This document shows positions 1 to 64,000 of a DNA stretch of 64,000 nt, piece after piece; within the stretch, counting starts at the first letter, position 1, and the number at the start of each line of letters is the position of its first letter. This DNA is from Shouchella patagoniensis. GTDB lineage: Bacteria > Bacillota > Bacilli > Bacillales > Bacillaceae_D. Position numbers and translations under genes: made by a program. The DNA lies in the NCBI RefSeq assembly GCF_002019705.1, contig NZ_KV917377.1:4279938-4343937 (forward strand). The letters run 5' to 3'. The notes beneath the pieces were generated by a model that searched no databases, was not told where the DNA came from, and saw only the letters and a program-made list of their open reading frames with translations.

Positions 1-854
1 TAGATGCCCTTGAACGTGGTCTCGAATTCCGAAACACAACGAGGGTCGTGATTGCTCGGGATACAAAAGCAGGGGATCTCGCAAAAGTATTGACAAGCGT
101 TGATAAAGTACCGGCTGAAAACATAAGGAACTTATTAGAATCTGCCGAACTGATAAACGGGTCAACACTAAATGTCAATCTTCAAGAGGTTATTAAATCC
201 CTCGTTACTAAGGGGAAAGAACCATTAATTGGGGGGGCTTCGATACTGGGAGATAAAGAAAAAGGGGGGGGAATGGAGAATTTGCAATCCGCCAAACCCG
301 ATACAGTGCTAGAAGCCAATGGCATGGCTGTTTTTAAAGAAGGAAAGTTGATTGACTGGCTCGACGGGGAAAAAGCAAGAGGAACGCTATGGATATTGGA
401 TGGTGTCCAAACAACCACTGTGAACGCTGAGTGGGAAAATGAAGAAGAGGCCCTTGCCTATTACGTGATTCGCGAAAAGACGAACATATCCGCGGAAATG
501 AGAGAAGGTAAGCCAACGATTTCAATCAACGTCCGTGCAGAAGGAGATATTCGCTCTGTAAACGTTCCTATTGAATTAACCAATCCTCATGTAGTACTCG
601 AGGTGGAGAAGGCTTTTGAAAAAGAAATTAAGGAAGAGATCGAGGCGGCGATCGAGGTGTCACAGGAAAACAAAACGGATGTTTTGGGCTTTGGGGAAGT
701 GGTGTCTCGTTCTCACCCAAAAGAATGGAAAGTGCTGGAGCAAAAGTGGAACGATCGTTCTTTCCCTGAATTAGAGGTAGAAGTGATCGTAGATGCATTT
801 ATACGCCGTACAGGGATGAGAAACAACCCGCATTTTATCGAGAACGCAGACTAG
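1..854 (+). CDS. Ger(x)C-type spore germination lipoprotein, C-terminal part (5' end outside window)
   Basis: The frame is already open at base 3 and reads DALERGLEFRNTTRVVIA before the first possible start (GTG at 48). That stretch is typical of the middle of GerAC/GerKC-family proteins, so this is the C-terminal part of a gene starting upstream. The family forms the lipoprotein C subunit of nutrient germinant receptors in the inner spore membrane, and the end carries the usual C-terminal Ger(x)C region. The B-subunit gene follows 15 bp after the stop with its own strong ribosome site, as in gerABC operons; the A subunit should lie upstream. The family assignment is secure; the germinant cannot be read from sequence. 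Confidence 0.93.
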   Translation, partial: DALERGLEFRNTTRVVIARDTKAGDLAKVLTSVDKVPAENIRNLLESAELINGSTLNVNLQEVIKSLVTKGKEPLIGGASILGDKEKGGGMENLQSAKPDTVLEANGMAVFKEGKLIDWLDGEKARGTLWILDGVQTTTVNAEWENEEEALAYYVIREKTNISAEMREGKPTISINVRAEGDIRSVNVPIELTNPHVVLEVEKAFEKEIKEEIEAAIEVSQENKTDVLGFGEVVSRSHPKEWKVLEQKWNDRSFPELEVEVIVDAFIRRTGMRNNPHFIENAD

Positions 855-869
855 GGAAGGAGGGAAACC

Positions 870-1979
870 ATGGAAAAGGCGAAAATTAGTGCCAGTCAAC
901 TGTTCGTCCTTATGGTCTTATTTCAGCTGAGTAATGCATTGTTGCTTCCTCTTGCGATCGAGGCGGGAAAGGATGCCTGGTTGGCCATTCTTCTTGCGAT
1001 GGCAGTTAGTATGGTCCTCTTCTTCGTCTACCATGCGCTTTATCGCTACGATTCCAAGAGCTTGCCGTTCGAATATATGGAGAAACTCATAGGAAAGGTG
1101 TTTGGACGCATACTGGCCCTGCTGTACATCCTCTTTTTTATGTTTATCGCAGCAAGAGTGCTGCGAGATTACGGAGAGATGTTGCTGACATTTGCTTATC
1201 CGGATACCCCTTTGTTTGTTGTAAGTGCATTATTGATACTTGTGGTTATTTATGCCGTGTATAAAGGGATCGAGGTCATCGCTAGGACAGGGGAAATTCT
1301 TTTTGTTTTCATGTTTTTGCTTGCCATTGGTACATGTCTTCTTATTGTATCCTCTGGTTTGGTTCACCTCTCGAATTTGCGACCTATACTAGAGGACCCA
1401 CCTCGAATCATACACACCGTATTTACGAAAACATTGTACTTTCCTTTTGGTCAAATCGTCGTATTTTTGATGGTTTTTCCTTATTTGAATCAACCAAAGA
1501 AGATGAAAAAAACGGGGCTACTTGCGATCGGGGGAACGGGTCTCATCCTCGCTGTAACCATGGCCATAAATGTAAGTATTCTCGGTGAGGATCTAACTGC
1601 TCGTTCACAGTTTCCCTATCTGGCGACCATACAATCCATCGAAGTTGCGGGTTTTTTGGAGCGTCTGGATGTGGTTTTTATTGTCATCCTTGTGATTGGC
1701 GGTTTCGTTAAGATCAGTGTGTTTTTTTATGGCGCAGTGATCGGCAGCGCAAGTTTATTTAAGGTCAAAAAACCCTCCCAACTCGTTTATCCAATGGGAG
1801 TGGTCATTTTACTTTTGTCAATGGTCATTGCCAATAGTTACGCGGAACATATTAATGAAGGGTTAGAGTTCTTCACTCCTTACATTGAGCTCCCGTTTCA
1901 AGTTATTATACCCGTTTTTCTTTTGATGATTGCCTTTTTCAAGAACAGGAAAAAAAAGCATATAGCAAATCAGAAATAG
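870..1979 (+). CDS. GerAB/GerKB-family germinant receptor permease subunit
   Basis: This 369-residue protein is almost entirely hydrophobic with about ten predicted membrane segments and a basic C-terminal tail (KNRKKKH), the size and shape of the GerAB/GerKB B subunit (APC superfamily, endospore germination permease). B subunits sit in the inner spore membrane and carry germinant-binding determinants. The ATG is preceded by AAGGAGGG at good spacing and lies 15 bp after the C-subunit stop, so the genes are cotranscribed. The order C then B, rather than A-B-C, is seen in some Bacillus receptor operons. No disruption is visible. Confidence 0.93.
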   Translation: MEKAKISASQLFVLMVLFQLSNALLLPLAIEAGKDAWLAILLAMAVSMVLFFVYHALYRYDSKSLPFEYMEKLIGKVFGRILALLYILFFMFIAARVLRDYGEMLLTFAYPDTPLFVVSALLILVVIYAVYKGIEVIARTGEILFVFMFLLAIGTCLLIVSSGLVHLSNLRPILEDPPRIIHTVFTKTLYFPFGQIVVFLMVFPYLNQPKKMKKTGLLAIGGTGLILAVTMAINVSILGEDLTARSQFPYLATIQSIEVAGFLERLDVVFIVILVIGGFVKISVFFYGAVIGSASLFKVKKPSQLVYPMGVVILLLSMVIANSYAEHINEGLEFFTPYIELPFQVIIPVFLLMIAFFKNRKKKHIANQK

Positions 1980-2030
1980 GCCCTCGTTTGGTTCTGTAGA
2001 TGAAGGTTTTTCAGTGGGGAGTGATGAAAA

Positions 2031-2264
2031 GTGAAAATCCTGGGTATTTCTATGTTGATGTTTATTTTGTTGGTGAGTATTTCTATGGGAATTGATTACC
2101 TTTTAGGTTTTAGAGTATCTGTGAACCTGGTGGCTCTTAATCCTTTTTATGTGATGGAGACACCGGAAATCGTGATTTTCTTTCTAATGATTTTTTTCTT
2201 GGTTGTTCGTCCTTTGGTTTCTTTTAGTCGAAAGAGGAATAAGAGAAAAAAAGGGAGTTTTTAA
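2031..2264 (+). CDS. small two-helix membrane protein, candidate germinant-receptor D protein
   Basis: This 77-residue protein starts at GTG after a GGGAG-type ribosome site. Two hydrophobic stretches (about residues 4-24 and 45-63) are followed by a strongly basic tail (RKRNKRKK). It sits 51 bp downstream of the B-subunit gene on the same strand. Small open reading frames encoding two-helix D proteins are known within or next to germinant receptor operons of B. subtilis and B. megaterium and modulate germination rate; size, topology and position fit. The assignment rests on context and shape, not on a recognised motif. Confidence 0.6.
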   Translation: MKILGISMLMFILLVSISMGIDYLLGFRVSVNLVALNPFYVMETPEIVIFFLMIFFLVVRPLVSFSRKRNKRKKGSF

Positions 2265-2386
2265 AGGTTTTTCTTTTTTCTCCAGATTGCTCGATATAGT
2301 TCCCCAATTTACTTATAAAGGGGGCAGACATCTGCATAAAATATGAGATTTTATACATATATCCCCTGCACTTTTCGACGAGAAAC

Positions 2387-2890
2387 TTAGTTCTCTTGGG
2401 CTTCCTCATCGGCCGAGGGACCGTAGATTCCCGGCACCGGTATATCAAGAAGTCGCAAGTATACCCCGAGCTGCGCCCGATGGTGGACCATGTGGCTTAA
2501 TCCAAAGGTGCGGAGCGCGATTGCCCGTGGCTCACGGAGGATGATATGGTCGCCATGGCGAAGCGTCCATTCCTCGTCGAGTGTTTTGTCATCACTTTCG
2601 GCGAGCAATTTTTCAAACTTTCCAACGTTCGCGTCGAACTCACTCAGAACGTCAGCGTGTTTTTCCAAAGGCTCTCGCCGCAGCTGCACGGTCGAAAGAT
2701 CGAACTCCGGGTGCTGTAAAATAGCGATTTGCCAGTTTAGTACGTTGATAAGGTGCGTGGCCAGCCCGCCGAGTGTCATCGATTTTTGGTGTGGACTCCA
2801 TGACATATGCTCCTCAGGCAAGCGTTCTAGGATGCGACGCGTACTAGTCAGTTCATGCTTTGCGTCACCGACTATCAATTGTTTAACCAT
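2387..2890 (-). CDS. DinB superfamily protein
   Basis: This 167-residue protein resembles DinB/YfiT-like four-helix-bundle proteins, many of which are metal-dependent, thiol-linked enzymes (bacillithiol S-transferases) or of unknown function. Candidate metal ligands are the His in THLINVLNWQ near residue 46 and the HMVHHRAQ motif near residue 130, both in usual family positions. It converges on the ger operon and shares no operon with it. Its base composition is visibly more GC-rich than neighbouring intergenic DNA. Substrate unknown. Confidence 0.85.
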   Translation of the reverse strand: MVKQLIVGDAKHELTSTRRILERLPEEHMSWSPHQKSMTLGGLATHLINVLNWQIAILQHPEFDLSTVQLRREPLEKHADVLSEFDANVGKFEKLLAESDDKTLDEEWTLRHGDHIILREPRAIALRTFGLSHMVHHRAQLGVYLRLLDIPVPGIYGPSADEEAQEN

Positions 2891-3456
2891 AAAGCCTTCT
2901 CCTCCTTTATGGTTTAGTATACTATAAATTTCAGTCGTGTGGAAAGGGATTGGAAGATCCTTAATTTAACTACTGAAAGGGTATTTCATACTCTGATACT
3001 GTTAAAGAAATGCATGGAGTTCATTCAAAAGAAAATAGTAATATATTTATATTTATTGATGGAATTGTTCCTATTCCGGGAATATACAAAACGAGGACCA
3101 CTTTAACTTAAATTTAGCATTATAAAGATTTCGCGTAAGATCGTGGGGCGAAGAATTCATTTTATCATTAATAATATTTAAGTTAAGTGGTTAAGTTTGT
3201 GACAAAACAAAAAGCAGATGACAGAAAATTGAAATTACGTCAATGCTTAGAAGAACTGCAACTTATGCTCCGAAACCTTCAAATTAAAGAAGAAACAGTT
3301 CAAGAAGTTATTTTATATGCTAAGTTAAAAGGTAGATCTAAAGCACGTATTTAAAGCAAATGTATAACAGGTTAGGAATTAACGAAAAAGTATCGGGGTA
3401 CGGTGGAAGCTCTATTAGCCCTCATGTTCTCGCTCAACAAATCATTTTGCTGGAAG
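2891..3456. other. AT-rich intergenic stretch with possible small ORF and gene debris
   Basis: Past the DinB promoter region this stretch is AT-rich. An open frame at 3199-3354 (+, GTG start, 51 residues, highly charged and helical) has no convincing ribosome site. A shorter frame from 3010 (33 residues, ending ...GIYKTRTTLT) looks like the tail of a lost gene. I cannot identify either, and both may be debris. Confidence 0.3.
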
Positions 3457-4492
3457 ATGAATAAATTAAAGGTATTAGTGTTAGGGGGAACTAGGTTTCT
3501 TGGAAAGCATATTGTTGAAGAATTAATTAATCGAAATCACGATGTTACAATTTTTAATCGTGGTAATCATCCTGTGCCGTATTCAAATGTTATTCAATTA
3601 ACAGGAGATCGAGACGGTAACTTAGAAGAGCTAAGAGGGAAAGAATGGGATTGCAGCCATCGATGTTTCTGGCTTTATTCCAAGAACCGTAGATAAAGCA
3701 AGTAAGGTTCTAGCAAATTCCATTAGACACTATACATATATTTCAAGTGCATCCATCTATAAAGACTTCTCAAAAATTGGTCTAAATGAAGAAGATGAAG
3801 TTAAGAGTTTAACTGATAATGAAATTGAAGAGTTAACCAAAGGAACCGCAGGACCTGTATATGGACCGCATTATGGTGCTTTAAAAGCTGTAGGTGAATT
3901 AAAAGCAAAGGAAAATGTACCACATGGTACGCTGGTGGTGCGTTCTGGTCAAGTGGTGGGACCACATGATTGTAGCGATCGTCTACCTTACTGGCTTCTT
4001 AGAATGAAGGAAGGTGGAGAAGTAATTGCTCCAGGAGATCCTAAACGGCAAGTACAGTTTATTGATGTCAGAGATTTAGCAAATTGGGGTGTAAATAAGG
4101 TTGAACAAAATCTTACAGGTGTGTTTAATGTTACTGGACCATCTTATAAATTAACAATGGAAGAACTACTAAATACATGTAAAGAAGTGTGTCAATCTAA
4201 TGCTAAGCTAATTTGGATTGAAGAAGATTTTTTGTTGGAGCACAATGTAAAACCTTGGGATGAACTTTCATTGTGGCTTCCTAGAGCATTAAATGGAGCC
4301 GCATCTGTTGACAATGGAAAAGCATTAAGCGAGGGACTAACATTTTCACCATAGAAAAACACACTTGAAGATGTGAAGACTTGGTTAGATTCTAAAACAG
4401 ATGATGATATCACAAACCTGTCAACAGGACTAAATCGGGAAAAAGAAGCTAAAATTATAGATGCTTGGAAACAAACTTCTCATACTAGATGA
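3457..4492 (+). pseudogene. NAD-dependent epimerase/reductase-like gene, frameshifted and nonsense-interrupted
   Basis: Joined conceptually, the frames give a roughly 340-residue Rossmann protein starting MNKLKVLVLGGTRFLG (GxxxFxG nucleotide-binding motif) with an IDVSGFIPRTV segment, YISSASIY and a Y-x3-K-like YGALK. This is an extended-SDR / NAD-epimerase type, close to the YfnG/isoflavone-reductase-like proteins of Bacillus. One extra base near 3650 breaks the frame (EWD then AAIDVSGF in the next frame). A TAG at 4352-4354 then interrupts the tail, which continues KNTLEDVKTWL to a TGA at 4490. Two independent lesions argue against a single sequencing error. The start was taken at the ATG of MNKLKV. 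Confidence 0.85.
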
Positions 4493-4563
4493 TTCAGTTA
4501 TCAAATCTATAACATTTTCCAAAAGACCATGCAGGTTCTCTTCGCAAACGAGGGCTTTAGCAA

Positions 4564-4600
4564 AACAAGAGCTTGTATCATTTAGATACAAGCTCTTGTT
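4564..4600 (+). terminator. perfect 15-bp stem-loop downstream of the epimerase pseudogene
   Basis: The arms AACAAGAGCTTGTAT and ATACAAGCTCTTGTT pair perfectly around a 7-base loop. The T-tract is weak on both sides, so it may end transcription from either direction. Confidence 0.55.
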
Positions 4601-4787
4601 GATTTATGTATTGTGACGCAAGATAAGTTTTAAAATTAGTGCAATATAAATCTCGAATTAACACTACTGATTTTACAGCATATCAAAAACGGTGTCAAAA
4701 CTGTAAAGTTATGACACTGTTCATTATGGAACCTGGATACACTATTATAAATCCTACCTGTTAAATCTTTATTTGAGTTTATTTAAT

Positions 4788-5654
4788 TTAACTGCTTTCA
4801 TATATATCTAAAAATTCTATCATTAATTTATTAATATCGTGAGAAGAATGTCCTAACCAAATTAAATGCCCCCAAGAATCAATAGTATGAAGTTCTGAAT
4901 TCGGAATTAGTGCCTTAGCTAGGTTAGGATGTTCAATACTAACTGAACTATCATTTTTGCTGTGTAATATTAACGACGAACATTTTATTGCTCTTAAGTC
5001 TTCTTCTCTAACCTCTTTCGTCTGCGATAAATCAATTAGGAAACCATGTTTTGATCTTTGGCGGTGGTTCATCATGGCGATCTCATAGGCATCATTTTCA
5101 TGTATTTGATTTTTAGCTTCCTTATATTTTAAAGAACTGAAAGAAGAAAACATTTGCTTAAATATAAAGTGAGGGAAAATTTTACTCATATGCGAGATCA
5201 TCCCCCATGTTATTTTTTCACTTCGAGGATGAAATAGAAATTGTGCTACTTTATATGTACCATCCGTAGGTTTGAGCCATTCCTTTGTAACAGCAGATTG
5301 AAGGATTAATGATTTTGTTAAATCAGGAAATTTATTACTGAATTTTATTCCTGTTGGGCCACCTGCTGATATTGCTATTATATGAATTTGTTCAATTTCT
5401 AAATGTTTTAAAAGTGCTGCATAGTAATCACATGCACATTCTAATGTTGTTCCAATTTCTTTTGAGGTATTTCCATAACCAGCTCTAGAAGGAGTAATTA
5501 TAGAGAAGCCATTTTCCACTAGAAAATCGTAACCGAAGTTCTCGTGACAGTTTGAGTGCCCACCATGAAACACCAATATTGGTTTCCCTTCCCCATAAAT
5601 AGAATACTCGAGTTTCAATTTGTTGATTCTAAATTCTCCATAGGTTCTATTCAA
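4788..5654 (-). CDS. alpha/beta hydrolase
   Basis: The product has about 288 residues and an alpha/beta-hydrolase fold: oxyanion region VFHGGHSN, nucleophile elbow AISAGGP, a likely acid in HSKNDSSV and the catalytic His in DSWGHLIW. The start is set at the TTG (5654) that follows AAGGAGG with 8-nt spacing; the longer frame to 5699 would put the ribosome site inside the gene. Such enzymes cleave esters or related bonds; the elbow lacks the first Gly of GxSxG, which is common in the family. No signal peptide, so probably cytoplasmic. Substrate unknown, gene intact. Confidence 0.85.
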   Translation of the reverse strand: MNRTYGEFRINKLKLEYSIYGEGKPILVFHGGHSNCHENFGYDFLVENGFSIITPSRAGYGNTSKEIGTTLECACDYYAALLKHLEIEQIHIIAISAGGPTGIKFSNKFPDLTKSLILQSAVTKEWLKPTDGTYKVAQFLFHPRSEKITWGMISHMSKIFPHFIFKQMFSSFSSLKYKEAKNQIHENDAYEIAMMNHRQRSKHGFLIDLSQTKEVREEDLRAIKCSSLILHSKNDSSVSIEHPNLAKALIPNSELHTIDSWGHLIWLGHSSHDINKLMIEFLDIYESS

Positions 5655-5699
5655 AATGCCAGCCTCCTTCTCAAATGAAATCCTTACTGATCGTAACAA

Positions 5700-6389
5700 A
5701 GTTATAGAGCTAAACCTATAAATAAAAACTAAACATCAGTATTTTTAATTTCCTAATTTCAATTAGCAATGGAGCCGCTCCATTATGTCCTATCTCCTTA
5801 TTGTTTATATATCTGTTTGTCTTCATATTTGGTATATAACCGTCCTATCGCAAAGGCTTCTAAACCCCTATTAAGGTTAATAATAAATATAGTTAAAGAT
5901 TAGTATTAGGCGACGTTTTTATTCTTTTTAAATAGCAAAAAAGCCTATCATAAAAGGACATATTTCCTCCTATCTGACAGTCTCCACCTAAATAAAAATA
6001 TTCATTTTGGTTTTTCTTATAAAAATATTATTAGTGACACTTAGATTTCTGGTTTACCTATTTTTACCATACTTCAATATTTATATTGAGGTATTTTACT
6101 GACTATTATCACATCAATGGTCTAAAGAAATTTAAAACTGTTATCATTATAAAGGTATCTATGCGTAATATCAACCTAAACTTCTCTACTTCATAAATCT
6201 GGTATTTATAATGAGAACATATTTGGGGGCTGGAATTAGCATAGAAACACGATTCTTGCAACCAATGCTGTAATTATCGTGATTGGTCGCTAATTGTCTT
6301 ACACTATATAATTTTTTTAAATACCGAGTAAAATTAATTTCACATACCATATTTTAGACAACAAAAAAAATAAAAACCCCCTAAAGAGG
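5700..6389. other. AT-rich intergenic region without recognisable genes
   Basis: About 690 bases, very AT-rich, with short inverted repeats (for example around 6069-6095) but no coding stretch, RNA gene or transposon end that I can support. It separates the hydrolase from the retron remnant and looks like decayed horizontally acquired DNA. Confidence 0.4.
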
Positions 6390-6569
6390 CTATATTTTTA
6401 TGCTTATAATCGAGTTTCTTCTATCTTCAACAACTTTTTCAAAATTAAGAAGAGTGTATCTGAACTTACGAAAAGTTTCTTTACTATCAATTTTCTTTCC
6501 ATTTAAAAATTGGTTAATTTTAACATTTTCAAATTTTACCACCTTTTTAGAGAAGGAATCGGATTCCAC
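6390..6569 (-). pseudogene. C-terminal remnant of an unidentified protein
   Basis: An open minus-strand frame (GTG at 6569) encodes about 59 residues with protein-like character (for example NQFLNGKKIDSKETFRKF) and ends just before a terminator-like CCTC/GGGG hairpin followed by T-rich DNA near 6365-6385. The frame stays open a little further upstream without a start, which suggests a truncated gene tail. The family is not recognised. A plus-strand frame at 6592-6729 ending EEKQRNKGVEISEYC looks like another tail fragment. Confidence 0.35.
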
Positions 6570-6760
6570 GCAGTTATTGGTTAAATAAACTAGTATCGGA
6601 GGACAGAAAGAAAATCAGAATAGAAAAGGAGAAAATTACTATGGAAAGGGCGAGACGTCTGTTCCTAAAGAATTAAGTCGTGAAGAAAAACAAAGAAATA
6701 AGGGTGTTGAGATTTCTGAATATTGTTAAAAATTCTTACATAATCAAGAAAGTGAATCAA

Positions 6761-6790
6761 AAAAAGGACTATCTTTTAACAGTCCTTTTT
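6761..6790 (-). terminator. Rho-independent terminator of the retron remnant
   Basis: The arms AAAAAGGACT and AGTCCTTTTT form a hairpin with a 10-base loop and a T-run on the minus-strand side, 17 bases past the RT-TOPRIM stop. Confidence 0.75.
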
Positions 6791-6806
6791 ATATAATACT
6801 AAATTA

Positions 6807-7980
6807 CTATCTTATTATTGCGCTTTCTATATTGTCTAGTACCTCTTTGGAGTTACTGAAATTAATTATTAAATAATTTTCATTGATGTACTCAGAAAAA
6901 ATCTTTTTTCCGTAATGTTTAGCGTCATTAAATTCCTTTTCATCTCTACGAAATGTCTTTCCATCCTTCATATAATTAAGTGTGGATTGATCCAATAAGT
7001 CTTCAATTTCACATTCCGTATTTCCATTTATGAGAGGGACAGTTAGTACATATAAATTGTTACTTATATTAAGCATTCTGGTATTTAAAAGTGTATCAAT
7101 CCTACCTTGTTTTAAATCTGCGTAGTTAATAAATTTCCTAAGAGGCCTTGGTTTTTTAGAAGCTACACTTTCATTATCAAACAGTAAAAATACTGGATTT
7201 CGACTTTTAACTTTTAAATCATCCCTAAAAGTTTTTGAGAAATTACGGAATTGACCGTTCTTATCAGAGTAATAATTATATATATTTTGTAATCCTGTAT
7301 CTCCATCTAATGGTATTCGTAATAAATATGATAACCTTTCAGATTTTCTTGGAAAAGATACCCTGAATTCAAAAGTACCATCATTTTGTTTTTTAATAAG
7401 TTCTGGATATTGAGTGTATAAGTTTTTAAGATCTGCTTTTATATAAATTATATCAGTCTTACCCTCAGTTACTATTAGTGGTTTAGGGTTTCCATAAAAG
7501 TATCTAAAGAAAAGAAATTTTTGATATTGTTTTTCGGTTGAGCTTAAATTTTGCAGCTTATAATCCTTATACTTATTCTCGCCTTTTAATTCCCGATTAA
7601 AGATATCAATTTGATTAATAAAAGCAAATCTACCTTCTAATTGTCCAAGCGTTCCATTTATATTATTAATTTTGTCTATCTTAAAAGAACCTTTGATGTA
7701 CAATCTATGGGCCATTGATCGAGTATATTTAATATAATCTTTAGGGACGCTTATTTTTTTGTTAACTACATTCCAGTTACAACTTGCCTTGAACCATTAA
7801 ATTGGACTCTAGTTTTCTTCTGATTTACTCGCAATCCATTTTCATGTATCTCTTTAGTTATCATTTCAATAAAAGACTCTTCTTTAGAAATAAATTCTTT
7901 ATCATTTGTAGAGAAAGTTAAATCATCTGCATAACGTGTAAACGTCATATTGTATTTTCGGGCTATCTTCTGCAATCTAA
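6807..7980 (-). pseudogene. retron-type reverse transcriptase fused to TOPRIM domain, 5'-truncated and frameshifted
   Basis: The upstream part (7766-about 7980) carries the RT catalytic motif FTRYADDLTFST and the following RVNQKKTRVQFNGSRQVVTG block typical of retron RTs. After a one-base frameshift near 7766 the frame continues VVNKKISVPKDYIKYTRSMAHRLY into a roughly 300-residue C-terminal part with TOPRIM hallmarks (LIVTEGKTDIIYIKADL, FLLFDNES). Retron RT-TOPRIM fusions of the Ec67 type are anti-phage systems made of this protein plus an msr-msd RNA. Here everything 5' of the YADD block, including the RNA locus, is gone: the sequence switches abruptly to a truncated cat gene at about 7980. 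Non-functional; a relic of a defence island. Confidence 0.85.
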
Positions 7981-8402
7981 CATGGTACTGGGATCAGTTA
8001 GATCCAATGTATACGGTGTTTGATCGTTCGTCCGAATTGTTTTCGGGTATATGGACACCTGCATATGACGATTTTAAACCATTTTATGAGCTTTACCTTG
8101 CAGATGGTGAGAGATACAATGGGACAGGGAAATTGTTCCCGAAAACACCCATTCCAGAAAATCTGCTCTCTATTTCGATGATTCCGTGGACTTCGTTTAC
8201 GGGATTTAACTTGAATGTAACAAACAATCCAACTCATTTGTTGCCTATTCTCACAGCAGGGGGATTTGTGCATAAAGACGGGTTAATGTATTTACCGTTG
8301 TCCTTTCAAATTCATCATGCCGTTTGTGATGGGTACCATGCAGGACTATTTATGAACCGTGTTCAGGAACTGGCGGAACGTTCTGGAGAGTGGCTTTTAT
8401 AA
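7981..8402 (+). pseudogene. cat: chloramphenicol acetyltransferase (type A), 5'-truncated
   Basis: The last about 140 residues of a CatA-type chloramphenicol O-acetyltransferase are preserved, from YWDQLDPMYTVF through NPWTSF-like (MIPWTSFTGFNLNV) to the catalytic HHAVCDGYH near the C-terminus. Roughly 75 N-terminal residues are missing because the sequence switches to retron RT (opposite strand) at about 7980. An ATG at 7950 lies in the RT part and is not a genuine start. The enzyme is a trimer with the active site between subunits; without its N-terminal third it is unlikely to confer resistance. Confidence 0.88.
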
Positions 8403-8409
8403 GAAGGGA

Positions 8410-8443
8410 ACACCGACTGCGTTAGGGTAGTCGGTGTTTTTTT
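8410..8443 (+). terminator. terminator after cat
   Basis: ACACCGACT and AGTCGGTGT arms flank a 10-base loop and are followed by a run of seven T on the plus strand. Confidence 0.8.
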
Positions 8444-8610
8444 ATTTAAAGATCGATGACAGTATTTTTTAGGGTGAGATGTGCTACTATTTACGGGAGA
8501 TAAAGGAGGGTACTCGAAAAAATAGTATTTGAGTTCGGTCAAAGGAGTTTTTCTATGTACATGATCATACGTTCCTAAGAACAGAGTTTTTTTAAAATTG
8601 TCCTAAACAA

Positions 8611-9087
8611 TTAAATCTTAAGATTCATGATTATTTGTTCGCCGATTTTTCCTATTTTTCGTTTACCTGTATCAACAAATCCTACTTTCTTATAAAGCTG
8701 TTGTGCAGCACTATTTTTGTAATTAACAGCTAGCACAATTTCATTGCAGTTTTCAAACTTGGTATGAACAAAATTTTTTAATTTCCGCATACCTTTTTTA
8801 GCATAACCTTTTCCTTGATGTATTTGATTAATAGAAAATGCTGTTAATAACATGGCATTTGGGTTGTCTGTATACTCTTGGACTCTTTTTGTATTATGTA
8901 AGAGAAAGAACCCTACTGGTTCATCGTTCGTTACTATGATCATTCTATGCTGTCCATCGATTACATTTTCTATTTCTTTAGGAAGTGCGGTGAACTGCCC
9001 TTGTTCTGGTGGTAGAACGAACCTTCTTAATGCCTTTGAGTATTCATCTTTGTAAAATGTTAATTCAACTTGTTTGGTCTTATGCAC
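8611..9087 (-). CDS. GNAT-family N-acetyltransferase
   Basis: The product has about 158 residues and a GNAT fold: the acetyl-CoA loop HQGKGYAKKGM (Q/RxxGxG/A type) and a C-terminal LAVNYKNSAAQQLYKKVGF signature. The chosen start is GTG at 9087 behind AAGGAGG; the upstream ATG would overlap that ribosome site. Proteins of this shape acetylate amines, antibiotics or protein N-termini; the substrate cannot be read. Single-gene unit on the minus strand. Confidence 0.88.
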   Translation of the reverse strand: MHKTKQVELTFYKDEYSKALRRFVLPPEQGQFTALPKEIENVIDGQHRMIIVTNDEPVGFFLLHNTKRVQEYTDNPNAMLLTAFSINQIHQGKGYAKKGMRKLKNFVHTKFENCNEIVLAVNYKNSAAQQLYKKVGFVDTGKRKIGKIGEQIIMNLKI

Positions 9088-9265
9088 GCTATCTCCTCCT
9101 TGTTTCATTATATCATAAAAAAGGAACGTACATTCGTCTTTTGGTATATGATTTTAAACGCTTACCCTTCAGTTCTAAAAAGCGTTTAATTAGACTTTCT
9201 TCATTATATTCATCTTAAAAAAGGACGTTATGATTTTGTTAATAGCCTGTCCATTTAATGATACA

Positions 9266-9304
9266 AGAACAAGCATTTCTCTTAAATGAAGAAATGCTTG
9301 TTCT
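9266..9304. terminator. 15-bp perfect hairpin between MFS and GNAT genes
   Basis: AGAACAAGCATTTCT and its exact complement flank a 9-base loop. It lies between the end of the MFS gene (9362) and the GNAT gene; the T-rich tail is on the plus side. Probably a terminator or mRNA-stabilising structure. Confidence 0.55.
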
Positions 9305-9361
9305 CTTTTAATAATCGTCATTACGTTCAAGTAGCTATTTCGTTTCGAAGAACGAAAAACA

Positions 9362-10600
9362 TTATTTAACCGTTTTATGAAATGTCGTAAACAATAATCC
9401 AAATAAGATAGCGGCGGATATAACAATGTTTATGCCAAATAATATACGAATACTAAAAAACTCTGCCCATAAGCCACCGGCGATAACCCCAAGCGGCATC
9501 GTTAGTTGCACGAGTGTTGCGACAGAACCAGCAACGCGTCCCAGCATTTGATTTGGTGTAACCTCTTGCCTGACTGCATGATAAATTACATTCGATATAC
9601 TTGTTGAAAAAGAAAATAAAGCAAGAGCAATCGCAATCATCCACCAAGAGGTAGCGAAAGCCAGGACGATAAAAGCGAGCACATCAAAGATGTTTGTATA
9701 GGTGTATATTTTTCCTCTTGGAAAGAGTGTTGTTATTTTTTTTACAATGAGCATTCCGAAAAGCCCGCCAACTGCCCCGATGCTTATGTAGGCGCCAACT
9801 TGCGCTTCCGTTGCTTGCAGCTGATCCACAGCGAAAAAGACTAACACGCCCATCGTTAAGCTGAAACCAAAGTTTTGAAAAAAGATGACGACCGTTGTTA
9901 CGCGAAGCAGTGCGTTGTTAAAAAGTTCTTGGAATCCTTCTTTGGCATCTTTCCAAAACGTGCTTTTTTCACGATTTTCGATCCCCTCTATTTTTAGAGA
10001 CGGAAGCAGTAAGACAAATAGAAGGGTTAGGGTGATAAAGCCAAGTTGTACAGCCATCGTTCCAGCAAAGCTTAAAGAAGCAAGTGTTAATCCAGCAAGC
10101 ATAGGTCCAATAAGACGGACAGAGGTTGACACGATGCCCAGTTTGGCATTTCCTTCGGTTAATTGGTCTTTATGTAAGACCTGTGGTAGTGCAGCATGCG
10201 CCGCGTTTGTATGTAAGAGACCGGACGTAGAAAAGAAAAATCCTAAGAAGTATAAGTGCCATAGCTGCACGTTCCCAGAAAACAAAAGTAAGGTTAAAAG
10301 AGCGATTGTGGTCCATTGCAAAACAGCCGCTGTAACAAGCGCTTTTTTGCGATTAATCCGGTCAACAAAAATGCCAGCAGCAACACCTAGAAGCCCACTT
10401 GCTAAAAATTCAATTAAACGCATGGTACTAATAAGAAATGCGCTTTGAGTTAAGTCATACATCAATAAGGGGATAATGATGATGTACATGTACAGCCCTA
10501 TGTTGCTTGTTGTGTTGCTCCCCAATAAGAGTAAAAAAGGTCGATTTTTCCAAAGCGAGCGTGAAGGCTCGATCGAAATTTTTGGTTCTCGATTCTCCAA
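9362..10600 (-). CDS. MFS transporter, multidrug/macrolide-efflux type
   Basis: A 412-residue protein with about twelve hydrophobic segments and the MFS loop motif VDRINRKKALV between helices 2 and 3. Overall it resembles the proton-driven drug exporters often annotated as MFS_3 / enterobactin-exporter or MefA-like. The start is TTG at 10600, behind GGGAGG with 7-nt spacing, rather than the ATG at 10615 that overlaps that site. Helix 1 begins near residue 21 after a polar N-terminus. No dedicated regulator adjoins it. Intact; substrate unknown. Confidence 0.85.
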   Translation of the reverse strand: MENREPKISIEPSRSLWKNRPFLLLLGSNTTSNIGLYMYIIIIPLLMYDLTQSAFLISTMRLIEFLASGLLGVAAGIFVDRINRKKALVTAAVLQWTTIALLTLLLFSGNVQLWHLYFLGFFFSTSGLLHTNAAHAALPQVLHKDQLTEGNAKLGIVSTSVRLIGPMLAGLTLASLSFAGTMAVQLGFITLTLLFVLLLPSLKIEGIENREKSTFWKDAKEGFQELFNNALLRVTTVVIFFQNFGFSLTMGVLVFFAVDQLQATEAQVGAYISIGAVGGLFGMLIVKKITTLFPRGKIYTYTNIFDVLAFIVLAFATSWWMIAIALALFSFSTSISNVIYHAVRQEVTPNQMLGRVAGSVATLVQLTMPLGVIAGGLWAEFFSIRILFGINIVISAAILFGLLFTTFHKTVK

Positions 10601-10925
10601 GTAAATTCCTCCCATCCATTTCTACTTTTACCTTGAAAGTGCATGATTCTTTCCTTTCAAACAGATAATCGTTTTTACTGAAATTTCTTAATAGTTAGCA
10701 TATATAAAACGATATACTTGAATGAAGCGTACGAAACAGTGAATTTTGTCTCTTGCAACAAAATGTAAATGAAACATTTTTATTATACGATATTTTCATA
10801 ACTTTAACGTAATTAAACTCGGTAAATTTATTGGGAAATATTTTAAATAGAAGATAGCGAAAGGAAAACCGCTGGCGCGAAGCTGCACCAGCGGTTATTT
10901 CTAATTTGAGGACGATTTAGGTAGT
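10601..10925. other. intergenic region between MFS and SDR genes
   Basis: It holds the MFS upstream region (AT-rich) and, at 10867-10896, the SDR terminator. No gene seen. Confidence 0.5.
10867..10896 (-). terminator. terminator of the SDR gene
   Basis: AACCGCTGG and CCAGCGGTT form a GC-rich stem around a 12-base loop; on the minus strand it is followed by TTTTCC. It lies 30 bases past the SDR stop. Confidence 0.7.
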
Positions 10926-11699
10926 CTATCTTTTAAACCCACCTTCAGAGTGAATGACTTGACCTGTAATCCACTCTGCCTCGTCACTTACTATTAATGT
11001 AATCGATCTTGCAACATTTTTTGGTTCACCTATTTTTCCAAAAGGAAACATCGGTTTTAATTGTTTTTTTAATTCATCGGACATCCAACCAGTATCAGTC
11101 GGTCCAGGGTTAATGGCATTGACTGTGATACCTAACGGGGCAACTTCCGCCGATAATGTAATGGTCAGTGCATCAATTGCTCCTTTTGTGGTCGCATATG
11201 CCAACTCCCCAGGCATAGGTCCTTGAAACTGACCAGACGTGAGATTAATGATTCTTCCCCCGGTTCCTTTCTTGAAGCTGTGAGCAAATGCAATACTTAG
11301 CATCGTTGTAGCACGCACATTTACTTGATAATGTTTATCTAATACTTCGGCAGTTAAATCAGAGAGTGAATGATTTGTGGAGTAGGCTGCATTATTAATT
11401 AAAATATCGGGGTGACCAAGTTGCTCCTGTACAGTCGTTAGAAGTTTAGTTGGTGCATCATACGTTGTTAAATCTAGCTCCATACAGGATACCTTTACGC
11501 CACACTGCATTAATTCTTCTTTTAGTTGGAATGGCTCATTTACATCAATGCTCCACGGCATGCTTTTATCATATTCCGTCCAATAGGTAAAAAAGATATG
11601 ATAACCCGTTTGAGCCAGCTCCCTACAAATAGCAGCGCCAATTCCTTTTAAACGGCTTGCACCGGTCACAATCGCAATTTTTTCATTTAAATGGTTCAT
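10926..11699 (-). CDS. SDR family NAD(P)-dependent oxidoreductase
   Basis: A 257-residue classical short-chain dehydrogenase: cofactor motif TGASRLKGIGAAIC (TGxxxGxG with a small insertion), DILINNAA (NNAG-like), catalytic Ser in NLTSGQ, Y-x3-K in YATTKGA, and the NPGPTDTGWM segment. The inserted WTEYDKSMPW loop after strand 2 is typical of a Bacillus subgroup annotated as 3-ketoacyl-ACP reductase-like. It oxidises or reduces a carbonyl with NAD(P)H; substrate unknown. The ATG follows GGAGGAATAAGAA. Monocistronic. Confidence 0.9.
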   Translation of the reverse strand: MNHLNEKIAIVTGASRLKGIGAAICRELAQTGYHIFFTYWTEYDKSMPWSIDVNEPFQLKEELMQCGVKVSCMELDLTTYDAPTKLLTTVQEQLGHPDILINNAAYSTNHSLSDLTAEVLDKHYQVNVRATTMLSIAFAHSFKKGTGGRIINLTSGQFQGPMPGELAYATTKGAIDALTITLSAEVAPLGITVNAINPGPTDTGWMSDELKKQLKPMFPFGKIGEPKNVARSITLIVSDEAEWITGQVIHSEGGFKR

Positions 11700-12026
11700 T
11701 TCTTATTCCTCCAAAATGAAGGGTGCATCCGTAAAACAACAGGAGATAGCGTTTCCCTTAGAATAAATGCCTTTTTAGTTAGGGAGTGTTGAGGAACGAA
11801 TGCAGTCCTCTAATGATTATAGATCGTCAAATAACCCTCGATGACGAGAGCAAAAAATGAGTTTATCTACTTTCTAATCATTACTGATTCATCCACATTG
11901 TATGGTTCAATTCCTTTCAATCTATCTCCGTTTTATTTAGTTTATTCCTAAATTTCGATTTTGTATAGTGATTGTTGGCCATTCGTTTTATAAAAGAAAC
12001 AGGGAATGGCCGATCAGCTCGCTTAT
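11700..12026. other. intergenic region, no gene recognised
   Basis: About 330 AT-rich bases between the SDR promoter and the AraC pseudogene. I see no coding stretch or element here. Confidence 0.4.
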
Positions 12027-12423
12027 TCATTTCGATAATTGCTTTCGCATTCGGCTAACATCTTCAATCGGTGGGAGTCCGAACATCCGAGAATACTCGC
12101 GACTAAAGTGAGGGGGCTTTCATAACCAACTTGGAAAGCGACATCTAAAGCGTCGTCTTCGTTGATCAATAAAAGACGACGAGCTTCCTGTAGTCGAAGT
12201 TGTTTTTGAAACTGGATCGGGCTCATTGCTGTTACTTCTTTGATGTCGGTGCAACGTAGCTACGCTCATCCGGGCGATGTCAGCTAATTCTTCTATACGG
12301 ATGGGGTTTTGATAGTGTGAGAGAATATGTTGGATCACAGGTAGAGCACTTGCCCGTTTCAAGTGAATGCTGCTTAATGATTTCTGCTAACGTTTGCTGT
12401 TTCGTAAAATGCTCTTCCGCCAT
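12027..12423 (-). pseudogene. AraC-family regulator, decayed
   Basis: Pieces of one AraC-type regulator lie in different frames: an N-terminal MAEEHFTKQQTLAEIIKQHS after GGAGGG, then [29 protein letters not shown] (first helix-turn-helix), then [19 protein letters not shown]...[10 protein letters not shown] (second helix-turn-helix), and finally [10 protein letters not shown]...RKQLSK in a third frame. The sensor domain of roughly 150 residues is missing and at least two frameshifts remain. It is divergent from the aldo/keto reductase gene, which it probably once controlled (AraC_N-type regulators often neighbour oxidoreductases). Confidence 0.85.
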
Positions 12424-12465
12424 TCTTTCTTTTCCCTCCTGACCGATGTTAAGAATAGTATATAG

Positions 12466-13419
<954 letters not shown>

Positions 13420-13465
13420 GCAATTCGATCAGCGGCATCCCGCTGTATTGAGTAATAGAGAAAAA

Positions 13466-13496
13466 AAGAACAGTGGAAGACCATTGTTCTTTTTTG
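13466..13496 (+). terminator. terminator after aldo/keto reductase
   Basis: AAGAACAGTGG and CCATTGTTCTT pair around AAGA with one G-U, followed by TTTTTT. Confidence 0.75.
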
Positions 13497-13698
13497 GGGT
13501 GGAGGATTTGTTCTTCACGCAAAGGGGTAGAACATACATATTGGTTCCAAGCATAGCTCCTCGTTTTATGTGCACAGAATAATCAAGATTGCTCTCTTAT
13601 TTAGAACAAAAAGCATGCTTATCTTAAGTTAAATTTATTCTTGACTTGAAGTGAACTCCAGGGAGTAAGATAAATTCAACCGTAAGAGAAGGGGGCTA

Positions 13699-14236
13699 AT
13701 GATGACAAAGGACATCTTTGAGAGAGATCGCTCAGGTGAAACGATCGCGCTAAATGATCCAGAATTCCCTAAAATGGCTAGTGCAATTGAACGTGCGCAA
13801 AAATTAATCGCAGAATTAAATACAGGGTACCACTCTGCTCTGGAAGTAAGGAGCCTTTTTAGTGAATTAACGGGGACTGAGGTAGATAAGACGTTTGAAC
13901 TTTTACCCCCTTTTTATACAGATTATGGTCAAAACATTCGAATCGGAAAGGGATCGAGGAGGAATTACGATCGAGGATAACGTGTTAATCGCTCCTAAGG
14001 TGAATCTCGTAACGACAAATCACCCGATTTCTCCATCTGAAAGAAGAGCAACAACCTCTAAACCGATCGTTATTAAAAAAGGGGCGTGGATAGGGGTTGC
14101 TGCTACTGTTATGCCGGGTATCACAATAGGAGAACATTCAATTGTATCTGCTGGTGCGGTAGTCACAAAAGATGTACCTAATCATGTAATTGTTGCTGGC
14201 GTACCAGCTAAGGTGATCAAGAAGATTGAAGCGTAA
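13699..14236 (+). pseudogene. maltose/galactoside O-acetyltransferase (maa-like), internal deletion with frameshift
   Basis: The N-terminal part (MMTKDIFERDRSGETIALNDPEFPKMASAIERAQKL, then FELLPPFYTDYGQNIRIGK) and the C-terminal left-handed beta-helix part (GGITIEDNVLIAPKVNLVTTNHP, GITIGEHSIVSAGAVVTKDVPNHVIVAGVPAKVI) belong to one hexapeptide-repeat sugar acetyltransferase. Between them, near 13950, about a dozen residues that normally include the catalytic His region (the N-x-F-I-N-H block) are missing, and the reading frame changes. The loss of the catalytic segment makes this a clear pseudogene. Confidence 0.85.
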
Positions 14237-14308
14237 AAACGTTGTCCAACCATTTCCAAAAAGGATTTAAGAAGTCATTATATTTTCGGTCATATAGGAG
14301 GAATTAAA

Positions 14309-15349
14309 TTGGTAAATGTAAAAGCTAGAGCAGTCGGTGGTCCGACAGAATCGTTTAAATCGACAGAAATAACGCGTAGAAATTTAGACAAACACGATGT
14401 TCTAATTGAAATCAAGTATGCAGGAATTTGTCATTCCGATATTCATGCAGCTCGTGGAGAATGGGGAGAGGTCCATTACCCACTAGTTCCTGGTCACGAA
14501 ATCGCTGGTATCGTAACGGAAGTAGGAGGTCAAGTAACAAAATTTAAAGTCGGTGATCGAGTAGGGGTGGGCTGCATGGTAGACTCATGTGGTCAGTGCA
14601 GTAGTTGTCAAGAAGGAGAAGAACAGTATTGTGAGGAAGGCAATGTCCCAACGTATGCAGGTATTGATAAGTATGGAGAACATACTCAAGGCGGATATTC
14701 CACTCATATTGTCGTAACCGACGGTTTTGTCGTGACAATTCCAGATAATATACCACTTGAGACTGCTGCTCCACTCCTTTGTGCAGGGATTACAACGTAT
14801 TCTCCATTAAAGAGATGGCAAGCCGAAAAAGGAAAAAAAGTTGCAGTTATTGGTTTAGGTGGGCTTGGTCATTTGGCAGTGAAAATTGCACATGCGATGA
14901 ATGCAGAGGTTACGGTACTCTCGCAAACATTAAAGAAAGAAGAAGACGGTATGAAGTTTGGAGCAAAGAATTACCATGCGACGAGTAATCCTGAAACCTT
15001 CAATAAACTGGCTAACTCGTTTGATTTAATTATAAATACCGTGAGTGCAAAATTAGATATGAACGCATATCTAAACATGTTAGCACTTAATGGGACTTTA
15101 GTGAATGTGGGGGCTCCAAGTGAGCCACTTGGAGTAAATGCACTAACGTTAATCGGTAAGCGACGTTCTTTTGCAGGATCGATGATCGGCGGAATTCAGG
15201 AAACACAAGACATGTTAGATTTCTGTTCTGAACACAATATTGTGCCAGAGATTGAATTGATTTCGGCTGACCGTATTGATGAAGCGTATGAACGGGTCTT
15301 ACATTCTGATGTAAGATACCGCTTTGTCATTGATAACAGTACAATTTAA
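14309..15349 (+). CDS. zinc-dependent NAD(P) alcohol dehydrogenase (cinnamyl-alcohol-dehydrogenase-like)
   Basis: A 346-residue medium-chain dehydrogenase: [15 protein letters not shown] with the catalytic-zinc Cys, [10 protein letters not shown], the structural-zinc cysteines [15 protein letters not shown], and [13 protein letters not shown] Rossmann motif. It reversibly oxidises alcohols to aldehydes in the cytoplasm; the subgroup (AdhA/YjgB/CAD-like) is usually NADPH-linked. The start is TTG at 14309 behind GGAGG, with 8-nt spacing. It is one of the few undamaged genes in the 11.9-17.6 kb decay zone and has its own terminator. Confidence 0.92.
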
Positions 15350-15355
15350 ATTAAG

Positions 15356-15390
15356 AAAAGGCTAACTCATCACATTGAGTTGGCCTTTTT
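15356..15390 (+). terminator. terminator of the alcohol dehydrogenase
   Basis: AAAAGGC-T-AACTCA pairs with TGAGTT-G-GCCTTTT around a 6-base loop and ends in a T-run. Confidence 0.85.
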
Positions 15391-15391
15391 C

Positions 15392-15478
15392 ATGTCAGGA
15401 CTTGTTGCTCAACATGATTTAAAACCAGTACAAGCGGGAAAAGACAACTTTAACACGATTTGGGGGTGCACGAGATGA
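15392..15478 (+). CDS. possible 28-residue peptide, overlapping the next small ORF
   Basis: The ATG at 15392 opens a frame ending ...FNTIWGCTR. Its TGA overlaps the ATG of the following hydrophobic peptide (ATGA). The start lies in the terminator tail with no good ribosome site, so it may equally be a gene remnant. Not recognised. Confidence 0.25.
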   Translation: MSGLVAQHDLKPVQAGKDNFNTIWGCTR

Positions 15479-15558
15479 AACCATTAGGAATTGTTTTAAT
15501 TATAGTCATTACAGGCTTAGTTATTGGATCCATTTTAGGCGTACTTGGATTCTTTTAA
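15475..15558 (+). CDS. possible 27-residue single-helix membrane peptide
   Basis: MKPLGIVLIIV... is one uninterrupted hydrophobic helix of about 22 residues ending GVLGFF, preceded by GGGGGTG. It resembles the many tiny membrane peptides of Bacillaceae; no function can be assigned. From here to 15830 a helical frame at 15663 (MSLQKQVLATQQEMVKELKKL, TTG start) and a frame at 15602 behind AGGAGG are also open, but neither is convincing. Confidence 0.35.
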   Translation: MKPLGIVLIIVITGLVIGSILGVLGFF

Positions 15559-15833
15559 CGTCTTTGTAAAGAGGAGTCGTTTTTAATTTGGTAGGAGGAG
15601 AATGAGGGCTACAGAAACTACGGCAGGAATGCTCTTTTTCTACATAGTAAAGAGAGGAAGGTTTGAGCTTACAAAAGCAGGTTTTGGCTACCCAACAAGA
15701 GATGGTCAAAGAGCTAAAAAAGCTGAACATTAAAGATAACTGTGAAAGTGTGACCCCTTTGGAACTGGTCAGATGTAGGAGTGCCGTGCCCTCCTACAAG
15801 CAGCCTTGTAAAACTAGATTGTTACGTACCGAA

Positions 15834-15869
15834 GAAACAGCGATGCCTCTATCTAGGCATCGCTGTTTC
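15834..15869. terminator. 14-bp GC-rich hairpin before the NmrA remnant
   Basis: GAAACAGCGATGCC and its exact complement surround an 8-base loop. It lies 12 bases past the NmrA-like stop on the minus strand and could serve both strands. Confidence 0.65.
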
Positions 15870-15880
15870 AAGTCCTATTT

Positions 15881-16347
15881 TTAACAAAATTGATTTTTGT
15901 TTTCTTCTGCCCATTCTCTAAAGGACTTAGCGGGTCTGTTTGTTATTTCTTCAATAGTTGGTAAAACCGTATACACTTCTTTAGAAGGGTTTTTACCCAT
16001 TTCAATAATAAAATAGTTAATGAAATCTTCATCGTACCCTTTGGCTTTCCATTCATTTAAATCTTCCTCACACCTGCACTTTTTGCCATATTTATTATTT
16101 CTTTATTTGCTATAAACATCTCTTCAGTTTGTTCACTTTGCGTTAAAATGAATAACCCTTCGACATGTTCTAAATGAGGGTGTAGTGTTTTTGGTTTATT
16201 TAAATCGCCGACAACATAGTGAACGCCTCTTAATCTAGGTGTGTTCTCATTCCTCGTTAATGCTTTCACACCTAGCCCTTTTGCGTTTAACCTTTCGACC
16301 ACCTGGCTCCCAACTGTCCCTGTGGCACCTGTGACTAAAATGCTCAT
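15881..16347 (-). pseudogene. NmrA-family NAD(P)-binding protein, large internal deletion
   Basis: The start ATG (16347, behind AGGAG) opens MSILVTGATGTVGSQVVERLNAKGLGVKAL, the Rossmann GxxGxxG of NmrA/azoreductase-type atypical SDRs. It runs to SAGVRKI, where a stop follows. Directly after, in another frame, comes the family's C-terminus (EEDLNEWKAKGYDEDFINYF ... LPTIEEITNRPAKSFREWA). About 120 central residues and the reading frame are lost at one junction near 16065. This is a deletion, not a point error. Confidence 0.85.
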
Positions 16348-16356
16348 TTCCAACAC

Positions 16357-16645
16357 TCCTGTTCGATTTTACGTATAACGACGTGGTCATCATCTCTTTC
16401 TATGGTTACACTAAGGTGTGGTGTAACCCTATAGTCAAGGAGAATATATGGACACTCAATGGCAGCAGCGTCTAACGACAGGACGATTTGCAAAATGATG
16501 AATGGAAGTAAAGATACTCTATGGTCAGAAGGCAAGTATTAATCGCTTTTCATAAATAGGCTATTCTAAAATAAAAGATACATATGAAAGGTTATGTAAG
16601 TTCAAAAATAAAAAACGTAAAAACGGGTATGTCTCTATCTTGTAA
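16357..16645. other. intergenic stretch without recognised genes
   Basis: Moderately AT-rich, upstream of the NmrA remnant. It contains only short frames without ribosome sites. A CAA/TTG-rich portion could be decayed coding DNA, but I cannot identify it. Confidence 0.35.
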
Positions 16646-16689
16646 AGAAAGAAAAGTTGTTCCCTAATTAGGAAACAACTTTTCTTTCT
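16646..16689 (-). terminator. terminator of the lipase pseudogene
   Basis: AGAAAGAAAAGTTGTTCC pairs with GG-A-AACAACTTTTCTTTCT (one bulged A). It lies directly after the lipase stop at 16697. Confidence 0.75.
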
Positions 16690-16696
16690 CATTCAT

Positions 16697-17307
16697 TTAG
16701 CTCTCTAGCGCTTCAATAATGAGATTTTGTACCCGGTTGTTTGTTAATAGAAGAAGATGCGTAACCTCGGTCACATGAATATTGTTCGCGCCACTGATGC
16801 GTGAGAGACTATTTGCGACGATAAGGTCAGAGCTGCTATAAATTGAAGTGAAATCAACACCATTCGGAACTGAGCTCGCTCCTAGACGGTTAGCCCCTCC
16901 AAGCGTATAACCTTATCAACCTTTTCGACTCCATTAAGTTGAGTCAGATATCGCAATGTATTGGACCCACCCATGCTATGAGCGATGATATTCACCTCAT
17001 CAACATCATATTGGCTAAGCACATCATCAATAAATTCACTTAATTGTCTGGAATTTCTTAAATTATTGCCTGAACGATCATCAAAATCAATTGCATGTAA
17101 GTCAGATCGGTCATACCCAACACTTCTTAATTTACGTTCAATGCTATTAAAATTATACCCAGCCCCGCCAATTCCGTGAACGAGCACAACTGGCTTATCG
17201 AAATCAATCGATGACGTTTCGTAAGCATGAACTTCAGATGTAAAAAAGCCACTTCCTACAAGAGTGAAGAGTATAAAACTTAAGAACGCAAGACGAATTG
17301 CTTTCAT
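16697..17307 (-). pseudogene. secreted lipase (B. subtilis LipA/EstA type), frameshifted
   Basis: A signal peptide (MKAIRLAFLSFILFTLVGSGFFTSEVHAYE) precedes VVLVHGIGGAGYNF (oxyanion), the elbow AHSMGGSNTLRYL (AxSxG as in B. subtilis LipA) and, after a one-base loss near 16890, RLGGANRLGASSVPNG, an acid-region YSSSDLIV, and the His segment HVTEVTHLLLL. Joined, about 200 residues match a minimal alpha/beta lipase exported by Sec. Only one indel separates the halves, so a sequencing error or a recent mutation are both possible. Confidence 0.85.
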
Positions 17308-17344
17308 TAAACCCCTCCTAAAACTTTAGTGATCGTGCAGTTTA

Positions 17345-18291
17345 AGACTAGCATTCATCGGTTGCCAAACTGCTCAAGAAGCAAATGAGTCTTCGAACGA
17401 GAAACCAATTGAAGAAAATGAATTAGAAAAAGAGAACGATCATTCAAATGGTACAGCGATGCAAGTGAAGAAACAACAGCTTATGAAGAGGAGGGAGCGC
17501 CTCGTTCTTTTCTACTTGCTGCGCAGTATATCCAAGTTGAAACAGAAGATCAAGTTGAGTTTACGGCAGCATTTTCATTTGAGCGTTTCGAGGAGGAGCT
17601 CTCGATGAATGAAAGTTTAACAAGGTCTCTCATAGAGGCTGATCTCTCGGAACAGGACATTCTAGATACATACGTCGACATTGAGGTTGAAGGATCAGAA
17701 CTTCATTTGTACTTTAATGAAGACGATAACAATTTAGCTGCGACATCTGCGCAATCAAGAATGTTTTTTGACTCCCTCTTTGCGATTAGCGATATGTTTG
17801 GAATGAGTGAAGTCTTTTTTTATAATCCCGATGGGGACATAGGCATCACTGTGGCAGAAAGGTTAATTGATGAACCTGCATCTGTCGCTGAAGAGAGGGA
17901 ACTTACCAGTGGTTACTATACGACTTATAATGAAGAGTTAGAAGAAACATTGTTTATCCCTAGTGCAAAGGTAGATGAACCAGTGGCAGATGAGAACGAT
18001 GAGCCTCTATCGTTTCAAGCAACAATTGAAACGATGAAGACAATTGACGGGGGAAGTGGGGGACATTCTGTAGCAATCGTTGAAGGAATTGAAGTAAAGG
18101 GAGCTACTTTTGAGAATGGTATCGCCACGGTTCATTATACCGTTAATGAAGAGGAGGTCTCGGAAGAAGATCAAATCGTTTTTGAACGGGCTATGCAGTT
18201 AACGGCACTCGATTTCCATGCTCAAGAGCTTCATTTGATTAATGAAACGAAGAACGTAAAAGCGATTTATCCGTTGTTGATTGATCGATAA
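17345..18291 (+). pseudogene. lipoprotein, possibly GerMN-like, 5'-truncated and frameshifted
   Basis: A lipobox LAFIGC near 17355 lies in a frame whose start and upper signal peptide are missing (a TGA precedes it). After the acidic linker the frame shifts near 17450 into YSDASEETTAYEEE...RSFLLAAQYIQVETEDQVEF and then runs intact from 17605 through 228 further residues to 18291. Two similar alpha/beta repeats (around ELHLYFNEDDNN and GIATVHYTVNEEEV...FERAMQLTALDF) recall GerMN-type domains, but this is a weak match. The ATG at 17605 has a GGAGG just upstream and could give a truncated cytoplasmic product. Confidence 0.6.
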
Positions 18292-18374
18292 AACAAACGG
18301 AAAATGATGAACATTGATGTTCGTTCCGAGGATTTGTTTGATACAGATCTTTAATCTTCCTAAATGTAAGCTCG

Positions 18375-18408
18375 AAAACAACCACATTGGAGTAGCTGTG
18401 GTTGTTTT
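18375..18408 (+). terminator. terminator after the lipoprotein
   Basis: AAAACAACCACA and TGTGGTTGTTTT flank a 10-base loop. The same arms recur in the terminator after helD. Confidence 0.8.
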
Positions 18409-18628
18409 GCTTGTTTACCAGTCATGATCAAGATAAAAGTAAAACAAATAAATGCATAGAAAGTCGAAAAATATAATTGAACGAGTATATTGATTAAACA
18501 AATTTCCGTGATAATCTAAATCTATACTTAGACGCTCTTACTTCCATGTAAATACTCATCATTCTAAGTAATTCATGTTGTATGACTTTTTCCTTTTTCA
18601 TTTGATAACAATTGGAGGCATAAAAAAA
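18409..18628. promoter_or_regulatory. upstream region of the small membrane-peptide pair
   Basis: AT-rich region with a candidate sigma-A promoter TTGATT - 16 nt - TAATCT near 18492-18520 ahead of an unusually long leader. No other gene seen. Confidence 0.3.
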
Positions 18629-18742
18629 ATGGGGAGAAATACGTCTAAACGGTGGTTAGGTGTGTGTTCTGTTGTTTTATTAGTAGTTGTTAGTTTGTTG
18701 GTGTGGTCGGTTGTAGTAGGAGGGTTTCTAATTGGGGAGTGA
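18629..18742 (+). CDS. 37-residue single-helix membrane peptide
   Basis: MGRNTSKRWLGV is a basic N-terminus followed by a roughly 20-residue hydrophobic helix and a Gly-rich end (VVGGFLIGE). A GGAGG lies 10 nt before the ATG. Its TGA overlaps the GTG of the next gene (GTGA), indicating translational coupling. Not recognised. Size, charge and pairing would fit a small toxin/bacteriocin, or simply a small membrane protein. Confidence 0.5.
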   Translation: MGRNTSKRWLGVCSVVLLVVVSLLVWSVVVGGFLIGE

Positions 18743-18921
18743 ACGCACATCAGCTAGTAAACCATAGATTGGTTAGTCACAACAAGCTCGAAAACAAGAT
18801 GAAAGGGGCATCAACGCCGTTGAATACAATCATCTTAGCAAGTGTGTTGGTAGTGATTCCTTTGGTTACCATTGTGGCCATTGTGGCTGTTCTTAAGATT
18901 CTTAAAAAGAAGTCCGCCTAA
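18739..18921 (+). CDS. 60-residue membrane peptide coupled to the previous one
   Basis: The GTG start at 18739 sits in the GTGA overlap with the upstream stop and has no ribosome site of its own other than the GGGGAG inside that gene. The protein has a polar His/Asn-rich N-terminal half, then one long hydrophobic helix (TIILASVLVVIPLVTIVAIVAVL) and a KILKKKSA basic tail. Not recognised. The strong terminator after it makes the two peptides a compact operon. Confidence 0.5.
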   Translation: MNAHQLVNHRLVSHNKLENKMKGASTPLNTIILASVLVVIPLVTIVAIVAVLKILKKKSA

Positions 18922-18937
18922 ATAAACTGTTGTATGA

Positions 18938-18979
18938 AAAAAGTCGCATCCACGCTCTAGGCGTGAACTGCGACTTTTT
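18938..18979 (+). terminator. terminator of the peptide operon
   Basis: AAAAAGTCGCA and TGCGACTTTTT enclose an inner CACGC/GCGTG hairpin. Confidence 0.85.
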
Positions 18980-19172
18980 AATATCTTTATATAAGAATAA
19001 TCTGAATAAAAAAGACTCGAGAAAATTTATTGTTCAAAAGTGGATTCTGTGATAAATTAAGAAAGATGCACGTTACCTATATGTCATGTACACACTATTC
19101 CTATAATAAGTATACGATACTGGTGGTGCGTGAGTCAACCTTTTTATAATTTTTTTTGAAGGAGTGCTTGCT

Positions 19173-21509
19173 ATGGATTCTAAACGTCAGCAGGAACAAA
19201 AACGAGTAGATGTTGTCCTCGAGATGATTATGAGTGAAGCCAACAAATTGGAGAAAGAAACCGCTAGGCGTAAGGATGAAGTTGTTTCGATCCGCAAGTA
19301 CTTTTGGGATGAGGTTAAAGTCAATACAGATACGTTTGATGATTATTTGGAAACCATTATCGGATTACGCCAAGAGGCTCAAGCACTGTCAGTAAGCCAA
19401 AGCAGTCATAGACATGCATCAAAGCGTTTGTCGACACTGCGCCGTATGAAACAGGCTCCTTATTTTGGCCGTATCGATTTTAAAGAAGAAGGAGATTCGG
19501 CGAAAGAACAAGTTTATATTGGAATCTCTTCTCTTACAGATGCAAGTGGAGAAGATTTTTTAATCTACGACTGGAGAGCGCCTATTTCAAGTGTCTACTA
19601 TGATAACGAGCCCGGATTAGTCGAATACGCGACGCCAGGAGGCACAATCAGTGGCACATTGGAGAAAAAATGGCAATACTTGATTCGTGATGGGGTGCTT
19701 CAATCGATGTTTGACACGAGTCTCACCATTGGCGATGAAATTTTACAACAGGTTCTAGGACAAGGAACCGATAAACAGATGCAAAGTATCGTAGCAACCA
19801 TTCAGCAGGAACAAAATAAAATCATTCGTCATGACAAAGGGAGATTGCTTATAGTTCATGGGGCGGCAGGGAGTGGCAAGACATCGGCTGCTTTGCAACG
19901 AATTGCTTATTTGCTTTACAAATACCGGGAGCGCCTGAATGCAGATCAAGTGATTCTCTTTTCGCCTAATTCGATGTTTAGTCGGTATGTGTCTAATGTA
20001 CTGCCTGAACTAGGTGAGGAGAATATGCAACAAGTGACGTTTCAGCAATACTTAGATCGTCGCTTAAGTAAAGAGTTTAACGTTGAGAATGCGTACGAAC
20101 AATTGGAATATGTGTTAACGGCGGCTAACTCGTCTTCCTATCGTACGAGGCTTGAAGCGATTCGCTTTAAAGCTTCTACTCGTTTTTTTAAAGCGATTGA
20201 ATCGTATAGGCACTCACTCGAATTATCAGGAATGCTGTTTACGGACATTCTTTTCAGAAGGAAACCAATCGTTACTGCTCAACAAATAGAAGAACGGTTT
20301 TATCAGTATGATACAAAACTCCGCTTTCATAATCGACTTGAAAAGTTGCAAGATTGGCTTTTAGAAACAATAAATGAGTTTCAAAAAGAGGAACGGAAAA
20401 AGCCGTGGGTGCAAGAGCGTATAGAGCTGCTTAGCAATGCAGAGTACCATAAAGCCCATGCTTATTTAGCGAAAAAGCGAGGCTTTAAACGAGAAACACT
20501 TGCAGATTATGAGATGGAGCCAGAAGCACTTGCGGAGTTGATTGTTCAGCAACGTACAAAGCGGATGCGGAAGCAAGTCCGGACACTTCAATTTCTCGAT
20601 ATAAAAGGAATGTATAAGCAGTTGTTTGCAGATCCGATGCAAATCAACCAGTGGATCGAAGGAGAGACACCAGCGGATTGGGAAGCGATCGGTCAAGCGA
20701 CGCTGAAAATGGTAAACGAAAACAAACTCTTTTATGAGGACGCTACGCCATTTTTGCTTTTAAAAGAGCTGATTCAAGGCTTTCAGACAAATAGATCGAT
20801 TAAACAAATCGTTGTAGATGAGGCCCAAGATTATTCTCCGTTTCAATTTGAGTTCTTGAAGCGGTTGTTTCCAGTCGCAAGAATGACGGTGCTAGGCGAT
20901 TTTAATCAGGCCATCTTTGCTCATGCTAGTGAAAGCGTTGATTTTACCAAACTTACTAGCCTTTATGGTCTGAATCAAACAGAGTTGATTGAAATTGTTC
21001 GGAGTTACCGATCAACGAAACCGATCATTGAATGTACGCGAAGGCTCGTTCCGAATGGAGACCGGATTATCCCGTTTGAACGTGACGGGAAGAAGCCGGT
21101 CCTAAAGCAAGTGGAGAGTCACGATGAATTGCATAGATTAATTGCCGCTAAAGTCGAAGAATTGCGAGGCGACGGTTATCATAGTGTGGCGATTATATGT
21201 AAATCGGCTGAGGAAAGCATACGCGCATATCAGTCGATGTCAAACATTGAGGAATTAAAACGCTTAAAAAGTAGCTCAACTGAATATGAACAAGGAGTCG
21301 TTGTCGTACCGTCGTATTTATCCAAGGGAATTGAATTTGACGCCGTCATCATTTATGATGCCTCGAGGCAAGTGTATGGCGCTGAAAATGTGCGTCGCAT
21401 TTTCTATACAGCCTGTACGAGAGCAATGCATGAGTTGCAACTTTATAGCGTAGGAGAGCCTAGCCCGTTTTTGCGAAGTGCCTTGCAGGAGGGGTTTATG
21501 GAAGTTTAA
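19173..21509 (+). CDS. helD: RNA polymerase recycling helicase-like motor HelD
   Basis: A 778-residue SF1 (UvrD/Rep-like) protein. An N-terminal coiled coil (about residues 1-80, ETARRKDEVVSIR) inserts into the RNA polymerase secondary channel in known HelD structures. The Walker A VHGAAGSGKTS lies near residue 230, the HelD-specific insertion follows, and Walker B VDEAQDYS lies near 547, with VRSYRST and SKGIEFDAV motifs after it. HelD uses ATP to release stalled RNA polymerase from DNA. The start ATG (19173) follows AAGGAG; the GTG nine bases upstream is too close to it. Length matches B. subtilis HelD. Monocistronic with a strong terminator. Confidence 0.93.
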   Translation: MDSKRQQEQKRVDVVLEMIMSEANKLEKETARRKDEVVSIRKYFWDEVKVNTDTFDDYLETIIGLRQEAQALSVSQSSHRHASKRLSTLRRMKQAPYFGRIDFKEEGDSAKEQVYIGISSLTDASGEDFLIYDWRAPISSVYYDNEPGLVEYATPGGTISGTLEKKWQYLIRDGVLQSMFDTSLTIGDEILQQVLGQGTDKQMQSIVATIQQEQNKIIRHDKGRLLIVHGAAGSGKTSAALQRIAYLLYKYRERLNADQVILFSPNSMFSRYVSNVLPELGEENMQQVTFQQYLDRRLSKEFNVENAYEQLEYVLTAANSSSYRTRLEAIRFKASTRFFKAIESYRHSLELSGMLFTDILFRRKPIVTAQQIEERFYQYDTKLRFHNRLEKLQDWLLETINEFQKEERKKPWVQERIELLSNAEYHKAHAYLAKKRGFKRETLADYEMEPEALAELIVQQRTKRMRKQVRTLQFLDIKGMYKQLFADPMQINQWIEGETPADWEAIGQATLKMVNENKLFYEDATPFLLLKELIQGFQTNRSIKQIVVDEAQDYSPFQFEFLKRLFPVARMTVLGDFNQAIFAHASESVDFTKLTSLYGLNQTELIEIVRSYRSTKPIIECTRRLVPNGDRIIPFERDGKKPVLKQVESHDELHRLIAAKVEELRGDGYHSVAIICKSAEESIRAYQSMSNIEELKRLKSSSTEYEQGVVVVPSYLSKGIEFDAVIIYDASRQVYGAENVRRIFYTACTRAMHELQLYSVGEPSPFLRSALQEGFMEV

Positions 21510-21513
21510 TAAG

Positions 21514-21548
21514 AAAACAACCACAGCTTTTTAGCTGTGGTTGTTTTT
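21514..21548 (+). terminator. terminator of helD
   Basis: AAAACAACCACAGCT and its exact complement form a 15-bp stem with a TTTT loop and a trailing T-run; it may also end the convergent TetR gene. Confidence 0.9.
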
Positions 21549-21554
21549 AGATAT

Positions 21555-22163
21555 CTAGTCTTTTAAACCGGCCGCAAATACTGGTCCGTTGATCGTCATT
21601 GTCGTTAAAATTTTCGCCATTTCCTCTGGTGTTTTCTGTTCATTTTCTAATAACCAATGTTGAATCACGCCAATATGGGCAGAGGAGATATAAGCGATAT
21701 AGTATTCACTCGGTACTAAGAAATGGTTTTCGTTTAAAATGGGATCTTTGCTTCCATAAATCTTGTTGTACATGACACTTCTGAGCGTTGATTGAAACGA
21801 TAAATCGCCATTAGGTCCTAACAATGCTTTTAAGAACAGTTTATGCTTATGCAAGTAGTGAAAAACATTTGTTACATAAGGAATAATTTTTTGACTGTCC
21901 TTATCTAAATGAATCATGACATGAGCGATGTTTATAGAGGCAACTTCTGCTAATCCATGTATAATTTCTTCTTGGCATCTATCCATCAAATCATACTTAT
22001 CTTGATAATGTGCATAAAACGTACCTCGATTGATTTGTGCTCTCGTTGTTAGATCCTTTACGGTAATTAATTCAAATCCTTTTTCCTCGATTAATTCGGC
22101 GAGCGCCCGTCTGATTGCTTCTCTTGTACGAGTGATACGTAAATCAGTTGATTTTTTCATCAT
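21555..22163 (-). CDS. TetR/AcrR-family transcriptional regulator
   Basis: A 202-residue repressor. Its N-terminal DNA-binding domain reads RTREAIRRALAELIEEKGFELITVKDLTTRAQINRGTFYAHYQDKYDLM, and a C-terminal ligand/dimer domain of the TetR_C_7 type seen in YhgE-linked regulators follows. It is divergent from the membrane-protein gene at 22325, with a palindrome in between, so it most likely represses that gene and itself. Inducer unknown. Confidence 0.9.
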   Translation of the reverse strand: MMKKSTDLRITRTREAIRRALAELIEEKGFELITVKDLTTRAQINRGTFYAHYQDKYDLMDRCQEEIIHGLAEVASINIAHVMIHLDKDSQKIIPYVTNVFHYLHKHKLFLKALLGPNGDLSFQSTLRSVMYNKIYGSKDPILNENHFLVPSEYYIAYISSAHIGVIQHWLLENEQKTPEEMAKILTTMTINGPVFAAGLKD

Positions 22164-22196
22164 TTATTCCTTTCTATATCAACAGTTTTACGGAAG

Positions 22197-22214
22197 GTGT
22201 TCGTTAACGAACAC
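22197..22214. promoter_or_regulatory. 18-bp perfect palindrome, candidate TetR operator
   Basis: GTGTTCGTTAACGAACAC lies 34 bp upstream of the TetR start, in the divergent region shared with the YhgE-like gene. Perfect dyads of this size are typical TetR-family operators; assignment is by position. Confidence 0.6.
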
Positions 22215-22324
22215 TTTTCGTTTTTTTGCTTATTGAAGTTGTTGTCCCTAAAACCTAAGATAAAACCAGAATAAAAAGACGACACGTTGTCCTTTTATTA
22301 TATATAAACATAGGAGGACATAAA

Positions 22325-23482
22325 ATGCAGATGGGTAAAAATAAATTGTTTCTTTCTGTTCCGCTTATTGCAGTTCTTGTTTTATTTATTCTCTCATTAA
22401 CCTTGATTCCTAGTGTGAATCCTCAACCAGAAGATGTTCCAATTGCGATTGTAAATGAGGACATAGGCGTTAAGGTTCCTAATCAAGGAGAACTTTATTT
22501 GGGGAATAAAATGATTGAGTTGTTATTAAGTGTAGAAGAAGAGAATTCTGTTGTGGACTGGATCGAAGTAAAAAGTACGGAAGAGGTGATAAATGGTTTG
22601 GATGAAAAAGAGTATTATGGTGCTTTCATTATTCCGGAAGAATTTAGTCAAAAACAAGCTTCTTTACGAACGGCTGAACCAACAAGTCCGCACGTTGAAA
22701 TCATCATAAATGAGGGGAAAAATTATCCCGCCGCTACAATGGTAAATCAAGTTTTAAACGATGTAGTGGAAAACGTGAACGATACAGTGCGTTCTCAACT
22801 TCTAGAAGAATTCCAAGCGGAAGGAGGCGACCTTACTGTAAAACAAGTGACAAGTCTAGTTAATCCTATTGAAGCCAAAACAACAAAGGTAAATCAAGTA
22901 GGAGAAAATAGTGCAAATGGAAACGCGCCTGTCACTTTTTTTCAACCATTGTGGATGAGTGTTTTAGCTAGTGCGGCGATTTTATGTTTTGTGACGAATA
23001 AACAAACAGTTCTTAGTCAAAAAGAGAATGCAAGGCTCGCGTTAGCAAAGGTTCTTATGGGGGCAATTGCTTCGATTGTAATTGGCTTTGCTCTTCCTTG
23101 GGTTACAGATGCAGTAATCGGTTTAACAATGCCCAGTTATCTAGATACTGCACTATTCCTAACAATTACTGCTTTTAGTTTCATCTTAATGATTTTAGCT
23201 GTTTTATCAATAGTAGGAATTAGAGGAGTTCCGTTATTTGTAGTGTTATTATTTTTTGGTGCGCCGTTATTATCATTAGCCCCGGAAATGATGCCATCCT
23301 TTTATGCAAACTGGATTTACCCATGGTTGCCAATGCGATTTATGGTTGAGGGATTAAGAGATCTCTTTTATTTTGGAAACAGTTTATCGTGGGAAATGGT
23401 TTCCGTTCTCGTTTGGATTGCTTTTGTTAGTTTAGTGGTTATTATGTTAACGGCTTTAAAAGGAAAAAACACTAAAAAATAG
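22325..23482 (+). CDS. YhgE/Pip-type ABC-2 membrane protein
   Basis: A 385-residue protein with one N-terminal helix, an extracytoplasmic domain of about 180 residues (IAIVNEDIGVKVPNQG... and YYGAFIIPEEFSQKQAS are hallmark stretches of YhgE/Pip and ABC-2 permeases), and five C-terminal helices. These proteins are linked to drug efflux-like export or, for Pip/YueB relatives, to phage reception. No ATPase gene adjoins it. The ATG follows AGGAGG. It is divergent from TetR and is probably derepressed by a toxic lipophilic compound (inference). Confidence 0.85.
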   Translation: MQMGKNKLFLSVPLIAVLVLFILSLTLIPSVNPQPEDVPIAIVNEDIGVKVPNQGELYLGNKMIELLLSVEEENSVVDWIEVKSTEEVINGLDEKEYYGAFIIPEEFSQKQASLRTAEPTSPHVEIIINEGKNYPAATMVNQVLNDVVENVNDTVRSQLLEEFQAEGGDLTVKQVTSLVNPIEAKTTKVNQVGENSANGNAPVTFFQPLWMSVLASAAILCFVTNKQTVLSQKENARLALAKVLMGAIASIVIGFALPWVTDAVIGLTMPSYLDTALFLTITAFSFILMILAVLSIVGIRGVPLFVVLLFFGAPLLSLAPEMMPSFYANWIYPWLPMRFMVEGLRDLFYFGNSLSWEMVSVLVWIAFVSLVVIMLTALKGKNTKK

Positions 23483-23497
23483 CCCTTGTAGGGCTAT
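23479..23497 (+). terminator. terminator of the YhgE-like gene
   Basis: ATAGCCCT and AGGGCTAT with a 3-base loop, followed by TTTATTAT, directly at the stop codon. Confidence 0.7.
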
Positions 23498-23509
23498 TTA
23501 TTATAGAAA

Positions 23510-23814
23510 TTAATGATAATGATAGCCAACATCCCGGTTACCTAGGTCTTGGACAGGACGATAGTTTTGTGGATAAATCGATTGGAAACGGTCGATCTGT
23601 TCACGTGACAGCTCAATCGGGTTATCAATTACGGTCCATTTAACACCTTCATCACATGGTGGAGTTGTAAGTGAGCCATCATATTGAAATGAAGAAAGGT
23701 CTGCAGGGAGCAGTTCGCTTGGATCTAGGATCACGAGCTTGCTTGAGCGCCGGTAGGGAAGAAGGTCGCAACTGCAAAAGTAGCGAGCGTCATGATGGAG
23801 AATAATTTTTTAAT
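23510..23814 (-). pseudogene. alpha-type carbonic anhydrase with most of the gene deleted
   Basis: The C-terminal about 73 residues carry the alpha-carbonic anhydrase signature [15 protein letters not shown] and the ending [13 protein letters not shown]. Immediately upstream is a signal peptide-like segment ([26 protein letters not shown], preceded by GGAGG), which ends at a stop. The catalytic middle with the three zinc-binding histidines, about 150 residues, is absent, so signal peptide and tail of one exported enzyme have been joined by an internal deletion. Confidence 0.85.
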
Positions 23815-24086
23815 GGGAAACGCCTCCTTTTATAAGTACGTTTCAATTATCCCTTAAAAAAAATCTAGTAATCTATAAGATGGATCATTTTCCCAATATG
23901 GAAAGGAAACTATTTTCTTAACCGTAGGGAAGATATTGAGGATCAATTTAGTAATCTATGTTCAATGATAAAGAATATACAATTGGCGAATAAATGTAAA
24001 AATCAATCGATTCGCTAAAAGACGTTTTAAATGTTAGGTGGGTGGTATCTGAATAGGGAGCCAATTAGTTAGGGAGGAGATTGTGC

Positions 24087-24671
24087 ATGAAGAAGAAGTG
24101 GTTAATGATCGTTCCAGCAATTGCGTTAACGACTGCTCCCATTCACCTTCAAGCAACAGAAGTCTCAGCTGAGGAAATGGTTCAGTCATCAGAAATTCCC
24201 CCGGAACTTGAACCGATTTTAGCCGTTGCGCTTGAACATCAGCCCACTTTGCAACATGGCAGTGTGCGTGTAGAGGTAGAGCTTGTTCAAGTGAAACTAA
24301 GTCACTTTGGGTATGAAACGGTCAGAGATGGTATTTTCGGTCATGAAACCGAGCAACAAGTTCGCCAGTTCCAACAAGATTATGATTTAGAAGTGGATGG
24401 CGTTGTTGGTGTTCACACGTGGACGGAATTGATTGGGGAAGATCGGGTAAGTTTTACTATTGAAGACGCAATTACTTTTGCGGAAGAAGAATTAAATAAC
24501 GATGACCTCATTTTCTCCAGTAACGGTATTCTTCATGAAGATTCGGATGGAAATACCTTTTATTCGATTCGAGCGTCAAGTCAAGATTTAATTGACGGTG
24601 GAGGAACCGGTACTGTCGGTTTTTATGATGTATTTAGCGATGGAACGGTTAGAGAAGCTGAACCAAGATAA
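24087..24671 (+). CDS. secreted protein with peptidoglycan-binding domain
   Basis: A 194-residue protein. The start ATG (24087) follows GGGAGGAG; the TTG two codons upstream is too close. A Sec signal peptide (MKKKWLMIVPAIALTTAPIHLQATEVSA) precedes a PG_binding_1 domain (about 55-110: VQVKLSHFGYETVRDGIFGHETEQQV, QDYDLEVDGVVGVHTW) and a C-terminal about 70-residue domain of unknown function. It is probably anchored non-covalently in the cell wall. No catalytic domain is visible, so an enzymatic role cannot be claimed. Confidence 0.85.
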   Translation: MKKKWLMIVPAIALTTAPIHLQATEVSAEEMVQSSEIPPELEPILAVALEHQPTLQHGSVRVEVELVQVKLSHFGYETVRDGIFGHETEQQVRQFQQDYDLEVDGVVGVHTWTELIGEDRVSFTIEDAITFAEEELNNDDLIFSSNGILHEDSDGNTFYSIRASSQDLIDGGGTGTVGFYDVFSDGTVREAEPR

Positions 24672-24772
24672 ATAGAAGGATATGAACGAAATGTCACTGG
24701 AATTCTTTTTTAAAAGATTATAAGTAGAGCTATGAAGGTCTTTCATTCAATATTCAGACGGGAGTAGATTTC

Positions 24773-25069
24773 ATGGAGATCACATTCATCTTATTTGTTT
24801 CATCAGTGAACCGAAATACCACAATGTCGGAAGTGTTAACAAAAACGATTGAATCTGATTTTCGACCTGTGGCAGGAGATGTCATTGATGATCCTGGATT
24901 TGATTCAAGGTTTCATAATGGATACGAGGTAGTAAAAGTGACCATTAATTACACGACGAATGAATGCCTTGTTTCCTTGAGTCCACTCGCAATTGAGGTA
25001 GAAGAAATCCAAGTCGATGAGTATATTAAAAAGCTGGAATCAAACGGATGGAGGGTACAAAGCAAATAG
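24773..25069 (+). CDS. hypothetical cytoplasmic protein, 98 residues
   Basis: The ATG follows GGGAG. The protein (FILFVSSVNRNTTMSEVLTKTIESDFRPVAGDVIDDPGFDSRFHNGYEVV) looks folded, mixed alpha/beta, without membrane segments. Similar small proteins are annotated as hypothetical in Bacillaceae; no function is known to me. It has its own terminator. Confidence 0.7.
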   Translation: MEITFILFVSSVNRNTTMSEVLTKTIESDFRPVAGDVIDDPGFDSRFHNGYEVVKVTINYTTNECLVSLSPLAIEVEEIQVDEYIKKLESNGWRVQSK

Positions 25070-25101
25070 CCCTTAGAGTATAAAACTCCGTAAGGGCTAT
25101 T
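25065..25101 (+). terminator. terminator of the 98-residue protein gene
   Basis: AATAGCCCTTA and TAAGGGCTATT flank a 15-base loop; the stop codon lies inside the first arm. Confidence 0.75.
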
Positions 25102-25154
25102 CAACTTAGGGCTGGTCAATCGGTTTCTACTCTAGAGCTGACCCTTTTTTATGT

Positions 25155-25811
25155 TTACCAAGAAGGTGTTCCTGTCATTCTATGATGTGGTTGTGTCTTT
25201 GGTCTTTTTTCAATGACTAAAACACTATCATAATAACTCATCGACCAAGTGGATGTCGTAAACGGGTTTACTTCTAATTGAGGATCTCTAGAATACCAAG
25301 CATGTAAATTGTCAATTAACTTCTTTGAATACTCAATAAAACTATTTGGCTCGTTGTAACCCCCGCCATATTCCCACTCGTAGCTTGTGTGCAAGTCCTC
25401 TAAAAGATAAACTCCATTAGGAGAAAGAGCAGGAAACATTTCCTCATAGGAAATCTTTAGCTGATGCATATGGTGTCCACCATCGTCAATGATGATATCA
25501 AATGTAGGCAAAGACGATTTGATTTCTCCCCAAAACTCTCTATCACCTTGATCACCAATGATGATATTCACTTGTTCTTCTTCAAACGATTTACAACGAG
25601 GATCAATATCGATTCCAACGATATTGGCTTTCTCCCCAAAATAATCCTTCCACATTTGAAGTGACCCACCGTGGGAAACGCCAATTTCTAAGATATTGAC
25701 TTCTTGCCCAACAAACCTCTCGAAATGACGCTCGTAAATATCAAAATAATGCATCCACTTGTGAATCAAGCGACCGTTATTTGATTCGAAGTAATCCTCT
25801 AATTTCCCCAC
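25155..25811 (-). CDS. class I SAM-dependent methyltransferase (CmcI-like)
   Basis: 218 residues: NILEIGVSHGGSLQMWKDYFG is motif I of the Rossmann methyltransferase fold, VGIDIDPRC binds the ribose, and FDIIIDDGGHHMHQLKISYEEMFPALSPNGVYLLEDL is the CmcI/mycinamicin-methyltransferase-like block. The start is GTG at 25811 (VGKLEDYFESNNG), where protein similarity begins; the longer frame to 25949 runs through hydrophobic non-family sequence. It transfers methyl groups to an unknown, perhaps sugar-like, acceptor. Lone gene. Confidence 0.82.
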   Translation of the reverse strand: MGKLEDYFESNNGRLIHKWMHYFDIYERHFERFVGQEVNILEIGVSHGGSLQMWKDYFGEKANIVGIDIDPRCKSFEEEQVNIIIGDQGDREFWGEIKSSLPTFDIIIDDGGHHMHQLKISYEEMFPALSPNGVYLLEDLHTSYEWEYGGGYNEPNSFIEYSKKLIDNLHAWYSRDPQLEVNPFTTSTWSMSYYDSVLVIEKRPKTQPHHRMTGTPSW

Positions 25812-26145
25812 GACGTCACACCTTTTTGTATAAATGTTTTTTATACAGTACGACAGGAAAAAAGAAAATATGCCTATAAAGTTTTTTCCGGTTGAGAAAC
25901 AAGTCTCAAAAACGAACGATTGATACACTTGCCACTTCCATATGGGCACGCGTGTATTGATTTCTGTTCATTCATCTTAAAAAAAGTGTCAGTAAAGGCA
26001 GGGGGAGGCGCCATTAAAAACGACATGTAAAGAATTCGTTCAAAAATTGTCTCCTAAAAGTTTCTAGTTAAGAAGGGAGGGAATATGTAAGTGTTCTGAT
26101 CATTCCTATTATAAAGATGGAGCGTAGACAGAAGGGAGAAAACGA
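25812..26145. other. intergenic stretch upstream of methyltransferase and lipoprotein remnant
   Basis: Probably divergent promoters; TATAAAG near 26110 with GGGAG further on. No gene seen. Confidence 0.4.
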
Positions 26146-26253
26146 GTGAAACGATGGCTAACGATCAGTTTGGTAGGTATCGCTTTTATAACTGGAGGAT
26201 GCGATGGAGCGATGGAAGAAGAACTGCAACCCTCATATGGAGAAAAGAAATGA
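26146..26253 (+). pseudogene. truncated lipoprotein running into IS debris
   Basis: GTG after GGGAG starts MKRWLTISLVGIAFITGGCDG, a clear lipoprotein signal with lipobox ITGGC. After about 12 more residues the frame ends inside IS3-family sequence. It resembles the start of the next lipoprotein (26605) and is probably an earlier copy of the same immunity-type gene cut by an insertion. Confidence 0.6.
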
Positions 26254-26476
26254 CTTGGACCGCGAACTAGCTGACTATCTTCATTGGTATAATCATTTTC
26301 GTCTGCATGGAACCTTACAGTATCAAAGCCCAATTGAATTCAAACAAACTGCCCACAAAAAAATGTCTAAAAAAGTGTTGACGGTCCATTTAGAAGATAC
26401 TGGAGTGGGAAAGTTGGTAGATAACTTAATTGAATCTGTAAAATCATACCATAGGAAATCGTATAGAGAGGTGTAG
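26237..26476 (+). mobile_element. IS3-family transposase C-terminal remnant
   Basis: The frame contains DLDRELADYLHWYNHFRLHGTLQYQSPIEFKQT, the end of IS3/IS150 OrfB (the conserved WYN..R.H..L...SP...). Everything N-terminal, including the DDE catalytic core, is missing. The reading frame then continues into unrelated sequence to 26476. Confidence 0.75.
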
Positions 26477-26604
26477 GACATTGTTTAATTCCTTGCAGGA
26501 AAAAATAGGGTTTTGTATCCTATAAATAAGGAATGTGTAAATGGTCAGAAAATAATAGAGGTGTTGAAGAATGCCCTTGTCAGTGGGAGAAAGGGAGTCA
26601 ACAA

Positions 26605-27297
26605 GTGAAAAAATGCCTAACAATAAGTATATTATGTAGTGCTGTATTTATAGGGGGATGCACGATGACAAATGAAGGAGAAAATCCGCAACAACCAAAT
26701 GGAGAAGAAACACCTAACGATCAAAATGGAAATAACGAAGAACCGTTAGAACAAGATTTAGGCCAGGCGGCAGAGGATGAATTTACACGCGAGTTCCTCG
26801 TTTCAACGGAAGAAGAAGAGGAAGGGTTTTACCGGATGCGTGGGGAGTTAGGCGGATTTGAAATGTTGATCCCGAAGGATGCACTTATTTCGGATTTGCT
26901 ACATGCTATTGAAAATCAAAAAGGGGAAACGCTTATCTATACAATGAACAATGATTTAGAAAAAAAACAGCATGATGTGCAAGTGATGTACATGGGTCAA
27001 TATCCTGAAGGCACAGAACACAATTATCTAAATGTATTTAAAAGAGAAATGGGATTTGACGGTGATTTTAGTTATACAGAAATAAATGATCTAGAGGCTC
27101 ATTATGGAAGTTTAGAATATGTTGATGACTACGGTCCGGTAATAAAATATTTTGGCTATCTTTTTTCTAAAGAAAAGGATCAAGCAATTTCATTTGTATT
27201 TGGTGCCTTTTGTCAAGGGGAAGAAGAATGTGTAATTGACCTCGAAGAAGAGTCTAAATTAGCAGAAAAAATCATGAATTCAATTCGTTTAAAATAA
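26605..27297 (+). CDS. lipoprotein, candidate immunity partner of the lipase-fold toxin downstream
   Basis: GTG at 26605 behind AAAGGGAG gives a 230-residue protein with a lipoprotein signal (lipobox FIGGC), a Gln/Asn/Glu-rich linker and an alpha/beta C-terminal domain (FYRMRGELGGFEMLIPKDALI ... SFVFGAFCQGEEECVIDLEEESKLAEKIMNSIRL). It ends 16 bp before the lipase-fold gene. The second cassette's first gene (59187) has the same layout: anchor, domain containing a MWFPE/LIPKD-like strand, and C-terminal I.NSI/I.NI segment. By the TslA/TilA precedent it would sit outside the membrane and neutralise the lipase (inference). Confidence 0.75.
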   Translation: MKKCLTISILCSAVFIGGCTMTNEGENPQQPNGEETPNDQNGNNEEPLEQDLGQAAEDEFTREFLVSTEEEEEGFYRMRGELGGFEMLIPKDALISDLLHAIENQKGETLIYTMNNDLEKKQHDVQVMYMGQYPEGTEHNYLNVFKREMGFDGDFSYTEINDLEAHYGSLEYVDDYGPVIKYFGYLFSKEKDQAISFVFGAFCQGEEECVIDLEEESKLAEKIMNSIRLK

Positions 27298-27313
27298 CTA
27301 AAGGAGAATTGAA

Positions 27314-29043
27314 ATGAGTCAAATATTAGAGAATAAGATGGTTCAGATGAGGATTACAAATCTTGAGTATAAATTTGATGATATGACAGAAAAGGAAGTT
27401 GTTCATAGTATTCAAAGAATTTATTTAGAAGAAACCGGAAAACCACTTGAAGTTAATATTGAAATTGAACGTATGGATACCTATAGTCAACAATTCACAT
27501 CGGATGCTAAAGGGACTGCTATCATTCTAGACAGTGAGGGAGATGAAGGTGAAATAAAGGAAATAGTATTTATCTCTAGAGGAAGTGAAACAAATAATGA
27601 TTGGATAGATAATGTCTTTGGGATTGGAGTAGGGACTGGGGGCGCACAATATGCTCGAGACTCTACTACATTCATTGATATAGTTAATGAAAAAAATAAA
27701 ACTGCCGATAATGTGCCCATCTATTCCTTAGCGCATTCAAAAGGGCATAATACAGTTGCAACAATCCAATTAAGGGATGAATATTTCTCAGAAGTTAATA
27801 CATTCAATGGAGCGCAATCAAATACCATTCAGCAAATTATATATGATGAAGATTTCCGTTTTGAGGTTAGAAGGAAGTTTAATGTATCTGATTTAGACTC
27901 CATCCGCTCCATCCCCCCAGAAGAGCTCGAAGCCTTTGCCAAAGACTATTATGAAGACAAAGGAACGAACATTCATCAGACGCGTTCTACAAGCGATTTT
28001 CTTTATGCATTGGATGCTATGCCAGGTATGTTTGTTGTTGGAAACGTTCAAGAGCACCAAACGGATCATGTGAATGATGGGTTTGTCGGAGCAATGGACG
28101 CAATATCGAAGGAAGATTTGCAATTGATAAGTCATTTTCTTGCGCCTTATGGGGAGGTTTATGCAGAAGATGGTGTTGATGGATTGCTACAATCCGCCTT
28201 AGATGAGGCGTATCAGTTTTACGTGAACAACCCTGAAGCTGATCCGATCGATTTTGATTCCGTTAGGGATTCTATGGGAGGGCTTGTTAAAGGGCTAAGG
28301 GATGCAGGCTACTTGTCTGAAGAAGATGCAGAGGATTTGCGTACTGAGTTAATACGGTTAGTTGATGATGTCGAGCCAATTTATGAAAGTATGTATGAGG
28401 GAGAGGGCTTTCATCCTCAACGGATGTGGGAGGATTTTGTTCATTCTTTTATGACTTATAATTTTAGTACTAAGCAGCGGATGGAAAAGATCGACGAGTT
28501 GTTTGCAGTTGTTGGTGAAGCTGCCTATGACCATCATAGCCTAGAGGCGTTAATGAACGAATTAGCCGTAGGAAAGTCATATCAAGGTGGGGAAATGTAT
28601 CTTGAACTTGGTGGAGGACCGGGTGGACAAGGACAAATCAAACTAAATCTTTCAAAAACCCTCGATGCCTACGCAGCGATAACAAGGTGCTGGATGAGCA
28701 AGATGCGATGTTAGAAAAGTATTTGGGCATAGTGGAGCAAGAGTATACGGAATATTATGAAGGCAAAAAACAGCAACTAGGTTCGCAAATTGCATCCATT
28801 GAGAACAATTACAAATCGTATCAAAGTTGGTTGCCTACGTCCTATAGTGGGTTGATCACGAACTTGAAATTTCATGAGTCGTTTAAACCGCTTGTAGGTG
28901 CACCGATGGAAGGAATGGCCTTGGCTGTGAGGCAAAACCGCGAAAAAATCGAAACAACGGCTGAAGAAATGCGTAAAGCAGTGGAAGAGGTTTTTGATGT
29001 GGAACATAATGTAGCGGGCATGTTTAAGCACTTATCTGGCTAA
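27314..29043 (+). pseudogene. lipase-fold protein with C-terminal helical domain (TslA-like), frameshifted at about 28685
   Basis: Frame 1 (27314-28714) encodes a lipase-3-like fold: FISRGSETNNDWIDNV matches the FRGT..ND block, and SLAHSKGHN is a degenerate GHSxGG elbow with the Ser near residue 141. The stretch IPPEELEAFAKDYYEDKGTNIHQTR is shared with the 59842 protein. Near 28685 a one-base shift moves reading to the frame 28687-29043 (VLDEQDAMLEKYLGIVEQEY...), a roughly 115-residue helical end. Together about 575 residues have toxin domain first, helical secretion-like domain last, as in TslA. If the frameshift is real the product loses its presumed secretion domain. Confidence 0.7.
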
Positions 29044-29150
29044 CGGACCCGTTGCAAATTGAAAAAGCGTATGACCGTATGTGCCAAAGGTTATTTGCTT
29101 TTTTGACATGCAATGTGATGGGATTTGAACGAATATATGGAGGGGTATAG

Positions 29151-29480
29151 ATGGAATCATTTGGTTATAAAAATACACACAAACTACAAGGGGAAGTGTG
29201 TTATGACATAAAGCGTAATCAGGTTGTCGGACATATCCAAAAAATGATGGACGGGCTTGGAGAGTTAAAACAAAAACTGACTGCGGTGCTTGATTCGAGT
29301 GAAGGGGAAATCATTATGGCAACCGTTGAAGAAGTTGAGTCGAATACGTTGGAAGGGCAGGAACGGCTCCAACTTGTTACGGATGAGTTTATTCAGTTTC
29401 ATAGAAAATTTGAAGAGCAAACGAATGAGATGAAGACACAGCCGTATACAATTACGTATACGGAAGTGCCAAAGGTTTAA
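29151..29480 (+). CDS. small helical protein, candidate secretion partner of the lipase-fold protein
   Basis: 109 residues, ATG after GGAGGGG, about 110 bp past the lipase gene. Predicted mostly helical and acidic (VGHIQKMMDGLGELKQKLTAVL, RLQLVTDEFIQFHRKFEEQTNEM) with no membrane segment: the size and shape of WXG100-like/Tla partner proteins of type VII secretion. No WxG motif is visible, so the assignment rests on position and shape. Confidence 0.6.
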   Translation: MESFGYKNTHKLQGEVCYDIKRNQVVGHIQKMMDGLGELKQKLTAVLDSSEGEIIMATVEEVESNTLEGQERLQLVTDEFIQFHRKFEEQTNEMKTQPYTITYTEVPKV

Positions 29481-29553
29481 ATATATTGGGAAACCAGCTG
29501 ATGCCATCTTGAAAGATGGATAAATGTTGGTTACACATTGCTCCAAAAACGAT

Positions 29554-29720
29554 TTAAAACGATGGATAGATCGTTTGGGTTTCTTTATTTAGTTCATGTC
29601 CGGCGTCTGTAATCATGACAGACCGGGCATTTTTAATCGATTTACTTAAATGTGCTGATGCCCGTTTATTTACGAAATCCTTACCACTACATACAACGAA
29701 AGGTTTACATTGGATCTCGG
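29554..29720 (-). pseudogene. C-terminal remnant of an alpha/beta hydrolase
   Basis: The minus frame reads CKPFVVCSGKDFVNKRASAHLSKSIKNARSVMITDAGHELNKETQ and stops at 29554: an acid-loop (SGKDF) and catalytic His (DAGHELN) tail of an alpha/beta hydrolase without the rest. It abuts cutC. Confidence 0.65.
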
Positions 29721-29735
29721 TGTCTTCTTTCTATT

Positions 29736-30365
29736 TCACCAAAGAATCCGCGTACCGTGTAATTCAGTCGCTCCAGTAGCTGTATGAATGAAGTCTACAT
29801 TGCTTGATGTAATTCCTCCTCCAGGCATAATGATAATTCTTCCTGCGCTATAGTCGATACACCGACGAATAAATTCGATATTCTCAACAATGTTTTGATG
29901 GGGGCCGTGCATTAAGACGCGCTTAAAGCCAAGTCGAGTGAGGGTGTCCAACGTTTGATACGGATCCTCTACTACATCAAAGGCCATATGAAATGTGGTT
30001 TCGAGTCCATCAGCGACATGAAGCAGGCGCTCCATCGCTTCATCGTCGACAACTCCCTTTTCAGTTAAACAACCAAGTACAACCCCATCAAAGCCTAATT
30101 CTTTTAAAATGTGAATGTCGCTTTTCATGATGGCTTGTTCTTCTTTTGTATAAATAAAGTTGCCTCCGCGTGGACGAACAATGCCCATCAGCTGAACGGA
30201 TACGTCACGACATTTTTTTGCGGCGAGGCGAGCGACGCCATAACTGACCGTCGTACCGCCAACGGCTAAATTGTCACAGAGTTCAATGCGATCTGCGCCA
30301 GCTTCTATTGCTTTTTGTAAATAGGTTGTATTCTCTAAACAGATTTCTCGCAAAAACGGGTTCAT
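29736..30365 (-). CDS. cutC: copper homeostasis protein CutC family
   Basis: 209 residues, a TIM barrel with CutC landmarks: REICLENTTYLQKAIEAGADRIELCDNLAVGGTT, MGIVRPRGGNFIYT, GFDGVVLGCLT, TFHMAFDV, RVLMHGP, IIIMPGGGIT and GATELHG. The family was linked to copper tolerance in E. coli, but a direct metal role is disputed. The ATG follows GGAGAACGACC. Slightly shorter at the C-terminus than E. coli CutC, as usual in Firmicutes. Single gene. Confidence 0.93.
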   Translation of the reverse strand: MNPFLREICLENTTYLQKAIEAGADRIELCDNLAVGGTTVSYGVARLAAKKCRDVSVQLMGIVRPRGGNFIYTKEEQAIMKSDIHILKELGFDGVVLGCLTEKGVVDDEAMERLLHVADGLETTFHMAFDVVEDPYQTLDTLTRLGFKRVLMHGPHQNIVENIEFIRRCIDYSAGRIIIMPGGGITSSNVDFIHTATGATELHGTRILW

Positions 30366-30552
30366 GGTCGTTCTCCTTATGTAAAAAGTAGTGGAAACAT
30401 GCGATGCTCTTTGCTCTTTAGTTTAACAAAAAGTTTGATGCGAATGTGGGGAATTAGCTGGTACCGTCTTTACAAGAGGTTTGCCGAAGCAAAGCAGAGG
30501 GAAAATAACATGAATCGAACACGTAGAATAATGTTTAAAAGGGAGACAATGA

Positions 30553-31770
30553 ATGAGACGTAAGGATGGATTTTTTCGACTGAAAATGAGTTTGAAATGG
30601 ATAGCCTTTTTGTCTGGACTATTTATTAGTATGATTGTGCTTGCATTCGCAGGTAGTCCGTTATTGATAGGGACAGGCAGTGATTTTGTACAGCTTGGGA
30701 CAAAGTCTTGGAGTATTATTGGTCCCCACCTCGTGCTTTTTAGTTGTGTCGCGGTTGTGCTTACGCTTGTATGTGTTAAAAAGATTAAACGTCCTTTAGC
30801 ATATACAGCAATTGGTCTTTCGTTTATAGCTTTGATATCTTCCACTTGGATTACGGGGTCGATAGGAAAGACGATAGAAGGTGATGATGGGTTAGAGAAT
30901 CCATTCACTACTTTCGTGCCAACGAGTACGAAACCAATTGAGCCAGATCGGACAGAGATGTATCAAGGTGCTGATGGACAAGAGCTTGAGGCGTTGGTAT
31001 ATGAACCAGCTACAAGGACAGAAGAGGATGCTCCGGTTATGATGTATATTCATGGTGGTGGCTGGATTTCTGGGGAACCCGCCAATTGGGGTTCTAATGC
31101 CCGGTGGTATGCCGAGCGAGGATGGGTAGTTGTAAGCGTTGAATACGAATTGGCTACAGAGGAAAACGCGACATGGAACAAAGCGCCAGAAGATGTTGCA
31201 TGTGGGCTCGCTTGGACTAAGAAAAATGCCTCCGAGTGGGGTGGCGACGAGGAACAATTGGTGGTAATTGGTGAATCATCCGGTGGGAATCTTGCGGTCA
31301 ATCTTGCTTGGTCTGCAGCACTTGACGAAGAACCATCAGAGTGTGCAATTTATGGAACGGCACCAGAACCACAAGCGGTCGTCGCTAGTTATCCAGTCAT
31401 TAATCCAAGTTATACGTATGAAAATGGGAACGAAATGCAAGGGTTAAATCCACAGGAATTTACGGAAGCTTATATCGGGGGCACGCCTAATGAGCACCCA
31501 GACCGAATCGCTGCAATTGATTCAAGTGAATATGCATCTCCTTCAGCACCTCCAACGCTCATCTTGGAGGCGGAGAAAGATGATATCGTTCCGGTTAAAG
31601 GGGTATCAGAGGCAGCAGAAGAAGCGCAGGAACAAGGTGTCGATTTAACGCGCAAGACCTTCCCGTATAGCCACCATGGCTTTGATTCCTATCCAGGAAG
31701 TTTAGGGAACGTAGCTTCAAAATCTGTCGTAGTTAACTATCTAGAGAATCTTGGGCTTAGTCCAGGCTAG
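30553..31770 (+). CDS. membrane-anchored alpha/beta hydrolase (esterase/lipase, HSL/BD-FAE-like)
   Basis: 405 residues. Three N-terminal helices (about 12-35, 53-75, 80-100) precede an extracytoplasmic alpha/beta hydrolase: oxyanion MYIHGGGWISG, nucleophile elbow GESSGGNLAVN, acid in LEAEKDDIVP and catalytic His in YSHHGFD. The catalytic part is complete. Such enzymes hydrolyse carboxyl esters; acting outside the membrane is inferred from topology. The ATG follows GGGAG. No operon partner. Confidence 0.87.
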   Translation: MRRKDGFFRLKMSLKWIAFLSGLFISMIVLAFAGSPLLIGTGSDFVQLGTKSWSIIGPHLVLFSCVAVVLTLVCVKKIKRPLAYTAIGLSFIALISSTWITGSIGKTIEGDDGLENPFTTFVPTSTKPIEPDRTEMYQGADGQELEALVYEPATRTEEDAPVMMYIHGGGWISGEPANWGSNARWYAERGWVVVSVEYELATEENATWNKAPEDVACGLAWTKKNASEWGGDEEQLVVIGESSGGNLAVNLAWSAALDEEPSECAIYGTAPEPQAVVASYPVINPSYTYENGNEMQGLNPQEFTEAYIGGTPNEHPDRIAAIDSSEYASPSAPPTLILEAEKDDIVPVKGVSEAAEEAQEQGVDLTRKTFPYSHHGFDSYPGSLGNVASKSVVVNYLENLGLSPG

Positions 31771-31920
31771 ACCGAAGAAAAGGAAACAGATAAGGATCAT
31801 CTAGTGGAATAAATGACGCACCTCTGGTTTAATAGATGAAAGAAGAGCCTACCATATTTGTTTGCATGGGCAGCACATGTGCTGTCATGATAAAAAAGTA
31901 GTCGCGCCAAGGAGGTAAGC

Positions 31921-32541
31921 ATGTACATTCCGAAGCATTTCAAAATGGATGACAAAGAAATGATGTATGACATCATTGAAGCAAATGGGTTTGCAACGCT
32001 TATGGCTCAGCATCAGGGTTACCCGAATGCAACTCATTTACCTTTACTCTTGGATAAAGAAAGTGGCTATTTGTACGGTCATTTCGCACGAGCGAATGAG
32101 CAGTGGCAAGATATTCGTAATCAAGAAGTACTTGTGGTGTTTCAAGGACCTCATTGCTATATCTCACCTTCTTGGTATGAAACAGATCGCGCAGTGCCGA
32201 CGTGGAATTATGTCGCCGTTCATGTATATGGGCAAGTAGAATTTGTAAGAAACGATGAGTTGAAGACTTCGTTACGAGACCTCGTATTGAAATATGAGCA
32301 GCCAACGAGTGCATATCAATTTGACGAGGTTGACTCTGGGTTTCTGGATGGAATGGCAAAAGGCGTTGTTGGCTTCAGAATTCAAATAAGCAGAATGGAA
32401 GGCAAGGCGAAGTTAAGTCAGAATCACTCCGACGAACGAAAAAAACGAGTGATCGGCCAGCTAGAACAATCAGGTAACCAAAATGAGCAACAAATTGCGG
32501 TTTTAATGAAAGCAGAGGGAACGAGACAAGTTGGGCGTTAG
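31921..32541 (+). CDS. paiB: PaiB-family FMN-binding protein
   Basis: 206 residues matching PaiB throughout: [64 protein letters not shown] and [18 protein letters not shown]. In B. subtilis paiB, encoded with the acetyltransferase paiA, negatively affects protease synthesis and sporulation; the fold is a split-barrel flavin binder. Here paiA is absent. The ATG follows AAGGAGG. Confidence 0.92.
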
Positions 32542-32785
32542 TAGGAATGCAAGTAGAAGCGGTCGCAGAGGTAACGCTTCTTATTTGCTTTGAGGTTAAA
32601 GTTTAGTGGACGAGAAGAACCTGATGGTAAAATCGTTGTCAGCTATTTAGTTCTAGCGAAAAAGTTGATATGGTAGAAAGGCTTTGTCTCGCTACAAGGA
32701 ACCTGTTTCATTTTAGTATAAAAGGGTACTCCTTACTTGTAGGAAATTGAGCGAAAAGCATTTTAGTATGGAGGGTATAAGCATC

Positions 32786-33181
32786 ATGAGAGCATTTGTT
32801 ATGTTTGGGTTGGTTACAATTACTTCTTTCGGTTTAATCGCGTGTAGTAATGGAGACCAGCAATCAAACAATCAAGAAGAAGAAAACATTCAGGCGGAAG
32901 AATCTCAAGCAAGCGGGACTCAAGAAAAGACGGATACTGGAGAAGCTCAAGAAACCAGTTGGGAAGAAGTTGAACTGGTGGAAAGTGAACTAGATCAATC
33001 CTTTTCTGATTACCAGTTAGTGAATGACCAAGGAGGCAGCCGTGTCATTCACTACTTAGAAGGTGAACGTCCTCAATACAAATCCATTTTTATTAAAGAT
33101 GAAAATCGGTTAAAAATTGTATCGATGAATGAAGAGGGAGACGGATTAATTTTTAATGAAGTGATCGATAGTGACAGTTAA
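32786..33181 (+). CDS. small lipoprotein, unknown function
   Basis: The start is set at ATG 32786 behind GGAGGG, giving 131 residues: signal MRAFVMFGLVTITSFGLIAC (lipobox LIAC), a Gln/Glu/Ser/Thr-rich linker and a short C-terminal domain (DYQLVNDQGGSRVIHYLEG, SIFIKDENRLKIV). Anchored on the outer face of the membrane. No family recognised. Monocistronic, with a very strong terminator. Confidence 0.75.
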   Translation: MRAFVMFGLVTITSFGLIACSNGDQQSNNQEEENIQAEESQASGTQEKTDTGEAQETSWEEVELVESELDQSFSDYQLVNDQGGSRVIHYLEGERPQYKSIFIKDENRLKIVSMNEEGDGLIFNEVIDSDS

Positions 33182-33193
33182 AATAAATAAGGA

Positions 33194-33231
33194 AAAAGAA
33201 GCAAAATCAATTGATTTTGCTTCTTTTTTTG
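33194..33231 (+). terminator. terminator of the small lipoprotein gene
   Basis: A perfect palindromic hairpin (GAAGCAAAATCA and its complement at its core) followed by seven T. Confidence 0.9.
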
Positions 33232-33434
33232 TATGTGTTTTAAACTGTTTAACCAGTTGTTTTTTCAACAAATGACTAGGTTCATGCATCACTTTTTGTT
33301 CCACATTTTTTTATGGAGTTTTTCCTTATTACTGCCCAGAGCTTCTCTTCATTCAGTACGAGCAATGCCTAAGTATTGGATTGAGAGAACAAAGCCATAA
33401 TAGACATAGTTCCATTTACCAGGAGGGTGATGTT

Positions 33435-34490
33435 TTGAAGGTACCAACCAAGCCATGGACTTTGTTGTATAAAATAAATCGGGAAGCAATACCCGATGTT
33501 CAATACTATTTAAGCGAGTGGAAGAAGAAGGCGAACGAAATACCGAATGAGGAATTGCGGACACAAGCTTTAGCCAGTATAAAAGAAAAGTCCTTCCATT
33601 GTGAGGGGGGTGCTGTTTACGGGCTACTCGCTCAAGAAGGGCGCAAAAAGATCATTCGCTTTATTGTGGCTTATCAGACGATTAGTGATTACTTAGATAA
33701 TCTCTGTGACAGGAGCACATCTTTGGATGAAGATGATTTTCGAATGCTCCACCGTTCTATGTACCATGCTTTAACCCCGGGCGAGGTGCCGAACAATTAT
33801 TATCAATTTCGGGAAGATCAAGATGATGATGGGTATTTGGTTTCTCTCGTGCTTGCATGCCAAGACGTGCTTCAAGATTTGCCTGGATTTCAAGATGTTC
33901 AGAATGCTATGCATCAATTAGCACGTTATTATTGTGACTTACAAGTGTACAAGCATGTTGAAAAAAGCAAGCGTGTTGACTTACTTAAAAAATGGTTTGC
34001 CAAGCATGAACAAGAACTTCCTCCGATGACCTGGTATGAGTTTTCTGCTTGTGCAGGCTCTACGTTAGGTATCTTCTGTCTCGCCGCCTACGCCTCAAAA
34101 GATCGGATGACTGTTGAAGAGGTAAACGTATTGAAAGATGGATATTTTCCTTGGACTCAAGGCCTTCATATTATGCTTGATTACTTTATTGATCAAGAAG
34201 AAGATCGATTAGAGGGTGACTTGAATTTTATCTTCTATTATAAAAGCGAAGAGCAGATGATACAGAGATTTAGATACATGAGAGAAAAAGCTGAAAAGAG
34301 CATTCGCTCTTTGCCCGATTGGAGATTCCATCAACTTATCAACAAAGGTTTAATTGCGATTTACTTAGCAGATAAAAAAGTCCAAGAAGACAAAGGATTG
34401 AAAAAAACAGCAAAACAATTTATTCGTTTTGGTGGTCTGCCCACTGCTTTCTTCTACCTTAATAGTTGGGTATATCGTCAGACGTCATAG
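33435..34490 (+). CDS. ytpB: tetraprenyl-beta-curcumene synthase family protein (DUF2600)
   Basis: 351 residues from the TTG at 33435, which follows AGGAGG at 8 nt; the longer frame would place that ribosome site inside the gene. Family landmarks: SIKEKSFHCEGGAVYGLLA, AYQTISDYLDNLCDRS (Asp-rich motif), and WTQGLHIMLDYFIDQEEDR. B. subtilis YtpB cyclises all-E-tetraprenyl diphosphate to tetraprenyl-beta-curcumene, the first step to sesquarterpenes found in spores. Family assignment is strong; the product in this organism is inferred. Confidence 0.9.
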   Translation: MKVPTKPWTLLYKINREAIPDVQYYLSEWKKKANEIPNEELRTQALASIKEKSFHCEGGAVYGLLAQEGRKKIIRFIVAYQTISDYLDNLCDRSTSLDEDDFRMLHRSMYHALTPGEVPNNYYQFREDQDDDGYLVSLVLACQDVLQDLPGFQDVQNAMHQLARYYCDLQVYKHVEKSKRVDLLKKWFAKHEQELPPMTWYEFSACAGSTLGIFCLAAYASKDRMTVEEVNVLKDGYFPWTQGLHIMLDYFIDQEEDRLEGDLNFIFYYKSEEQMIQRFRYMREKAEKSIRSLPDWRFHQLINKGLIAIYLADKKVQEDKGLKKTAKQFIRFGGLPTAFFYLNSWVYRQTS

Positions 34491-34984
34491 AACAGCTAAG
34501 GATAAACAAAATGAATCCAAGATAACCTCAATTCCATGGAGTTGAGGTTATAAAATCGTTCACATTAATAACTAGAGTCATTAATGTGAACCGAGCAATC
34601 ATTTTATAACTAAACTGCTGGAGTAGTGTATCTACCATTATTGGATGCTTTAGTCAGTCGCTTCAATACAGCATACGCTTCTTATATGTTACACATTGCA
34701 AAACTGAAGCATTCACTAAAGGGACGAAAAGGTTTTTTCCGGAGAGCTCATCGATAAATTCACAAATTCATGTACAAGTAGAAAAAAATGGATATGAGGT
34801 CAAGGTAAAACTGTTAAATCGTTACCGCCGACTACGAATCAACGGTTATTTCATTTATTTCATAAGAAATGGCCATGCTACAAAGTTAGTTTAAAATGAG
34901 TCAATTTGTCTGCGTGTATAGCCCGTACAACTCTTGATCTCCTACATATAGTATTAATAGATTGACGGAAGGAGGAACAAGTAA
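34491..34984. other. intergenic region with two hairpins and unidentified debris
   Basis: Two inverted repeats follow ytpB: ATAACCTCAA/TTGAGGTTAT (34522-34551, likely terminator) and GTTCACATTAAT/ATTAATGTGAAC (34558-34591). From about 34620 to 34890 short frames (for example VEKNGYEVKVKLLNRYRRLR) look like decayed coding DNA I cannot identify. Confidence 0.5.
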
Positions 34985-35281
34985 ATGGGATATAACAACG
35001 ATTATAAAGTAGATTCATACTATTCAAATTCTTATAAGAATGGCAGTAAAAAAGAATGTGATTGTGATTCATTCTTTAAGAACATCTCCCGCGGGGAAGA
35101 AGTAAAGGTATTCCTTAAAGGTGGCGGTCATGTTTCTGGTGAATTTATCGATGTCCGCGGCAATTTAGTTTATCTTGCAAAAGCTGACTGTCATCGTCAC
35201 GAGAAATGTAAATGTGACGATGAGCGTAAAGTGAAAATTTCCACGATCTGCTGTGACGATATTGTAGCAGTAGAGGTTTAA
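34985..35281 (+). CDS. Cys-rich small protein, possible spore coat/exosporium component
   Basis: 98 residues, ATG after GGAAGGAGG. A Tyr/Asn/Ser-rich N-terminus is followed by a CDCDSFF segment and a compact beta-rich domain (GEEVKVFLKGGGHVSGEFIDVRGNLVYLA) with further Cys/His pairs (CHRHEKCKC, TICCDDIVAVEV). The domain resembles small Sm-like barrels of coat-associated proteins in spore formers; eight cysteines suit a cross-linked layer. Function inferred from composition only. Confidence 0.65.
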   Translation: MGYNNDYKVDSYYSNSYKNGSKKECDCDSFFKNISRGEEVKVFLKGGGHVSGEFIDVRGNLVYLAKADCHRHEKCKCDDERKVKISTICCDDIVAVEV

Positions 35282-35307
35282 ATATAAATATAGGAAACAC
35301 TTTTATG

Positions 35308-35336
35308 GCCCAGGACGCGTGACGTTCTGGGCTGTT
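35308..35336 (+). terminator. terminator of the Cys-rich protein gene
   Basis: GCCCAGGACG pairs with CGTTCTGGGC (one G-U) around a 5-base loop. Confidence 0.7.
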
Positions 35337-35884
35337 CTTCTTCGTCTATTTAATATAAATCATTAACTCGATTCGAGTGGCTTCTCGATCTACCTTAAAA
35401 TGGTCAACACGTGCATTTACATATTGCTTGATAAGCGTCAAAAAGATGTTTTTTAAACGATTTTAAGATCGATCCATTCTTGAGAAACCCTAGTGGTTTG
35501 ACAATGCGTTTATAGAACGGTTCATTAAATAAGTCCGGGAATAGGACATGTATGTGATGATTGAAGTGTAATTAAAAAGGGCCAGAAAATTGTATATTAT
35601 AATATTATGTAGAAGTTAATCTTATTTGTAGACGCACTGTAAAAATTATATGATTTAATTAAAAGCAATCCATTTATTTCAAAAACTGTGTTACATTCCA
35701 ATAGTACGAAACAATAGGGGGGAAAAAAGGGAATGGCAAATAAAATGTTTACTGAAAAGTAACTGTTATCTAAATTTACCTTATTTATTCCAATAAAAAG
35801 ATTGACAATTTTAAATTTAATATTTAAGGTAATTTTAACGAATAGACAAAACTATTAAAAATTAAAGTGAGAGGAGCAAATCAT
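35337..35884. promoter_or_regulatory. long upstream region of the amine/amino-acid operon
   Basis: AT-rich. A minus-strand fragment ending at 35346 (VDREATRIELMIYIK) looks like a lost gene's tail. Near the operon, TTGACA at 35802-35807 is a good -35 with a weak -10 17 nt on. It lies between inverted repeats AAATTTACCTTATTTATT (from 35772) and AATATTTAAGGTAATTTT (from 35818), whose TTACCTTA/TAAGGTAA cores are exact. This could be a regulator site. A tiny frame at 35733 (MANKMFTEK) follows a G/A-rich ribosome-like site. Confidence 0.4.
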
Positions 35885-38599
35885 TTGAAAAATATTAACC
35901 CTTCTATTCATGGGCTCATGCAAATTTTTCATATGGATAAGGCTTATATAAAAGGATCACGCAATCGATTATATGATAAATTTAGCAATGAATATATTGA
36001 TTTCACTTCTCAATATGGGGCACTACCGTTAGGGTACAATTCTGAAGAGCTTTGGCAAGATATCATGATGTTTAAAGAAAACCAATACCCAAGTTTGTGT
36101 CAGCCGTCGGCCCCTTTTTTTGCACAGGAATTAGCTATCCAACTAACTAACATCTTTCCGGCGGACCTTAATATTTGTACATTTGCGCAAAGTGGTGCGG
36201 AGGCGACAGAAGCTGCAATAAAGTTGGCAAGGGCTAAAACGAAAAAAGAAAAGATAGTATCTTGTCAGAGAAGTTTTCACGGCAAAACACTCGGGGCTTT
36301 ATCAGTTACTGGGCAAAAAAGCTACCAAGAGCCTTTTTTTATCCATCAAGAATGTTACCCGAAAATCCCTTACAACGACCTTGAAAGCCTTGCGGAAATC
36401 CTTAAAGAAAGGGGAGATGAGATCGCAGCGTTTATTGTTGAGCCGGTTCAAGGTGAGGGTGGCGTCCATATCCCTGATGAACATTACCTGTCTGAAGCAA
36501 TTGATTTGTGCAACATATATGGCGTATTAGTAATTATTGATGAGATTCAAACAGGATTAGGAAGATTAGGGAATTGGGCTGTAACAGTGGAGGAAAATTT
36601 ATTACCAGATATCGTGCTGTTATCTAAAGCGTTAGGTGGGGGATTGGTTCCCATTTCAGCTTGTATTAGTAGAGAGTCAATTTGGACAGATCGATTTGGG
36701 TTGAACCATAGCTCTACATTTGCCAATAATAACTTTACCTCTTATGTGAGTTTATCGTTTATTAATTCAATAAAAAAACAATCTGATTTCTTTGAGAACG
36801 TGATTAACTTAGGAAACGAACTCAGAAACAAGCTAAATGGGATTAAAGAGAAATGGCCAGGGGTCATTAAGGAAGTGCGAGGGAGAGGTTTATTATCTGC
36901 TATTGAGTTTGAGTCAATTGATGCAAGTGATTCATTTGAAATGGCAAACCTTATTTCGTTTGGCGGTTACGGGTATATGATTTCTGGGTATTTGCTTAAT
37001 GTTCACTACTTAAGAGTTGCCCCTTTTTTAAATGATCCATTGACGTTACGAGTGCAGCCGCCATTAAACATGAATTATGCAGATATAGACTATTTCTGTG
37101 AAGCTTTTGATCTCCTGTGTGAGATTATTTATAAAAAAGATTTTTATTTGCTGTATCGTTATACCGTTGGTGACTGCCGTAAACCGATTAAAGTGAGAGA
37201 CTACCGGAACAGAAATGCCCCTATTCTTTCATCCATGTTAGATGAGAAGAGTCAATTAGTCGGGTCCTTTGCGTTTCTCTGTCATTATCCTTCTACCACT
37301 GATCTTATAAAGAATACCCCTTCGTTTGAACAATTTACTGAAGCTGAATTAAAAGGGATTTTAACATGGGAGGCTGACTTTTCTGGTGCAGGCGTGATCT
37401 GTAAAATGCCGGCCATAAAAGGGGCTGATGGTAATTATGTTGAAGGTTGGCTAATTGGAATTACTTACGGCGGAGAAGAAATTCTCCACCGTCCAAAAGA
37501 AGAGGTGTTAGGAGCAATTAAAGAAGGCGTTAAACTGGCAAAAGAGTTAGGTGCTGATGTTATTGGTTTAGGGGCATACACTTCAATTGTGACGAGAGGA
37601 GGCTTTGATTTACTAGATGAGTCTGTGACATTAACAACAGGGAATACGCTTACGATTATTAATGCCACAGAAGCCATGTTAAAAGGAGCACAGATGCTTG
37701 ATCATCGTATTTCAGAATCTAATGTTGGAATTATTGGTGCAAATGGTGCTATTGGTCGAATTGGTTCCTATTTATTAGCGAAAAAAACATCCCGATTAAC
37801 GCTTATCGGTAAAAAGTCCAATAATCCAACTGTAAATCACAATCGACTAAAAAAATTGGCCAATGGAATTTATCTAGACTGTCTTGTTGTTAATCAAAAA
37901 AACATCGGGATTCGAAAACGGGTTTTAGATGTTCTGAACATAGCTCGACTGACGGAGCAATTTCAAGAAGAAATAAACAGGTTAGATGGAATGGTCAATC
38001 TAGCTAAGATTAATAAAAAAGCTGTTCCGAATGTCATTGATTCCATTGAGTCTATCTTCCATGGATTAAATGAACAGATTCCAATCGGCTATAGTGTTCA
38101 TTTAGAAGAAGAGATTTCCGAAATGGATGTGATCCTTACAGCAACTAGCTCAATGAGTGAGTTTATTCCGGTGGATTTAATTAAGACAGGGACGGTTATT
38201 TGTGATGTTTCTCAGCCGCCAAATGTCGGAAAACATGTAGAAAAACGGCGTAAGGACGTTCTGATTATTGAGGGTGGACTCGTGCAATACGCTGACCCTA
38301 TTCGCTTTGGACAAAATTTAGGCTACGAAGCTGGGCAAAATTTAGCTTGCTTATCAGAAACGATTTTGCTGTCACTTGACCAAGCTGTAAAAAGCTATGG
38401 GATAGGTGGACGTATTCGAATGGAAGACGTCTATTATATTCAAAAACTGGCGGAAAAACATCAATTCCAATTGGCGGATTTGCAAAGCTTTGGAAAAAAA
38501 GTAACAAACGATGATGTACTAAATATCCGCGCGGAGGTATTGCTACGTCAGGCAGAGGTTTCACGTTTAGCCAGTGAAAAAGAGGTGGTTGACGAATGA
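35885..38599 (+). CDS. class III aminotransferase fused to acyl-thioester (acyl-ACP) reductase-like domain
   Basis: A 904-residue bifunctional protein. The start is TTG at 35885 behind GAGAGGAG. Residues about 1-420 form a class III PLP aminotransferase (QSGAEATEAAIKLAR, CQRSFHGKTLGALS, FIVEPVQGEGG, IIDEIQTGLGR, PLP lysine in LLSKALGGG). Residues about 430-900 resemble long-chain acyl-ACP/thioester reductases (EGWLIGITYGGEEIL, GADVIGLGAYTSIVTRGG, TTGNTLTIINA, then Rossmann GIIGANGAIGRIGSYLLA). Such a pair could reduce an acyl thioester to the aldehyde and transaminate it to an alkylamine, like TamH in tambjamine biosynthesis. The last codon overlaps the next start (ATGA). Domain calls are firm; the reaction is inference. 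Confidence 0.85.
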   Translation: MKNINPSIHGLMQIFHMDKAYIKGSRNRLYDKFSNEYIDFTSQYGALPLGYNSEELWQDIMMFKENQYPSLCQPSAPFFAQELAIQLTNIFPADLNICTFAQSGAEATEAAIKLARAKTKKEKIVSCQRSFHGKTLGALSVTGQKSYQEPFFIHQECYPKIPYNDLESLAEILKERGDEIAAFIVEPVQGEGGVHIPDEHYLSEAIDLCNIYGVLVIIDEIQTGLGRLGNWAVTVEENLLPDIVLLSKALGGGLVPISACISRESIWTDRFGLNHSSTFANNNFTSYVSLSFINSIKKQSDFFENVINLGNELRNKLNGIKEKWPGVIKEVRGRGLLSAIEFESIDASDSFEMANLISFGGYGYMISGYLLNVHYLRVAPFLNDPLTLRVQPPLNMNYADIDYFCEAFDLLCEIIYKKDFYLLYRYTVGDCRKPIKVRDYRNRNAPILSSMLDEKSQLVGSFAFLCHYPSTTDLIKNTPSFEQFTEAELKGILTWEADFSGAGVICKMPAIKGADGNYVEGWLIGITYGGEEILHRPKEEVLGAIKEGVKLAKELGADVIGLGAYTSIVTRGGFDLLDESVTLTTGNTLTIINATEAMLKGAQMLDHRISESNVGIIGANGAIGRIGSYLLAKKTSRLTLIGKKSNNPTVNHNRLKKLANGIYLDCLVVNQKNIGIRKRVLDVLNIARLTEQFQEEINRLDGMVNLAKINKKAVPNVIDSIESIFHGLNEQIPIGYSVHLEEEISEMDVILTATSSMSEFIPVDLIKTGTVICDVSQPPNVGKHVEKRRKDVLIIEGGLVQYADPIRFGQNLGYEAGQNLACLSETILLSLDQAVKSYGIGGRIRMEDVYYIQKLAEKHQFQLADLQSFGKKVTNDDVLNIRAEVLLRQAEVSRLASEKEVVDE

Positions 38600-39780
38600 G
38601 TAAAATAAAAACAGCAAACCAACATGAAGAGCACTTAGTTGGAGACAAGCTTAAAGATAGCATTTATCGGGATGACTGGCTCTTGTATACAACAAGTGAT
38701 GAAGACTCTGATTCAGAAATAAGAGCTCTCGATATTCAAAAAGAAGATACCATTGTTTCTGTTACAGGCAGTGGCTGTCGCAGTTTAGCCTTACTTGCCA
38801 AGCAACCTAATAAGCTTATTTCAATTGATGCTAACCCTTATCAAAATTTTTTGCTGGATTTAAAAGTTGCGTCGATTCGACATTTTGAAAGAGATGAATG
38901 TTTAGCGTTTTTTGGAATAACACCAAGTGAAAATCGGCGAGCCATGTTTTATAAGATTAAAAATGACTTATCAGAGCCAGCGCAAAACTTTTGGTTAACT
39001 CATATTGAAAAAGTGGATAAAGGGTTTATTTACTTAGGTAAACATGAAATGTTCTACAAAAAATATATGGGTTTCTTCTTGTTTCGCTTTAGACGAAAAC
39101 AATTTAAAGAAATACTTCAGTGTGACACAATTGAACAGCAAAGAGAATACTACGAAAAAAATTGGAACACTTTTTTGTGGAGAAGAGCCGTTAAGCTGCT
39201 GAGTCAAAGAGTATTCTTTGAAAAATTTCTTGGTGATCCAAGTTATTTTAACCAAGTGGATAAAGAGTTCTCTATAGGTGATTATTTGTTGTCAAGGTTT
39301 GACCATACGTTCAAGCATCATTTGGCTAAAGAAAATCATTTTCTAACCTTTCTATTCTGTGGCCAATATATCAATGATGTGGGCTTGCCAGTTTATTTGT
39401 TGAAGGAAAACTATGAGACTGTAAAAAACAACCTTAATCAGTTGGAAGTCGTAACCGGGAGAGTGGACTCTTATTTATCCGCTTTACCTAATCGATCAGT
39501 TGATAAGTTTTCATTATCTGATATTTCGGGCTGGATTCCTGAAACCGAATTTGGCACCATTCTTGAGGAAGTAAAACGGACAATGAAACAGAATGGAAGA
39601 CTGTGTTACAGAAATTTTCTTGCTAAACGGACTCTTAGTGAAATGGACATTCTTGGTTTGAAGCAGGATAAAACGATCATGAATGAGTTGGATACGACTG
39701 ATCGTGCATTTGCTTTCAGTTTTGAAGTAGCTCAGAAGGAGGATGAAAATGAAACCACATTACGAGATCGAATTGTATGA
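38596..39780 (+). CDS. DUF3419/BtaA-like S-adenosylmethionine 3-amino-3-carboxypropyl transferase
   Basis: 394 residues. SIYRDDWLLYTTSDEDSDSEIRALDIQ and VTGSGCRSLALLAKQPNKLISIDANPYQNFLLDLKVASI are the SAM-binding start of the DUF3419/BtaA family. FLLFRFRRKQFKEIL, NWNTFLWRRAVKLLS and FSLSDISGWI continue the family pattern. BtaA transfers the aminocarboxypropyl group of SAM to diacylglycerol in betaine-lipid synthesis; the methylating partner BtaB is not here. Its ATG overlaps the aminotransferase stop and its 3' end overlaps the dehydrogenase by 32 bp, so it is translationally coupled in a three-gene operon. The acceptor may be the amine made by the upstream enzyme (inference). Confidence 0.85.
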   Translation: MSKIKTANQHEEHLVGDKLKDSIYRDDWLLYTTSDEDSDSEIRALDIQKEDTIVSVTGSGCRSLALLAKQPNKLISIDANPYQNFLLDLKVASIRHFERDECLAFFGITPSENRRAMFYKIKNDLSEPAQNFWLTHIEKVDKGFIYLGKHEMFYKKYMGFFLFRFRRKQFKEILQCDTIEQQREYYEKNWNTFLWRRAVKLLSQRVFFEKFLGDPSYFNQVDKEFSIGDYLLSRFDHTFKHHLAKENHFLTFLFCGQYINDVGLPVYLLKENYETVKNNLNQLEVVTGRVDSYLSALPNRSVDKFSLSDISGWIPETEFGTILEEVKRTMKQNGRLCYRNFLAKRTLSEMDILGLKQDKTIMNELDTTDRAFAFSFEVAQKEDENETTLRDRIV

Positions 39781-40903
39781 TGAAGAAACCAATACAAAGG
39801 TCTTTATCGTCATTGATTGTCTGATAGGTAATTTAGCGGCGGGAGGCGTCCGAATGAGCCCGACTGTGACAATGGATGATATCCGAAGCTTAGCCCAGTT
39901 GATGACAAAGAAAAATGGTGTAATGGAAATTCCACTAGGAGGCGCGAAGATTGGAATTGTAGGTGATCCTGAAAGCGAAGATAAAGAAGAAAAGATAAGA
40001 GCTTTTGCCAAGATGGCCGAATCGGTGTTAAGAACAAAGCTCTTAATCGGGGAAGACATGGGCATAACAAGCCAAGATGTCAAACTGGTTTATGAATCGA
40101 TTCACCTTGATCCAAGTGAATTGGTTGTCGAAGTTCATAAGCAGAAAGGTCTTCATATTCAGTTGCCTGAAGATAAAAGCATTAATGATTTGTTAAGTGA
40201 AGAGTTTATGGGGTATCTTGCTGGTTTTGGACTGATGGAAGCGATGGAGGAAGCTGCAAATTTTACGAATATAGATCTTAACAAATCTAAAGTAGCGCTT
40301 CAAGGTTTTGGGACAGTTGGCAGTGGAATTGCCATGCTAATGTTGGAAAAAGGTTCTACAATAACAGCGGTAAGCGATATTCATACATGTATTTATAGAG
40401 AAACAGGCTTTTCTCTTGCTGATCTTCAAGTATTAAAAGCGAATGGGCGTGTCTTTCAGTCAGAGTCATTAAAGAATGATAAAAAGCTTGACCCCAATAA
40501 ACTTTTTTCGCTGCCTGTTGATATTTTGATTCCAGCTTCTGTTTCAAACATTATAGACATTGACAATGCAGACCAAATTAAAGCTGGGCTTATCGTAGAG
40601 GCTGCGAATTCCCCAACAACAAAAGAGGCAGAACAAATCTTATTAAAAAAGAACAAGATGATTCTCCCCGATTTTGTTGTAAATGCGGGATCAGCGACAG
40701 GGTTTGGTTTGCTAATCACAGGACAAGCAGAGTTTCATAATGTTTTTGAAGAATGTGCACAACGAATAAGAAGAACAGTAAAAACCATTCTTACAGAGAG
40801 TTTGAAGAGCGAAAAAACACCGCGTGAGGTTGCGGATGCGATTGCGGAACAGAACTTGAAAGAAATATTAACAAAAGAAGAAGCAAAGGTGGAATCAAAT
40901 TAA
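39749..40903 (+). CDS. Glu/Leu/Phe/Val dehydrogenase family protein
   Basis: 384 residues from the ATG at 39749 (AAGGAGG six bases upstream; the ATG at 39743 abuts that site). Landmarks: GGVRMSPTVTMDDIRSLA, MEIPLGGAKIGI (catalytic Lys; the usual GGGKGG is modified), GEDMGIT, Rossmann LQGFGTVGSGIAML, VEAANSPTT and NAGSA. The family reversibly deaminates an amino acid with NAD(P). The modified glycine-rich loop and biosynthetic neighbours suggest a specialised substrate, possibly the aminocarboxypropyl moiety or the amino donor of the aminotransferase (inference). Confidence 0.87.
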   Translation: MKPHYEIELYDEETNTKVFIVIDCLIGNLAAGGVRMSPTVTMDDIRSLAQLMTKKNGVMEIPLGGAKIGIVGDPESEDKEEKIRAFAKMAESVLRTKLLIGEDMGITSQDVKLVYESIHLDPSELVVEVHKQKGLHIQLPEDKSINDLLSEEFMGYLAGFGLMEAMEEAANFTNIDLNKSKVALQGFGTVGSGIAMLMLEKGSTITAVSDIHTCIYRETGFSLADLQVLKANGRVFQSESLKNDKKLDPNKLFSLPVDILIPASVSNIIDIDNADQIKAGLIVEAANSPTTKEAEQILLKKNKMILPDFVVNAGSATGFGLLITGQAEFHNVFEECAQRIRRTVKTILTESLKSEKTPREVADAIAEQNLKEILTKEEAKVESN

Positions 40904-40944
40904 ATCAATTCAAGTAATGAGTACGTGCGAATGGTTAGGCATGA

Positions 40945-40991
40945 TTGACACCTGATAAATATTTATTATAAGCTATTAGTTATATAACTAA
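40945..40991 (+). promoter_or_regulatory. promoter and candidate TetR operator
   Basis: TTGACA (40945) and TATAAG (40967) at 16 nt are followed directly by the perfect 16-bp palindrome TTAGTTATATAACTAA (40976-40991) around the expected start point, 22 bp before the TetR gene. It suggests autoregulation of the TetR unit. Confidence 0.65.
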
Positions 40992-41012
40992 CTGATTGGT
41001 GGGGATCAAACC

Positions 41013-41612
41013 ATGGCTGAACCTAATGTCATTACAAAGCAAGACCTAATTGAATCTGCTAAAACGTGTATTGTTAAAAACGGAGTCAATAAATTAACGC
41101 TTAAAGCCGTAGCGGAAGGAGCAGGAGTGACGCAGGGCACCGTATATTACCATTTTAAAACGAAAGACCAGCTGATGGTTGAGGTGGTAAGTGATATGTG
41201 CCAGACTTCTTGGGATAGGTTGGAGCGAATGAAAAAGAATTCAGACCAACAAGTGAAGGAATGGATTCAAACGGGCCTTCAATCTGCAAGTAAACGAAAC
41301 TCAAGTGACTCTTTTTATCACTCCTTGTTTTATTCATTAATTACAGCTAGTCTGCATAACAACAAAATTCGTGAGCAAATTAGTGGATTGTTGACTTATG
41401 AAAACCAAGTGCTGGAAAAACAAATTGAAGCAGTAGCAGGGAAAGAACTTTATGGAGTGTCGGCAGAAGTCTGGAGTGTGTTAATGAACGCTTTAATAGA
41501 CGGATTAGCAATTCAGTCTATGATGATAGAAGATTTTGATGCGAATAAAGCCTTTAAAGGCCTTGAAACACTACTCATAAAACAGATGGAAGACAATCAG
41601 CCTTCAACTTAA
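41013..41612 (+). CDS. TetR/AcrR-family regulator
   Basis: 199 residues; the N-terminal helix-turn-helix reads CIVKNGVNKLTLKAVAEGAGVTQGTVYYHFKTKDQLMVEVV, and a ligand domain follows. It is first in a unit with the DUF5367 and acyl-CoA dehydrogenase genes and lies 110 bp after the biosynthetic operon. Many TetR proteins next to acyl-CoA dehydrogenases sense acyl-CoAs. Likely targets are its own promoter palindrome and perhaps the operon upstream. Confidence 0.9.
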   Translation: MAEPNVITKQDLIESAKTCIVKNGVNKLTLKAVAEGAGVTQGTVYYHFKTKDQLMVEVVSDMCQTSWDRLERMKKNSDQQVKEWIQTGLQSASKRNSSDSFYHSLFYSLITASLHNNKIREQISGLLTYENQVLEKQIEAVAGKELYGVSAEVWSVLMNALIDGLAIQSMMIEDFDANKAFKGLETLLIKQMEDNQPST

Positions 41613-41648
41613 AGAGAAATTAATTCTAAGCACAGGAAGTGATGACAT

Positions 41649-42023
41649 TTGTTTTTTCTATTTTGGGGTTTTTTAGTGTGGTTGGGAGCAACGGCTATCT
41701 TCCGTTTATTAGGACAGTTTTTTTTTACGAGTGATAATACATTGTTTTTAGTTGCTACTTATCTTATTGTCATTCCTTTAATATTGGTTTTAACGCTCCC
41801 ACTTTACCGCTATAAAAAAGTGGATGCGTTTAACCGGTTAAAAGCAGCCATTTTTATTGCTTTACCTGGAATGTTATTAGATGTAGTGGTATTGATTTAT
41901 TTCTCAGATGTTTTTGTAAACTTGGAACCGGAAATGGATCGAATGTTTGCATCGTGGCTTTTGTTGGCTTATTCGATTATTCTTCTTACAGGTTTGACAC
42001 CTAACCGAAAACACAGTTCTTAA
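41649..42023 (+). CDS. DUF5367-type four-helix membrane protein
   Basis: 124 residues, start TTG at 41649 after AGGAAG. Four hydrophobic segments with short charged loops (LPLYRYKKVDAFNRLKAA, EMDRMF) match DUF5367 proteins of bacilli, whose function is unknown. 36 bp after TetR and 20 bp before the acyl-CoA dehydrogenase, so cotranscribed. It might export or shelter a lipophilic product (speculative). Confidence 0.75.
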   Translation: MFFLFWGFLVWLGATAIFRLLGQFFFTSDNTLFLVATYLIVIPLILVLTLPLYRYKKVDAFNRLKAAIFIALPGMLLDVVVLIYFSDVFVNLEPEMDRMFASWLLLAYSIILLTGLTPNRKHSS

Positions 42024-42043
42024 AATATAAAGGAGGTACGAAT

Positions 42044-43156
42044 ATGTCTTTGTTTTTAGAGAAGGAAAGGCAAGTATTTAAGCAGTATTTTCCGAATGTT
42101 GATGAAAATTTAGAGCAAGCTTCTTTGTGGGAACGTGAAATGAATTCCGATGGGATGATTCAATTAGCCAAAGAATTTGGAGTGACTTCCTTGATGATTC
42201 CAAAAGAATATGGTGGCAAAGGGGCTAATGCCCTCGATGGCATTTATATACAACGTTGGATTGGAAGCAAATCACCTTCCCTTGCCGTCTCTTTAATGAT
42301 GCACCAATTCTCTGTTGCTTCTCTTATCGAAGCGGCAAAAAGACAACCTAGTTTGCAGGTTGTACTCAAGGAAATTGCATCGAACAACCTCTTGTTAGCT
42401 TCAGCTTTTGCAGAAGGGATAGAAAATAATCTGTATACGCCACTTGTTACAGCAAGGGAAACGGAAGGCGGTATCGTCGTAAATGGAACAAAAAAACCGT
42501 GCACAAATTCAAGAACGATGGATTTGCTTACAGCAAGCGTAAGTCTCGCGAACGGTGAGTTGGCTGTTATTACGATCCCGGCGGATACAGAAGGAATTCG
42601 TGTGAATGATTTTTGGGATCACTGGATTTTAAAAGGAACACATACGGAAGAAGTGGTATTAGAGAATGTGTTTGTTCCGAATGAATGCATTTATAAAGCG
42701 GGGCCGGCAGAAAGCGTTGATTCAACCATTACAAACGGGTTACTCTGGTTTGAACTTTTTATGATTGCCACATATATTGGAGTAACATCGGCACTTGTAG
42801 AAAAAGTGAATCAGGCTACAAACGTACCATTGGAAAAAGTATTTGATCTAATGTCTGAAATGGAAGGCACAGTGAGCGCATTAGAAGGCTTAGCTTTTAA
42901 ATTTGAAAGTCAGCAGTATGAAGAGTCCATACTACAAGAAACGCTTTTCGTTCGAAATCATATTGATAGGACGCTGGAAAGAGTATCCACACAAGCAACC
43001 AAAGTACTTGGTGGATTAAACTATCTCACGTCTAAGGAAACCTCTTATTTGTTATTAACTTGCCAGTTAATCTCGTTCCATCCACCATCCAAGAAAGAAG
43101 TGTTTCAATTATTCGAATTATATAAGCGTGGAACGGTACAAGAAATCTCCGTGTAA
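42044..43156 (+). CDS. acyl-CoA dehydrogenase family protein
   Basis: 370 residues of the FAD-dependent acyl-CoA dehydrogenase fold: MIPKEYGGKGAN and SLMMHQFSVA in the N-terminal helical domain, ASAFAEG and VNGTKKPCTNSRTMD in the beta domain, and DRTLERVSTQATKVLGGLNYL in the C-terminal helical domain. The usual catalytic Glu position is not obvious and the protein is somewhat shorter than beta-oxidation enzymes, which suggests a specialised desaturase-type role, as for TamP of tambjamine synthesis. ATG after AGGAGG. Confidence 0.85.
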   Translation: MSLFLEKERQVFKQYFPNVDENLEQASLWEREMNSDGMIQLAKEFGVTSLMIPKEYGGKGANALDGIYIQRWIGSKSPSLAVSLMMHQFSVASLIEAAKRQPSLQVVLKEIASNNLLLASAFAEGIENNLYTPLVTARETEGGIVVNGTKKPCTNSRTMDLLTASVSLANGELAVITIPADTEGIRVNDFWDHWILKGTHTEEVVLENVFVPNECIYKAGPAESVDSTITNGLLWFELFMIATYIGVTSALVEKVNQATNVPLEKVFDLMSEMEGTVSALEGLAFKFESQQYEESILQETLFVRNHIDRTLERVSTQATKVLGGLNYLTSKETSYLLLTCQLISFHPPSKKEVFQLFELYKRGTVQEISV

Positions 43157-43210
43157 CGAGAGAAGTCCCCTTGAGGTGTGTTCGTACTTTTAAGGGAATT
43201 TTAACAGTCT

Positions 43211-43246
43211 AAACCACTAGGTGCTACATCAGACCTTAGTGGTTTT
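43211..43246 (+). terminator. terminator after the acyl-CoA dehydrogenase
   Basis: AAACCACTA-GGT and ACC-T-TAGTGGTTT pair, followed by TTTCTTA. Confidence 0.75.
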
Positions 43247-43275
43247 CTTATTCTGTATTTCAATATCATACGCAG

Positions 43276-44010
43276 AACTCGGCGATCAGATCGTTTTAGT
43301 CATTCATTCGGGTTCTCGAAATTTAGGGAAACAGATTGCAGAGCATTATCAAAATCGTCCGTATGATGAATTAATGGAAATGAAAGTAGAGAAAGATACG
43401 CTCATTGTGCAATTGAAAGCAGAAGGTCGTCAAAAGTGACATACAAGATGTGGTGCTTTCATTGAAGCCACCTTCTGTCAGAAAAGAACTTGTATACCTT
43501 CAAGGTAAAGGGTTTGAAGACTATATGAATGATATGTTGATTGCTCAACAGTACGCTCTTTTAAATCGAAAAGCAATGGTTGATGAAATCGTGACACGTA
43601 TGGTTTGGCAAATCGTTGATTCCTTCACGACCATTCATAACTACATTGATATGGAGAATCGAATTTTACGGAAAGGCGCGATTTCCGCTCAAAAAGGTGA
43701 AAGAGTCATTATCCCTATTAATATGAGAGACGGCAGCATCATCACAGAAGGAAAGGGGAATCCTGATTGGAATTACTCTGGCCCTCACGGCTCAAGTCGT
43801 TTAATGAGTCGATCAAAAGCAAAATCTTCTTTAGATGTCATTGAATTTAAAAAGACAATGGAGGGCGTATGGACAAATTCTGTCTCTGAAAACACGTTAG
43901 ATGAAGCGCCGATGGTGTATAAGTCGATTACGGATATTTTGAATAACGTGAAAGAATCGGTTGAAGTTCAACACATTATAAAACCATTATATAATTTCAA
44001 GGCAAATTAA
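43276..44010 (+). pseudogene. rtcB: RNA ligase RtcB, 5'-truncated and frameshifted
   Basis: The homology starts abruptly at ELGDQ, then VIHSGSRNLGKQIAEHY (the conserved HSGSRNxG of RtcB). It shifts frame near 43435 and continues LQGKGFEDYMNDMLIAQQYALLNRKAMV, HNYIDMENRILRKGAISAQKGERVIIPINMRDG (with the guanylylated-His neighbourhood in GPHGSSRLMSRSKAK) to the normal end. About 150-190 N-terminal residues are missing. RtcB joins 2',3'-cyclic phosphate and 5'-OH RNA ends; this copy cannot work. Confidence 0.88.
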
Positions 44011-44341
44011 TATTGATTCATTGGACTGTTAATGAACCACAATAACCAATTGCACAAGAGTAGCTCTTTTTCCGGGCTGCTCTTTTTTAGGTCGAAGTAA
44101 ACTGATCTGTTGCTAGAAAAGTCTTGTTTCAGTACCATATAGTAATCTAACAGACTGTCTTATGGGAAATAGGACAACACCGACTGGCTATTTCATGACT
44201 TAACTTGTTGAAACGAATGAAAAACGATCTTTTTTATATTAAAATGGACAGAGAGGAAGGGAATCGTGCAAACCACACTCACTGCATAGAACGTAGTTGA
44301 ACAATGGCTATTTGTAGGACAAGGAAGGGCGAGAATTTTAT
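44011..44341. other. intergenic region before cls, with terminator
   Basis: A hairpin AAGAGTAGC/GCTGCTCTT (44056-44084) followed by TTTTTT ends the rtcB remnant. The rest is presumed promoter and leader of cls; no gene seen. Confidence 0.6.
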
Positions 44342-45802
44342 ATGGATTATAATTACCTCATTACATTCATACCATCCATCATCTTTATTATTAACATCTT
44401 GCTAGCGGTTGGTTTTTTATTTCTTGAGCGAAGAGATATTGGCTATACGTGGGCTTGGCTTATGGTCTTATATTTCATACCCATTTTGGGCTTTGTTGTT
44501 TATTTATTTCTAGGACGTAATTTAAAACAGAAAAATTTCTATAAACTTTCAGCTGAAGAAAGGGATTACCTTCAATCGGAAGTAGATAAACAATTACCGA
44601 TTGCAGGAGATGAGGAGATACGACATTCTCCGTTGTTAAGCAAATATGCAGATTTAATCGAGATGAACCTTAGATCGTCACATTCGCTATGGTCCGACGA
44701 CAATGAAATCATCATTTTTGATGACGGACATGAGAAATTTGATTCTTTATTTGAAGGAATTCGAGCAGCTAAGAAAGAGATTAATATACAGTATTACATT
44801 ATCCAACCGGATTCACTTGGTAAGAAATTAAGAGATGAATTAACGCTAAAAGCGAAAGAAGGAGTAAAAGTAAGACTTCTCTATGATGAAGTCGGTTCGA
44901 AGAAAATCTCGCGCAAATTCTTTCAGGAATTACGCGTAGCTGGTGGAGAAGTAGAGGTGTTCTTTCCTTCCTTGTTTAAACTAGTGAATTTTCGAATTAA
45001 CAATAGAAATCATCGTAAATTGTGCATTATTGATGGGGAAATAGCCTACATTGGTGGATTTAATATAGGTGATGAATATCTTGGCTTGAATAAGAAATTT
45101 GGCTATTGGCGTGATACTCACTTTCGAATCGAAGGAACTTCAGTAAACCAAATTCAAGGAAGATTTATACTGGACTGGAATCAGGCTCGGAAAGATAAAA
45201 GCGAAAGCCACGAAGAGTTTGGGTTTTCATATCATATAAAAAGACATATTGGGACAAGTCCTGTTCAAATTGTTTCAAGCGGTCCAAACTCTGAAACGGA
45301 GCACCTTAAGAATATGTACATTAAACTCATTTTGTCAGCTAAACAAAGTGTGTATATCCAAACACCTTACTTCATCCCTGATGCTAGTTTTATGGATGCC
45401 TGTAAAATTGCACTTCTGTCAGGAGTTGATTTGCGGATTATGATACCAAATAAACCAGATCATCCTTTTGTATATTGGGCGACTTGGGCTCATGCAGGAG
45501 AATTACTCGAATACGGAGCAAAAGTTCTGTTATATGAGAAGGGTTTCCTACATGCGAAAACAATTGTAGTTGATGGAGAAGTATCATCGGTAGGCACGAT
45601 GAATATTGATTCTCGGAGCTTTAAGCTCAATTTCGAAGTGAATGCAATTGTGTATGATGAAAAAGTTGCACGACCACTACAAGAACTGTTTGATAAAGAT
45701 AGTATCGTGAGTACAGAACTGACAATTGAGCGCTATACCCAAAGGTCTCTTAAAATTAAATTTAAAGAAGGCATCTCTCGTCTTCTCTCGCCTATATTGT
45801 AA
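44342..45802 (+). CDS. cls: cardiolipin synthase
   Basis: 486 residues. Two N-terminal helices (about 5-27, 36-57, the PLDc_N domain) precede two phospholipase-D domains with HKD motifs HRKLCIIDGEIAYIGGFN (near 223) and HAKTIVVDGEVSSVGTMN (near 404). It condenses two phosphatidylglycerols to cardiolipin at the membrane. Length and topology match bacterial ClsA. GGAAGG lies rather far (about 15 nt) from the ATG. Single gene. Confidence 0.94.
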   Translation: MDYNYLITFIPSIIFIINILLAVGFLFLERRDIGYTWAWLMVLYFIPILGFVVYLFLGRNLKQKNFYKLSAEERDYLQSEVDKQLPIAGDEEIRHSPLLSKYADLIEMNLRSSHSLWSDDNEIIIFDDGHEKFDSLFEGIRAAKKEINIQYYIIQPDSLGKKLRDELTLKAKEGVKVRLLYDEVGSKKISRKFFQELRVAGGEVEVFFPSLFKLVNFRINNRNHRKLCIIDGEIAYIGGFNIGDEYLGLNKKFGYWRDTHFRIEGTSVNQIQGRFILDWNQARKDKSESHEEFGFSYHIKRHIGTSPVQIVSSGPNSETEHLKNMYIKLILSAKQSVYIQTPYFIPDASFMDACKIALLSGVDLRIMIPNKPDHPFVYWATWAHAGELLEYGAKVLLYEKGFLHAKTIVVDGEVSSVGTMNIDSRSFKLNFEVNAIVYDEKVARPLQELFDKDSIVSTELTIERYTQRSLKIKFKEGISRLLSPIL

Positions 45803-45825
45803 TTTGGTGTTTAAGCGATTCAGCT

Positions 45826-45870
45826 AAGAGGTGCGTTTCAGTAGTCCTTGAAGCGCCCCTCTTGTTTTTA
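45826..45870 (+). terminator. terminator of cls
   Basis: AAGAGG-T-GCGTTTCA pairs with TGAAGCGC-C-CCTCTT, followed by GTTTTTAA. Confidence 0.75.
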
Positions 45871-45891
45871 ATCGCTCGACCATTCGAATGT

Positions 45892-46287
45892 TCACTTTAC
45901 AGCAATATATATAGCGATTTGTCCATCAGGGTAATATTTCTCGAAATCATAGGTGTACGTTCGTTGTAAAGCACCTTTTTCTTCTCTTTCCCAGATGGAT
46001 TTCCATGTCTGAAAAATCCCTTGCTCATCCTCTGTATTAACAGGGAAGACCTTATATTCTTGGTTTTCTGGAATGTCGATTGATCGCTCATTATCTCCTT
46101 CAATAGCAACGGCTATTGAATAATCGCCTTTATAATTCGACTCATATTCGTAATATAAGCCATAGATATTCCCCTCATGTGTTGTTAAACTAGCTGAAGC
46201 ATTTTTCCACAAGTTCGTGATTTTTTCCAAAACGTGTGCATCCTTAAAATTGTTTGTTCGACTCTTTTTTACGATTGTCAATTTCAT
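45892..46287 (-). CDS. GyrI-like/effector-binding domain protein
   Basis: 131 residues of the AraC-effector-binding (GyrI/SOUL-like) type: ITNLWKNASASL, GNIYGLYYEYESNYKGDYSIAVAIEG and a terminal FEKYYPDGQIAIYIAVK. Stand-alone members bind hydrophobic small molecules or act as hydrolases or inhibitors. It lies downstream of a WYL regulator on the same strand, a common pairing in bacilli, so probably cotranscribed (112-bp gap). Specific role unknown. Confidence 0.8.
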   Translation of the reverse strand: MKLTIVKKSRTNNFKDAHVLEKITNLWKNASASLTTHEGNIYGLYYEYESNYKGDYSIAVAIEGDNERSIDIPENQEYKVFPVNTEDEQGIFQTWKSIWEREEKGALQRTYTYDFEKYYPDGQIAIYIAVK

Positions 46288-46398
46288 TTATACCATCCTT
46301 TACCATGAAGGTTACTTACTCCATTGCATTGTATAAAAGTAAATTTGACAACAGCATGTCATATTAAAAGCTACTCCTAGTTCTTTTTTTTAAAACGA

Positions 46399-47313
46399 CT
46401 ACGTTTCATTCGATTCTAAATGGTGTTTGAGTTGATCGATCTTAGCGATCATGTTTGTACGTAACTGCTCAGGATGAACCTCTTCTAACAAAGTACCAAA
46501 AGAGAGGAGATAGTCTTCTAGCCATGAGCTGGCTGGAAAATGAGCATGAATCGTGTAGGAACCATCTTCATTTGTTGTAATCATCTCGTCTGCAAATTCG
46601 TCGTATACTCTGTAGGCTCCTCTAGAGGATATCCGTAAAGTCACGGCTAAAGTAGTTGCTTTTGTGTAGTCGAACTTGGGCTTAAGTGAAACCGAGGGGT
46701 CGGGTTCAAAATGATTATCAGTGACGTGAACAGCACGCATTCGGTTCATTTTAAAGATTCGTAAATCATCCTTAACTAAGCAGTAGGCCCAAAGGTACCA
46801 AGCATTTTTCTTGAAGAGCAATTGATATGGTTGAACGGATCGATTGCTTTTCTCGCCTTCATTATTGTAGTAACTGAACGTTACAATATAGCGATGGATG
46901 ATCGCATCTTGTAAAAAAGAAAACAGTTGTTTCGTCTCTTTTCCACTTCCCCAAGGAGAGAAATCTACTTCAATCCAGTTAATTAACCCTTTTTTAAATT
47001 GCGTCGCTAGTTTCTCTAGTACTTTATGTGAACTTGGCATATCCGTTGCTGATATGGTTTGTAAACCGATTAATATATTCTCTTGGTCACTGTTTGTTAA
47101 TAGAGAGGTATTTAATGAATAGCCTTCCATTAACGATATCCCTCCGCCTTTCCCTTTGGTCGCAAAGATAGGTATCCCCGCTCCACTCAAAACATCCATG
47201 TCTCTATAAATGGTACGTGTGGAGACCTCGAAATGCTCCGAAAGTTCTTTTGCGGTAATAACCTTTTGCTTTAGTAGTAGATAAATAATTTCAAAATGTC
47301 TATGTATAGACAT
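46399..47313 (-). CDS. WYL-domain helix-turn-helix regulator (YafY/DeoR-like)
   Basis: 304 residues. An N-terminal winged helix (LLKQKVITAKELSEHFEVSTRTIYRDMDVLSGAGIPI) is followed by a WYL domain (VTFSYYNNEGEKSNRSVQPYQLLFKKNAWYLWAYC) and a WCX-like C-terminus. WYL regulators bind a ligand or nucleic acid and repress or activate neighbouring genes. ATG after AGGAGG. Presumably controls itself and the GyrI-like gene. Confidence 0.92.
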   Translation of the reverse strand: MSIHRHFEIIYLLLKQKVITAKELSEHFEVSTRTIYRDMDVLSGAGIPIFATKGKGGGISLMEGYSLNTSLLTNSDQENILIGLQTISATDMPSSHKVLEKLATQFKKGLINWIEVDFSPWGSGKETKQLFSFLQDAIIHRYIVTFSYYNNEGEKSNRSVQPYQLLFKKNAWYLWAYCLVKDDLRIFKMNRMRAVHVTDNHFEPDPSVSLKPKFDYTKATTLAVTLRISSRGAYRVYDEFADEMITTNEDGSYTIHAHFPASSWLEDYLLSFGTLLEEVHPEQLRTNMIAKIDQLKHHLESNET

Positions 47314-47517
47314 GGAGATCGTCCTCCTGGTCGGTTTAATAGTAGTTGAAGACGATCTTAGTGTAGTTGATTTATGAGCGTAAAAGAAAGGGAAGAGGGA
47401 TTTTAGTCTTTCTTTGAATAAAGGAAGAAAACTTTATTCCTATCTTCCGATTACGAATGCTCATGGAGGTTTTTAACCGGTGCGAATTGGCTTCCTAATG
47501 ACAAGGTTTATGATTTA

Positions 47518-47883
47518 TTAAACTTCGATTCTTTCAAGTAAATGAAATGGAGCGACTTCCCAAGTCTCATAAGGAACACGAGTTTTTTTCATTGCATCTA
47601 AAGTTCGGGACTTCATATGTGGACGAACAAGGTAGTTATCTATGTTTGCCTCATTCAATGCGATAAAACGTGCGTCTTTAATTTCTTCTGGTTGAATGTT
47701 AATCTCACCAGTAACATAGTTTGCATAAAAAACAATGCTTACAATCCCTTGAGTGGTATTGTAATAAACTCCTGTGACCCCAATTGGTTCGATTACAATA
47801 CTTGTTTCTTCATAAAAAATTGGATGATCGTTCCAATTATAACGAAATAAAGAAAATGAATCTATTAAAGTGAATAGATCCAT
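47518..47883 (-). pseudogene. Nudix-type hydrolase lacking the Nudix box
   Basis: 121 residues. From EETSIVIEPIGVTGVYYNTTQGIVSIVFYANYVTG to IKDARFIALNEANID, PHMKSRTLDAM, the protein matches the C-terminal half of Bacillus Nudix hydrolases. The first 24 residues, however, do not contain the G-x5-E-x7-REUxEE core except its last EE. The metal-binding box seems to have been deleted and the frame kept, so the gene is open but probably inactive. Confidence 0.65.
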
Positions 47884-48162
47884 TTATCCTCGTACCAAGA
47901 AGGAAAAAATACCGCTTTTTTTATGTTAAGAGAGCGATCATAATTTTGGTAAATAAATCGAAAAACGGCTTCTCGACTATACGGAATGCGGTTAGGGTGG
48001 ACTTACACGATTTGTTTATCTAGTTTTTTGGCTCTTCGGAATATTTAGTGTGTAATTTAGTCTAAGAGTACATGGTCAAACTCAATAAAATCGGAGTATT
48101 TAGTGGAAACTATAATTTGACTTTTATAATACTCTTTTTTTTGTTAACATACCTATATACAA

Positions 48163-48194
48163 ATACTAAATGTTTAGTATTAAACATTTAGTAT
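48163..48194. promoter_or_regulatory. perfect inverted repeat, candidate PadR operator
   Basis: ATACTAAATGTTTA and TAAACATTTAGTAT (14-bp arms, 4-bp spacer) overlap the promoter area (TTGTTA at 48141, TACTAA at 48164) just before the PadR gene, as expected for autorepression. Confidence 0.65.
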
Positions 48195-48214
48195 AATGAT
48201 GGAGGGATTAATAT

Positions 48215-48751
48215 ATGACACGAACTATGGTTTTAGGACTTCTAAAAGTAAATGGCCCCATGTCAGGATATGAAATTCAACAAATGATGGAATCATCTCA
48301 GACAGATATTTGGGCTTATGTAAAACCAGCTTCTATTTATCATGCATTAAAGAAAATGCGAGAGGAAGGCAAGGTTGTCTTGGAAAAAGTTGAAAATACT
48401 GGGTTGAGAACCAAGTCAATTTTTAAAATCACAGAAGATGGTGAGTATGAATTAAACCAGTTACTTATAGATTCATTCTCTAGTTCTTCTGTTGTTTTCC
48501 CAGCACCTTTTTATACTGCATTAACATTTATGGAAAATTTAAATAATGAAGAAATCCTAAACAGCTTAGAGAAGCAAAAACAGGAAATTACAAAAGTCTA
48601 CAATAGTATGAAAGCAGGGTACGAGTTAAAACAGAAAGCATTAGGGAAATTACCAGATAATATTAATGTTATTTTTAACAATATGTATGAGCAATGTGAA
48701 CTGCAACTGAAATCTATTGAAGCAATAATAAAGTTTATTAAGGGGTACTAA
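48215..48751 (+). CDS. PadR-family transcriptional regulator
   Basis: 178 residues: the PadR winged helix (MVLGLLKVNGPMSGYEIQQMMESSQTDIWAYVKPASIYHALKKMREEGKV, ITEDGEYELNQLL) and a C-terminal helical dimer domain (PadR_C-like). The ATG follows GGAGGG. Its stop is 1 bp from the MFS start, so they form one operon. Such regulators typically repress the adjacent efflux pump until a drug or phenolic compound binds. Confidence 0.92.
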   Translation: MTRTMVLGLLKVNGPMSGYEIQQMMESSQTDIWAYVKPASIYHALKKMREEGKVVLEKVENTGLRTKSIFKITEDGEYELNQLLIDSFSSSSVVFPAPFYTALTFMENLNNEEILNSLEKQKQEITKVYNSMKAGYELKQKALGKLPDNINVIFNNMYEQCELQLKSIEAIIKFIKGY

Positions 48752-48752
48752 A

Positions 48753-49910
48753 ATGAACCAAAAATACATCAAATCATCTGTTTTATTTGTAGTGATTTTG
48801 GCAATTTTTGCAGATATGCTTATGTATGGTTTAGTAGTACCTTTTCTACCAATTTATGCTGAATCACTAGGTGCCTCACAATCAGAAATAGGTTTATTAT
48901 TTGCAAGTTATGCCATAGCATTATTTATTTCAACCCCGATTTTTGGAGCCTTAGCAGATAGAGTGGGAAGAAAAAAACTTCTGGTAATAGGCCTCATCGC
49001 ACTAGCCATAACTACGATAATATATGCTCTGTCGACAAGCTTCTGGATTCTTGTTTTAGCACGCTTACTACAAGGGTTTGCTGCGGCAATACCATGGACA
49101 GCTGGATTAGCATTACTAGCAGAAGTCTTCACCAAAGAAGAGAGAGGAAAAGCTATGGGAATAGCGATGTCTGGCCAAGCAGGAGGGGTACTACTAGGAC
49201 CACCAATTGGAGGATGGCTTTATGAATTTGGTGGATACTCATTTCCTTTTTTCATTGCTACAGGGATCGCTCTTCTTGCAGCTCTACTATGCTTAGTTGC
49301 ACTTCGGAATGTCCCTGAAACGAGGTCAGAGAGTTTTATATCACCCTTTAAAATACTAAGAAATAAGAATGTTTTAATGGTTGCTGGGGTTGCTGTTGTT
49401 GGTGCATCTGTCTTTGCTAGTATAGAACCCACATTGCCAATTCACTTCAACGAAAAATTAAATATTTCACCAGGTGCTATCGGGTTAATGTTCGTTGTGG
49501 TAACTCTTGGTTATGGTATAACTGCACCATTCATTGGGACTATCTCTACTAAAATTGGACATATCAAAACAATTAGGATTGGTATAGTAATGGCTGCCAT
49601 TGTACTTCCACTAAATGCTTTGCCAAATATTATATGGGTGCAAGTTGTTACCCTTATTCTATTGGGAATTACTCTTGGGATGGTTCTAACTCCAGCTCTC
49701 CCAAAGTTAGCAGATATTTCTCAAGAGGCAGGTGCTACTTCGCAAGGGCTTACTTATGCTGTATATAATACAGCATATTCATTTGGTATGATGGCGGGGC
49801 CACTGGTTGCGGGTACTTTAACAGATAGATTAGGACTATTAACGGCATATTCAGCAATGGGGGTTTTATTTATTTTATACTTATCTCCTCTATCTAAATT
49901 TAAATCTTAA
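48753..49910 (+). CDS. MFS efflux transporter (TetA/Bmr-like, DHA1)
   Basis: 385 residues, twelve hydrophobic segments. ALADRVGRKKLLVIG is motif A of drug:H+ antiporters, ARLLQGFAAAIPWTAG corresponds to motif B, and SGQAGGVLLGPPIGGWLYE is motif C of the 12-helix DHA1 family (TetA, Bmr, MdtG). It is the second gene of the PadR operon and lies inside the ISL3-like element, so it is a mobile efflux gene. Substrate unknown. The end (SPLSKFKS) seems normal. Confidence 0.9.
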   Translation: MNQKYIKSSVLFVVILAIFADMLMYGLVVPFLPIYAESLGASQSEIGLLFASYAIALFISTPIFGALADRVGRKKLLVIGLIALAITTIIYALSTSFWILVLARLLQGFAAAIPWTAGLALLAEVFTKEERGKAMGIAMSGQAGGVLLGPPIGGWLYEFGGYSFPFFIATGIALLAALLCLVALRNVPETRSESFISPFKILRNKNVLMVAGVAVVGASVFASIEPTLPIHFNEKLNISPGAIGLMFVVVTLGYGITAPFIGTISTKIGHIKTIRIGIVMAAIVLPLNALPNIIWVQVVTLILLGITLGMVLTPALPKLADISQEAGATSQGLTYAVYNTAYSFGMMAGPLVAGTLTDRLGLLTAYSAMGVLFILYLSPLSKFKS

Positions 49911-49936
49911 TAATGTCTTCACCGAGAGGAATAAAA

Positions 49937-51265
49937 ATGAAGGATTCTTTATTGGGTTTATCTGAATTTAAAATACTAGAAGGTATTCAAGAAAATGAAA
50001 ATGATATCCTTATTAGGATTGAAACGAATTCTAACCCTTTTTATTGTCCTCATTGTGGTCGTCCAGCTAAGTTTTACAGACATGGAAACAGAAAACAAGT
50101 TATTTTAGATTTGCCTATTCGTTTTAAGCGGGTGGGCTTACAACTAAATCGGAGAAGGTATAAGTGCCGTGAATGTGGTTCCACCTTTTGGGAACGTCTT
50201 AGATCAGTTGAAGAAAAGCGAAGTATGACTAAAAGGCTGTTAAAATCCATTGAAGAACGATCTATGTCCAAAACTTTTGTAGAAGTAGCTGAAAGCGTTG
50301 GTGTAGATGAGAAAACCATTAGGAACATCTTCAAAGACTATGCGTCATTGAAAGAACGAGAATATCACTTTGAGACACCTAAATGGCTTGGGATAGATGA
50401 AATATACATTATCCGAAAACCTCGACTTATACTTTCTAATGTTGAGCGTAGAACCATATTCGATATTAAGCCTAACCGTAATAAAGAAACGGTTATTCAA
50501 CGACTTACAGAAATCGGAAATAGACATTGCATTGAATACGTCACAATGGACATGTGGAAGCCATATAAAGACGCAGTTAATATTGTCCTTCCACATGCTA
50601 AAGTTGTCATAGATAAGTTTCATGTGGTCAGAATGGCAAATCAAGCCTTAGGTAGTGTCAGGAAGTCTCTTAAAGCCAATATGAGTGCCAAGAAAAGGCG
50701 TACCCTTTTGCGTGAGAGGTTTATCCTTCTTAAACGGAAACATGACTTAAACGAGCGTGATTCATTCCTTTTAGAAACATGGTTAGGTAATCTACCTGAT
50801 CTGAAAGAAGCCTATGAACTCAAAGAACAGTTCTACTGGATATGGGATGCACCGGACTCATACGAAGCTAGAGATCGTTATAGATATTGGAGACAACTTT
50901 GTGTATCTAGTAACTGTAAAGACGCTTATAAGGACCTTATAAAAGCTGTAGACAACTGGCAAGATGAAATATTTAATTACTTCGATAAAAGGCTAACAAA
51001 TGCTTATACAGAATCCATTAACAGCATAATTAGGCAAGTAGAACGAATGGGTAGAGGTTACTCATTTGATGCTTTACGAGCCAAAATACTGTTTAATGAA
51101 AATCTTCATAAGAAACGTAAGCCACTATTTAATTCGAGTACTTTCAACAAGGCAATGCTATGTGATACCTTCAATTGGCATGATGTGACAGACCACAATA
51201 TAGCAGGCAACTATGGTGTGGATTTTTCCACACTTATTAAGGAATTGGAGAAGGGTGACTTATAA
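49937..51265 (+). CDS. ISL3-family transposase
   Basis: The ATG at 49937 (GAGAGGA upstream) gives 442 residues. A zinc-finger (CPHCGRPAKFYRHG ... CRECGSTFWER), an HTH (RSMSKTFVEVAESVGVDEKTIRNIF) and the DDE domain (WLGIDEIYI, VTMDMWKPYKDAV, and Glu in AYTESINSIIRQVERMGRGYSF) are present in order and undamaged, so the enzyme may be active. It is the only complete transposase in the window. Confidence 0.93.
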   Translation: MKDSLLGLSEFKILEGIQENENDILIRIETNSNPFYCPHCGRPAKFYRHGNRKQVILDLPIRFKRVGLQLNRRRYKCRECGSTFWERLRSVEEKRSMTKRLLKSIEERSMSKTFVEVAESVGVDEKTIRNIFKDYASLKEREYHFETPKWLGIDEIYIIRKPRLILSNVERRTIFDIKPNRNKETVIQRLTEIGNRHCIEYVTMDMWKPYKDAVNIVLPHAKVVIDKFHVVRMANQALGSVRKSLKANMSAKKRRTLLRERFILLKRKHDLNERDSFLLETWLGNLPDLKEAYELKEQFYWIWDAPDSYEARDRYRYWRQLCVSSNCKDAYKDLIKAVDNWQDEIFNYFDKRLTNAYTESINSIIRQVERMGRGYSFDALRAKILFNENLHKKRKPLFNSSTFNKAMLCDTFNWHDVTDHNIAGNYGVDFSTLIKELEKGDL

Positions 51266-52510
51266 CCCCTTTTCCACCATAAAATCCGAATACCCGTTTT
51301 TTAATACACGCATTGATTCGCGAACGTTGACACGTTTAAACGAAGCCATAAAAATGAATGCGAAGAAGACATACGTAAGACCAATAAGAAAAGCACTTTG
51401 TAGAGGAGACAACCACTCTGTTAAAAAACCCGCTCCAATCATCGCTAGACCCATTGAGCTATTTTGAAACATGGACAACGTACCGAATAAAAAACCGCGT
51501 TTTGAAGCAGGGAGTATTTTCATTAGAACCGTATCAAAACAGATGTTACTAATCCCGCCTACAAACGTAATCGCCACTGCAAGTAGTAATGCTTGGGCAA
51601 AAAAGAAGGATTGACTGAGTAGAAGATGACCAATTCCTTCGAACAAAATCATCCACACACCAATCGCGATGTATCTGCCTTGAATCCATTTAGCCATTGT
51701 TGAGCTTAAAACGAATCCAAGACCTAGAGCCGCGTAAATAAATCCAACTCCAAGGTCCCCTTTGTTAAAAACATCTAAAGCAATTAAATTAAAGATGACG
51801 TTATCCACACCATTGGCCAGTGGCATGAGCAGCATGATCATTAAGAAAACGCGTAACAATGCCACTTTGATAAGTAGATAACCGCTTTCTTTTAAAGATG
51901 ACTCGACAACTTCGCTTCCGTTAACTGGGCTTAATTCCTTTTTTGTCAGGCGCCAAATCAAGGTTGCTGCTAAAAGAAGAAAGAGTGCGTGAAAGAAAAA
52001 CAGTAGGCTTGTATCAAAGAGGTAGGCAAGAACACCTCCAAGTAAAGAGCCGAAAACAAGTGTTAGACCAACAACGTTTTGCTCCAAGCCATTTATAGCA
52101 AGAAGATGCTTCTTTTGAACAATATCAGGAATTGCCGCAAAACGAACAGGTTTGTAGACTGCTTCGCCACTTGCAATGACAAATGTACTGACATAAAGCA
52201 ACCATAATTGTTCAATAGATACGGCCCATAGGGGAAGAAAGGCAAAAGGAGTTCGGAGAGCATCTGTCCAAAACAATAGCTTCGCCTTGTGAAACCGGTC
52301 GGCTAAATACCCACTTAGCGGAGCAAAGACAATTGGGGGCAGGACACGTAAGGCCATTAAAATACCTAATGCCATTCCAGACTCCGTTAAAAGATACAAA
52401 AGGGCGAAAGAGCCAACTTGCGCGAAGCGACTGCCAACCCCGTTTACAATAGAACTCCAAAATAGTATCTGATACTTCGGTTCACTCGATAACAAATGAT
52501 ACCCTTGCAT
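51260..52510 (-). CDS. MFS transporter paired with an ArsR regulator; 3' end altered by IS insertion
   Basis: 416 residues, about twelve helices, of the MFS_3/antibiotic-efflux type (APLSGYLADRFHKAKLLF is motif A). It is cotranscribed with the upstream ArsR gene and preceded by an operator-like palindrome. The last eleven codons (after MRVLKN) are supplied by the ISL3 right end. At the other IS flank the displaced original sequence reads AAC TAG, so before insertion the protein ended ...RVLKN. The insertion therefore added a short foreign tail without destroying the gene. ATG after AGGTTCCTT-complementary AAGGAACC... upstream region; ribosome site GGAGGT. Confidence 0.87.
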   Translation of the reverse strand: MQGYHLLSSEPKYQILFWSSIVNGVGSRFAQVGSFALLYLLTESGMALGILMALRVLPPIVFAPLSGYLADRFHKAKLLFWTDALRTPFAFLPLWAVSIEQLWLLYVSTFVIASGEAVYKPVRFAAIPDIVQKKHLLAINGLEQNVVGLTLVFGSLLGGVLAYLFDTSLLFFFHALFLLLAATLIWRLTKKELSPVNGSEVVESSLKESGYLLIKVALLRVFLMIMLLMPLANGVDNVIFNLIALDVFNKGDLGVGFIYAALGLGFVLSSTMAKWIQGRYIAIGVWMILFEGIGHLLLSQSFFFAQALLLAVAITFVGGISNICFDTVLMKILPASKRGFLFGTLSMFQNSSMGLAMIGAGFLTEWLSPLQSAFLIGLTYVFFAFIFMASFKRVNVRESMRVLKNGYSDFMVEKGL

Positions 52511-52526
52511 AAGGAACCTCCAAGAG

Positions 52527-52544
52527 ATTAGATATATATCTAAT
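52527..52544. promoter_or_regulatory. 18-bp palindrome between ArsR and MFS genes
   Basis: ATTAGATATATATCTAAT is self-complementary and shares ATCTAAT half-sites with the ArsR upstream region. Probable ArsR operator of an internal promoter. Confidence 0.6.
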
Positions 52545-52564
52545 TAGTATTGTTAAAAAAGGAC

Positions 52565-53140
52565 CTAACGTACAGGCCACATTTCTTTTGGGTTTAGTTC
52601 ATAGACTCCATCCTGTCGATACATAAAATGAGACATGACAAATTCACGTCGAATGGAAGCGAAGTCTTCATGATAGCGTAAAATATGTTCGTTTACTTCT
52701 TTTTCTGTATACTGTTTTCCATGCGATAACTCACGCAACATATACGCTAAGAGGATTAATCTCTTTTTTCGTTGCGCTGGAAGCTGTTTAAGCTTTCCAT
52801 TGTTGTCAATGAAACTTCGAATGATTTTTGCTGAATCTTCCGCCGTTAAATCAAAGTGCTCAACCATTTGATCGCCACTGATTTTGTTAATCGCAACTGA
52901 CATGCGTTCCAGTTTACGTTCATCTAAGTAAAAGTAAATGGTATTCTTATCACGTCGTTGATAAACAATATCAATTTCTTTTAGTTTCCCAATGTGATGT
53001 GAGATGGTTGGGGGCTTTAACCCAAGTTTTTCTGCAATGGCTTGACCGTGATGAGGTCCTAACTTTAACAAGCTTATAATACGAATTCTTGTTGTATCAC
53101 CAAGTGTTTTATGAAAGTTAACGATGCGATTTAGTTGCAT
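52565..53140 (-). CDS. ArsR-family regulator with DUF2087 domain
   Basis: 191 residues. The N-terminal winged helix (KTLGDTTRIRIISLLKLGPHHGQAIAEKLGLKPPTISHHIGKLKEIDIVYQRRDKNTIYFYL) lacks the classic metal-binding ELCVCDL motif, so it is probably not a metal sensor. The C-terminal DUF2087 (RLILLAYMLRELSHGKQYTEKEVNEHILRYHEDFASIRREFV) is a known ArsR fusion partner. It likely represses itself and the MFS gene through the ATCTAAT sites. Confidence 0.9.
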   Translation of the reverse strand: MQLNRIVNFHKTLGDTTRIRIISLLKLGPHHGQAIAEKLGLKPPTISHHIGKLKEIDIVYQRRDKNTIYFYLDERKLERMSVAINKISGDQMVEHFDLTAEDSAKIIRSFIDNNGKLKQLPAQRKKRLILLAYMLRELSHGKQYTEKEVNEHILRYHEDFASIRREFVMSHFMYRQDGVYELNPKEMWPVR

Positions 53141-53149
53141 GACGATTCC

Positions 53150-53181
53150 TCCAATCTAATTCGATTATAATCTAATTAGAT
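53150..53181. promoter_or_regulatory. ATCTAATTAGAT operator-like sites upstream of arsR
   Basis: A 12-bp palindrome ATCTAATTAGAT (53170-53181) and a second AATCTAATTCGATT half-dyad next to it lie directly upstream of the ArsR start, matching the palindrome before the MFS gene. Confidence 0.6.
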
Positions 53182-53361
53182 ACATATGGAAACTGTTTGT
53201 GTATAAAATGTAGCTGGATAAAACAAAAAAGTATTTTGAATGCACTCTGTAAAGCGTTATAAGGAAAACGAAATGCGTGTAGTAAACGGTATTCTATTCA
53301 GAAAAGTGTGTAGGTTATAGCGATATATGGATTATTTTAAAAGATCTAATAAACGAAAACG

Positions 53362-53387
53362 CAGGGATTCGTTTCCCTGTTTTTTTC
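53362..53387 (+). terminator. terminator-like hairpin before the small membrane gene
   Basis: CAGGGA/TCCCTG with seven T after it. No plus-strand gene ends nearby; it may act as an attenuator for 53415 or be left over. Confidence 0.5.
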
Positions 53388-53414
53388 CTGTATACATAAC
53401 GAGGAGTGAAAATT

Positions 53415-53654
53415 ATGGGGAAATTGATTGCTGGGTCAACGATGCTTTTGTTAAGCATGATGGTTTACTTGGGTATAACGATTACGGCAGCCACGATACT
53501 TGCAAATTTGGGCAGTGGTCTTAATCCTGAAAGTGTTTTACGTGAGACGTGGAACTATTTTACTGCTCATTATATTGCAGCTATCATCGTATTTATCATC
53601 GGTCTCATTATCTTTATTTGGGGTTTCATTGACGATTTTCGTTCAAAAGATTAA
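53415..53654 (+). CDS. small two-helix membrane protein
   Basis: 79 residues from the ATG at 53415 (GAGGAG nine bases upstream). Two membrane helices (about 4-28 and 52-72) with a short loop (NPESVLRETWNYF) and an acidic-basic tail (DDFRSKD). No recognised family. Own terminator downstream. Confidence 0.65.
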   Translation: MGKLIAGSTMLLLSMMVYLGITITAATILANLGSGLNPESVLRETWNYFTAHYIAAIIVFIIGLIIFIWGFIDDFRSKD

Positions 53655-53683
53655 TAGTCTATAACTGTATAAAACGAATGAAT

Positions 53684-53711
53684 AGAGAGCCGAATTAAAA
53701 TGGCTCTCTTC
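53684..53711 (+). terminator. terminator of the small membrane gene
   Basis: AGAGAGCC and GGCTCTCT around a 10-base loop. Confidence 0.7.
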
Positions 53712-53768
53712 GAGATTTACAACCACCAAATCATTCATTTTTGTACGTTGGTGTATGATTGAATCCAT

Positions 53769-54551
53769 TTACAGGAAATGAACGTTTTTTACAAATTCAT
53801 TTGCAGTCAGCCCGTAGACTTGTTTGAACTGCCTGTTTAAATGGGTTAAGTCAACAAAATGATACTCATTGACAGCTAGATAGATATCTCGCTCTTTCTC
53901 TATTAATTGTTTAGCCCCTTCAATTTTACTATTGAGGTAGTATTGGTAAGGGGTTATGTTCGTGTGAGCTTTAAAAAATCGTATAAATTGGAATTTGGAC
54001 ATACCAAATTCGGTGCAAACGTCATCGATCTTAAACGTCTCTTTCGAATGAGAGCGGAGTACCTCTTTTATTTTGCTAATAAGACGATCTTGTTTAATCT
54101 GATAGGAACATGTAGTTGGATGAAACAAGCTATCTGCGAGTTCAATCAGCCGCTCGCTGCAAATCGCTTCATCCTCTTGATGTAAAATAGCTTTCGCCAA
54201 ATGAAGCGTGCGGAACTGAATCTTTTTGTCGTAAACAATCGGATCAGAGAAACAAACGATTTCTTTTTGTCCAATGCTTTCAAGAAGCAATTGTGGTTCA
54301 ATATAGAGCATGACATAATCAAGGCCTCTGTCGTCATGGGCCATTCCATCATGCGTTTGTTCTGGATTAAAGAGCATTACGCCATTTTGGTGAGACAATT
54401 GCAGGTGGCCATCTAGGTGATAATGCTGAATGCCACGCATCGTGACGCCAATCGCGTATTCACTGTGAGCGTGTTTTTTATAAGTGAAATCAGTCATTTT
54501 TGCTGATAGAGCTGTGACCCCTGCACTCGTTTTATAGTTAAACTGATTCAT
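53769..54551 (-). CDS. AraC-family regulator
   Basis: 260 residues. An N-terminal cupin-like sensor (HAHSEYAIGVTMRGIQHYHLDG, LFNPEQTHDG) is followed by two C-terminal AraC helix-turn-helices (FKIDDVCTEFGMSKFQFIRFFKAHTNITPYQYYLNSKIEGAKQLI; VDLTHLNRQFKQVYGLTANEF). It lies just downstream of the LysE gene on the same strand (24 bp). AraC/LysE pairs of this kind control amino-acid export. Intact, unlike its partner. Confidence 0.92.
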   Translation of the reverse strand: MNQFNYKTSAGVTALSAKMTDFTYKKHAHSEYAIGVTMRGIQHYHLDGHLQLSHQNGVMLFNPEQTHDGMAHDDRGLDYVMLYIEPQLLLESIGQKEIVCFSDPIVYDKKIQFRTLHLAKAILHQEDEAICSERLIELADSLFHPTTCSYQIKQDRLISKIKEVLRSHSKETFKIDDVCTEFGMSKFQFIRFFKAHTNITPYQYYLNSKIEGAKQLIEKERDIYLAVNEYHFVDLTHLNRQFKQVYGLTANEFVKNVHFL

Positions 54552-54574
54552 GGTAGTGTTCCCCTTCCTGTATG

Positions 54575-55152
54575 CTAAACCCAGATCATAATGGCTGCAT
54601 AAACTAAAAACAGAGCCATAATGAGGTTTGTCGTCTTCTGATACGTTCGAAATAACTTCTTAAACATGGCACCAAATCCAACCCATAAAAGAAATGCAAG
54701 AAAACCGATAAAGGTAATACCCACAACGCTAAGCGAAACTGTCGGTAGATCCACATAATAAGGCAATATAAAGCTAGGTATTACGGTCATCGTAAATAAA
54801 ACAACTTTAGGATTTAAGAACTGCATTAGAAAACCAGACAAAAAGGAAGCCTGTTTTGTTGATGTTTGTTTTTTGGACAAATCCATTTTGTAAACTTGAT
54901 AAGCAAGATAGAGCATGTACAGACTGCCAAAAGTTGCATAAAAAACAGGATTTTTGGTAAAGCATGCATAAAGAGTGTGTTGAAGATAGCGGAAGCTGCA
55001 AGTAATAAGCCAAACGCAATCGTCGCTCCATACGTGTAGCGCAAAGCCTGATTGACTCCGTTGTTTTGTACAACGGATACGATGACAATGTTTGTTGGTC
55101 CTGGTGTAACTGTAACAATAAAACAATAAAGAATAAACGATAAAGTCGTCAT
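54575..55152 (-). pseudogene. LysE-family amino-acid exporter, frameshift at a T-homopolymer
   Basis: The ATG at 55152 (GGAG upstream) starts MTTLSFILYCFIVTVTPGPTNIVIVSVVQNNGVNQALRYTYGATIAFG, with the LysE/RhtB TPGP motif. Within KILFF, at a run of six T near 54950, the frame shifts to YATFGSLYMLYLAYQVYKMDL...LWVGFGAMFKKLFRTYQKTTNLIMALFLVYAAIMIW. One extra T restores a full 192-residue, six-helix exporter. Slippage, a sequencing error or a recent mutation are all possible. Confidence 0.85.
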
Positions 55153-55568
55153 TGTGGAGCTCCTTTGTGGGCGTTGACATGTATCTGTTATACATCCAAA
55201 AGAGAACAATGAATAGTACATTATTGCAGAATGCCTTTACTTGTGCTTTCATCCATACAGTGTGTGTGCAATGACAGTCAATGAATACGTAGCTTTTCGC
55301 GCATCATTGAGTGAAAAGGTATAGTTCATTAGTATGAATTATTCGTTTCAGAGCTGAATGAGTCGTTGTGTTTGCTTTTTTTCTGTATACTATTTAGGTA
55401 ATAAGTAGATTGTTTTTACCATGGAATAATCATGATCTATAGGGGAATACGTTGATTTCTTTGTTACTTTATACATAAGTTCGTTTGTTACTCGTACACA
55501 ACTAATTCGTGGATGGGTTCATTTTTCTCATAACAGAATGACAAAAGTGATAGGAGGGAGGGGACTCT
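55153..55568. promoter_or_regulatory. divergent upstream region of lysE-araC and the IclR gene
   Basis: About 415 AT-rich bases holding promoters in both directions. No coding stretch recognised. Confidence 0.4.
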
Positions 55569-56333
55569 ATGAGTACAGAAGACAAGCAGACACAACAGAC
55601 ATCTTTGGACAAGGCGATTGATATTTTGAGTTTACTTGGGCAAGAAGACAATAAAACGATACGGGAATTGAGTGATGAGTTGAATTTAGCTAAATCAACG
55701 ATTCATCGGGTTTTACAAATTCTCGAAAGAAGAGGACTGGTTAAAAAAAACCGCTACTCTGAGAAGTACAAGCTTGGTTATAAAATCCTTGAATTTAGTT
55801 CTAGAATGAAGAACCAAGAGGAAATCAGGGAACTAGCAATTGAATATATGAAACAATTAAGTACAATTACTGGTGATACTGTGCAACTCGCTACACTAAC
55901 CCCAGAGCAGCGGGTGATTATCATTGAAACGGTTGAAGGGACCAATGATTTACGTGTGTTTGCCAGACCGGGACAAACATATCCCCTTACGTACGGGAAC
56001 TTTGGCAAAGTGTTTTTATCTTCACTGAGCCTCACTGAAATCAAAAAGCAGCTCAAAGAACATCCATTAAAAGCGTATGGCTCCGGATCGATTTTAGATG
56101 AAGAGCGCTTTATAGCGGAAGTGGATGTGGTACGTCAAAATCAACTTGCAATTAGTTCCGATGATCCCATTGATGGTGCATTAACAATTGCTGTTCCTAT
56201 CGTGAATTCCTATAATGAAATGATCGCTGCGATTTCAATTGCAGGGGTGAAAACGCACTATAAAATGAGTCATATTGAAGAATTAAAAGAGGCAATTAAA
56301 AACTTTGCAGATAAAATTATGAGTGAGATCTAG
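55569..56333 (+). CDS. IclR-family transcriptional regulator
   Basis: 254 residues: winged helix (AIDILSLLGQEDNKTIRELSDELNLAKSTIHRVLQILERRGLVKKN) and IclR effector domain (LAIEYMKQLSTITGDTVQLATL, FARPGQTYPLTYGNFGKVFLS, GALTIAVPIVN). It is convergent with the gltS gene across a shared terminator and could regulate it, but no operator evidence is visible. Confidence 0.93.
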   Translation: MSTEDKQTQQTSLDKAIDILSLLGQEDNKTIRELSDELNLAKSTIHRVLQILERRGLVKKNRYSEKYKLGYKILEFSSRMKNQEEIRELAIEYMKQLSTITGDTVQLATLTPEQRVIIIETVEGTNDLRVFARPGQTYPLTYGNFGKVFLSSLSLTEIKKQLKEHPLKAYGSGSILDEERFIAEVDVVRQNQLAISSDDPIDGALTIAVPIVNSYNEMIAAISIAGVKTHYKMSHIEELKEAIKNFADKIMSEI

Positions 56334-56394
56334 TAAGACGTAAGAAACGATTGGTCATCGGCATTGCTATTTGATTAGCGGCTTAGCATATAAA

Positions 56395-56426
56395 AAACGA
56401 GGTACCACAAGGCACCTCGTTTCTTT
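56395..56426. terminator. bidirectional terminator between IclR and GltS genes
   Basis: AAACGAGGT and ACCTCGTTT arms with internal near-complementary bases; A- and T-rich flanks on either side. Confidence 0.75.
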
Positions 56427-57838
56427 TATTCTTTCTTTTTCCCAAAGTAAAATACCCCTAAACACCAGAATGCAATTAATAGAATGGTAGACGCGATTAA
56501 TACGGGTATAGAACCGAATTGAATAATGAATGGGATGGCAACAGCTGTTATAAGCCCTCCCCCAACCATAGGTTCAAATAAAATTTGTTTATACCCGTAA
56601 GCCGTCATCGCAGGCGATTTATTTTCTGGATCAACAATACGCATAAGCATAAGGCCTGTCGCAGCTACCCCGGTTGACTGTCCAAAATCCCCAATCCCCC
56701 GTTCAAACCAATATTTAGGGATCATCTTAGGCGCAAGGTACAGAAAGAGAATCATATTAATTAAAATCCCGGAAACTGAAAGAATAATAAAAGGCCCGAT
56801 ATTGTTGCCAATGGTGGCTAGGCTAAGAGAAGCCATTGCACTAATAATCAAGAAATCAAGCCCAACTCCTTGAATTCGATTAATTGTTTCGCGGTCGATT
56901 AATTGATGTTTATCCGTTTTTGAAAGAATAAACTGTAAGATAATTCCTCCGATCATGGCGAAAGGGAAGAGGGGAATGTATTCAAACAAATAGAGGTTCA
57001 TTGAATTTCCATATGTAATAGCCTCAACCCAAACGAGTCCTTCCAATAGCACGTATCCAATTAAAATTGCAATTGCAACAAAACCAATATGTAAGGTTAA
57101 TGTATCAATCGACATAGGTGATGTTGTCATCGTCCCACTTCGTTCACGCTGGTTAACGTCAATAACCCCTGTTTGTTGTTCAATTGAAATATCATCAGGA
57201 TGTTTTAATGTCTTAGAGACGCCTTTTCGAGCGGCCCAATTCACAAGAACCATCCCAATCGTAATCCCGGATACAATTCCTACTGTAGCGAGTCCAATCG
57301 CTAAATCATAGCCTTCAGCAAAATCAAATTCAGTGAAGGTTCCTTGCAATCCAGCAGCTGTACCGTGTCCACCGACGAAGCCAATTTCAATCAAAGCACC
57401 TGCCGCAGGGCTAAGTCCAAATAATGGCGTTAAAATCGTAATTGTTAAGAGAATCCCAACGACATATTGTGCCCAAGACATCGTGTAACCAAGCGCAATT
57501 GAAGGACCCCCGATTGTCCACATTGTTTTTGGTTTCGGTAAAGTAAAGCCAATAAAGAGACATGCAAAAACAATGTTGATCAAGAGACCAGGCAAACCTG
57601 CCCATACGTCTACAATTTCAGTAGTAAAAAGACCAGCTTCCATCTGGTCAGTAGGTGTGAAGCGAGTTAGTAACCGCCCAAGAACTTCAGGTCCTACAAG
57701 TAAAGCCAATACACCTGCAATCAGAGATGTTGGCAAAAACAGTTTTTGTAAGATTGGTAGTCTAAGTCTTACGTATTTTCCTACAATCAATAATCCAGCC
57801 AACAAAATGATGGCAAATCCAATCGTTTCAAGCGACAT
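56426..57838 (-). CDS. gltS: sodium/glutamate symporter family protein (GltS-like)
   Basis: 470 residues with about twelve helices arranged in two halves. LPTSLIAGVLALLVGPE, GGPSIALGYTMSWAQY, LIEIGFVGGHGTAAG in the first half and GDFGQSTGVAATGLMLMRIVDPE in the second are the re-entrant-loop signatures of GltS-type Na+/glutamate carriers. Longer than E. coli GltS (about 400) through a hydrophilic central loop. Imports glutamate or a related acid with Na+. ATG at 57838. Confidence 0.85.
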   Translation of the reverse strand: MSLETIGFAIILLAGLLIVGKYVRLRLPILQKLFLPTSLIAGVLALLVGPEVLGRLLTRFTPTDQMEAGLFTTEIVDVWAGLPGLLINIVFACLFIGFTLPKPKTMWTIGGPSIALGYTMSWAQYVVGILLTITILTPLFGLSPAAGALIEIGFVGGHGTAAGLQGTFTEFDFAEGYDLAIGLATVGIVSGITIGMVLVNWAARKGVSKTLKHPDDISIEQQTGVIDVNQRERSGTMTTSPMSIDTLTLHIGFVAIAILIGYVLLEGLVWVEAITYGNSMNLYLFEYIPLFPFAMIGGIILQFILSKTDKHQLIDRETINRIQGVGLDFLIISAMASLSLATIGNNIGPFIILSVSGILINMILFLYLAPKMIPKYWFERGIGDFGQSTGVAATGLMLMRIVDPENKSPAMTAYGYKQILFEPMVGGGLITAVAIPFIIQFGSIPVLIASTILLIAFWCLGVFYFGKKKE

Positions 57839-58118
57839 ACGAGCACCTCAAAATACTTTAAAATGTTTATACTGGTTAAAAATGACAACTAAGGGACAAA
57901 AATGACTGGTGAATATTCTGATAATTAATGTATAATGGAATGTTGTCCAGTTATCATTTAACAACCGATCATCGATTGTGTCAAGAGTGAGATGGATGAG
58001 GTTTTTTTAGGTCTTTAGAAGGGTTGCTAGTAAGACAACGGAATTGTTTTAAGATCAATAAGGGTTTAAGTGCATCTGTTCTAAACAAAATCAAACGTCT
58101 CTGAATCAAATGACAAAG

Positions 58119-58152
58119 AAGCCTTGAGAAGTCAGAAAACTTCACAAGGCTT
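58119..58152 (-). terminator. terminator of the 58165 gene
   Basis: AAGCCTTG and CAAGGCTT with extended partial pairing, just past the minus-strand stop. Confidence 0.7.
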
Positions 58153-58164
58153 ATCTTTATTCGT

Positions 58165-58782
58165 TTAGAGAGTGATAGAAAATTCGAAACCAGATTTATT
58201 TTCATAAGGGAAATCAACTTCTGAAAAGATTAATTCCATTTCTGTTTCATGGACAGGCAGAGGAGGCGAGACGATAAAGCTATAAGACATATGACCATCA
58301 GAACCATTTCCGCTTCTAAGAGCACAGTCATAATCTGTCTTTCCTTCTTTAATGGAAAGGATGAAGTGGCGAAACTCTTCATAGGTATGAGGATCATGAT
58401 TACGATTAGAATGCTCCTTATCAATTGTGAAATAGACAATACTGGCATTCTGATATTGACGAATAAAGGTAACGGCGTAAAACAGGCCATCTTTTTCAAA
58501 TGATTTCATAACCGGAACATTTTTAAGGTACTCTTTTGGTTCAATAATAGGTTTATGCATGTCCTCATTCAACAAAGTGACAAATAAATCATTTAAGTAC
58601 CCGTCGTAAAAACGATATTTCGTTGCCCATTTACCAATAAGGGACTGAGTTGGAAAGCCAGGGTCATCATTTGTACGGTTTTTACGTTCCCTAATTAAAG
58701 AACAAATCTTCTCATCAATTTCCTTAATGCTCTCATCATAATAATCAACAGGTGGTGTAAAAGCCTTATGATATCGATACAT
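58165..58782 (-). CDS. hypothetical protein, 205 residues
   Basis: ATG after GGAGGCGC. Soluble, mixed alpha/beta protein (MYRYHKAFTPPVDYYDESIKEIDEKIC, YDGYLNDLFVTLLNEDM, AVTFIRQYQNASIVYFTIDKEH, SYSFIVSPPLPVHETEMELIFSEVDF). It resembles conserved Bacillus hypothetical proteins. I recognise no catalytic motif and assign no function. Confidence 0.7.
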   Translation of the reverse strand: MYRYHKAFTPPVDYYDESIKEIDEKICSLIRERKNRTNDDPGFPTQSLIGKWATKYRFYDGYLNDLFVTLLNEDMHKPIIEPKEYLKNVPVMKSFEKDGLFYAVTFIRQYQNASIVYFTIDKEHSNRNHDPHTYEEFRHFILSIKEGKTDYDCALRSGNGSDGHMSYSFIVSPPLPVHETEMELIFSEVDFPYENKSGFEFSITL

Positions 58783-58930
58783 CGTAGCGCCTCCATTTAT
58801 ACATGCTTTTTCTATAAAATTCTAACATAAAATCGATAATAGGGATGCTTTGATTAAGTGAAGAGACGGGAACGTTTAGCGTTGTTTATGTATAATTGAA
58901 GAGAATCGTTCTTATAAAGGTGTGAGAAAA

Positions 58931-59023
58931 CTGAAGAAATACGTGTTCATCTCCATTTTATTAGTCTGCATAGTCATAGGAGCTTTCTTCTTAGTAAAAG
59001 CATTCAATCAACCGAATGAATAG
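58931..59023 (+). pseudogene. orphan membrane anchor, remnant of an immunity-gene copy
   Basis: After AAAGGTGTGAG a 30-residue frame (KKYVFISILLVCIVIGAFFLVKAFNQPNE) mirrors the leader and N-terminal helix of the gene at 59187 (same AAAGGTGTGAG leader, helix, then NQ). Nothing of the soluble domain follows before the stop. The start would be CTG (58931) or GTG (58922). Confidence 0.6.
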
Positions 59024-59186
59024 AGGGGATTGAAGAATAAAAGCCTCTTACAGTTTGAACGTTTAGTTGGAATAAATAAAAGGATCTCCTGCTAAAGTCT
59101 ATATTTATATTTTCTGTTAGCTAGCAATAATATTTCCTATACAATTGGAATTGTCATCCAATTGTAAGTTAAAAGGTGTGAGCATA

Positions 59187-59837
59187 TTGAAAAGAGTCGT
59201 ACTTATTGCTGTTTTAATAATCTGTTTAATTGTAGGGGGGGTCTTTGTGACACGAACCATGAATCAGTCAGACGATGTTGCTTTAAGTGATGATTTTACG
59301 AAAGGATTTATTAATACTGAAATTGAGACGGGTGAAGGGTTTCATTACTTCGAGTCGGGTAATGGGAAATTTTCAATGTGGTTTCCAGAAGGATATAAAT
59401 TAGAAGATGTTCCTTCGTACGTTAGTAAGGATAGTTATGAATCAATAAACCTATATAAAAAAGCTGAAGATGGTGTGCAGAAGTTAATTAAAATGACCTA
59501 TTATATTGGCAACGATCCAGGACAAGTAGAAGGGAACTTTTCTGTCTTGCTTAATGATTACGGATTTGAAGATAATTATGAAGAAAAGGATACGGACCAA
59601 ACACATATATACTCTGGTAATTCTTTTGTCGAATTAATAGAGAATCGTGCAGAGCCTAAAGCGCCAACTGCTGAAAAGCCAGCTAATCAGTATTTTGCTT
59701 TAATAAAGGATCAACACTCAGACCAACATGTAAAATTTAGTTATGAAATACATTGTGAGGTAAATTGTTCTATTAATAGTCCAGAGGAAAGCAGTTTTTT
59801 TGACACCATTATAAGGAATATTAATTTTAAGGAGTAG
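59187..59837 (+). CDS. membrane-anchored protein, candidate immunity partner (TilA-like role)
   Basis: 216 residues from the TTG at 59187. The N-terminal helix (VVLIAVLIICLIVGGVFVTRTM) has no lipobox, so it is a signal anchor with the rest outside. The soluble domain reads FINTEIETGEGFHYFESGNGKFSMWFPEGYKLED ... CSINSPEESSFFDTIIRNINF. It ends 4 bp before the lipase-fold gene. Tandem remnants at 58931 and 62038 are copies of the same gene, a pattern typical of immunity genes. Function inferred from position and the TslA/TilA precedent. Confidence 0.7.
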   Translation: MKRVVLIAVLIICLIVGGVFVTRTMNQSDDVALSDDFTKGFINTEIETGEGFHYFESGNGKFSMWFPEGYKLEDVPSYVSKDSYESINLYKKAEDGVQKLIKMTYYIGNDPGQVEGNFSVLLNDYGFEDNYEEKDTDQTHIYSGNSFVELIENRAEPKAPTAEKPANQYFALIKDQHSDQHVKFSYEIHCEVNCSINSPEESSFFDTIIRNINFKE

Positions 59838-59841
59838 GACT

Positions 59842-61500
59842 ATGACTCTTTCTCCGGATATACGAAATAAATTAACAAGTCTACAGTATGAAAATGGGAG
59901 CGATGTTTTTGATACTGACTCTGTATTGGAAATTATCCATGAACAAGTAGATATGACAACAGTTACTTCCGATGACATTAGAATTTATACAAGCGATAAT
60001 CTTGAAGAAGGGAGGCAGGTTGGTGTTGAATCCGGATTTGATGGGGCTGCATTACATATAAGAAATGCAAAAACCGGTGAGAATGAAGTTTATTATATAT
60101 TTAGAGGCACAGAAACAGAAAATATAAACGATATTATATACGATTTAACTGGTATTGCCACAGGTACACTAAAAGATCAGTTAGATGATGCTCGAGTCTT
60201 TTATAACGAGGTGGAGTCAAGTGTCAAGGATAATATTGGTATCCATGAATATGAGGAACTTCGACATCATGGAGATGGTCACTCTTTAGGAGGACACCTA
60301 ATTGTTAGCTTAGCTTTAATTGAAAAAGATTTTGCTTCTGTAAGAGGAGTGAATGATGCTCCAGTAAATTTAGTTCAAATAGTAGATCTAGATCTAGATT
60401 TCAGGAGATATTTATTCACAAAAGGCTATGAAGTTAATAACATCGCACCCGAAGAACTACAACTGCTCGCGCGTAATTTTTATGCTGACGAAGCGAAGAA
60501 TATTTCACACACACGCGTTCGTGGTGAACCGCTTTACCCGCAGACTATCCCATATACACTGTATATCGGGAATGACATCTACTACATTGGCGACCCAAAC
60601 ACCCTGGAATTTCCAAATGTTTTTGATTCGTCTAATACTGGTTCTGGTTTTCGTTTTGCAAGTCTAATAAGCAGCCCTTTAGGAGTTTTCTATGATCTTG
60701 GATTAGGCATTAAGGTGAAAGCAGACTCCTATCTATATGACTTTCATGTAGGCAGGCTAATGGGTTTAATTGGAGCGATGGGTGAAAATATGTCGGTTGC
60801 AGAAATTACAGAGGTTATTGAAGCAGCCAAGGATAATCCGTTTGCGGCATTACAGTTAATTCCTAATGCTGAATACGCTCGTTTAATTAGGACATTTGGG
60901 TTAAGCCATCTTTTAGAAGGCTTGATGGCACTAAGCAATACAGCTGTGTTAGGAAAAGCACTCGATGTTGTAAAGCATTTTGACCAGATGGATTTGCATA
61001 GCATGCAGACACTTATAGATTTATATAATGATCCTAACGTACAAAAGGTATTATATCGCCTTGAGCCAGGAACGAAAAATCATATTAAACTTAATATTGG
61101 TACTCTTTTTGGAGCTATGAGAGCAATGGAAGAAGCGCTTGAGCGTAAAAGAGAAGCATTAGGTAAGCTTTTACAGTACCGACAATTTGATGTGCAAGAG
61201 CGTGTTTTTGAAGAGCGTCAACGCATTGAATCAATGATGAGTGGGAAGGAAGCAAATTGGCAAGCTTTTTTAAATGAAGAGGGATATAAGTGGACTAATG
61301 ATACGATTCATAAGCCTACAGGTGTGACATTCCGTAAAGAGTTTGATCCAATTAATTCACATGCGCTTGAGCAAGTAGATTGGATCATTGAATCCTATGA
61401 ACTTGAAATAAAAGAATTAGAATCGATGCTATCAGACTATAAAGAAACCATGCACGTTCTTTTTGAAACGGATGAAGAATTGGCAGCTTTAATTCGATAA
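59842..61500 (+). CDS. lipase-fold protein with C-terminal helical domain, candidate type VII-secreted lipase toxin (TslA-like)
   Basis: 552 residues, undamaged. The N-terminal domain shows a class-3-lipase pattern: YYIFRGTETENINDIIYDLTG near residue 90 and the elbow GDGHSLGGHL with the nucleophile Ser near 148. After a linker (NIAPEELQLLARNFYADEAKNISHTR, shared with the 27314 gene) the C-terminal about 130 residues are helical and charged (AMRAMEEALERKREALGKLL, QVDWIIESYELEIKELESMLSDYKETM). No Sec signal. This toxin-first, helical-domain-last order is the reverse arrangement described for S. aureus TslA, a phospholipase A exported by type VII secretion. ATG after AAGGAGT. Confidence 0.75.
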   Translation: MTLSPDIRNKLTSLQYENGSDVFDTDSVLEIIHEQVDMTTVTSDDIRIYTSDNLEEGRQVGVESGFDGAALHIRNAKTGENEVYYIFRGTETENINDIIYDLTGIATGTLKDQLDDARVFYNEVESSVKDNIGIHEYEELRHHGDGHSLGGHLIVSLALIEKDFASVRGVNDAPVNLVQIVDLDLDFRRYLFTKGYEVNNIAPEELQLLARNFYADEAKNISHTRVRGEPLYPQTIPYTLYIGNDIYYIGDPNTLEFPNVFDSSNTGSGFRFASLISSPLGVFYDLGLGIKVKADSYLYDFHVGRLMGLIGAMGENMSVAEITEVIEAAKDNPFAALQLIPNAEYARLIRTFGLSHLLEGLMALSNTAVLGKALDVVKHFDQMDLHSMQTLIDLYNDPNVQKVLYRLEPGTKNHIKLNIGTLFGAMRAMEEALERKREALGKLLQYRQFDVQERVFEERQRIESMMSGKEANWQAFLNEEGYKWTNDTIHKPTGVTFRKEFDPINSHALEQVDWIIESYELEIKELESMLSDYKETMHVLFETDEELAALIR

Positions 61501-61512
61501 GGAGGAATGGTC

Positions 61513-61893
61513 TTGTTTGATTGGTTAAATCCTAATGTCGGTACGTATCGTTTTCCTTTTGATGAAGAAGCGTTTGAGGTGGAATCCAGACAAAAGATCG
61601 AGCGTATTCAAGATCAAATGGCAACTGGAACTGCACAAATGAATTATGCTAACACAATACTGGGCGATCAGGAAGGAGCGTTTGTTGAAAGCCTTCTTGA
61701 ACGTCTTGACAAGCTTGTAGGTGCAGAAGAAACAAAAATGCTATTTATTCAAAATTCAAATATGCTTCATGCGAAAGGATTAGCTGCTACGCTTTCTGAT
61801 AATGCCAAACAAAAATATGATGTTCATACGGAATTAGACCAAGATGCACTCACACGTTCTTTAGAAAAGATGTCTAACTCAAACATTTGGTAA
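61513..61893 (+). CDS. small helical protein, candidate secretion partner
   Basis: 126 residues from the TTG at 61513 (AAGGAGG at 8 nt; the ATG at 61507 abuts the site). The protein (MFDWLNPNVGTYRFPF, then helices IERIQDQMATGTAQMNYANTILGD and FVESLLERLDKLVGAEETKMLF) is soluble, acidic and mostly helical. It begins 12 bp after the lipase-fold gene. Size and place fit the TlaA-type partner proteins that form a composite type VII secretion signal. No WxG motif is clear. Confidence 0.65.
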   Translation: MFDWLNPNVGTYRFPFDEEAFEVESRQKIERIQDQMATGTAQMNYANTILGDQEGAFVESLLERLDKLVGAEETKMLFIQNSNMLHAKGLAATLSDNAKQKYDVHTELDQDALTRSLEKMSNSNIW

Positions 61894-62037
61894 AGAGCGG
61901 CGGTCTAAATGGCTGTCGCTTTTTTGAAGATGAAATTCTGTTCTTAATTAGTGAAGAGAGTAGGAGCTAGGATAATCGTTCTACTCGATAAAGACAAAAA
62001 ACATAAATCAATATTGCACGACAAAAGGGTGAATCAG

Positions 62038-62328
62038 TTGAAAAAAGTTATCTAACACTTCCGGTCTGTGTAACGATAGCAATTTTCTTCCTTAAAAAAG
62101 CATTAAAAACTACAGAACGACATTGCTATAAGCGATCCGTTCACGAATCAGTTTATCGATACAGAGATCGAAACGGATGAAGGGTTTCATTCCTTTGAGT
62201 CGGGAAATGAAAAGTTTTCGATGTGGTTTCCGGAACACTTTAAAGTTAATGAGCGAGGAGCACGATATGTCTCTAAAGAGCATTATGAATCATGGAACGC
62301 GATTTATAAATCAAAGAATAAAGAATAA
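62038..62328 (+). pseudogene. decayed copy of the anchored immunity-type gene
   Basis: A TTG start after GGGTGAATCAG gives only four codons before TAA. Then, with frame changes, the sequence recovers DIAISDPFTNQFIDTEIETDEGFHSFESGNEKFSMWFPEHFKV, nearly parallel to FINTEIETGEGFHYFESGNGKFSMWFPEGYKL of the intact copy, and stops early at 62326. The C-terminal two-thirds are missing. Confidence 0.8.
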
Positions 62329-62537
62329 GATATGCTCATTGCCAAAATAAAGCTAAGAATAGCAGGGGTTGCTAGGATCACTTTTCCTTGTTTGAACAGT
62401 TCTTTTACATGGAAAAAGACAGCAATGACCATAGGAAAAAGTGCAACAATGAAGATTATGTTGGATTTTGTTGCAATCGCAATAAGAAAAAGAACAAATG
62501 CGCCGGTGGGTAAGAGTTGATTACGATTGCTTTTCAA
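62304..62537 (-). CDS. small membrane protein, 77 residues
   Basis: TTG start behind GGAGGAG. About three hydrophobic segments (FVLFLIAIA, IIFIVALFPMVIAVFF, ILATPAILSFILAMSISYSLFF) and little else. It converges on and overlaps the immunity remnant by 25 bp. No family recognised. Confidence 0.65.
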   Translation of the reverse strand: MKSNRNQLLPTGAFVLFLIAIATKSNIIFIVALFPMVIAVFFHVKELFKQGKVILATPAILSFILAMSISYSLFFDL

Positions 62538-62643
62538 GGTTGATCTCCTCCAAAATGATTCTTAATGTTTCTCTTATATCCTTTATGGCAGCAATATAAA
62601 CGAAAAGGTATAGGGGGAGTACACAACTTAGCGCAAAATAAAA

Positions 62644-62667
62644 CCCCTGTCCGATAAAGGACAAAGG
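62644..62667 (-). terminator. terminator of the HlyC/CorC gene
   Basis: CCTTTGTCC and GGACAGGGG pair on the minus strand around six bases, followed by TTTTATT. Confidence 0.7.
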
Positions 62668-62675
62668 TTAGTGAA

Positions 62676-63926
62676 TTACGATACCTCGGTTGGAAAATCC
62701 TGCTTAACAATACTCATTTTTAAAATTCGTTTGCGCTCTAAGTCCGTCTCAAGCACAGTAAAAAGTAGATTTTCCGTCTCGAACACTTCCCCTTTTGATG
62801 GTAAGCGGCCAAAATGTTTTAACGCAAAACCAGCGAGGTTGTTTTCCCCCTCTGGGATGTCTGTCCCAAATACATTGTTCAGTTTCCGAAGGGAGAGCTT
62901 TCCATGACATTCAATTTTTCTATCCGTGATGGAATCAATTAAGCTATCTTCTTCATGATCGGTTTCGTCTTCAATTTCTTGTCCAATCATTACTTCAATA
63001 ATGTCTTCGTGTGTGATAATGCCTTCTGTTCCGCCATATTCATCAAAGACAATCGCCATATGTTTACGTTCCTGCATCATTTTTCTGAAAATGACTTCAA
63101 CTGACTGAAATTCAAACACAACAAGCGGTTTCATATCACTAAATTCTGTTATGTGCTTATGGAGCTCTAATGACCAAGAAGCCAAGAATTTTGAATGGAA
63201 GATACCAGTAATTGTATCTCGGTCTTCCTTATAAATCGGATAACGTGTATAGCGATTGTTGATAACAAAGTCCCTGACTTCTTCATACGGTGTGTCTTCC
63301 TGAATGGCTTCGATTTCAATTCGGGGTGTATTAATGACGTCTTTCACATCAAGCTCCCTAAAGTCGAGAATCCCTTTAATCCGGTGGGATTCATCTTTCT
63401 CAAAGGTACCTTCACCACTGGCGATATCGACAATAGCTCGCAGCTCTTCTTTTGAATACGATTCTTCCTTTGGCTGATTTTTTGATAGAACACGGATAAT
63501 GGATCCGGTTGCTAAGTTAAGTAAGTATGTAACGGGCTTTAAGATAATCATAACCGTACGTATGATTGGTGACACGAGTAAAGCAATCTTTTCCGGAAAT
63601 GATGCTGCAATTGATTTAGGTAACACTTCAGCAAATATAATGATGGTCACAGTTAAAACAGCCGTTGCTAAAGCGACGCTAATGCCGTAATCAATGGCAA
63701 CCATTGTCACAAGGGTTGGCAATAAAATGTTTGCAATATTGTTTCCAATTAGAATTGTTGTAATGAATTGGTCTGGTCGTGATACAAGTTTTAATAGCCC
63801 TTCGGATTTTCTGTCTCCTGTAGAAGCTTTTGTTTGAATCTTCATCTTGTTTGCTGCGGTCAGCGCTGTTTCACTTCCTGAAAAGAAAAGCGAAGCAAGC
63901 AAACAAGCAATTATAGCAAATAGCAC
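62676..63926 (-). CDS. hemolysin-family (HlyC/CorC, CNNM-type) membrane protein
   Basis: The start is GTG at 63926 behind AGGAGG at 8 nt, giving 416 residues; the TTG at 63965 would place that site inside the gene. The order is a DUF21/CNNM transmembrane domain (SLFFSGSETALTAANKMK, VLTVTIIIFAEVLPKSIAA), tandem CBS domains (PRIEIEAIQEDTPYEEVRDFVINNRYTRYPIYKEDRDTITGIF; MAIVFDEYGGTEGIITHEDIIEVMIG) and a C-terminal CorC_HlyC domain (LSLRKLNNVFGTDIPEGENNLAGFAL). Relatives (YhdP, MpfA, CorB/C) export Mg2+ or affect ion tolerance; hemolysin is historical naming. Confidence 0.92.
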   Translation of the reverse strand: MLFAIIACLLASLFFSGSETALTAANKMKIQTKASTGDRKSEGLLKLVSRPDQFITTILIGNNIANILLPTLVTMVAIDYGISVALATAVLTVTIIIFAEVLPKSIAASFPEKIALLVSPIIRTVMIILKPVTYLLNLATGSIIRVLSKNQPKEESYSKEELRAIVDIASGEGTFEKDESHRIKGILDFRELDVKDVINTPRIEIEAIQEDTPYEEVRDFVINNRYTRYPIYKEDRDTITGIFHSKFLASWSLELHKHITEFSDMKPLVVFEFQSVEVIFRKMMQERKHMAIVFDEYGGTEGIITHEDIIEVMIGQEIEDETDHEEDSLIDSITDRKIECHGKLSLRKLNNVFGTDIPEGENNLAGFALKHFGRLPSKGEVFETENLLFTVLETDLERKRILKMSIVKQDFPTEVS

Positions 63927-64000
63927 TAGATGCGCCTCCTGAATGGAATATGTATTGTTAATCAAGTAATCAAGATGATTAAAACAGAAAAGAAAAGGAT

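What the first reader, a model, noticed from the sequence alone, without database searches (positions are those of the whole stretch)
35885..43156. Candidate uncharacterised alkylamine / amino-lipid biosynthetic locus
Seen: a class III aminotransferase fused to an acyl-thioester reductase-like domain, a BtaA-like SAM aminocarboxypropyl transferase and an ELFV dehydrogenase, all overlapping, then TetR, DUF5367 membrane protein and acyl-CoA dehydrogenase on the same strand. Known: TamH (reductase plus aminotransferase) and TamP (acyl-CoA dehydrogenase) make an unsaturated fatty amine for tambjamines; BtaA moves the 3-amino-3-carboxypropyl group from SAM to a lipid hydroxyl. Inference: the locus makes an alkylamine and decorates it with an amino-acid head group, possibly a zwitterionic lipid, signal or metallophore. 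I know of no described pathway with this combination.
Basis: partly seen in the sequence, partly recalled or inferred. Interest (0 to 1): 0.85.

Follow-up and report, generated by a model that had tools for sequence, protein, structure and literature searches.

The report
Conserved putative fatty-amine cassette in bacilli
Six neighbouring genes in a relative of Bacillus recur in the same order in other bacilli and probably turn a fatty acid into a fatty amine that carries an amino-acid head group; I found no description of such a product, and the chemistry is inferred, not tested.

Summary
Window 35885-43156 encodes a class III aminotransferase fused to an acyl-ACP-reductase-like domain, a DUF3419 (BtaA-like) protein, an ELFV dehydrogenase, then TetR, DUF5367 and an acyl-CoA-dehydrogenase-like flavoprotein. 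The C-terminal domain is of the PigE/AAR kind (catalytic Cys aligned). New points: the ELFV enzyme lacks the residues recalled to hold glutamate's side chain, so it is probably no glutamate recycler; DUF3419 and ELFV are adjacent in 8 of 8 genomes found, two of them without the fusion, so ELFV probably processes the DUF3419 product; TetR-DUF5367 also occurs as a pair without the cassette (7 of 13 loci); the last gene is nearest DszC-type monooxygenases, so the TamP analogy is weak. Best reading: alkylamine synthesis, aminocarboxypropyl transfer from SAM, then tailoring. Every chemical step is inferred; the acceptor of DUF3419 is the weakest. Side finding: related fusions in Rhodobacterales lie near a VPLPA-CTERM-type gene in 17 of 20 loci.

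The parts
35802..35807 (+). TTGACA box before the first gene, invariant in the four Shouchella upstream regions aligned; possible -35 box
   Evidence: not listed by the promoter scan, which found no excess of promoter-like sites
35885..38599 (+). class III aminotransferase fused to acyl-ACP-reductase-like / thioester-reductase domain; TTG start with ribosome site (residue numbers in this report count from the upstream GTG 35867)
38596..39780 (+). DUF3419 (BtaA-like) putative SAM-dependent 3-amino-3-carboxypropyl transferase of its own clade
   Evidence: weak fold hint
39743..40903 (+). ELFV (Glu/Leu/Phe/Val) dehydrogenase, side-chain pocket not of the glutamate type; start by homology probably 39749
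40945..40950 (+). TTGACA box before TetR, invariant in four Shouchella loci; possible -35 box
   Evidence: not listed by the scan
40976..40991 (.). perfect 16-base palindrome TTAGTTATATAACTAA, invariant in four Shouchella loci; possible TetR operator; no such palindrome found before TetR in L019 and L022
41013..41612 (+). TetR-family regulator
41649..42023 (+).
42044..43156 (+). acyl-CoA-dehydrogenase-superfamily flavoprotein, nearest solved relatives by profile DszC-type monooxygenases

Best explanation
A compact biosynthetic cassette. (1) The fusion's C-terminal domain takes an acyl-ACP (or acyl-CoA) onto Cys828, reduces it to the aldehyde, and the N-terminal PLP domain (Lys254) transaminates it to a fatty alkylamine. 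(2) The DUF3419 protein transfers the 3-amino-3-carboxypropyl group of SAM, most likely to that amine, giving an N4-alkyl-2,4-diaminobutyrate, a zwitterionic single-chain aminolipid. (3) The ELFV dehydrogenase, whose pocket is not of the glutamate type, oxidises (or re-aminates) the new alpha-amino acid head group. (4) The ACAD-superfamily flavoprotein oxidises the chain or the nitrogen. TetR, probably through a palindrome behind its own promoter, controls the second gene group with DUF5367 (export, tolerance or membrane stress); two relatives add a multidrug-type MFS exporter, which suggests a secreted or self-toxic product. Shown by sequence: gene content, conserved order, selection, domain identity, key residues. 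Inferred: every reaction.
For: Six genes in the same order in the window, G030/L017, G031, G033/L018, L019 and L022; protein identities 70-89% within Shouchella and 54-58% to L019 and L022 for DUF3419, ELFV and ACAD; omega 0.033-0.215. TamH, same TA-TR order, converts C12-ACP to C12 amine with L-Glu and NADH (PMC9594044, abstract and first part of Results read); the catalytic Cys of SeAAR aligns with Cys828. PigE model 5.9e-151 for the whole fusion. DUF3419 and ELFV adjacent in 8 of 8 genomes found with this DUF3419 clade, two of them without the fusion beside it. The positions of the GDH side-chain Lys and Ser (roles recalled) are Ala33 and Phe321, while K57, K69 and D105 are kept; the host has two further strong GDH-like matches. 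An MFS gene in L019 and L022 (family scan of the L019 one).
Against: DUF3419 is only 21-25% identical to a BtaA with a BtaB-like neighbour and its acceptor cannot be read from sequence. G831, one contig, has DUF3419-ELFV-DUF5367 but no AAR match at E<=1. No acyl carrier protein or ligase among the ten window genes scanned, whereas TamH needed the TamA acyl-ACP and did not take C12-CoA. A 4-alkylamino-2-oxobutyrate would be prone to beta-elimination (recalled chemistry), so the ELFV direction is unsure. Both AlphaFold models are poor (pLDDT 47 and 57) and no PDB fold match is significant. Presence is patchy: 4 of 13 genomes of the genus and 3 of 397 of the order for the reductase domain. The palindrome is not found in L019 and L022.
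Confidence: 0.4

Rival explanations
1. Two functional blocks that merely travel together: DUF3419-ELFV-DUF5367 makes or modifies an alcohol- or glycerol-linked amino-acid (homoserine-ether, BtaA-like) lipid, and the aminotransferase-reductase fusion supplies a separate amine.
For: G831 carries DUF3419-ELFV-DUF5367 without an AAR match, and the draft genome G051 has DUF3419-ELFV with only aminotransferase-part matches to the fusion. BtaA is named as the betaine-lipid transferase in PMC10491745 (passages); that it acts on a lipid hydroxyl is recalled.
Against: In 6 genomes the fusion is the first gene directly before DUF3419; no BtaB-type methyltransferase among the window genes scanned, unlike the DUF3419-methyltransferase pair in L131.
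Confidence: 0.25
2. The product is a metallophore or small cyclic amino acid rather than a lipid: the fusion acts on a short or carrier-bound non-fatty thioester, and aminocarboxypropyl plus ELFV build a chelating or ring-forming head.
For: NAS-like enzymes put the same group on amines in metallophores (PMC10491745 passages); chain length cannot be read from sequence.
Against: The review says that BtaA does not appear homologous to NAS, CntL or MccD; no metal-transport or opine-dehydrogenase family among the ten window genes scanned. The flanks of the relatives were not scanned for such genes.
Confidence: 0.15
3. ELFV only regenerates L-glutamate for the transaminase, as an ordinary glutamate dehydrogenase.
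For: Best family hits are archaeal and haloarchaeal GDH models (1e-48, 166 bits, far below the 620-bit cut-off), the best PDB matches are GDHs, and TamH uses L-Glu.
Against: Side-chain-binding Lys and Ser are Ala and Phe (roles recalled); the pair with DUF3419 persists where no AAR match is found; the host has two further strong GDH-like matches.
Confidence: 0.1
4. Aldehyde/amine detoxification locus rather than biosynthesis.
For: TetR-DUF5367 also occurs as a pair without the cassette and the extra transporter in L019 is multidrug-type.
Against: An aminocarboxypropyl transferase would cost SAM for detoxification; the reductase kind runs from thioester to aldehyde, that is, makes aldehyde.
Confidence: 0.07

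Closest known systems
PtTamH (tambjamine YP1; Pseudoalteromonas tunicata)
   Same: N-terminal class III transaminase, C-terminal AAR-like thioester reductase with GxxGxxG and catalytic Cys (paper's Results; Cys of SeAAR aligned here)
   Different: No pyrrole or prodiginine-type genes among the window genes scanned or near the 46 loci tested, apart from an AMP-ligase-like match in L017 and L018 and PKS matches in L062; instead DUF3419-ELFV. The TamH sequence itself was not available here.
PigE (prodigiosin)
   Same: Best solved relative of the reductase domain (4ppm) and best NCBIfam model
   Different: Opposite domain order (reductase first) and below the equivalog cut-off (504.5 of 850 bits)
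BtaA (betaine-lipid synthesis)
   Same: DUF3419 family; columns shared in the alignment
   Different: 21-25% identity; no BtaB in the cassette; own clade tied to ELFV
Glu/Leu/Phe dehydrogenases
   Same: ELFV family; both active-site Lys and the Asp kept (roles recalled)
   Different: Ala at the side-chain position where the aligned own GDH has Lys and the aligned own Leu-DH-like protein has Leu
DszC and prolyl-PCP dehydrogenases (PigA, RedW)
   Same: N- and middle domains of the ACAD superfamily
   Different: No Pfam C-terminal ACAD domain in 5 of 5 homologues; invariant FHPPSK near the C-terminus where, by a hand alignment from memory, short-chain ACADs have the catalytic Glu

Membership tests
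TamH-type TA-TR fusion | Class III transaminase first, AAR-like reductase second | tested here: met
TamH-type TA-TR fusion | GxxGxxG and catalytic Cys | tested here: met
   residues 624-630 and Cys828
TamH-type TA-TR fusion | Makes fatty amine from acyl-ACP with NADH | not testable with these tools
   -
TamH-type TA-TR fusion | Tambjamine/prodiginine genes nearby | tested here: not met
PigE equivalog | Score over NCBIfam cut-off 850 | tested here: not met
   504.5 bits
Cyanobacterial AAR (TIGR04058) | Score over cut-off 449.7 | tested here: not met
   55 bits
DUF3419 (PF11899) | Score over Pfam gathering cut-off | tested here: met
   227.8 against 28.2 bits
BtaA betaine-lipid enzyme | Neighbouring BtaB N-methyltransferase | tested here: not met
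   compare L131
BtaA betaine-lipid enzyme | Aminocarboxypropyl transfer to diacylglycerol | not testable with these tools
   -
Glutamate dehydrogenase | Side-chain-binding Lys (K89) and Ser (S380); roles and numbering recalled | tested here: not met
   Ala33 and Phe321 by alignment
Glutamate dehydrogenase | Alpha-carboxylate Lys, catalytic Lys and Asp (roles recalled) | tested here: met
   K57, K69, D105
Acyl-CoA dehydrogenase (desaturase) | C-terminal ACAD domain with catalytic Glu | tested here: inconclusive
   No C-terminal Pfam ACAD domain in 5 of 5 homologues; no printed alignment reaches the C-terminus; model too poor

The most novel reading that the evidence does not exclude
A new class of single-chain aminolipids, N-alkyl-2,4-diaminobutyrates and their 2-oxo or N-oxygenated derivatives, made by a transferable cassette in bacilli and used as a signal, surfactant or antibiotic; in two genomes of another family of the order (G831, G051) the DUF3419-ELFV pair lies directly behind a histidine kinase and regulator that look ComP/ComA-like, with a ComQ-like gene before them in G831.
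Probability: 0.17. Interest if true: 0.85.

Novelty: new variant of a known kind. Interest (0 to 1): 0.6.

Why it matters
It joins TamH-type fatty-amine synthesis and BtaA-type aminocarboxypropyl transfer in one compact, conserved cassette, present in cultured strains such as Shouchella oshimensis DSM 18940, with an amino-acid dehydrogenase that appears dedicated to the new head group. That makes a product with a predictable mass shift directly testable, and offers a way into the acceptors of DUF3419 proteins, a family mentioned in only 4 papers of the library searched.

Tried and rejected
Rejected: shikimate/quinate dehydrogenase for the C-terminal domain (20.6 bits against a cut-off of 24.3; AAR/PigE alignments). 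Rejected: betaine-lipid operon (no BtaB). Rejected as the likeliest role: GDH recycling. Weak: TamP-like desaturase for the last gene. Considered and set aside: a functional link between DUF3419-ELFV and the ComP/ComA-like pair in G051/G831 (about 200 bases lie between regulator and DUF3419, with a terminator-like stretch read by eye; two genomes only; comX was not looked for). Led nowhere: the AlphaFold model of the ACAD-like protein (pLDDT 47) was not searched; the model of DUF3419 (pLDDT 57) gave no PDB match at E<=0.001, though 18 of the top 20 chains were SAM methyltransferases. The promoter/terminator scan of 35200-43500 showed no excess over shuffles (20 against 23.5; 6 against 5.5) and did not list the two TTGACA boxes that I name. 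Family of G113 searched with the DUF3419 alignment: 0 of 29. Literature: the listings (7 papers; 25 of 201 shown; 0; 4; 15 of 124 shown), and for the side finding 84 (12 of 47 shown) and 117 (5), showed no paper describing the combination, as far as titles and abstract starts tell; only that open-access library was searched.

The 20 Rhodobacterales loci were chosen by me from record titles; no background rate of VPLPA-type genes was measured. The tree used 32 of the 80 loci plus the window, 3 PigE and 2 plasmid fusions, with long-branch warnings. Of the 8 genomes over the cut-off outside Shouchella and G051, I looked at 4 (G044, G323, G260, G400), and left G260 out of the alignment. In one search unrelated neighbouring ORFs from L151 and L153 got into the alignment and were ignored; L149 and L152 (minus strand) were not aligned. 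TetR and DUF5367 of L019 and L022 were matched by phmmer but not aligned.
Full report
OBSERVATION. The first gene starts at TTG 35885 behind AGAGGAG. The first three genes overlap; a 109-base gap then precedes TetR-DUF5367-ACAD. In that gap a TTGACA box and a perfect palindrome, TTAGTTATATAACTAA (40976-40991), are invariant in the four Shouchella sequences aligned. The palindrome occurs once without mismatch in the window, but no such palindrome was found before TetR in L019 and L022, and the promoter scan does not list these boxes. The window lies in a 4.6 Mb genome of 3 contigs; two genomes of its genus match the named records Shouchella miscanthi AK13 and S. oshimensis DSM 18940.

CONSERVATION. 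The DUF3419 protein is found in 4 of 41 genomes of the family, all four in the own genus of 13; the reductase domain in 3 of 397 genomes drawn from the order, all own genus. In the three other Shouchella genomes the six genes stand in the same order at 70-89% identity; the gene next on either side differs from the window's. Of these 80, 44 carry aminotransferase and reductase in one reading frame and 4 (L017, L018, L019, L022) have DUF3419 and ELFV beside it (counted). The two that are not Shouchella, Bacillus sp. SA1-12 and Metabacillus bambusae, keep all six genes in order and add an MFS gene between ELFV and TetR, EmrB/DHA2-like in L019. dN/dS in 18 comparisons was 0.033-0.215 (dS is near saturation in the window-L017 and most L019-L022 pairs). 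In a tree of the reductase domain the five cassette rows form one clade (100/100), nearest to two Thermincola fusions with weaker support (93/91, with long-branch warnings elsewhere in the tree).

PARTIAL COPIES. Pfam DUF3419 is over its cut-off in 12 of 397 genomes of the order: 3 Shouchella, G051 and 8 others. G051 belongs to the same clade, and a search of its family found one more, G831 (2 of 41). Both have DUF3419 (G831: 43-44% identity) followed directly by ELFV; in G831 DUF5367 follows, in G051 the contig ends inside ELFV, whose frame is also broken. Neither shows the reductase domain: the draft G051 gives only aminotransferase-part matches, G831 nothing at E<=1. G113 keeps ELFV (first 27 residues missing), TetR, DUF5367 and ACAD, with no DUF3419 or fusion match in the 18 kb examined, a remnant. 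So DUF3419 and ELFV are adjacent in 8 of 8 genomes found with this clade, and fusion and ACAD stand with them in 6 of 8. Of the 8 other DUF3419 genomes of the order I looked at 4: three aligned proteins (L111, L112, L114) are 26-27% identical to the window's and sit with an iron-containing redox enzyme (scanned in L111 only) and two genes without a Pfam match that look acetyltransferase-like to me. In a sample of the phylum the clade alignment matched 4 of 398 genomes: the own one, G518 and G630 (other contexts; G630 29% identical), and one stop-riddled stretch.

THE ENZYMES. Fusion: same domain order as PtTamH, which makes C12 amine from C12-ACP with L-Glu and NADH and did not take C12-CoA (PMC9594044; abstract and first part of Results read). 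The catalytic Cys of S. elongatus AAR aligns with Cys828 and the GxxGxxG site with 624-630. PigE, the best solved relative, has the reductase first. Of 46 loci tested with ten prodiginine-cluster proteins at E<=1e-10 (PigE matches left out), 43 gave no match; L017 and L018 have an AMP-ligase-like match and L062 PKS matches. DUF3419: over the Pfam cut-off, no PDB relative by sequence, 21-25% identical to a BtaA-type protein with a methyltransferase neighbour. Its model is poor; 18 of the top 20 Foldseek ranks are SAM methyltransferases but none is significant. ELFV: in alignment with an own-genome GDH and a Leu-DH-like protein, the position of the GDH side-chain Lys is Ala33 and that of the Ser is Phe321, while K57, K69 and D105 are invariant in the five homologues. 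The roles of these residues are recalled knowledge. ACAD-like protein: Pfam N and middle ACAD domains but no C-terminal one in 5 of 5 homologues; the profile's best PDB matches are DszC flavin monooxygenases (6.7e-16), then a cyclohexanecarboxyl-CoA dehydrogenase and others, among them prolyl-carrier dehydrogenases. It may oxygenate nitrogen or desaturate a chain; I cannot decide. TetR directly precedes DUF5367 in 7 of the 13 further DUF5367 loci looked at, without other cassette genes in the 3.3 kb seen, and L135 is the G113 remnant; so the pair was probably recruited, though DUF5367 alone also follows ELFV in G831.

MECHANISM. Most likely: acyl-ACP to aldehyde to alkylamine (fusion), aminocarboxypropyl from SAM to the amine (DUF3419), then change of the alpha-amino acid head (ELFV) and a flavin oxidation. 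The constant DUF3419-ELFV pairing, also without the fusion, argues that ELFV works on what DUF3419 makes. The same fact is the main argument against a fixed alkylamine acceptor. My estimates: conserved biosynthetic unit 0.93, alkylamine by the fusion 0.75, aminocarboxypropyl transfer by DUF3419 0.65, onto the amine 0.45, ELFV on that head group 0.5.

KNOWN OR NEW. Each enzyme kind is known; the combination was not seen in the listings searched or in the passages read of the SAM review PMC10491745. DUF3419 occurs in 4 papers of that library, by titles and abstracts on algae, plants and a smut fungus.

SIDE FINDING. In 17 of 20 Rhodobacterales loci with an AT-AAR fusion (none with a DUF3419 match), a gene for a protein with a [VI]P[LVI]PA-type C-terminal sorting signal lies within 3 kb: in 12 just downstream and facing the fusion, in 5 upstream. 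The 17 proteins are homologous to each other. L028, L034 and L043 lack it. Shared descent explains part of the count (three loci are Haematobacter), no background rate was measured, and an XrtD-like exosortase was seen in only 1 of the 80 loci (L052), besides the annotated one in L012. A review passage (PMC11631085) cites Craig et al. [quoted passage not shown] A fatty amine as acceptor or anchor for exosortase products is a testable idea.

Noticed in passing
L023, L027, L029, L031, L033, L035-L037, L039-L041, L044, L045, L048-L050, L052: Rhodobacterales AT-AAR fusion genes lie within 3 kb of a gene of one homologous VPLPA-CTERM-type protein family in 17 of 20 loci; possible fatty-amine anchor for exosortase products.
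   Followed up: partly
L127:3310-10272: DUF3419-ELFV-DUF5367 directly behind a polyprenyl-synthase (ComQ-like), PDZ-histidine kinase (ComP-like) and LuxR-type regulator (ComA-like); kinase-regulator-DUF3419-ELFV also in L110.
   Followed up: partly
L111:5785-9302, L112, L114, L132:3231-5460: Another DUF3419 group sits with two genes without a Pfam match (acetyltransferase-like by eye) and an iron-containing redox enzyme (scanned in L111), and on a Deefgea plasmid with such an enzyme plus speD.
   Followed up: no
L166:9014-12304: Remnant of the cassette in another family of the order: ELFV lacking its first 27 residues, TetR, DUF5367, ACAD, no fusion or DUF3419.
   Followed up: partly
window 43450-44010: C-terminal fragment of rtcB right behind the cassette; relatives have rtcB-like DNA far from their cassettes, so the cassette may have landed beside a broken rtcB.
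   Followed up: partly
window 6807-7715 (-) and 7950-8402 (+): In a low-G+C stretch (28%), an ORF matching the C-terminal half of an Ec67-type retron reverse transcriptase/endonuclease and beside it a C-terminal fragment of a type A chloramphenicol acetyltransferase; both truncated.
   Followed up: no
L030:989-3725: In a planctomycete contig aminotransferase and reductase are two overlapping ORFs, a possible unfused form.
   Followed up: no
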